A DNA stretch of 37,226 nt from an uncultured Pseudomonadota bacterium (GTDB lineage: Bacteria > Myxococcota_A > UBA796 > GCA-2862545): NCBI GenBank assembly GCA_903861005.1, contig CAIOSP010000151.1, positions 1-37,226 on the forward strand. Reading direction: 5' to 3'. How positions within the stretch are numbered: the first letter of the stretch is position 1; each line of letters opens with the position of its first letter. The notes beneath the pieces are model-generated. The model worked only from the letters and a program-made list of their open reading frames with translations. It made no database searches and was not told where the DNA came from. This document shows, piece by piece, positions 1 through 37,226 of this stretch. Made by a program: the position numbers and the translations under genes.

Positions 1-151
1 CGGCGGTCGTGGCGGCGGCTTCGGCGGCGGTCGCGGCGGCGGCGGTCGTGGCGGCTTCGGCGGCGGCGGCAGCGGCGGCTTCGGCGGCGGCGGTGGCGGT
101 GGCGGTGGCGGTGGCGGTGGCGGTGGCGGTGGCTTCGGCAGCGACGACTAG
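1..151 (+). CDS. Glycine-rich C-terminal tail of a protein (5' partial)
   Basis: Only the last 49 codons are in the window; the frame opens at base 2 and stops with TAG at 149-151. The residues are nearly all Gly with scattered Arg, Phe and Ser, in GGRGG and GGFGG patterns, ending in Phe-Gly-Ser-Asp-Asp. Such RGG/FGG-like tails are known from bacterial RRM-type RNA-binding proteins, some DEAD-box helicases and other nucleic-acid-binding proteins. The folded domain lies outside the window, so no function can be assigned. The tail contains a perfect in-frame hexanucleotide repeat (89-130). A strong hairpin follows the stop codon. Confidence 0.7.
   Translation, partial: GGRGGGFGGGRGGGGRGGFGGGGSGGFGGGGGGGGGGGGGGGGGFGSDD
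89..130 (+). repeat. Seven tandem GGCGGT hexamers
   Basis: Seven perfect copies of GGCGGT encode 14 consecutive glycines in the tail of the first gene. The unit is a multiple of three, so slippage would change the length of the Gly tract without shifting the frame. Confidence 0.9.
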
Positions 152-189
152 CTCCCCTGCCCTGGGCTCGCGTCCAGGGTGAGGTCTCC

Positions 190-221
190 AGGGCGCCTGC
201 GGTTCACGCCGCGGGCGCCCT
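190..221 (+). terminator. Hairpin after the Gly-rich gene
   Basis: An inverted repeat of 8 perfect base pairs (AGGGCGCC/GGCGCCCT) continues through one G-T pair and four more GC pairs to a 6-nt loop, making about 13 pairs. It lies 38 nt past the stop codon. Only a weak T-rich stretch (GTTCGCTTTCT) follows, so intrinsic termination is likely but unproven. Confidence 0.55.
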
Positions 222-307
222 GTTCGCTTTCTGTGCGGCGGACCGCGGCGACCAGCGCGCCCGGACGGGCTCCGCCGGTCGACCGACGTGTCGATGTCCG
301 AGCGGCC

Positions 308-356
308 GCGCTCCAGAAAGAAGAGAGGGCGCCGAACCGCTTGGTCCGACGCCCTC
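308..356 (-). terminator. Intrinsic terminator of the sigma factor gene
   Basis: Read on the minus strand, a GAGGGCG/CGCCCTC stem (350-356 with 325-331) with partial internal pairing is followed directly by a T-rich run, TCTCTTCTTTCT (revcomp of 313-324). It lies about 24 nt beyond the stop codon of the sigma factor gene. Confidence 0.65.
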
Positions 357-379
357 CACCGACCGCAAACGGCCTGTGC

Positions 380-1378
380 TTACATGGCCTCGCGGATCTG
401 CGACTGCTCGCGGAGGCGGATGAGCGCCTCGCGCTCGATCTGGCGCACGCGCTCGCGGGACAGGCCCATCTCCTTGCCCACCTCAGACAGCGTGCGGAAC
501 TCGCCATCCTTGAGGCCGTAGCGGCGGGTCAGCACGAAGCGGTGGCGCTCAGACAGGACCATGTCGAACGCGTCGTGCATCCGGTGGAGCTCCTGGCTGT
601 TGATGGCGTCGCCGTCCGGGCGGACCGCGTCCTCGTCGGACAGGAAGCGCTCCAGGGAGCGCGGGCGGGGGCCGTCGTCCACGGGCTGCTCGAGCGAGAT
701 CGTGGAGCCCTGGCTGAGCAGCAGCTCGGCACGCTCCTTGTCGATGCCCACCTCGTCCGCCAGATCCGCCAAGCCGTACTCGACGCCCGCGGCCTCGAAG
801 CGCTTGATGGCCTTGCGCAGGTTGCGGGTCTGCTCGACCGCGCAGCCAGGCAGACGCACCGGGCGGCCCGTGTGGTCGATCGCGCGCGTCATCTGCGCGC
901 GGACCCACCAGCGGGCGTAGGTGGAGAAGCGGATGTCACGGTCCGGATCGAAGCGCTTGGCGGCGCGGAGCAGGCCGATGTAGCCCTCCTGCACCAGATC
1001 CTCTTCGTCCATGAACGGGCCGGCCAGCTTGCGGGCCTCGCCGTGGGCGATGCGGCGGCCGGACATGGCCAGCTGCCAGCGCAGGGCCTCTGCCTCGGCC
1101 CAAGCGCCCTTGGCGGCGCGCGCGCGGGGCTTGAGGTCGGCGCGGTCCTTGGAGGCCTTCCACACGGCCTCCACCGCCTCTTCAAGGCGGTCCACGGCAC
1201 CCGCGCGGGTGCGCTCGGCGCGGTCCGGGCGGCGGCTGACGATGGCCATCGCCACGTCCACACCGTCGATCGCGTCGCGGGACTTGTCCTCAGCGACGCG
1301 TATCTTCCGGGCGAGGACCTTCTCCTCGTCCGCGGTGAGACGCTCAGACTGCTTCTTGCGGTTGTCGATGAAGCTCAT
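380..1378 (-). CDS. RNA polymerase sigma factor, sigma-70 family
   Basis: This is a 332-residue sigma-70-family factor that directs RNA polymerase to promoters. Region 2 is clear at about residues 121-167: the core-binding DEEDLVQEGYIGLLRAAKRF segment, then the RFSTYARWWVRAQM helix used for -10 recognition and melting. Region 3 follows at about 180-230. Region 4 (about 270-325) carries LSEVGKEMGLSRERVRQIE, the -35-binding helix-turn-helix. Region 1.1 is absent, so it is an alternative (group 2 or 3, RpoH-like) factor rather than the housekeeping one. A roughly 80-residue helical, charged stretch (about 30-110) separates the N-terminal helix from region 2 and is longer than in typical RpoH. 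The ATG has GGAG at 1388-1391, 9 nt upstream. No anti-sigma gene is adjacent. The exact subgroup and regulon cannot be told from the sequence. Confidence 0.93.
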   Translation of the reverse strand: MSFIDNRKKQSERLTADEEKVLARKIRVAEDKSRDAIDGVDVAMAIVSRRPDRAERTRAGAVDRLEEAVEAVWKASKDRADLKPRARAAKGAWAEAEALRWQLAMSGRRIAHGEARKLAGPFMDEEDLVQEGYIGLLRAAKRFDPDRDIRFSTYARWWVRAQMTRAIDHTGRPVRLPGCAVEQTRNLRKAIKRFEAAGVEYGLADLADEVGIDKERAELLLSQGSTISLEQPVDDGPRPRSLERFLSDEDAVRPDGDAINSQELHRMHDAFDMVLSERHRFVLTRRYGLKDGEFRTLSEVGKEMGLSRERVRQIEREALIRLREQSQIREAM

Positions 1379-1516
1379 GGAGACACGCTCCGGGGTGCGC
1401 TGGCGCGCCGTGGGACCCTCTCCGTACCGGGCGGCACGGGGGCGGGTCTGCGGTCGACCGCGCGAGATTCAAGTCGGATGGGCCGTAGCGGAATTGGAGG
1501 CCACCGGCGGCCGCCG

Positions 1517-1546
1517 AGTGTGCCTCATCACCCCCCCTTCTGTCAA
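1517..1546 (-). promoter_or_regulatory. Candidate promoter for the sigma factor gene
   Basis: A perfect TTGACA (-35, minus strand, 1546-1541) is followed after 18 nt by CACACT (1522-1517), which matches TATAAT at only three positions. It lies about 140 nt upstream of the start codon. The region also contains a run of seven G. Tentative. Confidence 0.3.
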
Positions 1547-1557
1547 CCAGATTCGGG

Positions 1558-1585
1558 CTCCTGACCGTCTGCCGACGGTCAGGAG
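1558..1585 (-). terminator. Strong hairpin downstream of the lamin-tail lipoprotein gene
   Basis: A perfect 11-bp inverted repeat (CTCCTGACCGT/ACGGTCAGGAG) with a 6-nt loop starts 25 nt past the stop codon at 1611. No T-tract follows on either strand. It could act as a Rho-independent-like terminator or an mRNA 3'-end stabiliser. It is also about 180 nt upstream of the sigma factor start. Confidence 0.5.
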
Positions 1586-1610
1586 ATGTCCGACCTGAGC
1601 GACCCTGCCG

Positions 1611-2135
1611 CTAGTATGGCAGCCGGTAGAGGTACTTCCGGTAGTCGAGGTGACCGTTGGACTGGAAAGAGACCTCGTCCGAGTAGCGAACGAGCGACCC
1701 AGCCGCGTCCTGGTAGTACAGCGCGCCGTAGGTCGACGAGAAGAACATCTTCTTGTTCGGGAGGCGCTGCGGCAGACCATCGAGCGGTGCGAACGCCGCG
1801 CCGCACGTCGTCAGGTTCGAGTAGACGTTTGGGTACACTCGCGGCAGGAGATCCTGACGCGTGTCCATCGCCACCTCGAACCCGAACTCGCAAGACGGAC
1901 ACAGCGAAGCCGTGGCAAGTGGGCGAACCTGATGCACGTTGTACTGGAGGTAACAGTCCACGCTCAGTAGCACTGGAACCCCTTCCCAAGTGAGCACGCT
2001 CGCCTGGGTCACCTTTACCACCCGATCCATCGTACCCAGCCACACCGCGTTCGGCGCTACCGTCGCGCGTCCGCGCACCTCGGCCACCTTGAAGAAGTCG
2101 GTGTCCACGACCACCGTCACGTCCGTGTCCGCGGT
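1611..2135 (-). other. Unique C-terminal domain of the giant lipoprotein
   Basis: After the final Asp/Thr spacer, about 170 residues do not match the repeat pattern. They contain four Cys (including CPSC), many Tyr and the terminal sequence YRKYLYRLPY. I do not recognise the fold. Confidence 0.6.
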
Positions 2136-5100
2136 GTCCACCACCGTCTGGGCCAGATTGTCCGTCACGCAGTCGTTGGGCTCGCCGGGCGTGCCTCCCG
2201 TGTTCGTTCCGCGGATGCGGACCTTGGCCTGACACCAGTTCGCGGGCGTGTCGTTCGCGGTCGCGTTGATCCGATCCGGCATCAGCTGGAACGCGTGCCC
2301 GTTGTCGACGCCGGTCCAGTACAGGGTCCAGTTGACCGTGCTGACGGTGTCGAGGATGGGCCCGCCGGCGCCATCGTCGAGGACGATCGGCTCACCCAGG
2401 TACTGCAGGTCCGGGTACGTCCACGCGAAGTCGCTCTGGACGTGGCCGACAAGGCAATTCGAGATGTGCGTGAGCACCGCCTCCTTGCCCGGCGCCACGA
2501 CGAGCGGCTGATCCACCGCGAACCACGAAGCGCCCACGCCGGACGTGCCGCCCTGCAGTCCGACGCGCAGCCCGTTGAGGTCGAGCGTGTCGCCGGTGGT
2601 GTTGGTCACCTCGATGTAGTTCTCGTTGTTGCCGTAGCAGTCGTGCGGCCGGATCATGATCTCGCTGATGACCAGATCACCCGGCGACAGGGACGCCAGG
2701 TTCCGCACGAACGCCGGCGAGGCGCAAGCGCCGTTCGTCAAGCCCGGCGAGCCCTTGTCGGCCGTGCCCGCGATGGTGCTCGATTCGAAGCACCAGTTCA
2801 GCTCGCTGTCGTTGTCCGTCGCCGTCTCGTGCCCCGTAGTCACCGAGAACGCCTCACCGTTACGCACGGAGAACTTGCTGTAGTCGACCACATCCAGGTT
2901 CGAGTGCGAGTTGGTGAGCGCCACCGTGTCGCTCGAGTTGCCGTAGCTGCTCAGGACGAAGTTCGTGATGATGTCCGCGTTGAGGCCGAAGTAGCAGGCA
3001 CTGCTGCCTCCGACCTTGCGGATCAGCGTCAGCTTGCCGGGCGCCACCTCAAGGTGAGACGACACCACGGTGTCCGTGCCGCCGGTCCGGATGTGCATGC
3101 CGAACAGGTCCACCGTGAACGGGTAGGTGTTGCGCAGCTCGATGTACTCTCCGAACAGGTCCGGACACGCGCGCGGGTCCGCCATGAACTCGGTGATCGC
3201 GAGCTGGTCCGCGTCCAACTCCTCCACGTTGGCGACGTAGCCCGAGGGGTACGGAGGCAACTGGCCGTTCGGCACGCAGGCGTCGTTCGCCTTGCCGGGC
3301 GAGCCCTTGTCACCGAGCGAACCCGAGAAGCGCTGCCAGCCCGTGCACCAGTCCTCCGCGCGATTGTGCAGGTAGACGCTGGAGTAGGTCCGGTTGGCGA
3401 CCACGGCGGCCGGCGAGTCCCCCGCCGCCGATGACGGCGGCGTCGCCGCGACCTTGGTGGGGTTGAGCGTGTAGGCGTGACCGGGCGCCGGCGCAAACTG
3501 GCTGACATCGACCAGATCGATGACCTTGGTCTGGTTGGCGATGAACGCCACCGGACTGGCCTGCCCGAACACCAGCGACGTGTAGCGGAACTTGGTGCGC
3601 AGTGTGTAGCACTCGTTCACCGCCGCGCGCCGGGCCAGGTAGTAGTCGCCCGGCTGGATCACGAGGTGGGCCGGGAGCGCGGCGACCGTGTAGGTGCGCG
3701 CCCCGTCCGACACCACCAGCCCGTTGAGGTCGATGGGCTGGGTGCCGTTGTTGTAGACCTCGACGTACTCCGCGTTCTCGTCGGAGCAGTCGCGCGGGTC
3801 GACCATGATCTCGGTGATCAGCAGCTCGCCGACCTTCACGTCCGCCATCGGCTTCGCCGGATCCAGCGTGGTGGGCTTGAACGTGTCGAACGTGTCGCTC
3901 GGCTGGGTGTCCGGATCGTAGGTCGTGATGCACTGCGCGTTGGCGTAGCCAGGCGTGCCGCGGTCAAGCAGGCCGCCGGGGATCACATCCGGGCTCGGGC
4001 ACCAGTTGCCTCCCACGTCGTTGAGCGAGGCCGTGAACGCCGTGGGGTCCAGGTTCCAGGACGCGCCGGTCGTGCGGACCGGGAACACCGAGGTGTTGAC
4101 CGTGTCGAACGCGAACGTCGGGCCGGCCACCGTGACGGTGTCGGAGACGTTGGCCAGCTTGAGGCCCGTGTACTCGAAGTCGGACGGCAGGTCGTAGCAG
4201 TTGGACACGCCGCCGGGGACGCCGAGCGCGAACCGGTGGGGACCGACAATCACGCTCCGGTTGAGCGTGAACGTACCCGAGGACGTCGTGATCTTCAGGC
4301 CGTTGAGATCCACGTCGACGCTGCGGTTGTTGCGCAGCTCGATGTACTCGGCGGCGCCGTCGGTACAGTCGATCGGGTCGACCATCAGCTCGGTGATGAC
4401 CAGATCCGACGGGCCGAGCTGGCCCAAGGTCAGCGCGGTGCCCGTGTGAACCCAACTGTCGGTGTCCGGGTAGGCGGGATCAACCAGGGTGTCGGCGTCC
4501 AGGGGGCCGGGCGGCGGCACGCTGGTGTCGACGATCAGCGACGCGCAGCGCGGGTTGGCCGAGCCGGGCGTGCCGAGGTCGTACTGGGCGCCAGGGATCG
4601 GCGTGATCGCCGGACACCAAGCCCACGCCGCGTCGTTGGACGTCGCGGTGAGGTAGTTGCCGGACAGCGACAGCGCCTCGCCGGGCTGCTCATCGGGCCA
4701 AGTGCGGTAGTCGACCTGATCGATCAGCGTCGACCCCACGCGCACCTGGACGATGTCGCCCTGGTTGTCGAACAACGGGCGGGAGTAGGTCGCGCTGGCG
4801 TTCGCGTTGTAGAGCCGACCACCGGCGTGGAAGCGCGCCAGCACCGCGCGGCGCTTGGACGGCACGTACACGTCGTCATTGATGGTGGACGTGGCGAGCG
4901 CGCCGAACCGGTTGGCGATCTCCACGCCGCGCAGGTTCACGGTCTGACCGCTGGCGTTGTAGACCTCGACCCACTCAGTCGCGGGGTCGTTGGGCTTGAG
5001 CGCCTCGGCCGAGTTCGCCATGATCTCGGTGATCACCAGATCGCCGGGCACCAGCTCACAGGCGCCCTTGATGTTGGTGTTGGGGTCCGTCGGGCAGACC

Positions 5101-8100
5101 GGCGGGAGCACCGACGGCGGCGTGCAGGTGTTGACCGCGCCGGGGGTGCCACGGTCGCCCACGCCACCGGGGATGAGCGTGGTCGACGTGCACCACTTGT
5201 TGGCCGCGTCATTGCCGGCGGCGGTCAGAGGCAGGCCCGCGCCCAGCTCCCACGACGCGCCGAACGCGGACGGGAAGGTGTTGAAGTCGACGCGGTCGAT
5301 GATCTGCCCCGCTTCGTCCGTGAGCGTGATGACGTCGCCGTTGTTGTTCAGCACGGCGCCGTCGTACAGCGCGTTGCTCTGCAGGCCGTAGCACTGGTTG
5401 GTGCCCGCGTGCGTGTTGAGCAGCACCGCGTAGCCGTGCGACTGCACAACCGCGCTGAACTGCATGGTGGCGAGCCCCTCCTCATCGTTGACCGTGAGGT
5501 ATCGCAGGCTCAGCGGCTTGAGCGTGGTGTTGTAGACCTCGATGTACTCGGCGGTGGCGTCGGGCGAGCAGTCGCCAGGCTGCGCCATGAACTCGGTGAT
5601 CACCAGCTCGCCGGGCAGGGGGCGGTCGGGCTCGACCTGGATGTCCGTCTCGATCACGTCGGTGTCGGGCGGCAGGCAACTGCTGTCCGCCGAGTCACAG
5701 AGCACCGGGCAGCCGTCGTTCGGGCGGCCAGGCGTGCCGAAGTCGAGCAGGGTCGGGGCCGCCGGCGTCAGGTTGTAGGTGCTGATCGCGGGCGTCGGGC
5801 ACCAGGCCGCCTCGAAGGTGTTGGCCAGGTAGTTGTACTTGGTCGCGTTGAGTTGCAGCGCCTGCCCCGTGGGCGGGACCACCCAGCCGGCGGTGTTGAC
5901 GCTGTTGAAGTATACGGTGAACCCGCCCGAGTCCGTGAACGTCAGGTCGTAGCGGTCGCCGATGTCGCGCATCTCCCAGTTGGACGGGTAGCTCGCCGTG
6001 GGCTCGTTCACATAGCAGCGCGCCGCGTTCGTGCGGGCGAGCGTCGCGTAGCCGTTGCCAGCGACGACCTGGTGCGTGGTGACCACCGTGGCCGGGCCGA
6101 AGGTGTTCACGCGCAGGCGCAGGCCGAACAGGTCGACCGGGCCCGGGAAGTTGTTGTAGACCTCGACGTACTCACCCTTCGAGTCCGCGCAGTGCGGGTT
6201 CGTCATGATCTCGGTGATGATCAGCGTGGTCGTGTTGCGCGGGAGCTGGTCGAGCGTGAGCGGCGGCGGCCCCCCATCGTCGGTGTCCGAGACCACGTGA
6301 TCCCAGCAGTGACCGGCCGTACCGGCGCTGCCAAAGTCAGACGTGGACCCGATGATCGCGACGTCAGAGTCGCACCAGCGGTCCGGAAGGTTGTTCAGCG
6401 AGAACGAAGGGTTGACCGTCGGATCGAACTGAAGCGACCGCCCCTGGGTGAAGGTCCAGCCGGTGAAGTCCACCGAGTCGATGTTGCTGATGGTCGAGTT
6501 GAACAAGCGGACGCGCGTCGCGTCGAGCGTGGCGCCGCTGAGCTCCCACTGGGGGGCCATCGACGGGAAGCAGAACGCGAACTGCGAGGCCATGGGGATG
6601 ACGGTGCGCGCGCCGCCGAGCAGATCGTCGGAGCTGCCGGTCTTGAGCAGCGTGCCGGCGGTGTTGCCGCCCACCGCCACCTGCAACCCGTTGAGGTGCA
6701 TGGTGTAGTTAGTGTTGTTGTAGAGCTCCAGGTACCGGGCCTGGGTCCCGCCGCCGCAGCCCACCGGGTCCATCATGACCTCGGTCAGCAGAAGCTCGCC
6801 CTCGTACAACTCCTCGGGCGAGATGCCGTCCGTGAGGTCGCGGGTGGTGTGCGGATCCATCACGAACGTGTCGGGGCCGAGGTCGGTGTCGTCCTGCGGG
6901 CCATCCGGGTTGCAGTCGTTCAGCGCCGCGGGCGTGCCGTGATCCAGGCTGCCGAACGGGTTCATCGACGGGCCGTCGACGCACCACAGGGACTGGTCGT
7001 CGTTGAACGACGCCAGGTCGTAGTTGGGCGAGAGGACGAGCGGGATCTCGGGCATCAGCTGGCGCGCGATGCCCTTCTGGAAAGACCACCCCGAGAAGTC
7101 GACGCGATCGATCTCAGTCTGCTGACCGTTCTGGATCTTGATCGACGACGCCGTGAAGGTCTTGCCGGACGTCGCCAGGTCAAACCGATGGGCGAAGTCA
7201 TGGCAGTAGGCCTGGAACTGCTTGGGCTGAACCGTGAAGTACTGGCCCGGCGCCACGTCCGTCACGGCCGCGCCGATGGGCTCGATGTCCTCGGCGGCGC
7301 CGCTGCTCAGGTCGATCAGCAGGCCGGAGCGCAGGTGCACCGTGTAGCCCGAGGCGTTGTACAGCTCGAGGTACTGCCCCTGCGACGGGCTGCCGCCGCA
7401 GTCCTTCGGATCCAGGTGCAGCTCGGTGATCATGAGCTCACCGCGGCAGAGCTCGTCGGGATCCAGGCCGTTGTTGACGTTGCGGCTCAGCGCCGTGAAG
7501 CACGGATCCACCGGGGGCAGGTCGGTGTCGGTGTCGGTGCCGCCGCCCGGGGTGCAGGAGTTATTGGGCTCGCTGGGCGTGCCGCGGTCGCGGACGCCGC
7601 CGGCGATGTAGTTCTGCTGCGGGCACCACAGCGAGCGCAGCGGGTTGAGGTACGGCGTGGAGATCAGCGCGTCCGGGTCGAAGCCCATCGCGCGGCCGTT
7701 CGGGAACACCCAGGTCGACATGTCGACGTCGTCCACGACGACGGCGGGCGAGGCGCCGGCCACGGTGTGCAGCACCACCCGCTTGCCGGTGGGCGACAGC
7801 GAGTTGTTCACCGTGAAGCGGTTGCCGTAATTGTAGCAGCCGGTGGACGACGAACGCTGAATCGCGGTGAACTCGCGCGGCCCGAGGAGCCAGTTGCTGC
7901 CCGCGCGCTTGCCGATCGACAGGTCCTTGATGGTGCCCCAGTCGATCTTGAAGTCCCGCAGATCCACCGATTTGTCGGTGTTGTTGTAGATCTCGATGTA
8001 GCGACCCTCATCCGGATTCGGGCAGCCGAGCGGGTTGAGGTTGACCTCGTTGATGACCAGATCGCCGGGCTTGACCGGCGTGACGGTGTCCGTGTCGACG

Positions 8101-9080
8101 ACGACGTCGGAGTCGTCGGTGTCGATCGGGTTTTCGATCTGGGTGCAGCCGTGCGCCTGGCGGGCAGGCGTGCCGTAGCTCGGGCTCTTCCCGGGGATGT
8201 CGATGCCGAGCAGCTCGTCGGCCAGGCACCAGGAGTCCGGGATGTCGTTGGACGACGCGTCCTCCTTGCCCGGGGTCAGGTGCACCGCGTACCCGCGCGT
8301 GAACCGCTCCGGGGACGGTCCAAACTGCCAAGTCGAGAAGTTGACGGTGTCGATCGTGATCGTGTCCGGCCGCAGCAGCGACAGCGTGGTGTTGCTGCCC
8401 GCGCTCGTGAACACGATGTTCGACGAGTAGGTGAAGTCGGCGTGAAAGCTGGGCAGATAGCCCGCGCAGGCGGCGAAGCTGGGCCGACCGATCGCGTACG
8501 CGCCAGGCTGCACCAGCACGTCGGCCGTTACGGTGAAGCTGCGAGCGCCGTAGCGCACCACCACGTAGTGCAAGTTCAGCACTTCGGCGGTCGCGTTCTT
8601 CATCTCGATGTACTGGCCGTAGGCCTCGTTCGAGCAGTCGTCGAAGGACGGCGTGACCATGACCTCGCTGAGCACCAGGTCACCGAACAGCATGGTCCTG
8701 CCGTCCTTCGGCGGCTTGACGGTGTCGCCGGTGTCGGTGTCCGTGTCGACAGTGTCGCTGTCCGGGTTCACCGTGTCGGAGTCCTGGACGAACGTGTCAC
8801 CCGTGTCCGTGTCCGCCACGACGTCCGAGTCGCCCGTGTCGGTGTCCGTGGTGTCGACCGTGTCCGTGTCCACCACGTCGGTGTCGGGCTCATCGGTGTC
8901 GTCCACGGTGGTGTCGGTGTCCGCGTCGGGATCGTCGGTGTCGCGCCCCGGACAGGTGATGCCGATGCAGGCCGAGTCCGTGTCGTCCGTAGCGCCGCCG
9001 TCAGCGCAGGCCTGCAGCCCGCCCACCACCACGACGGCGATCGGCAACCACAGCACGCGCGAGAAGAGATTGGTCTTCAA
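1611..9080 (-). CDS. Giant lipoprotein with 11 lamin-tail-domain repeats
   Basis: This is a 2,489-residue predicted surface lipoprotein. The N-terminus has Lys2, a hydrophobic stretch and a lipobox ending at Cys25 (LQAC). Residues about 30-125 are an Asp/Thr-rich, low-complexity stalk of TDTD-type units. Eleven repeats of about 190-210 residues follow. Each opens with a GDLVITEIM-like strand, then DP..C, EYIEVYN and a hydrophobic DLNGL motif, and closes with WC...GTPG.PN..C. The opening block is typical of lamin-tail (LTD) domains, immunoglobulin-like beta folds found in exported bacterial proteins. Paired Cys at the start and end of the units suggest disulfides and export. Short Asp/Thr spacers separate many repeats. 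The last roughly 170 residues form a different, unrecognised Cys-containing domain. The start is TTG; an in-frame TAG just upstream rules out a longer form. An adhesive or cell-envelope structural role is inference. Confidence 0.85.
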   Translation of the reverse strand: MKTNLFSRVLWLPIAVVVVGGLQACADGGATDDTDSACIGITCPGRDTDDPDADTDTTVDDTDEPDTDVVDTDTVDTTDTDTGDSDVVADTDTGDTFVQDSDTVNPDSDTVDTDTDTGDTVKPPKDGRTMLFGDLVLSEVMVTPSFDDCSNEAYGQYIEMKNATAEVLNLHYVVVRYGARSFTVTADVLVQPGAYAIGRPSFAACAGYLPSFHADFTYSSNIVFTSAGSNTTLSLLRPDTITIDTVNFSTWQFGPSPERFTRGYAVHLTPGKEDASSNDIPDSWCLADELLGIDIPGKSPSYGTPARQAHGCTQIENPIDTDDSDVVVDTDTVTPVKPGDLVINEVNLNPLGCPNPDEGRYIEIYNNTDKSVDLRDFKIDWGTIKDLSIGKRAGSNWLLGPREFTAIQRSSSTGCYNYGNRFTVNNSLSPTGKRVVLHTVAGASPAVVVDDVDMSTWVFPNGRAMGFDPDALISTPYLNPLRSLWCPQQNYIAGGVRDRGTPSEPNNSCTPGGGTDTDTDLPPVDPCFTALSRNVNNGLDPDELCRGELMITELHLDPKDCGGSPSQGQYLELYNASGYTVHLRSGLLIDLSSGAAEDIEPIGAAVTDVAPGQYFTVQPKQFQAYCHDFAHRFDLATSGKTFTASSIKIQNGQQTEIDRVDFSGWSFQKGIARQLMPEIPLVLSPNYDLASFNDDQSLWCVDGPSMNPFGSLDHGTPAALNDCNPDGPQDDTDLGPDTFVMDPHTTRDLTDGISPEELYEGELLLTEVMMDPVGCGGGTQARYLELYNNTNYTMHLNGLQVAVGGNTAGTLLKTGSSDDLLGGARTVIPMASQFAFCFPSMAPQWELSGATLDATRVRLFNSTISNIDSVDFTGWTFTQGRSLQFDPTVNPSFSLNNLPDRWCDSDVAIIGSTSDFGSAGTAGHCWDHVVSDTDDGGPPPLTLDQLPRNTTTLIITEIMTNPHCADSKGEYVEVYNNFPGPVDLFGLRLRVNTFGPATVVTTHQVVAGNGYATLARTNAARCYVNEPTASYPSNWEMRDIGDRYDLTFTDSGGFTVYFNSVNTAGWVVPPTGQALQLNATKYNYLANTFEAAWCPTPAISTYNLTPAAPTLLDFGTPGRPNDGCPVLCDSADSSCLPPDTDVIETDIQVEPDRPLPGELVITEFMAQPGDCSPDATAEYIEVYNTTLKPLSLRYLTVNDEEGLATMQFSAVVQSHGYAVLLNTHAGTNQCYGLQSNALYDGAVLNNNGDVITLTDEAGQIIDRVDFNTFPSAFGASWELGAGLPLTAAGNDAANKWCTSTTLIPGGVGDRGTPGAVNTCTPPSVLPPVCPTDPNTNIKGACELVPGDLVITEIMANSAEALKPNDPATEWVEVYNASGQTVNLRGVEIANRFGALATSTINDDVYVPSKRRAVLARFHAGGRLYNANASATYSRPLFDNQGDIVQVRVGSTLIDQVDYRTWPDEQPGEALSLSGNYLTATSNDAAWAWCPAITPIPGAQYDLGTPGSANPRCASLIVDTSVPPPGPLDADTLVDPAYPDTDSWVHTGTALTLGQLGPSDLVITELMVDPIDCTDGAAEYIELRNNRSVDVDLNGLKITTSSGTFTLNRSVIVGPHRFALGVPGGVSNCYDLPSDFEYTGLKLANVSDTVTVAGPTFAFDTVNTSVFPVRTTGASWNLDPTAFTASLNDVGGNWCPSPDVIPGGLLDRGTPGYANAQCITTYDPDTQPSDTFDTFKPTTLDPAKPMADVKVGELLITEIMVDPRDCSDENAEYVEVYNNGTQPIDLNGLVVSDGARTYTVAALPAHLVIQPGDYYLARRAAVNECYTLRTKFRYTSLVFGQASPVAFIANQTKVIDLVDVSQFAPAPGHAYTLNPTKVAATPPSSAAGDSPAAVVANRTYSSVYLHNRAEDWCTGWQRFSGSLGDKGSPGKANDACVPNGQLPPYPSGYVANVEELDADQLAITEFMADPRACPDLFGEYIELRNTYPFTVDLFGMHIRTGGTDTVVSSHLEVAPGKLTLIRKVGGSSACYFGLNADIITNFVLSSYGNSSDTVALTNSHSNLDVVDYSKFSVRNGEAFSVTTGHETATDNDSELNWCFESSTIAGTADKGSPGLTNGACASPAFVRNLASLSPGDLVISEIMIRPHDCYGNNENYIEVTNTTGDTLDLNGLRVGLQGGTSGVGASWFAVDQPLVVAPGKEAVLTHISNCLVGHVQSDFAWTYPDLQYLGEPIVLDDGAGGPILDTVSTVNWTLYWTGVDNGHAFQLMPDRINATANDTPANWCQAKVRIRGTNTGGTPGEPNDCVTDNLAQTVVDTADTDVTVVVDTDFFKVAEVRGRATVAPNAVWLGTMDRVVKVTQASVLTWEGVPVLLSVDCYLQYNVHQVRPLATASLCPSCEFGFEVAMDTRQDLLPRVYPNVYSNLTTCGAAFAPLDGLPQRLPNKKMFFSSTYGALYYQDAAGSLVRYSDEVSFQSNGHLDYRKYLYRLPY
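2140..8715 (-). repeat. Eleven tandem lamin-tail-like repeats
   Basis: Units begin about every 600 bp; the first is near 8690 and the last near 2690. The most conserved parts are the opening ITEIM..P..C...EYIEVYN block and the closing WC...GTPG block. The cores diverge, which indicates old duplications. Repeat 7 lacks the opening Cys, and repeat 5 has a shortened opening loop. Confidence 0.85.
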
Positions 9081-9107
9081 GATGCACCACCCGAGTCCAT
9101 TGTGCGC

Positions 9108-9113
9108 AGTCTA
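9108..9113 (-). promoter_or_regulatory. Candidate -10 element for the giant lipoprotein gene
   Basis: The minus strand reads TGTAGACT; the hexamer TAGACT matches TATAAT at four of six positions and lies 27 nt upstream of the TTG start. No good -35 hexamer is visible at normal spacing. Confidence 0.35.
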
Positions 9114-9241
9114 CAGCGGGCTCCGCAGACACGCGACCCCCAAATTCGGCACCCCAAGCTACCGTCACGGTCGAAGCCTCAAAACCGTCCATACCGGGCG
9201 TCCGCGACCGTCTACACGCCGACGCCGACCCCTCAACCCCG

Positions 9242-9271
9242 TCGACACCCGCGCCGAGACGGTGCTAGGGT
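9242..9271 (+). promoter_or_regulatory. Candidate promoter for the MopE-repeat lipoprotein
   Basis: TCGACA (9242-9247, five of six to TTGACA) is followed after 18 nt by TAGGGT (9266-9271). TG at 9263-9264 gives an extended -10, TGCTAGGGT. The hexamer ends 22 nt before the ATG. Confidence 0.45.
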
Positions 9272-9293
9272 GACAGCAGAGGGAGACCCCCGC

Positions 9294-10139
9294 ATGGCTG
9301 TTCGCCGGATCCTGTTCCCCCTGATGCTCCTCGCCGCTGCGTGCACCCAGGAGGCGGCAAAGCCGTTCCCCGTGGACGCGACCATCTCGCCCGAGGACGG
9401 CGTCACCATCCCCGTCGCGAACTACACGCAGCCGCCGCAGTACGGGAGCTTCTCGGTCAAGAACAACATGGGGAGCATCCTGTACATTTCCCCGGCCGTG
9501 CCCACCGGCGACGCGTCCGACCTGCTGGTGATCAACGTCCCCGCCTACTCCCAGGTCGTCCCCGGCCAGACCAAGCCCGTGCAGGTCACGCTCGACTACC
9601 GCCCCTGGCGCTGGAAGACCGGCGACTACACCGCCACGGTGCCGTTCGAGGTCCGCTACTTCTTCTCCGGGCAGGCCGCGGATGAAGCCGAGGACCCCTC
9701 GACCACGACCAAGCCCAAGAACGTGGTCGACGTCATCAACCTCACCGTGCACTTCAGCATCAACTGCGATCTGGACGGCGACGGCCAGGACGCGTGGCAG
9801 TGCGGCGGGACCGACTGCAACGACTCGCGCGGGGACGTGTACCTGGGCGCCGACGAGGTCTGTGACAACGTCGACCAGGACTGCAACGGCGCCATCGACG
9901 ACGATCCGCTTGAGCCCCGCAGCTGGTGGCTGGACGGCGACGGTGACGGCTACGGCGACCCCGCCACCCGCATCGACGCCTGCAACAAGCCCACCCAGGA
10001 CTACGTGAACCGCGGCGACGACTGCGACGACGACTCCCGCGCGGTCAACCCGTTCCAGTTCGAGAACTGCTACAACGGCATCGACGACAACTGCGACGGC
10101 CTGACAGACTCCGAAGACCGCCGGACCTGCCCGCTCTAG
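9294..10139 (+). CDS. Lipoprotein with MopE-like metal-binding repeats
   Basis: This is a 281-residue predicted lipoprotein. A short hydrophobic leader ends in LLAAAC (lipobox Cys17). The middle (about 20-160) looks like a beta-sandwich. It may recognise a periplasmic or surface partner, but I do not recognise the family. The C-terminal third has two MopE-type repeats: an Asp-rich loop LDGDGQD, then DC(N/D)D...E.CDN(V/G)DQDCNG-like blocks. A WLDGDGDGYGDP calcium-loop-like segment sits between them. Such repeats are common in Myxococcota surface proteins and in the copper-binding MopE of Methylococcus; here metal binding is inferred. GAGGGAG at 9279-9285 sets the ATG start. The gene is divergent from the lamin-tail lipoprotein, with 213 bp between the two starts, so both may be controlled from this gap. 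Confidence 0.85.
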   Translation: MAVRRILFPLMLLAAACTQEAAKPFPVDATISPEDGVTIPVANYTQPPQYGSFSVKNNMGSILYISPAVPTGDASDLLVINVPAYSQVVPGQTKPVQVTLDYRPWRWKTGDYTATVPFEVRYFFSGQAADEAEDPSTTTKPKNVVDVINLTVHFSINCDLDGDGQDAWQCGGTDCNDSRGDVYLGADEVCDNVDQDCNGAIDDDPLEPRSWWLDGDGDGYGDPATRIDACNKPTQDYVNRGDDCDDDSRAVNPFQFENCYNGIDDNCDGLTDSEDRRTCPL

Positions 10140-10149
10140 CGTCGCCGCA

Positions 10150-10166
10150 GGGGGCGCAGCGCCTCC
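10150..10166. terminator. Small GC hairpin between convergent genes
   Basis: A 7-bp stem (10150-10156 with 10160-10166, one G-T pair) with a 3-nt loop lies in the 50-bp gap between the stops at 10139 and 10190. There is no T-tract. Possible bidirectional terminator. Confidence 0.3.
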
Positions 10167-10189
10167 CCGTCACGCCGCCCGGTCGCCCG

Positions 10190-12061
10190 TCACATCCCCA
10201 GCTCGAGCAGCGCCATCTCCTCGAAGAGCGCCTCGAGCTTGGTCTCGGCGTCGGCGCGCTCCTTCGACAGCTTGGTGACCGCCACGTGGTCGGTCGCCGC
10301 CTCGAACATCTCCTCGTCGATCTTGCCGATTCGAACCGAGACCTGATCCGCCTGGGCCATGAGCTTCTCCAACTTGCGGGCGGCCCGGCGGCGCTCCTGG
10401 TTGGCAGCGTGGTCGGTCTGGCCCTGGGGCGGAGCCTCGGCGGCGCGGGCCTCGGCCGTGCGACGGCCAGGGGGCGGTCCGGGGAGCAGATCCTCGGGCT
10501 TCACGCCCAGGTGGGCGTCGATCGTGCCGTCGACCACACGCGCGACGTGGGTGGCGAGCCGCTCGACCAGCCAGCGATCGTGCGTGACGACAACCAGGCC
10601 GCCCTCCCACGCGCAGAGCGCTTCGACCAACACCTCGGCCGTGACCGCGTCCAGGTGGTTGGTGGGCTCGTCGAGCAGCAGGAGATCGGCGGGGCGAAGC
10701 GCGAAGGCCGCCAGCACCACCCGCGCTTTTTCGCCGCCTGAGAGCTCCTTGATCGGGCGCATCGCGAGCTGGCCCGACAAGCCGAGCGCGCCCAGCACGG
10801 AGCGCCCCTGGGCGGGCGTCGCCCCGGGCACGGACGCGAGGGTCTGCTCCAGCGCCGTGCGCTCGCCCGGGAGGTCCTTCGCCAAGTCCTGGACGTGGTG
10901 GCCGACCCGCACCTCACGACCGACCACCCGACGCCCGGCCTGCGGCGCCAGACGCCCCGCCAGCGCCGACAGGAGCGTGGACTTCCCTGCCCCGTTCGGG
11001 CCCAGGACCACCCAGCGCTCCCCTCGGCCGATCTCGATGTCCACGCCCTTGAGCACATCCACGCCGTCCCAGCCCAGGGACGCGCCGCGCAGGCTGACGA
11101 GCATGGCGCCCGCGCCCGGGGGCGGCGGCAGCCGGAAGCGCGGCTGGCCCTCGCCCTGGGGGGCGTCGATCCGCTCGGCCTCCAGCTTCTCGATCTGCTT
11201 GACCCGGCTCTGGGCCTGGCTGGCCTTGGTCGCCTTGGCGCCGAAGCGGTCGACGAAGCGCTCGAGCCGCTCGATCTCCGCGTCCTGACGCTCGCGCGTG
11301 ACCTCGGCGATGGCGTCGCGACGGGCGCGCTCGTGGATCCAGCCGGTCAGGTTGCCGCTGAAGCTCTCCAGGCGGGCGTGGCGGATCTCGACCGTGCGGT
11401 TGCAGACACGGTCCAGCAGGTGGCGGTCGTGGCTGACGACGATCAGCGTCGCCCGGCTGCGGGCGAGGTGTTCGGCGAGCCAGGATCGCGACGCCAGATC
11501 GAGGTGGTTGGTGGGCTCGTCGAGGAGGAGCAGATCGGGGTCGGACAAAAGCACCCTTGCGAGCGCAATTCTCATCTGCCATCCGCCGGAGAAAGTTTGG
11601 CACGCTCGATGCCAGTCTTCAGTGCGGAACCCGAGTCCGTGAAGCACTTCCCCAACCGCCTCGTCCGCCGCAAAACCGCCAGCCAGACGAAACGCCTCGC
11701 GCGCTGTCTCGGCCCGGTTGATCGCGGCGTCCTCACCGCTCGCGGAAGCCACCTCCGCAGCAGCGAGTTGTTCGCCCAGAGCGATCAGATGCACCATGCC
11801 ACTTCGAGCTTCGTCCCATACGTCGCGGACAGAACCGGAGACGGCTTGCTGGGGGAGCCAGCCGACGCGCACGCCATTGCGCGTCAGCACCGCACCCGAC
11901 TCGGGTTCCAACTCTCCCAGCATCACCCGCAGCAGCGTGGTCTTGCCCACGCCGTTGCGTCCGACCAAGCCAACCCGGTCGCCCGGGTGCACGTGCAGGT
12001 CCCCGCGCTCCAGCAGCGTGCGCGCGCCCGCCGTCACCGTCACGTCATCCAAGCGAAGCAA
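10190..12061 (-). CDS. ABC-F family ATPase (Uup/YheS-like)
   Basis: This is a 623-residue soluble protein with two ABC ATPase domains and no membrane segment. That makes it an ABC-F protein, a class that acts on ribosomes (stalling relief, subunit biogenesis, sometimes antibiotic resistance) rather than in transport. Domain 1 has Walker A GRNGVGKTT (about 34-42), signature SGGWQ (158-162) and Walker B LLLLDEPTNHLD (177-188). The second half has GPNGAGKST, SGGEK and LLLLDEPTNHLD. The inter-domain linker, RFVDRFGAKATKASQAQSR, is the region that reaches the P-site tRNA in ABC-F factors. A charged coiled-coil-like C-terminal extension (about 545-620) resembles that of Uup/YheS. The start is TTG, set by GGAGG at 12067-12071 with 5-nt spacing. 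The exact subfamily is uncertain. Confidence 0.93.
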   Translation of the reverse strand: MLRLDDVTVTAGARTLLERGDLHVHPGDRVGLVGRNGVGKTTLLRVMLGELEPESGAVLTRNGVRVGWLPQQAVSGSVRDVWDEARSGMVHLIALGEQLAAAEVASASGEDAAINRAETAREAFRLAGGFAADEAVGEVLHGLGFRTEDWHRACQTFSGGWQMRIALARVLLSDPDLLLLDEPTNHLDLASRSWLAEHLARSRATLIVVSHDRHLLDRVCNRTVEIRHARLESFSGNLTGWIHERARRDAIAEVTRERQDAEIERLERFVDRFGAKATKASQAQSRVKQIEKLEAERIDAPQGEGQPRFRLPPPPGAGAMLVSLRGASLGWDGVDVLKGVDIEIGRGERWVVLGPNGAGKSTLLSALAGRLAPQAGRRVVGREVRVGHHVQDLAKDLPGERTALEQTLASVPGATPAQGRSVLGALGLSGQLAMRPIKELSGGEKARVVLAAFALRPADLLLLDEPTNHLDAVTAEVLVEALCAWEGGLVVVTHDRWLVERLATHVARVVDGTIDAHLGVKPEDLLPGPPPGRRTAEARAAEAPPQGQTDHAANQERRRAARKLEKLMAQADQVSVRIGKIDEEMFEAATDHVAVTKLSKERADAETKLEALFEEMALLELGM

Positions 12062-12066
12062 CCGTG

Positions 12067-12071
12067 CCTCC
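12067..12071 (-). promoter_or_regulatory. Shine-Dalgarno site fixing the TTG start of the ABC-F gene
   Basis: GGAGG on the minus strand lies 5 nt before TTG at 12061-12059. No ATG or GTG fits this site better. Confidence 0.75.
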
Positions 12072-12147
12072 AGGGGCCGCCCCGACTAACTGCCACAGGC
12101 GACCACGACCGCCCCCGACCGGGTGATCGTGCACCTGCGGGGACTGG

Positions 12148-12897
12148 ATGAGCGTGGAGCCGGATCGCTGGGCGCACTTCCGAGGGGCCATGCTCGCCCT
12201 CGTGATCGCCGTGAACGGCTGGGTCGCCATCCCGATTGGCCCCCGCGTCACCGAGAAGGATCTCGCTCGCGGCGACGTGAAGGAGCAGGTCGACGAGTGG
12301 ATGGGCATGCTGTCCAAGGTGGGCGTCACCCGCCCGCAGTTCGAGACCTTCGTGCTGAAGGGCTCTGGCTTCTTCGTCGACCTGGACAACACGGTCTCCA
12401 AGCCGATCCACCCGTTCAACCAGCTGCTGCGCACCGGGCAGAACTGGGCCCTGTTCACCGGGGCCGACCGAACGCCGCTGCGCTTCGCGCTGCGCGGCTA
12501 CACCGAGGACGGCACCATCGTGCCGCTGTTCCGCCGCCTGGACCCCGACGCCACCTTCATGTCGGACATCCTGAACTTCCGGCGCGTGCGCGGGCTGTAC
12601 GACTTGGACCGCGACGAGATCCCCCGGCGCTACAAGATCTTCTCGCGTTGGGTGGCGACCCGCGCCTTCCAGGCGCACCCCGAGCTGGTCGCGGTCGAGG
12701 TGCTCCAGGAGGAGCAGCGCACGCCGCTCCCGGGCCAGAAGCCGGACATGACCGTGAAGCAGCGCTTCAAGTTCAAGGTGACGCGGGAGGACCTGGTCCC
12801 CGGCCCCAAGGCGCTGCAGGACCCGTCGACGCCACCGCCGCCGCCCGGTCCGCCCGGCGAGAACCCGCCCGCCAGCCACGGTGGGCAGCTCCCATGA
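12148..12897 (+). CDS. Unknown protein with one N-terminal membrane segment, partner of HTTM protein
   Basis: This is a 249-residue protein of no family I can name with confidence. Residues about 13-31 are hydrophobic (LALVIAVNGWVAIPIG) and probably anchor it. The rest appears to be a soluble alpha/beta domain containing a QNWALFTGADRTPLRF motif; a QNW..F signature recurs in small proteins that accompany HTTM membrane proteins, but I am recalling this, not testing it. The C-terminal 35 residues are Pro/Gly-rich and disordered. Its TGA overlaps the ATG of the HTTM gene by 4 nt, so the two are translationally coupled and probably act together. The start has only a weak GGGGA upstream, and the gap to the divergent ABC-F gene is 86 bp, which must hold both promoters. 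Confidence 0.75.
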   Translation: MSVEPDRWAHFRGAMLALVIAVNGWVAIPIGPRVTEKDLARGDVKEQVDEWMGMLSKVGVTRPQFETFVLKGSGFFVDLDNTVSKPIHPFNQLLRTGQNWALFTGADRTPLRFALRGYTEDGTIVPLFRRLDPDATFMSDILNFRRVRGLYDLDRDEIPRRYKIFSRWVATRAFQAHPELVAVEVLQEEQRTPLPGQKPDMTVKQRFKFKVTREDLVPGPKALQDPSTPPPPPGPPGENPPASHGGQLP

Positions 12898-13892
12898 CCC
12901 AGTACCGTCGCGCCTGGCTCGCCTGGGTGAACGCCTGGAATGACCGCGAAGCCCCGTGGGGGATCGCGCTGGTCCGAATCGGGCTGGCGCTCTGCCTGCT
13001 GTGGGATCTGTCGTGGGTCGGCATCGAGCGGCTGGTCGTGCCGCTGTGGGCCCCCATTCAGGCTGGTGGTTGGGGCGACGTCCTCTCCCGCGGCGACGTG
13101 CCGTTTGTCTGGCGCGTGCTGCCGCCCACCGCAGAGTCCGCGTGGGCGATCTGGGGCACGCTGATGGTGTCGATCGCCTTCGTCGGCCTGGGCATCCTGC
13201 CGCGGCTGTCGACGATCGTGTTCGTGCTGCTCTACGCGCAGACCGCCAGCATCATGGACGACGCCGACCGCGGCATCGACACCATGATGCGCAACGTGCT
13301 GCTGATCCTCTGGTGGTCCCCCGCGTGGGAGGTGCTCTCGCTGCGGGCGTGGTGGCGCTCCGGCTCGTTCCTCGGCGACGGCGCGCACCACCCTGCGTGG
13401 GCCCGGCAGCTGCTCGTGCTCCAGCTGGTGGTCATGTACTTCGGCGCGGGCATCACCAAGACGGGCCTGGGTTGGATGCCGTGGGGCGGGTTCACCGCGC
13501 TCTACTACATCCTGCACGATCCGGCGGTCGCCAGGTTCGACCTCGGCCGCTCGCTGGATCCGCTCTACTTCCTCACGCAGTTTGGCTCCGCCATCACCAT
13601 CCTGTGGGAGTACACCAGCCCGTTGATGCTGCTGTTCTTCTGGATCCGCGAGAAGCCGACCGCGCTCGGCCGCTTCCGAGACTTCTGCCTGCGCTGGCAC
13701 CCCGAGCGCCTCTACGTGGTCGTCGGCGCGGCCTTTCACATCCTGATCGCGGCGGGGCTCAACCTGGGCATCTTCCCCTTCGCGATGCTCGCGATGTACC
13801 CCGCTTTTGCGGCGCCTTGGGCATGGAACACCTGGTTCAAGTGGCTGCCTGGAACGCCCAACCCCGCTCCCCAGATCGCCGACGTGGGATAG
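12894..13892 (+). CDS. HTTM-domain polytopic membrane protein
   Basis: This is a 332-residue integral membrane protein with about seven or eight hydrophobic segments. It matches the HTTM (horizontally transferred transmembrane) pattern seen in the membrane half of vitamin K-dependent gamma-carboxylase and in many bacterial proteins. The features are an early RIGLALCLLWD helix, a central MYFGAGITKTGLGWMPWGG stretch with a following LYYIL, and a late FHILIAAGLNLGIFPF helix. It lacks the large extracytoplasmic domain of true gamma-carboxylases, so carboxylase activity should not be assumed; the function of stand-alone HTTM proteins is poorly known. It overlaps the preceding gene by 4 nt (ATGA) and ends 24 nt before the sugar-nucleotide fusion gene. 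Confidence 0.8.
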   Translation: MTQYRRAWLAWVNAWNDREAPWGIALVRIGLALCLLWDLSWVGIERLVVPLWAPIQAGGWGDVLSRGDVPFVWRVLPPTAESAWAIWGTLMVSIAFVGLGILPRLSTIVFVLLYAQTASIMDDADRGIDTMMRNVLLILWWSPAWEVLSLRAWWRSGSFLGDGAHHPAWARQLLVLQLVVMYFGAGITKTGLGWMPWGGFTALYYILHDPAVARFDLGRSLDPLYFLTQFGSAITILWEYTSPLMLLFFWIREKPTALGRFRDFCLRWHPERLYVVVGAAFHILIAAGLNLGIFPFAMLAMYPAFAAPWAWNTWFKWLPGTPNPAPQIADVG

Positions 13893-13895
13893 GAT
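13890..13895 (+). promoter_or_regulatory. Possible internal -10 element before the sugar operon
   Basis: TAGGAT overlaps the HTTM stop codon and lies 21 nt before the ATG of the fusion gene. No convincing -35 is seen. It may provide separate expression of the last three genes. Confidence 0.25.
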
Positions 13896-13916
13896 GCGCG
13901 CTCCCCTGAGAGGCGC

Positions 13917-16010
13917 ATGACATCTCCCGCGAACGCGACCCTGCCCGTGCTCGTCACCGGCGGCGCCGGCTTCCTCGGCAGTCAGGTGACGTCGGCGCTT
14001 GTGGCCGCCGGGCGATCCGTCATCGCGCTCGACGTCCGACACGCGCAGGGCAAGCTGGATCCGTCGCTGCAAGGCGTGGAGCGGGTCGAAGGGGACGTGC
14101 GCGACGACGCGCTGGTCGACCGCCTCGTCGCCCGGTCCGAGCGGGTGATCCACCTCGCCGGCATCGCCGGGGTGCACGACTACCTGCAGCGCGCGGCCGA
14201 GGTGCTGGACGTGAACCTGATGGGCTCGCGCGCCGTGCTGCACGCCGCCCACCGTCACCACCGCGCCGTGCTGTTCGCTAGCACCAGCGAGGCCTACGGC
14301 AAGAACACCGACGACCTCCGCGAGGATGGCGACACCGTGCTCGGGCCGACGTCGAACGCGCGCTGGGTCTACGCGGTCAGCAAGCTCGCCGCCGAGCACC
14401 TGGCGTGGGCCCTGACCCGCGAGGGCCTGACCGCCGCCGCCGTGCGCTACTTCAACGCCTACGGCCCCCACATCGACGCCCCCGGCCGCGGCCGCGTGAT
14501 CAGCCAGTTCCTGGGCGCGGTGCAGGAGGGTCGCCCGCTGGAGTTGGTCGACGGAGGCCACGCCGTGCGCTGCTTCTGCTACGTGGACGACGCGGTCGAG
14601 GCCACGGTCGCCTTGGCGCTCGCGCTCAAGCCAGGGCCCCTGGTCGGTCGCCCGTTCAACATCGGCAACCGCGAGCCGGTCACCATGCGCCAGCTCGCCG
14701 AGGCGATCATCCGCCTGACCGGGCACCAGGCCGGCATGGTCGACACCTCCGGGCTCGAATTCTTCGGCAAGGGCTTTGAGGACATCCCCCGCCGCGTGCC
14801 GAACGTGTCGGCGATCCACGAGGCGGTCGGCTGGACGGCCCGCACCAACCTGGAGGACGGCCTGCGCGCCACGCTCGCCGCGTGGGACCTGCTCAAGGCG
14901 GACGCGCCGCGGCCCGCGCCGCCGGTGATCCCGGTGATCCGCCCCTTCTACGACGCCGACAGCGCGCTGTTCGACAAGATCCGCGGCGCCTTCCAGGAGG
15001 GTCGCACCACCAACGCCGGGCCCCACGTCACCGCGCTGGAGGCCGAGAGCGCCGCCTGGCTCGGCGTGGACCGCGTGGTGTCGGTCGGCTCCGGCGCGGA
15101 CGGTCTGGAGGCGTCGCTGCTGGCGCTGGGACTCAAGGGCGCCGCGATCCTCCCGTCCTTCACCTACATCGCCACGCTGAACGCAGTGGAGCGCGCCGGC
15201 CTGCGCCCGGTCCTCGCCGACATCGACCCGAACACCTGGACGATCGATCCCGATCACGTCGCGGCCCTGCTCGCCGCCAACCCGGACGTGGCGGTGGTGA
15301 TCCCGGTGAACGTGTTCGGCGTGCCGCCCGATCTCGACCGGCTGGTCCCGTTGGCCAAGGCCGCCGGCGCGACGCTCCTGCTCGACGCCGCGCACGCCGC
15401 GGGCAGCAGCCATGACGGCAAGCGGGTGGATCCGCGGGTCGACCTCACCGTCTTCAGCCTGCACGCCACCAAGGTCTGGCCGTCGATCGAGGGCGGCCTG
15501 GTGGTCGCGGGCGATCCGGCGCTGACAGCCCGCGTCGCCACCGTCCGCACGCACGGCCTCGCGCCCGACCTGCGCGACTCGATCGTCGGCTTCAACGGCA
15601 AGCTCGACGAGATCTCGGCCGCAACGGCCCGCCACGGGCTCGCCCACCTGGAGCGGACCCTCGAGCGCCGCCGCGCCTACGACGCGCGCCTCCGCGCGGC
15701 CCTCGTCCGCGCCGGCTGGACCGTCCAGCAGGTGCCGCACGGGGTCGTGACCAACGGCCAGAACCTGTGCGCCATCGCGCCCGGCACGATGGAGTCCGCC
15801 CGCGACACCCTCGCCGCGCACGGCATTGCCACCCGCCGCTACTTCGACCCGCCGCTGCATCAGCTCCGACGCCTCGGCGACGTGCCGGCGCTGCCGGTCA
15901 CCGACCACGTCTGGTCGCGCAGCCTCTGCCTGCCGCTGCACAGCCACATGGACGACGCCACGCTCTCCCGGATGGAGGTGGCGATCGCCGAGACGGGGCG
16001 CGCGCCGTGA
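13917..16010 (+). CDS. Fused ArnA-like UDP-sugar decarboxylase/epimerase and DegT aminotransferase
   Basis: This 697-residue fusion joins two sugar-nucleotide enzymes. Residues 1 to about 325 form an extended SDR domain: the NAD motif TGGAGFLGS, STSEAYG with Glu125, and YAVSK with Tyr152/Lys156. The segments RWVYAVSK, DGG..VRCF, FNIGN and YGKG-like FFGKGFEDIPRR resemble the C-terminal UDP-glucuronate decarboxylase half of ArnA closely, including an acid after Thr-Ser and an Arg (292/293) near the ArnA catalytic Arg. Residues about 335-697 form a DegT/DnrJ/ArnB-type PLP aminotransferase, with Lys519 in SLHATKVW as the Schiff-base lysine and DAAHA as the cofactor Asp loop. A product such as a UDP-4-amino-4-deoxy pentose is inferred. 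No formyltransferase domain is present. GAGAGG lies just before the ATG, and the stop overlaps the next start (GTGA). Confidence 0.88.
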   Translation: MTSPANATLPVLVTGGAGFLGSQVTSALVAAGRSVIALDVRHAQGKLDPSLQGVERVEGDVRDDALVDRLVARSERVIHLAGIAGVHDYLQRAAEVLDVNLMGSRAVLHAAHRHHRAVLFASTSEAYGKNTDDLREDGDTVLGPTSNARWVYAVSKLAAEHLAWALTREGLTAAAVRYFNAYGPHIDAPGRGRVISQFLGAVQEGRPLELVDGGHAVRCFCYVDDAVEATVALALALKPGPLVGRPFNIGNREPVTMRQLAEAIIRLTGHQAGMVDTSGLEFFGKGFEDIPRRVPNVSAIHEAVGWTARTNLEDGLRATLAAWDLLKADAPRPAPPVIPVIRPFYDADSALFDKIRGAFQEGRTTNAGPHVTALEAESAAWLGVDRVVSVGSGADGLEASLLALGLKGAAILPSFTYIATLNAVERAGLRPVLADIDPNTWTIDPDHVAALLAANPDVAVVIPVNVFGVPPDLDRLVPLAKAAGATLLLDAAHAAGSSHDGKRVDPRVDLTVFSLHATKVWPSIEGGLVVAGDPALTARVATVRTHGLAPDLRDSIVGFNGKLDEISAATARHGLAHLERTLERRRAYDARLRAALVRAGWTVQQVPHGVVTNGQNLCAIAPGTMESARDTLAAHGIATRRYFDPPLHQLRRLGDVPALPVTDHVWSRSLCLPLHSHMDDATLSRMEVAIAETGRAP

Positions 16011-16843
16011 CCCGAGTGAGCATGGTCGCGCCCGTCCACAACGAGGCGCGCGTGCTGCCGGAGCTGGCCCGACGCGGCCTGGACGCCGTGCGCGCGGTCG
16101 ATCCCGCAGGCGCGGTCCTGCTGGTCGACGACGCCTCCACCGACGACACCCGCGCGATCCCGCTCCCCAAGGGCGTGTCGCTGCTGACGCTGACGGTGAA
16201 CCGGGGACAGCTCGGCGCCACCAAGGCCGGGCTGGCCAAGGCGCCCGGCGAGATCGTCGTCGTGCTCGACGGCGACCTGCAAGATCCCCCCGAGACCCTC
16301 CCCGACCTGGTCCGCGCGCTCGAGTCCATGCCCGGGATCGACGCCGTGTTCGCGGTGAAGCGCTCTCGGCATGACGCCGCGTGGTTCGTCGCCGCGCGCT
16401 CGGTCTACGGCCTGCTCTCCCGCCTGCCCGGCACGCGCGCGATCCCCGCGGGAGCCGGGTCCTACGTCGCGATGCGCGCGCCGCTCGCGCGCCGCGTCGC
16501 CGCCACGACGGTCGGCTCGGCCAACCTCGCGGCCATCGTCGTCGCCCTGGGCGCGCGGACCGCCACCGTCGACTACGACAAGGCCGCCCGCGTCGACGGC
16601 GCATCGCGTGTGGGCGTCGTCGGGCTCGTGCGCGAGGCGCTCGGATCGCTCCTGCTCACCGGCACCTTCTCCTGGCTCTTCCGCCTGACGGCCTGGCTGC
16701 TGCTCGTCGGCTCGTGGATCGCGCAGGTGCGCGCGGAGCTGTTCCCGACGATCGGCGTCGGCATCCTGGTGTCCCTGCTCCTCGCCTCCACGCTCGACCG
16801 GCGTCGACGCCGCATGCTCGCGCCCGCCAAGGAGTCCGCATGA
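16007..16843 (+). CDS. ArnC/DPM-like family 2 glycosyltransferase with membrane tail
   Basis: This is a 278-residue GT2 enzyme, probably transferring a sugar from a nucleotide donor to polyprenyl phosphate at the inner membrane. The N-terminal GT-A domain shows VSMVAPVHNE, LVDDASTDDT, NRGQLGATKAGL and the metal-binding VVLDGDLQDPPE. These correspond to the same blocks in ArnC and dolichyl-phosphate-mannose-synthase-like enzymes. Residues about 205-262 hold two hydrophobic segments, as in ArnC/GtrB, followed by an Arg-rich cytoplasmic end. GTG at 16007 overlaps the upstream TGA and keeps the first beta strand; ATG at 16022 is possible but would trim it. Its stop overlaps the next ATG. The donor is inferred to be the product of the upstream fusion enzyme. 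Confidence 0.85.
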   Translation: MTRVSMVAPVHNEARVLPELARRGLDAVRAVDPAGAVLLVDDASTDDTRAIPLPKGVSLLTLTVNRGQLGATKAGLAKAPGEIVVVLDGDLQDPPETLPDLVRALESMPGIDAVFAVKRSRHDAAWFVAARSVYGLLSRLPGTRAIPAGAGSYVAMRAPLARRVAATTVGSANLAAIVVALGARTATVDYDKAARVDGASRVGVVGLVREALGSLLLTGTFSWLFRLTAWLLLVGSWIAQVRAELFPTIGVGILVSLLLASTLDRRRRRMLAPAKESA

Positions 16844-17607
16844 CCGCCGCCCTCTCGCCCGAGCAGACCGAGGCCTACTGGCGGGACGGCTACGTCAACC
16901 GGCTGGTCGCGCTCTCACCCGACGAGGCCCAGGCGCAGCTCGCCGCGTTTGAGGCGATCGAGGCTGAGGCGGTGGCGGCGCACGGCGGCGAGTGGAAGCA
17001 GCGCGACTACCGCCCGTGGGAGCACGCGGACCACCCGTTCCGCGAGTGGATCGACGGCCTCGTCCGCCACCCGCGCGTGCTCGACTTCGTCGAGTCCATC
17101 CTCGGGCCTGACATCCTGATCCGCAACGCCGACGTGTTCGTGAAGAACCCGGGAATTCGCCGCGGCATCAACTGGCACGTCGACACCGCCGAGAAGGGCC
17201 CCGACGCCGACAAGCTCCTCACCGTCTGGCTCGGCCTCACCGAGTCGACCGACGAGAACGGCGGCCTGCACTACGCCGCCACCAGCCATCGGCAGATCAT
17301 GCCGGACGCGCCAAAAGACAAGTTCAACCTGACCCTGTCCCCCACCGCCGTGGCCGCGCTCGACCGCAGCCAGGAGGTCATCAACGTGATGGAGGCGGGC
17401 ATGATGTCCATGCACCACTTCAGCCTGGTCCACGCGAGCGGCCCCAACCGCACGCCCCGTCGTCGCGTCGGCTTCGTCGGCCGCTACATGGCGCCCGCGA
17501 TCCGCCAGGCCACCGCCGAGAGCGGCGTCGCCACCTTGCTCCGCGGACGGGACACCTTCGGCCACTTCGCGCTGAAGGACCGCTTTCCCATGACCTGGAC
17601 GATGTGA
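16840..17607 (+). CDS. Phytanoyl-CoA dioxygenase (PhyH) family Fe(II)/2-oxoglutarate oxygenase
   Basis: This is a 255-residue predicted non-heme iron dioxygenase. The iron ligands are visible as the HxD pair His113-Asp115 in INWHVDTA and the distal His198 in LVHASGPN. An Arg pair about ten residues later (208/209) probably binds the 2-oxoglutarate carboxylate. GGLHYAATSH is typical of the family's double-stranded beta-helix core. Members hydroxylate or oxidise varied small molecules, lipids and sugars, so the substrate cannot be read from sequence. Coupling to the glycosyltransferase gene (ATGA overlap, AGGAG 5 nt upstream) suggests it modifies the same sugar or its lipid carrier. No signal peptide is seen, so it should act in the cytoplasm. 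Confidence 0.88.
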   Translation: MTAALSPEQTEAYWRDGYVNRLVALSPDEAQAQLAAFEAIEAEAVAAHGGEWKQRDYRPWEHADHPFREWIDGLVRHPRVLDFVESILGPDILIRNADVFVKNPGIRRGINWHVDTAEKGPDADKLLTVWLGLTESTDENGGLHYAATSHRQIMPDAPKDKFNLTLSPTAVAALDRSQEVINVMEAGMMSMHHFSLVHASGPNRTPRRRVGFVGRYMAPAIRQATAESGVATLLRGRDTFGHFALKDRFPMTWTM

Positions 17608-17612
17608 TCGGT

Positions 17613-17632
17613 CGGCGCGCACCCGGGCGCCG
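17613..17632. terminator. Weak hairpin between convergent genes
   Basis: A CGGCGC/GCGCCG inverted repeat with an 8-nt loop lies just past the dioxygenase stop. No T-tract. It may end the sugar operon. Confidence 0.25.
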
Positions 17633-17675
17633 CGTCGTGCGGCCCCAGTAGTAGGTACTCAGGCGCCGACGCAGA

Positions 17676-19130
17676 TCACAGCTTGAAGATGACCTCGGTC
17701 ACGAGCGTGACGGAGTCTCCCTTCTCGGGCGGGTTGGTCCAGGTCCACTTCCAGGTGCGGAGCACGTGGCTCAGCGGGATGCGGAACGGATCGGCGCACT
17801 CGTCGACGATCGGCGAGCGGGTGTTGCCGTGCCAGTCGACGGTGAGTTCGACCAAGCAGGAGTCGTCGCCCGCGTTCACCTGACGCGGGTAGCGCGGCAT
17901 CTTGCCACTCTTGAGCAGCACCGGGCGCGACGGGTTGGCCGTGACCTCTTCGGGGTGCGCGAAGTAGGTGACGCCCGGGTAGTAGCGGTGGTTCACGCGA
18001 GCAAAGCCGGTGCGGACCGCGACCGGGAGGCCGCCCTCGGGCACCGCCTCGGTCGGGGCTTCCCAGCGCCAGTGCTGGATGGCGTTGAGCGCCGCCATCT
18101 GGAACCCATCCGGGCACTCCAGCAGGCTGACCCGCAGCGGGCGGCCCTTGGCGTCGATCCAGACCTTGCCAGAGCAGCGGATCGCCTGCTCGCCGTAGAG
18201 GACCTGGAGCTCGTTCGGGTAGATCGGGATGACCTTCTTGGCGACCGCGACCTCAAACACGTCGGGGACGACCGTCGGGTGCCGGACCTCGTCGACGCTC
18301 GTGCCGGCCTCGACGTTGTGCTCGGTGTCCTGCAGCGGCCCGAGCGACATACGATCGATCACCGGGTACTCGGTGCCGACGTCGTCATCCGTAGCGCGCG
18401 CCCGGGGCGGGGTGACCACGGACACCGCGGGCGTCGGCGCAGGCGCGGGGGCCGGAGCCGGGGCGGGAGCCGCGACGACAGGCGCGGGCGCGGGAGCCGG
18501 GGCCGGGGCGGGAGCCGCGACGACAGGCGCGGGCGCGGGAGCCGGGGCGGGCGCAGGGGCCGCGACAACGGGAGCAGGCGCGGGAGCCTCGACGGCAGGG
18601 GCGGGCGCAGGGGCCGGGGCCGCGACGGCAGGGGCGGGCGCAAGTGCCGAGACGACGGGAGCAGGCGTGGGAGCCGGGGCCACAACGACGGGCGCAGGAG
18701 CCGGAGCGGGCGCCGCGACGACGGGAGTAGGCGCAGGGGCCAGGGTGGGCGCCGCGACGACGGGAGCAGGCACAGGGGCCAGGGTGGGCGCCGCGACGAC
18801 GGGAGCAGGCGCAGGGGCGGGCGCAGGCGCCGCGACGACAGGCGCGGGCGTGGCAACGGGCGCCGCGACGACGGCAGCCGGGGCCGGGGCCGGGGCGGGC
18901 TCCGCGACGACGGGCGCCGAGGCAGCGACGACGGGACCGGGGGGAGGCGCGTCAGCAGGAGTCGCCGAGGTGGAGGGGGCCGTAGGCGCCGCAGGCGGAG
19001 CCTGATCCTCGCTCTTGGTCGTGGTTGGAGAGTCCGTGGGCAAACCCTTCGCCGCCGGGGCGGGTTCAGCGGCGAGCGCCAGCGACGAAACACAGAGGAA
19101 ACCCAACAGCGAGAGCGACCGGCAGTCCAT
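17676..19130 (-). CDS. TonB-like protein with Pro/Ala stalk and two C-terminal TonB-type domains
   Basis: This is a 484-residue exported protein. The N-terminus is a signal peptide ending LALAA-EP, which looks like a type I cleavage site, so it may be free in the periplasm rather than anchored like classical TonB. Residues about 45-235 are APAPAPVVAAP-type repeats, a rigid Pro-rich spacer as in TonB. Two related C-terminal modules follow. The first (about 290-380) contains YPNE...CSGKVWIDAKGRPLRV and ALNAIQHWRWEAP. The second (about 390-484) contains MPRYPRQ...CLVELTVDWHGNTRSP and VLRTWKWTW. Both match the TonB C-terminal fold pattern. No exbB/exbD gene is nearby. GGAGG at 19135-19139 lies 4 nt before the ATG. 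It could instead be a periplasmic envelope-spanning linker. Confidence 0.78.
   Translation of the reverse strand: MDCRSLSLLGFLCVSSLALAAEPAPAAKGLPTDSPTTTKSEDQAPPAAPTAPSTSATPADAPPPGPVVAASAPVVAEPAPAPAPAAVVAAPVATPAPVVAAPAPAPAPAPVVAAPTLAPVPAPVVAAPTLAPAPTPVVAAPAPAPAPVVVAPAPTPAPVVSALAPAPAVAAPAPAPAPAVEAPAPAPVVAAPAPAPAPAPAPVVAAPAPAPAPAPAPVVAAPAPAPAPAPAPTPAVSVVTPPRARATDDDVGTEYPVIDRMSLGPLQDTEHNVEAGTSVDEVRHPTVVPDVFEVAVAKKVIPIYPNELQVLYGEQAIRCSGKVWIDAKGRPLRVSLLECPDGFQMAALNAIQHWRWEAPTEAVPEGGLPVAVRTGFARVNHRYYPGVTYFAHPEEVTANPSRPVLLKSGKMPRYPRQVNAGDDSCLVELTVDWHGNTRSPIVDECADPFRIPLSHVLRTWKWTWTNPPEKGDSVTLVTEVIFKL
18415..18960 (-). repeat. Pro/Ala-coding repeats in the TonB-like gene
   Basis: Imperfect repeats encode APAPAPVVAAP-type units, many with the core GCCGCGACGACGGG on the plus strand. 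The complement is also open as Gly/Ala-rich frames, which are artefacts of composition. Confidence 0.85.
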
Positions 19131-19154
19131 TCAACCTCCACGAAAACCGTTTGG

Positions 19155-19160
19155 CCTCTA
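19155..19160 (-). promoter_or_regulatory. Candidate -10 element for the TonB-like gene
   Basis: The minus strand reads GCGCTAGAGG; TAGAGG lies 24 nt upstream of the ATG at 19130. No clear -35 is visible. Confidence 0.3.
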
Positions 19161-19291
19161 GCGCACTCGGTGGCCGAGCGCCCACGCACTTTGCGGCCTT
19201 CGGGGTGACAGGATCGGCCTGCGCACCTGTCGCTGGACGTGAAAGTTCGTCGCGGATGCGTCGTCCAGTGTGCACATTGGGTCCAGGAAGC

Positions 19292-19297
19292 TAGATC
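19292..19297 (+). promoter_or_regulatory. Candidate -10 element for the HMA-domain gene
   Basis: TAGATC within AAGCTAGATC lies 37 nt before the ATG of the HMA gene. No -35 hexamer is obvious. Confidence 0.25.
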
Positions 19298-19334
19298 TGC
19301 AGAGCAAAACGTCAGTCCCCCACCGGAGGTCTTC

Positions 19335-19679
19335 ATGCGCTCGTTCCTCTTCGGCATCGCCCTCTTCGCCGCTACCCCCGCTTTCGCCTGCCCCATGGCC
19401 GACGCGGCCGCGTTCTCCGACGCCTCCGCCAAGGTCCAGGCCGCGTCCGGCACCAAGCTGACCCTGTCTGTCGAAGGCATGTCCTGCGGTGACTGCGCGA
19501 ACAAGGTCATGGCCGCGCTCGGCGGCGTGCAGGGCGTCGTGGCCTCGGCCGTCGACTACCAGACTGGCCGCACCGAGGTCGCGTTCGACTCGGCCAAGGT
19601 CAAGCCCGAGACGCTGATCGCCGCCATCAAGAAGCTCGGCTACAAGGCCACCGTCTCAACCGACGTCTTCGGCTCCTAG
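19335..19679 (+). CDS. Periplasmic heavy-metal-associated (HMA) domain protein
   Basis: This is a 114-residue small secreted protein. A signal peptide (MRSFLFGIALFAATPAFA) precedes a short linker and an HMA ferredoxin-like domain. The metal-binding motif is GMSCGDC (Cys51 and Cys54), followed by GVQGVVASAVDYQTGRTEV and LIAAIKKLGYKA, the typical order of MerP/CopZ folds. It probably binds or shuttles Cu(I), Hg(II) or another soft metal in the periplasm. No metal ATPase or mer gene is adjacent, so the partner is unknown. GGAGG at 19325-19329, 5 nt before the ATG, fixes the start; a longer reading from 19239 lacks a ribosome site and would bury the signal peptide. Confidence 0.88.
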   Translation: MRSFLFGIALFAATPAFACPMADAAAFSDASAKVQAASGTKLTLSVEGMSCGDCANKVMAALGGVQGVVASAVDYQTGRTEVAFDSAKVKPETLIAAIKKLGYKATVSTDVFGS

Positions 19680-19685
19680 TCAGAT

Positions 19686-19707
19686 CGGTCGACGCTTCGG
19701 TCGACCG
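19686..19707 (+). terminator. Hairpin just after the HMA gene
   Basis: A perfect 8-bp stem (CGGTCGAC/GTCGACCG) with a 6-nt GCTTCG loop starts 7 nt past the stop. No T-tract follows; possible terminator. Confidence 0.45.
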
Positions 19708-19723
19708 CACGCGAGCATCCATA

Positions 19724-19768
19724 CGCGCGGCGCGTCCTAACCAGGGCCGCCGCGCGCTCTGCTTTCTG
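19724..19768 (+). terminator. Second hairpin with T-rich flank between HMA gene and response regulator
   Basis: CGCGCGGCG (19724-19732) pairs perfectly with CGCCGCGCG (19748-19756) across a 15-nt loop. CTCTGCTTTCTG follows on the plus strand. It may terminate plus-strand transcripts or serve both convergent genes. Confidence 0.4.
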
Positions 19769-19776
19769 ACCCGCGA

Positions 19777-20448
19777 CTACGGCGCTTCAGTGGTCTTGAG
19801 CAGGCCCGCTTCCAGCGCGTAGCGGACAAGGTCCACGCGGTTGGTGAAGCCCAGCTTCTCCGCCATGCGGGAGCGGTAGGTCTCGACGCTGCGCATCGAC
19901 AGGCCCAGGCGCTCGGCCGCCTCACGGTTGGTGTAGCCGTGCGCCAGGAGGACCAGGACCTCCTTCTCGCGCATGGACAGGCTCTCAAGGCCCTTGCCCT
20001 CGTCGCTCTCGGCGACAGGCTGGGGGTCGAGCAGGCCGCGGATGACGCCCGAGCCCATGGCCGGGTCAATGTAGACCTGACCGTCGAGCACGGTCTCGAT
20101 CGCGTCGAGCAGGCGGGTGTCCGCCGAGCGCTTGACGACAAAGCCCGCCGCGCCCGCGCTGAGCACGGCCTTGAGGTAGGCCGGGTCGTCGTGCATGGTC
20201 AGCGCGATGACGCGGATGCCCGGGTACAGCTGGACCAGGTCTTCCGTCAGCGTGACGCCGCCGCCGCCCGGCATGCTGATGTCGACGATCGCCACGTCGA
20301 TCTGCTGCGCGCGGGCCTTGATGATCGCCTCTTCGGCGTCCGAGGCCTGGAGCACGACCTCATAGTTCGCGTGGCTCTGGATGAGCATCGTGAGCCCAGA
20401 CCGGAGGATCGCATGATCGTCCGCCAGCAGGATCCGAACCTTCGCCAT
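19777..20448 (-). CDS. NarL/FixJ-type response regulator (orphan)
   Basis: This is a 223-residue two-component response regulator. The receiver domain has the acidic pair Asp10-Asp11 (LADDH), the phospho-acceptor Asp56 in VAIVDISMP, a conserved Thr in IALTMHD and Lys in FVVKRSA. The C-terminal LuxR-type helix-turn-helix spans LSMREKEVLVLLAHGYTN through REAAERLGLSMRSVETYRSR. No histidine kinase is adjacent, so the sensor must be elsewhere. The ATG at 20448 has GAGGG 5 nt upstream; a longer frame starting at 20670 would add a low-complexity stretch with no ribosome site. A perfect 16-bp palindrome lies 30 nt upstream of the start and could be its own operator. The target genes are unknown. Confidence 0.92.
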   Translation of the reverse strand: MAKVRILLADDHAILRSGLTMLIQSHANYEVVLQASDAEEAIIKARAQQIDVAIVDISMPGGGGVTLTEDLVQLYPGIRVIALTMHDDPAYLKAVLSAGAAGFVVKRSADTRLLDAIETVLDGQVYIDPAMGSGVIRGLLDPQPVAESDEGKGLESLSMREKEVLVLLAHGYTNREAAERLGLSMRSVETYRSRMAEKLGFTNRVDLVRYALEAGLLKTTEAP

Positions 20449-20478
20449 CAGTTCCCTCACATGCGGGCGAATGTGTAC

Positions 20479-20494
20479 CGGAGCACGTGCTCCG
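20479..20494. promoter_or_regulatory. Perfect 16-bp palindrome upstream of the response regulator
   Basis: CGGAGCACGTGCTCCG is fully self-complementary with no loop, so it suits a dimeric DNA-binding protein better than an RNA terminator. It sits 30 nt before the response regulator start and about 37 nt past the methyltransferase stop codon. NarL/FixJ-type regulators often bind inverted repeats. Confidence 0.5.
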
Positions 20495-20531
20495 CGTCCA
20501 CTCGTCCAGGAGTCGTTAGCCTTGCCGACGC

Positions 20532-21677
20532 TCAGCGGCGACGCAGCAACGCGAACTTGAGATAACGCCCCTCGACGTGTCCGACCGCTACGGGATGATC
20601 CGGGGGCGCTTCGCTCGTGTGCAACCACGACCAGGGCCCCTCCAAACCCTCCTCCACCGCCTCGCGCCACGTGTCCGGCGTCATCCAGCTCGTGCAGCTC
20701 GACGTCGCGAGGAGGCCGTCCCGGCTTATGTTTGCGCCGTGGTGACGGTGAAGCTTGCGGTAGGCCGCGCGCGCCGGCGCCACCGACTGCTTGCCGTGAG
20801 CAAGCGAGGGTGGGTCCAGCACCAACAGTCCGACCTTGCCGCGCGGCGACCAGCTGAAGGCGTCCGCCACCTCAAACGCGTGCGCGTCGGGGTCCAGATC
20901 ATTGAGGCGGAAATTTTCCTTCGCGTCCTCGATCGCGTCGGGCGCTTGGTCGACCGTGGTCACGTAGGCCGCCCCGCCGAGCGCCGCCGCCACCGAAAAG
21001 CCCCCGTGGTAGGCGAACAGGTTCGCGACGACCCGACCCCGCGCCCAGGTGCCCACCAGCGCCCGGTGCTCGCGCTGATCCAGGAACATGCCCGTCTTCT
21101 GTCCGCGCGCAGGCCTGACCAGCAGGCGCATCGCGCCCTCCTGGACCACGATCACCTCCGCCGCCTCGGGCCCGTGCAGGCGGACGAGGCCCTCCCCGCC
21201 GTCTACGCGGTTCACGCCCAGTCGCCGGGACACGCCCGAGACCCAGGCCAGGGGCATCAGCGCCGCGACGATCGCGTCGAGCCAGGGCTCCCAGGCCTTG
21301 GCGTACAGGCGGACGATCGCCAGATCGCCGTAGCGATCGATCACCAAGCCGCCCAGGCCGTCGCCCTCGCCGTTCACCAGCCGGTAGGCGTCGGTGCGCG
21401 GGTCCATGACGCGGGAGCGGAACCGGTCCGCCCGGCCGATGGTGTCCATCAGGTGCTTGGCCACGTCGGGCTTGTCGGGCGCGTCGGTGCCCAGCACCCG
21501 CACGGCGATGTCCCCGTCGTCCGCCAGGCCCCAGCCGATCGGCGCGTCGCCGTCGAGCAAGAGCACCGGCGTACCGGGGGCCAAGCGGGGCACGCCGTCG
21601 CGGAACACCCAAGGATGGCCGCGCCGAACCGGCTTCGCCGTCGATGCCGGCACCGGCACCCGCTCCCACTTCTTCAC
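20532..21677 (-). CDS. RlmI-like class I SAM-dependent rRNA methyltransferase
   Basis: This is a 381-residue predicted 23S rRNA cytosine-5 methyltransferase of the RlmI/YccW type. An N-terminal PUA-like domain contains RRGHPWVFRDGV and GWGLADDGDIAVRVLG. The middle has the family motif GQKTGMFLDQREHR. The Rossmann methyltransferase domain shows NLFAYHGGFSVAAALGGA (SAM loop), DPPSLAHGK (motif IV) and SSCTS with the likely catalytic Cys. Length is close to E. coli RlmI (396). The start is taken as GTG 21677 because GGAGG at 21685-21689 lies 7 nt upstream. ATG at 21698 or a longer start at 21749 are possible but have no good ribosome site. It precedes the response regulator gene on the same strand by 83 bp; cotranscription is uncertain. 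Confidence 0.85.
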   Translation of the reverse strand: MKKWERVPVPASTAKPVRRGHPWVFRDGVPRLAPGTPVLLLDGDAPIGWGLADDGDIAVRVLGTDAPDKPDVAKHLMDTIGRADRFRSRVMDPRTDAYRLVNGEGDGLGGLVIDRYGDLAIVRLYAKAWEPWLDAIVAALMPLAWVSGVSRRLGVNRVDGGEGLVRLHGPEAAEVIVVQEGAMRLLVRPARGQKTGMFLDQREHRALVGTWARGRVVANLFAYHGGFSVAAALGGAAYVTTVDQAPDAIEDAKENFRLNDLDPDAHAFEVADAFSWSPRGKVGLLVLDPPSLAHGKQSVAPARAAYRKLHRHHGANISRDGLLATSSCTSWMTPDTWREAVEEGLEGPWSWLHTSEAPPDHPVAVGHVEGRYLKFALLRRR

Positions 21678-21684
21678 CAAGCCG

Positions 21685-21689
21685 CCTCC
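21685..21689 (-). promoter_or_regulatory. Shine-Dalgarno site choosing the methyltransferase start
   Basis: GGAGG on the minus strand lies 7 nt before GTG 21677 (4 nt before TTG 21680) and inside the longer readings. It supports a start at the beginning of the PUA-like domain. Confidence 0.6.
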
Positions 21690-21716
21690 GCGTTCCATCA
21701 ATTCGTGTGTAGAGGG

Positions 21717-21748
21717 TTGAATAACTCCGAACAGGCGTCGTCTAGGCA
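21717..21748 (+). promoter_or_regulatory. Candidate promoter for the small lipoprotein gene
   Basis: TTGAAT (21717-21722) and TAGGCA (21743-21748) are separated by 20 nt, which is wide. The -10 hexamer ends 21 nt before the ATG. Confidence 0.3.
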
Positions 21749-21769
21749 TACGTGGACACGGAGGACATC

Positions 21770-22210
21770 ATGACCCGCATCATCGCACTCGCTCTCGGCC
21801 TCGCCGCCCTCACGGGCTGCATCTTCGTCGACGGCTCGCCGCCTGTGCACCACGACCCGATCGTGGTGGTGACGAATTCCCCGCCCGTGGTGTTCGACGG
21901 CTGGTCGGCCTGCTCCTTCGACGCTGGCTACAACGATGACATCTGGTCGTTTGAGGCGGACGTCGACGACGCGGACGGGGTCTATGACGTCGTGCAGGTC
22001 TGGGCCGACGTCTACGACGACAACTCCGGCGAGCTGGTCCAGTCCTTCGAGCTGTACCCGTCCGATGACCCCGTCGTCTGGTACGCGGACTTCGCGGCCA
22101 GCAGCACCTACCTGGACTGCTGGTACGGCGGCTACAGCGTGGATCTGGTCGCCTACGACAGCGTCGACGACTACGGCGTGCTGACCATCTTCCCCGACAC
22201 GTACCGTTAG
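21770..22210 (+). CDS. Small acidic lipoprotein of unknown function
   Basis: This is a 146-residue predicted lipoprotein. The leader MTRIIALALGLAALTGC ends in a lipobox with Cys17. The mature part is acidic and rich in Asp, Tyr and Val, with two further Cys that could form a disulfide. Runs such as EADVDDADGVYDVVQVWADV suggest an immunoglobulin-like beta domain. I do not recognise the family. The start is firm: GGAGG at 21760-21764, 5 nt before the ATG. It stands alone between a divergent methyltransferase and a same-strand glutaredoxin 56 bp downstream. Confidence 0.82.
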   Translation: MTRIIALALGLAALTGCIFVDGSPPVHHDPIVVVTNSPPVVFDGWSACSFDAGYNDDIWSFEADVDDADGVYDVVQVWADVYDDNSGELVQSFELYPSDDPVVWYADFAASSTYLDCWYGGYSVDLVAYDSVDDYGVLTIFPDTYR

Positions 22211-22244
22211 GTCAGTCGCCCGGGACGCGTGGCCCTGGCGTGAC

Positions 22245-22250
22245 TAGATG
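22245..22250 (+). promoter_or_regulatory. Candidate -10 element for glutaredoxin
   Basis: TAGATG in TGACTAGATG lies 16 nt before the ATG, so any transcript would have a very short leader. Weak. Confidence 0.2.
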
Positions 22251-22266
22251 CGGCCCAGGAGTCCAA

Positions 22267-22524
22267 ATGGCCAAGGTACGCATCTTCACCACGCCCGCGT
22301 GCGGCTACTGCGTCGCCGCCAAGCGCTTCCTCACCACCGTGAAGCACATGGAGTACGAAGAGATCGACGTCGCCTACGACCCAGCCCAGCGGTCGTGGCT
22401 GGTCGAGGCCAGCGGCCAGCACACCGTGCCCCAGATCTTCATCGGGGAGCGGTCGATCGGCGGCTACACCGACATGCGCGCGCTCGACGCCCAGGGCCAG
22501 CTCGACCCGCTGCTGCAGGGCTAG
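22267..22524 (+). CDS. grxC: Glutaredoxin (GrxC type)
   Basis: This is an 85-residue, single-domain dithiol glutaredoxin, a cytoplasmic glutathione-dependent thiol-disulfide reductase. The active site is CGYC (Cys12 and Cys15) in IFTTPACGYCVAAKRFL. HTVPQIFIGERSIGGYTDM carries the cis-Pro and the glutathione-binding Gly-Gly of the fold. Length and motif order match GrxC. The start was chosen from AGGAG at 22257-22261, 5 nt before the ATG. It converges with the following minus-strand gene, with only 10 nt between the stop codons. Confidence 0.93.
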   Translation: MAKVRIFTTPACGYCVAAKRFLTTVKHMEYEEIDVAYDPAQRSWLVEASGQHTVPQIFIGERSIGGYTDMRALDAQGQLDPLLQG

Positions 22525-22534
22525 GGTCGAGCGT

Positions 22535-23218
22535 TCACCGCGCAGCGCGCTCGCTCTTCTTTGGCAGACGCACGACGCCGACCAGATCGATCACCACGCC
22601 GCCGACCACGTGGCCGTGCTCCACCCCCATCTCGCGGTACCAGCCCGCGTAGGGGCGCAGGTACAGCCCGGTCGTCCACAGGCCATGCGTCATGTCCAAC
22701 CCGATCCGCGCGTCGCCGACGATGCGTTGGTACTTGGACTTGGTGAACGAGTACGCGATGGCCGCGCCCGGCGCGACGATCACCTTCAGCCCGTCCGCGA
22801 CCGGAATGTGGCCCGCCAGGTGGCAGTCGTAGTCGATGCGCCCGTCCTTGAGGGCGATGGCCGGCTCCACCATCCGAAAGATGTTGAGCGTGGTGTGGAA
22901 GGCGACCTTGTCCGTCAGGAAGGAGCGCCACTCGAACGCGGCGGACTCCACCACCAAGTTCGGGAACAGGCCGGTGCTGTCGGTCCCCACGCCCTCTTGC
23001 GCGGAGAAGCCGACCTCGTAGTGCATCTTCTTGAACCAAGACTGCTTCTTGGGGGGCGGCGCCGGTGCTGTCGGCGGCGGCCCACCGGCGACATTCTGCT
23101 CGGCCGCCTCGTCGAACATGGACGGGAGCGACGGCGCGTCCGTCGGCACTTCGACGCCGGACGGATCCGTCGACTCGGGCTCCCCTGCCATCGCGGCCAC
23201 CAGCCACCAGACGATCAC
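22535..23218 (-). CDS. Probable outer-membrane beta-barrel protein, unknown family
   Basis: This is a 227-residue exported protein of unrecognised family. It starts VIVWWLVAAMAGEPE, a short signal peptide, followed by a Pro-rich linker (PPPTAPAPPPKK). From about residue 65, alternating polar/apolar stretches with aromatic ends (for example TTGLYLRPYAGWYRE and VAFHTTLNIFRM) suggest an 8- to 10-strand outer-membrane barrel. The start is GTG at 23218, with GGAGG at 23223-23227 4 nt upstream. The frame stays open further upstream, but that part is Arg/Gly-rich, has no ribosome site and would bury the signal peptide. It is divergent from the min operon across 295 bp. Confidence 0.72.
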   Translation of the reverse strand: MIVWWLVAAMAGEPESTDPSGVEVPTDAPSLPSMFDEAAEQNVAGGPPPTAPAPPPKKQSWFKKMHYEVGFSAQEGVGTDSTGLFPNLVVESAAFEWRSFLTDKVAFHTTLNIFRMVEPAIALKDGRIDYDCHLAGHIPVADGLKVIVAPGAAIAYSFTKSKYQRIVGDARIGLDMTHGLWTTGLYLRPYAGWYREMGVEHGHVVGGVVIDLVGVVRLPKKSERAAR

Positions 23219-23222
23219 CCGA

Positions 23223-23227
23223 CCTCC
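23223..23227 (-). promoter_or_regulatory. Shine-Dalgarno site fixing the GTG start of the barrel protein
   Basis: GGAGG on the minus strand lies 4 nt before GTG 23218-23216, immediately ahead of a signal-peptide-like sequence. Confidence 0.65.
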
Positions 23228-23391
23228 ACCCGGCACCCCGTCGCACGGCGCGAAGGACGCGCCCAGCGCGAGCGCGTCACGCGTTGTTGGAACACGGGCG
23301 GGGCGCGGGGAAGTCCGAGGTCGCCCCAGGCCCCAGCGGTGACCGTTCGACCGCCACTCTTCCACGAACTCGCCGGATCCACCGCCTCTCC

Positions 23392-23421
23392 TTGCCGCCA
23401 TCGGCCGCGTCGTGGTACTCT
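23392..23421 (+). promoter_or_regulatory. Candidate promoter for the min operon
   Basis: TTGCCG (23392-23397) and TACTCT (23416-23421) are 18 nt apart, about 92 nt before minC. Each matches its consensus only partly. Nothing else notable was seen in the 295-bp divergent gap. Confidence 0.25.
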
Positions 23422-23513
23422 CGATCCGACCCTGCGCGCCTCCTCCCCCGAGGCGCCCGCCCCTCCTTCGGCACCCCCGCCGAACCCGCGCTCCCCGCGC
23501 ACGGCTCCAAGCC

Positions 23514-24554
23514 ATGTCCTCCCCTGAAGCGGCCTTTCCGCGGTTGCACTTGCGTGTCCATTACGACGACGGCGTGCCGGTCCTCGTAGTCCCTGACGAG
23601 ATCGCTCTCGCCGGGATGAAGGACTACGTGCGCGAGCGGATCGCCGACGTGCTGCCGGATCTGGGTGGGCGCGCCGCGCGGATCCACTTGGGTGACCGGG
23701 AGATCGCGCTGTTTGATCTCCGTCGTCTGCTGCACATGCTGCGCGACGAGTTCCAGGTGGAGATCACGGGCCTGTACGTGAAGGACCTCTCGGTCCGCCG
23801 CTTCGCCGAGCGCGAGTTGAAGCTCAAGCTCTTCGTGCGCGTCGAGAACAAGGCGCCGGGTCAAGAGGCCGTGCCTGGGGACGCTGAGGCGGCCGCCGCG
23901 GCTGCGATGCCGGGCATGTCGGACTTGTTGAGCGCGCTGTCCGAGGTGACGGATCCCCAGGACCCGCCCGCGCCGCCGCGCGTCGCCGAGGCGGTTGCGA
24001 CCACGTTCGAGGTGGATCCGACGGACGCGCCGGATCCGGCGGTCGACGACGCAGTCGAGGTGGAGATCGACGCGGACGACGAGACCACCGCCGAGGAGCC
24101 CGTCCCGGAGGCCTTCGATCCGCCGGACGCGCGCCGCCGGGCCATCCCGCTGCCCGAGATGCCGCGCGATCTCGATCCGGACGTCGACGAGATGGGCGGG
24201 CGCCGCGTGCTGACGCTGCGCCGCACGTTGCGGTCCGGCACCGCCATCCGCTACGACGGCGACGTCTACGTGTTCGGCGACGTCAACGCCGGGGCCCAGG
24301 TGCGCGCGGGTGGCAGCGTGATCGTCTTTGGTAAGCTGCGCGGCCAGGTCCACGCGGGCGCCCAGGGCGAAGAGTCCGCCTTCATCATGGCGTTTGACCT
24401 GGCGTCGGCGCAGTTGCGCATCGCCCGCCACATCGCCATCGCCCCGGCGCACGCGCGCGACACTTTCGTGCCGGACATCGCCACCGTGGTGGACGGCCAG
24501 ATCATCATCGAACCCTACGCCGGTCGCGTCGCCGCACGCGCGGCGCGCCGCTGA
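23514..24554 (+). CDS. minC: Septum site-determining protein MinC with long acidic linker
   Basis: This is a 346-residue division inhibitor that blocks FtsZ assembly away from midcell when recruited by MinD. The N-terminal FtsZ-inhibiting domain (about 1-115) has the alpha/beta pattern LFDLRRLLHMLRDE...VEITGLYV. The C-terminal beta-helix domain (about 228-332) is clear: LRSGTAIRYDGDVYVFGDVN, then GAQVRAGGSVIVFGKLRGQV and AFDLASAQLRIA. The linker (about 116-225) is long and Ala/Pro/Asp/Glu-rich, making the protein about 115 residues longer than E. coli MinC (231). No strong ribosome site precedes the ATG, though the N-terminus fits the domain. It is followed by minD after 29 nt. Confidence 0.92.
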   Translation: MSSPEAAFPRLHLRVHYDDGVPVLVVPDEIALAGMKDYVRERIADVLPDLGGRAARIHLGDREIALFDLRRLLHMLRDEFQVEITGLYVKDLSVRRFAERELKLKLFVRVENKAPGQEAVPGDAEAAAAAAMPGMSDLLSALSEVTDPQDPPAPPRVAEAVATTFEVDPTDAPDPAVDDAVEVEIDADDETTAEEPVPEAFDPPDARRRAIPLPEMPRDLDPDVDEMGGRRVLTLRRTLRSGTAIRYDGDVYVFGDVNAGAQVRAGGSVIVFGKLRGQVHAGAQGEESAFIMAFDLASAQLRIARHIAIAPAHARDTFVPDIATVVDGQIIIEPYAGRVAARAARR

Positions 24555-24583
24555 TCCCTCCAGTCCGCTTCGCAGGAGTCCGC

Positions 24584-25399
24584 ATGTCCCAGTGCATCGT
24601 CGTCACGTCTGGAAAAGGTGGCGTCGGAAAGACCACCACGTCGGCCAATCTGGCCGTCGCCCTCGCCCGCATGGGCCAGAAGGTGGTCTGCGTGGACGCG
24701 GACATCGGCCTGCGCAACCTCGACGTGGTGCTGGGCCTCGAGAACCGCATCGTCTACGACCTCGTCAACGTGATCGAGGGCGAGTGCCGGCTCAAGCAGG
24801 CGCTCATCAAGGACAAGCGCCTCCCCAACCTGTCGCTCCTGCCCGCGGCCCAGACGCGCGACAAGAACGCCGTCACCCCCGACGACATGAAGCGGCTCGT
24901 CGAGGATATGAAGAGGGACTTCGACTGGGTGATCATCGACTGCCCCGCGGGCATCGAGCAGGGCTTCAAGAACTCGATCGCGGGTGCGGACCGCGCGATC
25001 GTGGTCACGACGCCCGAGGTCAGCGCGATCCGCGACGCCGACCGCATCGTCGGCCTGATCGAGGCGCACGAGCTGCCCGAGCCCGAGCTCATCCTCAACC
25101 GCTACCGTCCCGGCATGGTCCACCGCGGCGACATGATGAGCAAGGACGACATCCTGGAGATCCTCGCCATCCCGCTGATCGGCCTGATCCCCGACCATGA
25201 GGACATCATCACGTCGACCAACCGCGGCATGCCCGTGGCGTTTGACGACGAGTCCGCGGTGGGCGCCGCCTACCGCCGCATCGCGCGCCGCCTGATGGGC
25301 GAGCAGATCGCCGTCCCGGACTTCACCGACAATGCGAGCTTCTGGAACGTCTTCAAGCGCTGGATGGGCATCAAGGGCGCTCAGGAGGTGATCGGATGA
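24584..25399 (+). CDS. minD: Septum site-determining ATPase MinD
   Basis: This is a 271-residue ParA/MinD ATPase that binds the membrane as an ATP-bound dimer, recruits MinC and is released by MinE. The deviant Walker A, SGKGGVGKTTTS, has signature Lys11 and catalytic Lys16. CVDADIGLRNLDVVLGLE and VIIDCPAGIEQGF provide switch I and Walker B. The C-terminus NVFKRWMGIKG is an amphipathic, basic membrane-targeting helix. The length matches the family (270 in E. coli). AGGAG lies 5 nt before the ATG. The stop codon overlaps minE by 4 nt. Confidence 0.96.
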   Translation: MSQCIVVTSGKGGVGKTTTSANLAVALARMGQKVVCVDADIGLRNLDVVLGLENRIVYDLVNVIEGECRLKQALIKDKRLPNLSLLPAAQTRDKNAVTPDDMKRLVEDMKRDFDWVIIDCPAGIEQGFKNSIAGADRAIVVTTPEVSAIRDADRIVGLIEAHELPEPELILNRYRPGMVHRGDMMSKDDILEILAIPLIGLIPDHEDIITSTNRGMPVAFDDESAVGAAYRRIARRLMGEQIAVPDFTDNASFWNVFKRWMGIKGAQEVIG

Positions 25400-25665
25400 A
25401 CGACCTGATCCGCCGACTCCTCGGCCGTCCGGCCGGCAAGAGCGGCAACGACGCCAAGCAGCGCCTCAAGGTCCTCCTCGTGCACGACGAGATCGACCTT
25501 CCGCCCGCCAAGATGGAGATGATGAAGGCCGAGATCCTCCAGGTCGTCGCGCGCTACGTGACCATCGACGAGGACGCGGTCACCTTCCGCCTCCACAAGG
25601 ACGACAACCGCGGCGTCGCCCTGGTGTCGAACCTTCCTGTCCGTCGTGTGGCCGCACGGGCCTAG
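25396..25665 (+). CDS. minE: Cell division topological specificity factor MinE
   Basis: This is an 89-residue MinE. It stimulates the MinD ATPase and gives the Min system its spatial control. The N-terminal amphipathic stretch (NDLIRRLLGR) is followed by the MinD-contact helix AKQRLKVLLVHDE and by the dimerisation part EILQVVARYVTIDEDAVTFR. Both match E. coli MinE (88 residues) in order and length. GGAGG at 25384-25388 lies 7 nt before the ATG, which overlaps the minD stop. A MinE in this position suggests oscillating Min control. Confidence 0.94.
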   Translation: MNDLIRRLLGRPAGKSGNDAKQRLKVLLVHDEIDLPPAKMEMMKAEILQVVARYVTIDEDAVTFRLHKDDNRGVALVSNLPVRRVAARA

Positions 25666-25683
25666 CGCGGGTAGGCGCGCTGC

Positions 25684-26784
25684 ATGTTTCGCACGCGCTT
25701 GACTGCGTTCTCCCTGCGCCACGCCGAGCTGTGCGCATGCCTCGCCCTGACCTGGTTGGTCGGGCGAGCGCTCCTGCCCGGCGTGCTGTTGAGCGGCGGA
25801 TCGGCCGTCGCGCTGGTGGTGGCGATCGTCGCGCTCGGCGTCGGCGCGCCGCTGGCGGACCGTCGCCGCGCCAAGCTGTCGCCCAGCCCCGTGCGCGCCG
25901 CGTGGACGACGACCGTGGTCCCCGCCGGCGTCGGCGCGGTGCTGGCGGGCGCGCTGGCCGATCTAGGCCACCCAATCGTTGGGTTCAACCCGTGGGTCGC
26001 GGGCGTGATCTTGCTCGCGTGGCTGATCAGCTCCACCCGCGCGCCGTCGTTTGGCGCCAGCGCCGCCGGCCTGCTCGCCGTCGCCTGGATCTCGGGCTCG
26101 ATGGCGCTCGCGGTGTCGGCTGCGATCGTGCCCACGCCGCGCGCGCCGTGGACCGCGCTCAACCCCGGCTGGGGCACCGCCGCCACTTGGCTCCCCGCGG
26201 CGATCCTGACGGGCCTCGTCGGCGCGGGCGCGGGCACCGAGCTGTGGTCCAAGTCGTCCCGCGCGCGCGCCGGTCACACCTGGGGGGCCGCGGGCTGGTC
26301 GGTCTTGCTCACGTTGGCGCTCGGCGGCGTGCTCGCCCTTGCCCATGAGTCGTGGGTGACGCCCGGAGCGGTGCCAGTGCGGTCGCTGCTGCGCGAAGGC
26401 GCAGGCCCTGCCCTGCTCGCGTGCCTCACCGCGCTGTCCTTGCTCCACCTGCTGGCGCCCGCCTCCGCCCGCCGCACCACGTTCGCCGAGGCGATCACCT
26501 GGGCCGGGGCGCTGGCGTGGGCCGGGCCCGACGCGCGCGCGTCGATCTGGCAGCAGGCGCTCCCGCTCGCCCTCGCCGCGGCCCTCGCCGACGACGCCCG
26601 CCGCCTGGAGGGCAGCGGCCGCGCGCTCGCCGTGCTGGGATCGTTGTTCTCGCTCGCCGCGCTCGCGCTCGGCTGGCCACCCACGCCCGATGACGTCGGC
26701 GCCGCCCTGTGCGCCGCCGCCGCGCTGGTCGCGCTGGTATGGATCGGCGGCATGCGCGCCGTCGCCGTGAAGGTGGCCGCATGA
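25684..26784 (+). CDS. Polytopic membrane protein of unknown function in the min operon
   Basis: This is a 366-residue, Ala/Leu/Val-rich integral membrane protein with about ten hydrophobic segments and few charged residues between them. I recognise no transporter signature or conserved motif. One feature is an Arg/Lys-rich loop after the second segment (DRRRAKLS). It starts 18 nt after minE on the same strand and ends in an ATGA overlap with the next small gene, so it is very likely in the min transcript. A link to division or the envelope is guilt by position only. Confidence 0.78.
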   Translation: MFRTRLTAFSLRHAELCACLALTWLVGRALLPGVLLSGGSAVALVVAIVALGVGAPLADRRRAKLSPSPVRAAWTTTVVPAGVGAVLAGALADLGHPIVGFNPWVAGVILLAWLISSTRAPSFGASAAGLLAVAWISGSMALAVSAAIVPTPRAPWTALNPGWGTAATWLPAAILTGLVGAGAGTELWSKSSRARAGHTWGAAGWSVLLTLALGGVLALAHESWVTPGAVPVRSLLREGAGPALLACLTALSLLHLLAPASARRTTFAEAITWAGALAWAGPDARASIWQQALPLALAAALADDARRLEGSGRALAVLGSLFSLAALALGWPPTPDDVGAALCAAAALVALVWIGGMRAVAVKVAA

Positions 26785-27152
26785 TCGCGCTGTGGCTCAG
26801 CGCCGCGCTCGCCATCGAGCACGCGACGCTCTCGGTGCACGCGTCGGTCGGCGACGAGGTGATCGTCTCCGTCGTCGACGACGATCAGGCGTCCATGCCC
26901 GGGCAGACGCTGACGGTCGTCCACCACCCCGGCTCGCCCGACGAGCGCGAGGTGGGCATCGGCATCACCGACTCGCTCGGCCGCGTACGCTGGAAGCCCG
27001 ACCAAGGCGGAGTCGCTGAGCTGCGTGTCGGCGAGCGCGACGTGCTCCGCTTCGACATCGCAACGCCCTACCCGTCGCCGTCGGCGATCGTGCCCTTGGT
27101 GCTGGCGCTGCTCGGCGCGGTCGGTGCGCTGATCCGCGGGCGGCGCAAGTGA
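26781..27152 (+). CDS. Small exported beta-domain protein with C-terminal membrane anchor
   Basis: This is a 123-residue protein. A short hydrophobic leader (MIALWLSAALAIEHA) precedes about 80 residues of predicted beta structure. The pattern G.TDSLGRVRWKPDQGGVAELRV recalls carboxypeptidase-regulatory-like or DUF4198-type immunoglobulin folds. A single C-terminal membrane helix (AIVPLVLALLGAVGALI) and a basic RGRRK end follow. The topology should place the beta domain in the periplasm. It overlaps both neighbours by 4 nt (ATGA and GTGA), so it is probably made in fixed ratio with the membrane protein and the phosphoesterase. No family is assigned with confidence. Confidence 0.75.
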   Translation: MIALWLSAALAIEHATLSVHASVGDEVIVSVVDDDQASMPGQTLTVVHHPGSPDEREVGIGITDSLGRVRWKPDQGGVAELRVGERDVLRFDIATPYPSPSAIVPLVLALLGAVGALIRGRRK

Positions 27153-28036
27153 CCCTGCGTCTGGTCCACGCGACCGACATCCACTTCTACGAGCGGCCCA
27201 CCTTCGGTCAGTTCAGCCCCAAGCGGATCCTCGGCGGCGCGAACCTTTACGTGCGCGGGCGCGTCACCCACTTCAACCGCCAGGTGCAGGCCCAGCTCGT
27301 CGACGCCATGCTCGCCGCCAAGCCCGACGCGGTGGTGATCACCGGCGACCTCACCGCCGAGGCGCTCCCGTCCGAGTTCGCGGCCGCGCGCGCGGCGCTG
27401 GCCCCGCTGCTCGAGCAGATCCCCACGCTCGTGCAGTCTGGCAACCACGACGTCTACACCTACGGTGCCTCCCGCGCGCGGCGGATCGAGACGCTGTTCG
27501 CGCCCTGGATGCACCTCGGCGAGGGCGGCCTCGCGCGGTTCGCCCGGCCCGGCCTGTACATCGTGGGCCTCGACCCCACCCGACCCCATGTGCTCGCGTC
27601 GGGGCGCGTGCCCGAGGCCCAGCTCGCCGCCCTCCCGGACGCGCTCGCCGCGGCGCCCGACGACGCGTTCGTCGTCCTCGGCCTGCACTACCCGATCCTC
27701 GACCGCGACGGCCGCGTGTACGAGGGCCTGAGCCACGGGCTGCTCAACGCGCGCGCGCTGATCGACGTGCTCGCCGCCGCGCCCCGCAAGCCCGACCTGA
27801 TCCTGCACGGGCACATCCACCACGGCTTCACCGTGCCGCTGACGCTGGGCGACGTGACCGTGCCCATCTGCAACCCGGGCAGCGGCGGCTACGCCGACAT
27901 GCCCGCGCGGCACCGCTCGGCCAGCTTCAACGTGTACGTGCTCGATGGCCCCAAGCTGCTGTCGATCGAGCGCTACAAGCACGGCCCCGACGGGTTCACG
28001 CTGGAGCCGGGCGGCGCCTACGCGAGCGGCCGCTAG
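27149..28036 (+). CDS. Calcineurin-like metallophosphoesterase
   Basis: This is a 295-residue binuclear metallophosphoesterase. All five family motifs are present: DIH (Asp10, His12), GDLT (Asp67), GNHD (Asn99 to Asp101), the single His180 in LGLHYP, and GHIHH (His220, His222). It resembles CpdA/LpxH-size cytoplasmic enzymes that cleave cyclic nucleotides, UDP-sugars or phospholipid pyrophosphates; the substrate cannot be told. No signal peptide or membrane segment is seen. GTG at 27149 overlaps the upstream stop (GTGA). As the last gene of the min-linked run it converges with the beta-helix protein gene. Confidence 0.9.
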   Translation: MTLRLVHATDIHFYERPTFGQFSPKRILGGANLYVRGRVTHFNRQVQAQLVDAMLAAKPDAVVITGDLTAEALPSEFAAARAALAPLLEQIPTLVQSGNHDVYTYGASRARRIETLFAPWMHLGEGGLARFARPGLYIVGLDPTRPHVLASGRVPEAQLAALPDALAAAPDDAFVVLGLHYPILDRDGRVYEGLSHGLLNARALIDVLAAAPRKPDLILHGHIHHGFTVPLTLGDVTVPICNPGSGGYADMPARHRSASFNVYVLDGPKLLSIERYKHGPDGFTLEPGGAYASGR

Positions 28037-28080
28037 CGGGCGGCCCAGCTCGACCCGTCAGAAGCGCCGAAGCGCGGCAC

Positions 28081-28112
28081 GCCGGCCGGAGCGCGGCGCG
28101 CCGGCCGGAGCG
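28081..28112. repeat. Direct repeat of 13 bp between convergent genes
   Basis: GCCGGCCGGAGCG occurs at 28081-28093 and again at 28100-28112. Each copy contains the self-complementary CCGGCCGG, so the two copies can pair with themselves or each other. It may serve as a terminator for either gene. Confidence 0.6.
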
Positions 28113-28116
28113 TCCG

Positions 28117-28195
28117 TCACCGCCGACGCCGCCGCAGCGCCGCCAGCACCCAGAGCGCCGGCCACGCGGTGAGCCCTTCACCCGCGTCACACCCG
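28117..28195 (-). other. MYXO-CTERM-type sorting tail
   Basis: The last roughly 27 residues comprise CHGC, a hydrophobic stretch (WPALWVLAAL) and RRRRR. This matches the Cys-containing, transmembrane and Arg-rich arrangement of the Myxococcales sorting signal, although the Cys spacing is C-x2-C. Confidence 0.7.
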
Positions 28196-30813
28196 TGGCA
28201 GGCCAGCTTGCCGGGCTCGTCGCTGGAGTCGGTGTCCGACGCGTCCGTGTCCTCGATCACCACGCTGACGTCCGCGTCCTCGCCGTCGCAGTCCTGATCG
28301 ATGTCGTCGTTCGGGACGTCGGTGGCGCCCGGGAAGATGTCGTTGTTCTTGTCGTTGCAGTCCTTGCCGCCGCCCTCGAACGCGTCGACGCCGTCCTCGT
28401 CGCGGTCGTAGTCCGACAGGTGATCGCAGTTGGTGATGATCCCGTCGTACCAGTCGTCGCCTGCGCCCGGGTAGGCCTCGCTGTTGTAGTCATCGCAGTC
28501 TTCGCAGGCGGGGAAGCCGTCGCTGTCGTTGTCGTCCTGACCGAACGCGCCGTCGCAGTTCAGGTCGCGGCCCGGGTCACAGGGCTCGACCGCCAGCGGG
28601 TGAACGTCGCGGTCCAGGTCGTCACAGTCGCCCGCGCGGTTCACGAAGCCGTTCGACGGGTGGCAGGCCTCGACCGTGCGGCCGTCCGGGTCGCCCCATC
28701 CGTCGCCGTCCTCGTCCTTCCAGAACGTGATGCCGGACACAGGCTGGTTGTCGACCTTGCCGTCGCAGTCCTCGTCCACGCCGTCGCAGTGCTCGGGCGC
28801 CAAGGGTGCGACGTTGGCGTTGCCGTCATCGCAGTCGTCGTCGTTGGCGACGGTGCCGGGGGGCGCCTCGCAGCCCTCGGTGGGGTTGCCGCCGGGGCGG
28901 CCGTAGCCGTCGCCGTCGCGATCCGGGTACCATCGGGGCAGATCGCCCACGTCCGCGCCGTCGATCAGATCGTCGCAGTCGTTGTCGATGCCGTCGCAGA
29001 ACTCGGGGCTGCCGGGGAACACGGCGGCGTTGTTGTCCTTGCAGTCGTCACCGACCGACGCGTAGCCAGGCGGCTGATCGCAGGCCTGGATCGCGCTGCT
29101 CGCCAGGCCATGGCCGTCGCCGTCGCCGTCGTAGAACCACGTGGCCGCAGACGCCGGCGCCGGGCCGTCGATCACGCCGTCACAGTCCTGGTCGACGCCG
29201 TCGCACACCTCGGGCACGCCAGGGTGGATCTGCGGGTTGGTGTCGTCGCAGTCGCGGCCCTGCGTGTAGCCGTCGCCGTCGTCGTCGGACGTCTGCGGCG
29301 CGTCGGGGCCGCCGGTCGCGCCGATGTCGGAGCGGCTGCCGTCCAGATCGAGGATCGCCGGGTCCCCGGTGTTGATCGCGGGCGAGCCGACGCCAAGGTC
29401 AAAGCTGTCGTTCGAGCAGTCGCCGTCGTTCACCCAGCCCGTCAGGCGCGGGTCGGCCGCGAGCTGATCATGCGCGCCGCGCGTGCGGCCTGACGTGTCG
29501 GCGCCGTTGCTGAACCACAAGTTGTAGTCGAAGCCGCCGGTACCGCCCGAGAACGCGTACTGCTGGTTCCGCGCGAACAGGTTGTTCTTCACCGCGGCCG
29601 AGCAGCTGCCAAGCGCCACCGTCGCCAGCGAGCTGCCCGGCACGTTCGCGAGGAAGTCGTTGTTGAGGATCTTACCGCCGCTGGCCGCAGCACCCGTGCC
29701 GTCCGTCGCCGTGTTGCACTGGACGGCAGCGCCGTCGTAGCCGGCGTTGCTTTCGAACACGTTGTCGAGGAGCAGCCAGCTTCGGGCCCGCGCGCTGATC
29801 GTGACGCCGCCACCCTCGGAGGTGGCCACGTTGCTGCACACCAGGTTGCGGACGAAGCGCACCGCGCCGGGCGTCGCGAAGTACACGGCGCCGCCCTGCC
29901 CCGTCGCCGTGTTGCCGTGGAAGTCGTTGTCCTCGATCGTGAGCGAGGGGCAGCTCACGTCGCAGTACGCGTAGATCGCGCCGCCCGATCCCGTCGCCAG
30001 CAGCGATCCGATCTCGGCCTGGTTGCCGTCGAACGTGCTGCCGGTGACGACCGTCTGCCCGTCGAGTTCGAGCGCGCCGCCGTTGCCCAGCGACGAGTTG
30101 TTCCGGAACACGCTGTCGCGGATCTCGGTGGTGGTCCCGAGCTCCGTGAAGATGGCGCCACCCTCGTAGCCCGAGCCCGCGACGTTGCTGGTGAACGTGG
30201 AGCCCTGCACCGTCAGCGTGCCCGCGAGCAGCGCGATCGCGCCGCCGTACTCGCCCTTGCATCCGCTCACGGTCGTCGACTCGATCGTGACGTCTCCGCC
30301 GTTGAGGTAGAGGCAGCCGCCGTAGGTGGGCGTCAGGAAGGTGCCGCCGCGCGCCGTGTTGTCGTGGATCGACGACGACCGGATCGTGAGGTTGGCGGGC
30401 CCGTCCACCTGGAGCGCCGCGCCCAGCGTGTTGTTGGCGTTGTTGTTGCCGGTGATCTCGATCGTGTCGAGCGTGACGACGCCGCCGCTGACCCGCACCG
30501 CACGCCCGCCGGAGGGCATGAACTTGATGCCCTGCACGGTGACCGTGCCTGCCGTGACGCGCAGGATCTCGTTGCCTGCGGCCGTCAGCACGGGTGTGCC
30601 GCCGGACCCTCGGATGGTGAGGCTCTTGCCGACGCTCACCACGGCGCCGACCGCCAGCGTGCCCGGCACCACCAGGATGGTGTCGCCTGCGTTGGCCGCC
30701 GTGACCGCCGCCTGCAGCCCGGGGTACTGCTGGCCCGCGCCCACCGTGAGCGTGCCCGCGTACGCACTGACCGGAAACAAAGCTGCCGCCACGATCATCG
30801 CCAAAGGACGCAT
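28117..30813 (-). CDS. Surface protein: beta-helix, MopE-like repeats and MYXO-CTERM tail
   Basis: This is an 898-residue exported protein with three parts. A signal peptide (about 1-19, ending SAYA) leads into a right-handed parallel beta-helix (about 20-480), seen as repeats such as NNSSLGNGGALEL and VAGSGYEGGAIF, a polymorphic outer-membrane-protein/pectate-lyase-like pattern. Six MopE-type blocks follow (about 490-840), each an Asp-rich D.DGDG loop and a DCDD...E.CDG(V/I)D.DCDG motif, which probably bind Ca or other metals. After an Asp/Thr/Ser spacer the tail has CHGC, a hydrophobic helix and five Arg. That is the MYXO-CTERM sorting pattern thought to place proteins on the cell surface in Myxococcota. 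The ATG at 30813 was chosen over GTG 30825 because GAGG (30820-30823) lies 6 nt upstream. Adhesion or matrix function is inference. Confidence 0.87.
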   Translation of the reverse strand: MRPLAMIVAAALFPVSAYAGTLTVGAGQQYPGLQAAVTAANAGDTILVVPGTLAVGAVVSVGKSLTIRGSGGTPVLTAAGNEILRVTAGTVTVQGIKFMPSGGRAVRVSGGVVTLDTIEITGNNNANNTLGAALQVDGPANLTIRSSSIHDNTARGGTFLTPTYGGCLYLNGGDVTIESTTVSGCKGEYGGAIALLAGTLTVQGSTFTSNVAGSGYEGGAIFTELGTTTEIRDSVFRNNSSLGNGGALELDGQTVVTGSTFDGNQAEIGSLLATGSGGAIYAYCDVSCPSLTIEDNDFHGNTATGQGGAVYFATPGAVRFVRNLVCSNVATSEGGGVTISARARSWLLLDNVFESNAGYDGAAVQCNTATDGTGAAASGGKILNNDFLANVPGSSLATVALGSCSAAVKNNLFARNQQYAFSGGTGGFDYNLWFSNGADTSGRTRGAHDQLAADPRLTGWVNDGDCSNDSFDLGVGSPAINTGDPAILDLDGSRSDIGATGGPDAPQTSDDDGDGYTQGRDCDDTNPQIHPGVPEVCDGVDQDCDGVIDGPAPASAATWFYDGDGDGHGLASSAIQACDQPPGYASVGDDCKDNNAAVFPGSPEFCDGIDNDCDDLIDGADVGDLPRWYPDRDGDGYGRPGGNPTEGCEAPPGTVANDDDCDDGNANVAPLAPEHCDGVDEDCDGKVDNQPVSGITFWKDEDGDGWGDPDGRTVEACHPSNGFVNRAGDCDDLDRDVHPLAVEPCDPGRDLNCDGAFGQDDNDSDGFPACEDCDDYNSEAYPGAGDDWYDGIITNCDHLSDYDRDEDGVDAFEGGGKDCNDKNNDIFPGATDVPNDDIDQDCDGEDADVSVVIEDTDASDTDSSDEPGKLACHGCDAGEGLTAWPALWVLAALRRRRR

Positions 30814-30910
30814 CGGAGACCTCACGATGCGCGCGAGCTTACCACGGCTGAGGGGACGCCGCCGACCCCCATGAAGGTCACCAATTCTGGCCCACCCCGG
30901 GCCGCCCCAC

Positions 30911-30916
30911 TAGTCT
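30911..30916 (+). promoter_or_regulatory. Candidate -10 element for the exonuclease gene
   Basis: TAGTCT within CCACTAGTCT lies 35 nt before the ATG of the exonuclease. No matching -35 is visible. Confidence 0.2.
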
Positions 30917-30951
30917 CCCGGCTGACCCGAACCGCCGCCCCCGGACCCGAC

Positions 30952-31524
30952 ATGCTCCTATTCTTCGACACCGAGACCACCGGGATCCCCCGCGACTATC
31001 GCGCGCCCGCGTCCGACTTGAGCAACTGGCCCCGGCTGGTGCAGATCGCCTGGCTGGAGGTCGACGAGGACGGCCGCGAGCTGGCCGGTGCCGAGCACAT
31101 CGTCCGGCCAGACGGCTTCGTGATCCCCGACGCCGCCGCGGCGATCCACGGCATCAGCACCGAGCGAGCCCTGACTGAGGGCGTCGCGCTCGCCGAGGTG
31201 CTCGACGCGCTCGCGCCGCGCATCCTGGCCGCGGACACGCTGTTCGCCCACAACATCGCGTTCGACGAGAAGATCGTGGGTGCGGAGCTGCTGCGCACGG
31301 GCCGCGACAACGTCGTCGAGGTGCGCCCCCGCCGCTGCACCATGCTCGAGTCCACGCGCTACTGCGCGCTCCCCGGCCGGTACGGCCCCAAGTGGCCGAC
31401 GCTCGCCGAGCTTCACCAAAAGCTGTTCGGCGAGGGGTTTGACGGCGCCCACCGCGCGCTGGCCGACGTCCGAGCGACCGCCCGCTGCTACGCCGAGCTC
31501 AAGCGGCTGCGGGTCATGCGCTAG
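30952..31524 (+). CDS. DEDDh 3'-5' exonuclease (DnaQ-like)
   Basis: This is a 190-residue single-domain exonuclease of the DnaQ superfamily. Exo I is FDTETTG, with the two acidic metal ligands. Exo II is AHNIAFDEKIV. Exo III is AHRALADVRAT, whose His-x4-Asp places it in the DEDDh class. IHGIS is the usual linking motif. It lacks the polymerase-binding tail of the epsilon subunit and is not long enough for RNase T-like dimer features to be assigned, so its role (proofreading, repair or RNA trimming) is open. The ATG begins right at the first beta strand; longer upstream readings add an Arg/Pro-rich stretch with no support. Confidence 0.9.
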   Translation: MLLFFDTETTGIPRDYRAPASDLSNWPRLVQIAWLEVDEDGRELAGAEHIVRPDGFVIPDAAAAIHGISTERALTEGVALAEVLDALAPRILAADTLFAHNIAFDEKIVGAELLRTGRDNVVEVRPRRCTMLESTRYCALPGRYGPKWPTLAELHQKLFGEGFDGAHRALADVRATARCYAELKRLRVMR

Positions 31525-31576
31525 CGACGACAGGCGCCCGGCCAACTTGCGGCCCGCGGCGCGTCGTCACTCGGTG

Positions 31577-31687
31577 ATTGTTGAGGCTTGGGGGCGGCGA
31601 GACTCGAACTCGCACGCCTTTGTGGGCACCGGATTTTGAGTCCGGGGCGTCTACCATTCCGCCACGCCCCCAAGGGGTCTCAACAAT
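31577..31687 (-). repeat. 9-bp inverted repeat flanking the tRNA gene
   Basis: ATTGTTGAG (31577-31585) and CTCAACAAT (31679-31687) are perfect complements on either side of the tRNA. In the precursor, leader and trailer could pair and extend the acceptor stem. Confidence 0.75.
31589..31671 (-). tRNA. tRNA-Leu (anticodon CAA)
   Basis: The minus strand folds as a class II tRNA. The acceptor stem is GGGGGCG/CGCCCCC with discriminator A, and the D-region is TGGCGGAATGGTAGACGC, typical of Leu. The anticodon stem CCGGA/TCCGG encloses the loop CTCAAAA with anticodon CAA at 31638-31636. A long variable arm and the T arm GCGAG-TTCGAGT-CTCGC follow. CCA is not encoded. It reads the UUG codon. Confidence 0.95.
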
Positions 31688-31698
31688 GTGCCAGGCCT

Positions 31699-32457
31699 CT
31701 ATCGCCCGCGGAGCGGCCTCGTCCACCGACCGGCGGAGTGCTTCACGTCGCCGCGCTCGGCCATGGTCTCAAGAACCTTGCGGATCTCGTGGCCCTGCAT
31801 GTCAGGGTAAAGCTCGCGGGCGCGGTGCTGTAGGCCCGCGAACAGCACGGCCTCCAGCAGGCCCCGCTCGGACGCCGGCTGCAGTCGATCGAGCGCCGTG
31901 GCGCGGATCCACGCGACGCGCTCCTTGTCGACCTCGACCACCACGCGCGTGCGCTCGGGGCGGGCCTCGACCGCGCGACGCTCGCGCGGGCGCTGGGCCT
32001 CACGGGGAGCGGCGGCCGCCGTCATCTTCTTGGGGATCATCTTGGGCGCCGCGAACGAGAAGGGCTCGGGCTCGAACGACGCCCACGCCTCCATCAACGC
32101 GGTGGCGGCGGCGCACTCGGGGATGCCGCGCTTGGGCGCCTCGATCTCGGCGGCGACCACCGCGCGCAGCGTGTACGGCACGCGCGACGCGGGCAGCTCG
32201 GCCAGCCCTTCGATCCAGTCGAGGAACGGGCTGCCGTTCGGGAGATCCTCCACCTGACGGGTGAGGCGCTCGTCCACGCCACGCAGGCGCACACGCAGAC
32301 CGGGGGGCAGGTCCTCCTTGGCGGAGATGGCGAACAGGTCAGCCACGTTCTCAGGCGCGATCTGTCCCAGCGGCTTGGCCGCCAGTCCGTTCACCTCGAT
32401 CTCGACACCGACAGGATCCGCTCCACGGAGGCTTCGCACAGGCACACGACGACGCAA
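31699..32457 (-). CDS. Unknown protein with winged-helix-like C-terminus
   Basis: This is a 252-residue protein I do not recognise. The N-terminal half (about 15-140) is a predicted alpha/beta region starting VEIEVNGLAAKPLGQIAPEN. The middle is Pro/Ala/Arg-rich and probably flexible. The C-terminal 60 residues contain EAVLFAGLQHRARELYPDMQ and GHEIRKVLETMAERGDVKHS followed by AGRW. That pattern of helix, helix and basic wing resembles winged-helix DNA-binding domains. The start is taken as TTG 32457 because GGAGG at 32463-32467 is 5 nt upstream. The frame is open to 32592, but that would overlap the divergent adenosyltransferase gene. It lies 27 nt from the tRNA on the same strand. Confidence 0.65.
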   Translation of the reverse strand: MRRRVPVRSLRGADPVGVEIEVNGLAAKPLGQIAPENVADLFAISAKEDLPPGLRVRLRGVDERLTRQVEDLPNGSPFLDWIEGLAELPASRVPYTLRAVVAAEIEAPKRGIPECAAATALMEAWASFEPEPFSFAAPKMIPKKMTAAAAPREAQRPRERRAVEARPERTRVVVEVDKERVAWIRATALDRLQPASERGLLEAVLFAGLQHRARELYPDMQGHEIRKVLETMAERGDVKHSAGRWTRPLRGR

Positions 32458-32462
32458 CGGGA

Positions 32463-32467
32463 CCTCC
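32463..32467 (-). promoter_or_regulatory. Shine-Dalgarno site choosing a TTG start
   Basis: GGAGG on the minus strand lies 5 nt before TTG 32457-32455. The other nearby candidates, GTG codons at 32445 and 32439, lie 17 nt or more downstream of the site. Confidence 0.5.
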
Positions 32468-32474
32468 GCGGCCT

Positions 32475-32500
32475 TTCGACCGACGTGGCGCCGTGCTAAC
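32475..32500 (+). promoter_or_regulatory. Candidate promoter for the adenosyltransferase-fadH pair
   Basis: TTCGAC (32475-32480) and TGCTAAC (32494-32500) lie 42-67 nt before the ATG. The match to sigma-70 consensus is weak. Confidence 0.2.
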
Positions 32501-32541
32501 GCCGCGTGGCTCGTGCGGCACGTTCCGCGCGTGGAGGCATC

Positions 32542-33132
32542 ATGCGGATCACGCGCGTCTACACCCGCACTGGGGACAAGGGAACGACCCACCTCGTGGG
32601 TGGATCTGAGGTGTCCAAGGACGACATCCGCATCGAGTCGTATGGCACGGTGGATGAGCTCAACGCCGTGATCGGGCTGGTGCGGACTTTCCTCGCCAAC
32701 GAGGCCTTCTCAGACGTCGATCGGGCGCGCATGGACGCCCCGCTCGCAGAGATCCAGAATGATCTCTTCGACCTGGGCGCGGACCTCGCCACGCCGGCCG
32801 CGGACCGCTGGCCCACCATGCAGCGACTCGGCCCGGGCGACGCCACGCGCATGGAGAATTGGATCGACTCGTTCAACGACGAGCTGCCGCCGCTCAAGGA
32901 GTTTGTGCTCCCGGGCGGCGGCGTGGTCGGCAGCTTCCTGCACCAGGCGCGCACGGTGTGCCGCCGCGCGGAGCGCATCGTCGTGACGCTGCGTCTGCAC
33001 GCGGACGACGTGGGCGACGGCGGCCTGATCTACCTCAACCGCCTGTCGGACCTGCTGTTCGTCCTGGGCCGCTGGGCCGCCAAGGCGGGCAATGTGCCCG
33101 AGGTCCTGTGGACCAAGCGAACGCCGTCGTGA
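32542..33132 (+). CDS. Cob(I)alamin adenosyltransferase, PduO type
   Basis: This is a 196-residue ATP:corrinoid adenosyltransferase that makes adenosylcobalamin, the cofactor of mutases such as methylmalonyl-CoA mutase. The ATP-binding N-terminus is VYTRTGDKGTT, SYGTVDELNA follows, and RTVCRRAERI plus YLNRLSDLLFVLGRWA form the conserved C-terminal helices of the PduO (trimeric helix-bundle) family. Length is typical. GGAGG at 32533-32537 lies 4 nt before the ATG. The TGA overlaps the GTG start of the dienoyl-CoA reductase gene, so the two are coupled. Confidence 0.94.
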   Translation: MRITRVYTRTGDKGTTHLVGGSEVSKDDIRIESYGTVDELNAVIGLVRTFLANEAFSDVDRARMDAPLAEIQNDLFDLGADLATPAADRWPTMQRLGPGDATRMENWIDSFNDELPPLKEFVLPGGGVVGSFLHQARTVCRRAERIVVTLRLHADDVGDGGLIYLNRLSDLLFVLGRWAAKAGNVPEVLWTKRTPS

Positions 33133-35144
33133 ACGCGACACCCTACCCGCACCTGCTCTCGCCGCTGCAGGTCGGTCACCTCACGCTGAAGAACCGCACG
33201 CTCATGGGGTCGATGCACGTCGGCCTGGAGGAGCAGGTCGGCCCGCTCACCAACCTGGGCGCGTACTTCCGGCGACGCGCCGAGGGCGGCGTGGGCTTGA
33301 TCGTCACCGGCGGCTTCGCGCCGAACGCCGAGGGCTGGGTCAAGCCGCTCGCCGGGCGCCTGTCCAACCGCTGGGAGGCCTACAAGCACCGCGCCGTGAC
33401 CGACCCCGTGCACGAGGCCGACGGCCGGATCCTGCTGCAGATCCTGCACGCGGGCCGCTACGGCTACCACCCGCTGTGTGTGTCGGCGTCCGACATCAAG
33501 TCGCCGATCTCCATGTTCCGCCCGCGCGCGCTGTCCGACGCAGGCGTCGAGCGCACCATCCGCGACTTCGCGACCTGCGCCCAGATGGCCAAGGTCGCAG
33601 GCTACGACGGCGTCGAGATCATGGGCAGCGAGGGCTACCTGATCCACCAGTTCGTCGCCGCGCGCACCAACCACCGCACCGACCGCTGGGGTGGCACGTT
33701 TGAGCAGCGCATCCGCTTCCCGCTCGCGATCGTGCGCGCCGTCCGCGAGGCGGTCGGCAGCGACTTCGTGATCCTCTACCGCCTGTCGCTGCTCGACCTG
33801 GTCGAGAACGGCTCCACCTGGGACGAGGTCGTCCACCTGGCCAAGGAGCTGGAGAAGGCCGGCGTGTCGATGATCAACACCGGCATCGGCTGGCACGAGG
33901 CGCGGGTCCCCACCATCGCCACGTCGGTGCCGCGCGCCGCGTTCACCTGGGTCACGGCCAAGCTGCGCCCGCACGTCAGCGTGCCGCTGGTCACGTCCAA
34001 CCGCATCAACGAGCCGGTCACCGCGGAGCGCGTGCTCGCGGAGGGCCACGCCGACATGGTGTCGATGGCCCGCCCATTCCTGGCCGACCCGGACTGGGTG
34101 AACAAGTCGGCGTCGGGCCGCGAGGACGAGATCGACACCTGCATCGGCTGCAACCAGGCCTGCCTCGACCACGTGTTCGAGAACAAGCACGCGAGCTGCC
34201 TGGTGAACCCCTACGCCTGCCACGAGGCGGAGATGGTGCTCACGACGGCCGCCACGCCCAAGAAGGTCGCGGTCGTCGGCGCGGGGCCCGCCGGCCTCGC
34301 CGCCTCCACCACGCTCGCGGAGCGCGGCCACCACGTCACGCTGTTCGAGGCGTCCGACGAGGTGGGCGGTCAGTTCAACCTGGCCAAGCGCATCCCCGGC
34401 AAGGAGGAGTTCCACGAGACGCTGCGCTACTTCCGCCGCAAGCTGGAAGTGACCGGCGTCGACGTCCGACTGAACACGCGCGCCACGGCCGACACGCTCG
34501 CGGGCTTTGACCACGTGCTGCTCGCCACCGGCGTTCACGCGCGCCGGGTGCGCTTCCCGGGCTCCGAGCGCGCCAACGTCCTGATGTACGCCGACGTCAT
34601 CCGCGATCCGTCGCAGGTCGGCAAGCGCGTCGCCGTGATCGGCGCCGGCGGCATCGGGTTCGACGTGGCCGAGCTGCTCGTCCACTCGGGCGGTCAGGAG
34701 ACCTTCGAGAGCTTCGCCAAGACCTGGGGCATCGACACCACCGCCGAGTCGCGCGGCGGCCTGGTCGAGCCCGTGGACGCCCCGCCGGCTCGCGACGTGG
34801 TGATCTGCCAGCGCACGCGCGGTCGCGTGGGCGCACGCTTGGGCAAGACCACCGGCTGGATCCACCGCGCGTCGGTGCAGAAGGCTGGGGTCGGATTCCT
34901 CGACGACGTCGCCTACGACCGCGTGGACGACGCCGGCCTGCACGTGCGCGTCTCCGGCCAGCCGCGCGTGCTCGACGTCGACACCATCGTCGTGTGCGCA
35001 GGCCAGGAGCCCAACCGGGACCTGGAGGAGTCGCTCAAGGCCGCGGGCTTGGCCGTGACGCGCATCGGCGGGGCCGACGAGGCGTCGGAGCTGGACGCCA
35101 AGCGCGCGATCAACCAGGCGACGCGGGTCGCGCTGGCGCTGTAG
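33129..35144 (+). CDS. fadH: 2,4-dienoyl-CoA reductase (NADPH), FadH type
   Basis: This is a 671-residue flavo-iron-sulfur enzyme that reduces 2,4-dienoyl-CoA esters from unsaturated fatty acids so beta-oxidation can continue. The N-terminal old-yellow-enzyme barrel (about 1-335) contains Tyr170 in GSEGYLIHQF and His256 in GIGWHEARVPTIAT, matching the E. coli FadH catalytic Tyr166 and His252. The 4Fe-4S cysteines are C338, C341, C345 and C357 (CIGCNQAC...C). The FAD domain begins with VVGAGPAGLAAS (about 382), and a second nucleotide motif is VIGAGGIGFD. Length is nearly identical to E. coli FadH (672). The start is GTG, overlapping the adenosyltransferase stop. Some relatives are enoate or NADH oxidoreductases, but the His and Tyr contexts favour FadH. 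Confidence 0.92.
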   Translation: MNATPYPHLLSPLQVGHLTLKNRTLMGSMHVGLEEQVGPLTNLGAYFRRRAEGGVGLIVTGGFAPNAEGWVKPLAGRLSNRWEAYKHRAVTDPVHEADGRILLQILHAGRYGYHPLCVSASDIKSPISMFRPRALSDAGVERTIRDFATCAQMAKVAGYDGVEIMGSEGYLIHQFVAARTNHRTDRWGGTFEQRIRFPLAIVRAVREAVGSDFVILYRLSLLDLVENGSTWDEVVHLAKELEKAGVSMINTGIGWHEARVPTIATSVPRAAFTWVTAKLRPHVSVPLVTSNRINEPVTAERVLAEGHADMVSMARPFLADPDWVNKSASGREDEIDTCIGCNQACLDHVFENKHASCLVNPYACHEAEMVLTTAATPKKVAVVGAGPAGLAASTTLAERGHHVTLFEASDEVGGQFNLAKRIPGKEEFHETLRYFRRKLEVTGVDVRLNTRATADTLAGFDHVLLATGVHARRVRFPGSERANVLMYADVIRDPSQVGKRVAVIGAGGIGFDVAELLVHSGGQETFESFAKTWGIDTTAESRGGLVEPVDAPPARDVVICQRTRGRVGARLGKTTGWIHRASVQKAGVGFLDDVAYDRVDDAGLHVRVSGQPRVLDVDTIVVCAGQEPNRDLEESLKAAGLAVTRIGGADEASELDAKRAINQATRVALAL

Positions 35145-35161
35145 CGCACCGCGCCGGTCGC

Positions 35162-35173
35162 GCGACGCGTCGC
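35162..35173. repeat. 12-bp perfect palindrome between convergent genes
   Basis: GCGACGCGTCGC is self-complementary with no loop and lies in the 72-bp gap between fadH and the ferritin-like lipoprotein. No T-tract; function unclear. Confidence 0.4.
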
Positions 35174-35216
35174 CGCTACGTGACGCCGCACGACCCCGCG
35201 GTCGAGGCGACCACCC

Positions 35217-36176
35217 TCACGCCGCCCAGAGCGCCTGGGCGGCCGGGCTGAGCACCTCGTCCACGCCGGACACGATCACGCGCTCAAACCAAGCCTCGTC
35301 GATCCCCGACCGCAGCGCGATCGAGCTTGTGTCCATGCGGTCGACCGGGGCCACCAGCGCGTCGTAGACGGCGCGCCGCACCTCCTCGCCGCCCACCGAC
35401 ATGGCCCACGCCACCACGCGCCAGGAGAGCACGGCGTGGCGGGCCTCGTCGTCGGCGATGCTGGCCAGCAGCGCCGCCAAGTCGGCGTCCTCACAGGCGC
35501 CCGCCGCCACGGCCGCGACGTGCGCGCCCAGCGTCTCCACCAGGCAGCCCTCGCGCACCGCGTCGACCGCGATGTCGACCAGGCTGCGCGCCGGGGTGAC
35601 GGGCGCCCGGAACGGGAACGAGCCCATCCGCGCCCCCACCGCGCCCATCCGGCGCGCGACGCTCAGGCACAGCTCCGTGTGCTCGACCTCGTCGAGCGCA
35701 GCGGCGTGCGCGTCGCGCAACAGGTCCATCGGCGCGCCGTGGGCCATCAGCTCCATCGACAGCCGCGCGAAGGCCGCGACCGACGCGTGCTCGCCGCTCG
35801 CCGCCGCGATCCACGCTTGCGCCACGCGATCGAGCGCGCCCCCTTCATGCACCACCTCAGCGTGCAGGTCGCCGTCGAACGGGCGACCGATCACGCACTG
35901 CGAGGTGGGGTCCTTCTGGTAGGCGAGCACCGTGTAGCAGCACGCCGGCGTCTGCATGTCCGGGAGGTAGCCGATCGAGGTCAGCTCCCCCTCGGTGGTG
36001 ATCTTGGTGACCACCTGCTCGTTGCAGTCGCCCGGGTCGAACAGGTCAGCCTTGGCCACGTCCGCCGCCGCCGGGCAGGACTGGGCGTCCGTGTCCACCG
36101 TGATGCACATCGTCTTCTCGGACCCGCAGGCCGACAGCGCGGACACGATGGCCAGCAGCAAGGGGGACGGACGCAT
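35217..36176 (-). CDS. Lipoprotein with ferritin-like diiron domain
   Basis: This is a 319-residue predicted lipoprotein. The leader MRPSPLLLAIVSALSAC has a lipobox with Cys17. Residues about 18-100 form a small Cys-rich region (seven further Cys, including a CC pair). Residues about 118-260 form a four-helix ferritin-like domain with a full diiron set: Glu129 (SGEH), E163-x-x-H166 (EVEH), Glu214 (VETLGAH) and E244-x-x-H247 (EARH). Rubrerythrin-type enzymes of this fold act on peroxide or oxygen or store iron; activity here is inferred. Export of a ferritin-like protein on a lipid anchor is unusual. GGAGG at 36182-36186 is 5 nt before the ATG. It is divergent from rsmJ. Confidence 0.85.
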   Translation of the reverse strand: MRPSPLLLAIVSALSACGSEKTMCITVDTDAQSCPAAADVAKADLFDPGDCNEQVVTKITTEGELTSIGYLPDMQTPACCYTVLAYQKDPTSQCVIGRPFDGDLHAEVVHEGGALDRVAQAWIAAASGEHASVAAFARLSMELMAHGAPMDLLRDAHAAALDEVEHTELCLSVARRMGAVGARMGSFPFRAPVTPARSLVDIAVDAVREGCLVETLGAHVAAVAAGACEDADLAALLASIADDEARHAVLSWRVVAWAMSVGGEEVRRAVYDALVAPVDRMDTSSIALRSGIDEAWFERVIVSGVDEVLSPAAQALWAA

Positions 36177-36255
36177 GAGCACCTCCAAACCGAAGCATGC
36201 ATCATCCAGGCCGATCCCCGCAAGCGCCGCGCTCCGCTGCGGGGCCGATCGCGCT

Positions 36256-36993
36256 ATGGCGGCGGCGGTCGCGCCCGTCTTGGAGGTGGCTCGCGTGCTC
36301 CCCGACCTTGCCACCCTGCCCCCACACCTGACGCTGGAGTCGCGAGACGGACGCCTGTGCCTGGTCGACGCCCGACCCGGCGCCCCGCGGCCGCTGTGCG
36401 TCGACTTCACCGCCCCTGAGACCTGGCGCCGCGCCACCAGCACCACCCTGCGCGACCTGCTGCCGCGCGCGCTCGGCCTCAAGCCCACGGGCGCCACGAT
36501 CGTGGACGCCACCGCCGGCTTGGGCACCGACAGCCTCGCGTTGGCGCGCCTCGGGTGCACCGTGATTTGCGTCGAGCGAAGCAAGATCATCCACGCTTTG
36601 CTTGAGGATGGACTGCAACGATCGCGCGCCGCCGGCCCGCCCTTCGCCGACGTCGCCGCGCGCTTGAGCCTTCGCCACGCCGACAGCGCTCAGGTGCTGG
36701 ATGAGCTGTCGTCCGAGGGCCACGCGATCGACGCGATCCTCATCGATCCGATGTTCGGCGACGACGGCAAGAAGGCGGCCTCGCGCGCGCAGATGCAGTT
36801 CCTGGCGCAGCTCGCCGACCCAGACGAGGCCGCCCTGCCCACCTTGCTGGCCAGCGCGCTCCGCGCCGCCCCGCGGGTGGCGATCAAGCGCCCGCACCGC
36901 GCCGCCGTGCTCGGCAAGCCCCGCCATCAGTTCGAAGGAAAGGCGGTCCGCTTCGACGTGTACTTCGCGGCGGACCTTCGCCCGGCCGCCTAG
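36256..36993 (+). CDS. rsmJ: 16S rRNA (guanine-N2) methyltransferase RsmJ
   Basis: This is a 245-residue class I methyltransferase that should methylate G1516 of 16S rRNA. The features match RsmJ in order: VDF followed by a basic stretch, [20 protein letters not shown] (SAM motif I), VERS (motif II), LRHADS, the catalytic-site [20 protein letters not shown], and the final [10 protein letters not shown] and [13 protein letters not shown] 36256 gives a length near that of E. coli RsmJ (250) but has no good ribosome site. GTG 36295, with GGAGG at 36282-36286, is a real alternative and would still keep the conserved core. The TAG stop shares the palindrome CTAG with the stop of the convergent gene. 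Confidence 0.87.
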
Positions 36994-37226
36994 AACGCGA
37001 CGATCGACACGATGACGAACAGCGGGATCAAGATCCCCACCGAGTACGCCATGTAGCCGAAGAAGCTCGGCGTCTTCACGCCTGCGCTGTCCGCGATGGC
37101 CTTCACCATGAAGTTCGGGCCGTTGCCGATGTAGCTGTTGGCCCCCATGAACACCGAGCCCAACGAGATGGCGCGGAGCATGGCGGGGCCGTCGGGCGTG
37201 GCGAGCAGCGTGGAGAGGTCCTGCGC
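36990..37226 (-). CDS. Sodium:proton antiporter, C-terminal part (5' partial)
   Basis: The window holds the last 78 codons of an integral membrane transporter. The conserved stretch [20 protein letters not shown], followed by [20 protein letters not shown] and a final hydrophobic helix, is typical of the ion-transporter (IT) superfamily proteins annotated as NhaD/ArsB-like sodium:proton antiporters. The N-terminal part is beyond the window edge, so ion specificity cannot be judged. Its stop codon overlaps that of rsmJ by 3 nt, which leaves no room for a terminator between them. Confidence 0.8.

Follow-up and report, generated by a model that had tools for sequence, protein, structure and literature searches.

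Do the five plus-strand genes packed into positions 12148-17607 of the window, by which we mean the whole 37,226-nucleotide stretch of bacterial DNA analyzed here, encode a single pathway? The initial annotation read them as a rewired Arn pathway joined to an HTTM membrane protein and a dioxygenase, all five products acting together. If this is not so, which of the genes belong together, which sugar may they handle, and to which molecule may that sugar be passed?

Layout and conservation of the locus

Our examination confirmed the arrangement first described, five genes separated by a 24-nt gap at one junction and overlapping by 4 nt at the other three (Table 1): the junctions g1/g2, g2/g3, g3/g4 and g4/g5 measure -4, +24, -4 and -4 nt, respectively. 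The five-gene order is kept in a genome of the same genus, at approximately 94-98% identity. Comparison with a same-genus genome gives dN/dS values of 0.12 for g1, 0.10 for g2, 0.07 for g3 (SDR half 0.06, DegT half 0.08), 0.19 for g4 and 0.05 for g5, so that all five frames behave like genes.

Table 1. The five genes of the cluster and their divergent neighbor in the window
Gene	Position	Strand	Product and remarks
g1	12148-12897	+	249 aa, N-terminally anchored; hydrophobic segment at residues 13-31
g2	12894-13892	+	332 aa, HTTM-domain membrane protein (PF05090)
g3	13917-16010	+	697 aa, SDR-DegT fusion
g4	16007 (GTG)-16843	+	278 aa, GT2 of polyprenyl-phosphate type (Glycos_transf_2, E 2.9e-17)
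g5	16840-17607	+	255 aa, PhyH-type Fe(II)/2-oxoglutarate dioxygenase (PF05721)
ABC-F ATPase gene	10190-12061	-	Divergent neighbor; conserved context, outside the module

Another genus of the family keeps this order, although protein identity has dropped to 35-52%; all four junctions there are 4-nt overlaps, and the ABC-F neighbor is shared. The ABC-F gene is adjacent in genomes G006 (locus L028) and G002 (L149), in the latter with PhyH alone at its side. Linkage of the five genes in relatives, which the initial annotation had proposed to look for, is thus present in a second genus, and that of the fusion with GT2 extends far wider. The preservation of overlapping starts at such identity levels suggests selection for joint expression.

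An ArnA-like SDR half fused to a DegT half

The assignment of g3 was based on Pfam, NCBIfam and PDB sequence searches, an alignment with E. coli ArnA, trees and a motif scan. Residues 1-325 make up an ArnA-like decarboxylase (Pfam Epimerase PF01370 at 11-250). In a tree with named references, the SDR halves of the fusions have ArnA of E. coli and PbgP3 of Burkholderia as their sister group (support 98/94); UXS, RfbB/RffG, GalE and Gmd stand apart, and UXS-like rows belong to another clade (100/100). Residues E125, Y152, K156 and R293 of g3 align to E434, Y463, K467 and R619 of ArnA, and the SDR half contains an ArnA-type (F/Y)(F/Y)GxG(F/Y)(E/Q) stretch, which UXS lacks. Both the tree and these four catalytic residues bear out the earlier view that this half is ArnA-like, with its Glu/Arg pair, and no unrelated epimerase. 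Pfam detects no formyltransferase domain in g3, and with the model of the whole ArnA protein (PRK08125) it scores 122.6 bits, well short of the required 777.

The aminotransferase half spans residues 340-697 (PF01041 at 351-685), and its PLP lysine, K519 within SLHATK, is conserved in 11 of 11 copies. An ArnB identity is not supported: the DegT halves form a clade of their own (100/100) on the DesI side of the tree, outside the ArnB clade, their best NCBIfam match is DesI, and the ArnB model PRK11658 scores 122.8 bits, far below its cut-off of 631.

The glycosyltransferase g4

Membership in the polyprenyl-phosphate GT2 type (ArnC/GtrB/DPM) was judged by the motifs DxDLQDPPE and RxxGxS(K/R) and by the nearest solved structures. 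By sequence comparison g4 belongs to this type: it carries DGDLQDPP (residue 88) and RxxGxSR (residue 195), and its nine PDB matches are headed by ArnC (9bhc, E 1.4e-20), followed by sll0501/GtrB-type and dolichol-phosphate mannose synthase. It is not ArnC itself. The g4 group is a separate clade (100/100) beside ArnC and GtrB, its best NCBIfam model, ArnC PRK10714, yields 76.8 bits for a cut-off of 529, and its shorter C terminus lacks the tail seen in ArnC and GtrB. Two C-terminal membrane helices had been described, but their prediction is weak: a simple hydropathy scan shows a clear one at residues 245-263, and the other, at 219-237, only in the relative. An anti-phage defense function was considered and discarded, as the sole PADLOC match, to g4, reaches no more than 15.7 bits.

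Fusion and GT2 form the conserved unit

The actual conserved unit of the locus is g3 with g4. The fusion directly adjoins the GT2 gene in nine genomes (the window's, G001 and seven of other families), DegT alone adjoins it in three more, and the other GT2 loci hold no HTTM or PhyH gene. The pair is often accompanied by a membrane protein of 480-760 aa without a Pfam match. Profile comparison of this protein with PMT_2 proteins in hhalign gives 94.6% (E 7e-8), five to seven membrane-protein controls reaching at most 3%, and this one profile comparison would place it near the GT-C transferases. The gene of this GT-C-like protein is adjacent in at least six loci, and the protein co-occurs with GT2 in 13 of 14 genomes; in G183, GT2 is present and the GT-C-like protein was not detected. 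Five genomes had seeded the profile, so the P value of 9e-19 obtained with them is inflated; recomputed without them, co-occurrence holds in 8/9 genomes (P = 3e-12), and in non-seed genera in 4/4 (P 1e-6).

The genome of the window itself encodes GT-C-like proteins on contigs C189 (559 aa) and C130 (544 aa). The remark that no ArnT is visible holds for the window; the wider genome nevertheless codes for members of this distant GT-C-like family, whose occurrence goes along with that of GT2. It also contains a gene of the UDP-glucose dehydrogenase family.

Which sugar, and for which product?

All nine complete fusions have an ArnA-like SDR half that retains the decarboxylase residues. In G006, only a remnant of 240 aa is left of it, in which neither TSE nor YxxxK occurs, while DegT, GT2, PhyH and the HTTM pair are kept; a frameshift was rejected as the cause, no SDR match being found in any frame. 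Two further lineages (L142, L143) have a DegT without an SDR half beside GT2. The decarboxylation step is therefore not obligatory at this locus, and the sugar may vary. These losses, together with the grouping of the DegT halves on the DesI side, fit a genuine module for another 4-amino sugar that resembles Arn in logic only, for instance 4-amino-4-deoxy-D-xylose or a 4-amino-6-deoxyhexose supplied from elsewhere. We regard this as possible but doubtful, in view of the residues kept by the nine fusions and the purifying selection on the SDR half.

A second alternative is a sugar destined for a soluble or secreted secondary metabolite, with no polyprenyl carrier. A Dolichospermum fusion (46% identity) has no GT2 of this group nearby; a second SDR is encoded next to it, together with an EamA-like transporter and a methyltransferase. 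Among SDRs that stand alone, the closest one on plasmids, from Streptomyces (40%), directly follows a nucleotide-sugar dehydrogenase in a cluster that also holds glycosyltransferases and an acyl carrier protein. In the phylum of the window, however, the fusion goes with a GT2 of polyprenyl type and with a GT-C-like protein, and the locus lies among housekeeping genes and includes no NRPS, PKS or precursor gene; a secondary metabolite is thus a quite unlikely destination here. 4-Amino-pentoses are made in actinobacteria by the TDP-pentose route, as with CalS8, CalS9 and CalS13 of calicheamicin. Glucuronate decarboxylation followed by DegT amination would be common to this route and g3, and a further parallel is the dehydrogenase adjoining the Streptomyces SDR; the Cal enzymes are separate and serve an antibiotic, whereas the window has one fused protein beside a polyprenyl-type GT2. 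Our literature searches yielded nothing useful on 6ZYK, 8VR2 or an ArnA-ArnB fusion.

The HTTM pair and the dioxygenase

The g1-g2 pair is an independent two-gene module, present across the order with unrelated neighbors. A g1 profile matches 79 of 379 genomes of the phylum, and an HTTM gene lies directly downstream of the g1 homologue in all 30 loci fetched. The HTTM assignment of g2 is clear (E 2.4e-11, 44.1 bits for a curated cut-off of 27.7). The g1 protein has invariant GQxWxLF and RRxR motifs; it has no match in Pfam, NCBIfam or PADLOC, and 24 homologues show no consistent one. Its AlphaFold model is of low confidence (pLDDT 54.7) and finds no Foldseek match under E 0.001, a weak resemblance to uricase/dihydroneopterin aldolase being set aside; the predicted structure of g2 (pLDDT 36) is unusable. 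An HTTM protein with a small partner gene is also seen in SdpA-SdpB of Bacillus and in linaridin clusters, where a maturation role is assumed for the HTTM proteins and the mechanism is unclear (PMC9927463). The pair was nevertheless rejected as SdpA/SdpB: neither g1 nor any of 24 homologues matches an SdpA model, and g2 scores 15.7 bits with SdpB TIGR04033, far under the cut-off of 178.4.

As for g5 (PF05721, E 5.4e-19; best PDB match 6zyk, E 5.2e-30), it keeps the iron ligands H113-V-D115 and H198 of the HxD...H type. Its best NCBIfam match is a chlorinating subfamily. PhyH-type halogenases lack the Asp of HxD, and the halogenase reading was rejected because this Asp is present. In G002, which belongs to another genus, a PhyH homologue occupies the same syntenic place beside ABC-F without g1-g4, in a genome that lacks both the GT2 group and GT-C.

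Given that g1-g2 and PhyH are also encountered separately from the other genes, the single five-gene pathway of the initial annotation is unproven, and we do not retain it. We give about an even chance to the opposite extreme, three unrelated units (g1-g2, g3-g4 and g5) that are chance neighbors on a shared transcript. It agrees with these separate occurrences, with the other GT2 loci devoid of HTTM and PhyH, and with the syntenic flanks, which mean that plain vertical inheritance could account for the conserved order; the overlapping starts maintained between genera weigh against it.

Lipid A, an unlikely acceptor

The usual target of such amino sugars is lipid A. A search of seven genomes failed to detect LpxC in six, the window's own (97% complete) among them, and LpxB was not found in 12 of 13 module-carrying genomes; G000, G001 and G006 yielded neither, and G066 has both. 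Lipid A is therefore an unlikely acceptor, and an Arn pathway to lipid A is not supported for the genome of the window. A classic Arn system, giving lipid A resistance to cationic peptides, would agree with SDR and GT2 being homologues of ArnA and ArnC. It is largely refuted for this genome, and in our view highly improbable, by the undetected LpxC and LpxB, by GT2 and DegT lying outside the ArnC and ArnB clades, and by a cluster that, as noted initially, includes no ArnD or formyltransferase. The Pfam search revealed no formyltransferase or deformylase gene there, which counts against an Arn-like route; in E. coli, formylation and deformylation drive the ArnC step.

A probable variant of the Arn pathway

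We propose that g3 and g4 are probably the core of a pathway that varies the Arn scheme and builds a lipid-linked 4-amino-pentose. As in ArnA, the SDR half of g3 would convert UDP-glucuronate to a UDP-4-keto-pentose, which the DegT half would turn into UDP-4-amino-4-deoxy-pentose; g4 would then move the sugar to polyprenyl phosphate. After flipping, the GT-C-like transferase encoded elsewhere would pass it to an envelope acceptor other than lipid A. Since g3-g4 lie between the independent g1-g2 and g5 in one overlapping operon, the latter may act on the same acceptor, or may share no more than their expression with g3-g4. The sequence data show how the genes are ordered and linked, their homology, their active-site residues, where they fall in trees, with what they co-occur, and that LpxC and LpxB were not detected; from these we infer the substrate, product, lipid carrier, flipping and acceptor, as well as any part played by g1, g2 and g5.

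The proposed pathway shares with Arn (PmrHFIJKLM) of E. coli an ArnA-sister decarboxylase with Glu/Arg/Tyr/Lys, a DegT 4-aminotransferase, a polyprenyl-type GT2 and a co-occurring GT-C-like membrane protein. It differs in that the decarboxylase is fused to the aminotransferase, whereas that of ArnA is fused to a formyltransferase; in its DegT and GT2 clades; in the missing formylation and deformylation genes and undetected lipid A genes; and in a GT-C-like protein of a family of its own, for which Pfam has no model. The proposed transfer by GT2 to a lipid carrier, then by GT-C outside the membrane, recalls GtrA/GtrB/GtrC and dolichol-phosphate mannose synthase, but the module in the window carries its own amino-sugar synthesis, and its GT2 is in a different clade.

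Our analysis splits what had been taken for a single system into the sugar module and a two-gene HTTM module found throughout the order, in which the partner protein, g1, belongs to no known family. The broadest reading is speculative and in our opinion rather improbable: an undescribed, widespread pathway of bacteria without lipid A, in which the fused enzyme would make an amino pentose, a new GT2 subfamily would attach it to a polyprenyl carrier, and the final transfer, to an envelope component, would fall to a new GT-C family; one lineage would have gained hydroxylation by PhyH and a membrane modification of the HTTM type besides. Should our main reading of g3 and g4 be correct, one testable system would unite a decarboxylase fused to an aminotransferase, a subfamily of GT2 and a Pfam-less family of membrane transferases. 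The Arn principle of placing a positively charged amino pentose on a lipid carrier would then operate without lipid A, and another envelope molecule would be the acceptor.

The cluster is a composite of separable units

The plus-strand organization of the five genes, with short overlaps, is confirmed (table). Housekeeping genes flank the cluster (named by eye from sequence): upstream lies an ABC-F gene, and the downstream side carries genes for a response regulator and for glutaredoxin-like and MinD-like proteins. Also in the window is a gene for a 2489-aa secreted Asp/Thr-rich protein with many LVITEIMxxP...EYIEVYN-type repeats, lamin-tail-like by eye. All five genes are under purifying selection (dN/dS 0.05-0.19, window versus same-genus genome). 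Among 58 relatives searched, a strong match to the g3 fusion was found only in the same-genus genome and in G006, from another genus of the family. The latter has g1-g5 in identical order, with a 4-nt overlap at all four junctions, adjoining the same ABC-F gene; identities to the window are 35% (g1), 43-45% (g2), 52% (DegT half), 46-52% (g4) and 43-44% (g5).

Features and their coordinates
Feature	Location	Strand	Description
g1-g5 cluster	window 12148-17607	+	junctions -4, +24, -4, -4 nt
g1			anchored 249-aa protein; no family match in domain searches
g2			HTTM, domain match
g3			SDR-DegT fusion, domain match
g4			GT2, domain match
g5			PhyH dioxygenase, domain match
Repeat protein	window 1611-9080	-	2489 aa
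Fusion gene with SDR remnant, G006	L028 3819-5648	-	contig C553
Lone PhyH, G002	L149 9661-10404		contig C11
g5 paralogue, G006	L147 9350-10267		
g5 paralogue, window's genome	L146 9320-10114		
GT-C-like gene, window's genome	L205 9334-10968		contig C130
Fusion cluster, Dolichospermum sp. FACHB-1091	L031 7971-15030		

The conserved linkage that the initial annotation set as a check holds for G006, but g1-g2 and PhyH also occur apart from g3-g4, and the cluster is a composite. The g1 profile, run against 379 genomes of the phylum, matches 79. Since an HTTM gene directly follows the g1 homologue in all 30 fetched loci, and g3, g4 and g5 are all absent nearby in 18 further pairs, g1 and g2 make up a two-gene module in their own right. 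PhyH, too, is independent. Its close homologues do not track the GT2 distribution across genomes. At the place of g1-g5, genome G002 has a lone PhyH gene of the same orientation next to the ABC-F gene; g1-g4 are missing there, the GT2 group and the GT-C-like family (below) are absent from the genome, and the tree supports orthology to g5 neither way. Two g5 paralogues were seen, in the window's genome and in G006, the latter adjoining an MMPL-like transporter gene in a stretch that also contains a radical-SAM-like gene.

The fusion and the GT2 form a conserved module

The GT2 profile separates 14 genomes (at least 168 bits) from all others (at most 115 bits). A full fusion directly adjoins the GT2 in nine of the 14, a DegT lacking a recognizable SDR half in three, and neither in two; HTTM and PhyH are absent from all 11 GT2 loci outside the window's family. 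We conclude that g3-g4 is a real, conserved module. An additional fusion (46% identity), without GT2, lies in an unrelated small Dolichospermum cluster that also encodes another SDR as well as an EamA-like transporter and a methyltransferase, and could be a metabolite cluster.

The SDR half was proposed to be ArnA-like, and the phylogeny bears this out. Against E. coli ArnA, Burkholderia PbgP3, a Sinorhizobium UXS-like protein, RfbB, RffG, GalE, Gmd and Fcl, fusion SDRs cluster with ArnA and PbgP3 (98/94), apart from the UXS-like rows, themselves a separate clade (100/100; the UXS row recognized by motifs, not annotation). Residues E125, Y152, K156 and R293 align with ArnA E434, Y463, K467 and R619, so that the Glu/Arg pair is kept, and the stretch FFGKGFEDIPRRVP corresponds to ArnA YYGKGYQDVEHRKP and is lacking in UXS. 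The E/Y/K motifs occur in all 10 complete or near-complete fusions, the FFGKGFEDIPRRVP-type stretch, by pattern, in eight. PDB sequence matches rank 8vr2 first, then PbgP3, UAXS and ArnA.

The SDR half of the G006 protein has shrunk to an in-frame remnant of 240 aa that retains GxxGxxG and a coding GC pattern and has lost TSE and YxxxK (Pfam E 0.12); a frameshift was rejected, as no other frame gave an SDR match. In two further loci (L143 in G296, L142 in G076), the gene immediately preceding the GT2 encodes a DegT with no SDR. Decarboxylation is therefore not always encoded at the locus.

The Arn-type labels of the other two domains stand in part. The DegT aminotransferase domain is present, but DegT halves form their own clade (100/100) outside ArnB, on the DesI side, which hints at another stereochemistry at C4. 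The GT2 carries the motifs DGDLQDPPE and RxxGxSR, and its nearest solved relatives are ArnC, sll0501 and dolichol-phosphate mannose synthase; it nevertheless forms its own clade and lacks the long tail that ArnC and GtrB have at the C-terminus.

A GT-C-like third component

A membrane protein of 480-760 aa with no Pfam family match lies next to the GT2 or the fusion in at least six loci. Profile comparison matched it to PMT_2 (GT-C) proteins (probability 94.6%, E 7e-8, 324 columns), with HTTM, flippase and polymerase controls at 3% or less; the relation is distant, since single-sequence ArnT gave no match (0.3%). The family occurs in 19 of 379 genomes, including 13 of the 14 with GT2. Recomputed without the five genomes that seeded the profile, the overlap is 8/9 (P 3e-12), and 4/4 for non-seed genera (P 1e-6), values that assume an independence that genomes and genera do not fully have. 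In the window's genome the family has two members, both on other contigs: a 559-aa one on C189 and a 544-aa one on C130. The gene for the latter begins 3 nt after a LipA-like (lipoyl synthase-like) gene.

A probable variant of the Arn system

A search of seven genomes turned up no LpxC in six, and for LpxB 12 of 13 genomes with the module gave no match; the exception, G066, has both, and search controls behaved as expected. Given these results and the 97% completeness of the window's assembly, lipid A is an unlikely acceptor. UDP-GlcA supply is possible, since G000 (the window's genome) and G006 carry a gene of the nucleotide-sugar dehydrogenase family, for UDP-glucose dehydrogenase or a related enzyme. 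On balance we favor a reading in which g3-g4 makes a 4-amino-pentose and loads it onto polyprenyl phosphate, with the GT-C-like transferase acting in trans. Judged from sequence, the module appears to be a variant of the known Arn system: it would work like Arn, although its DegT and GT2 are not members of ArnB or ArnC, and would serve an acceptor other than lipid A.
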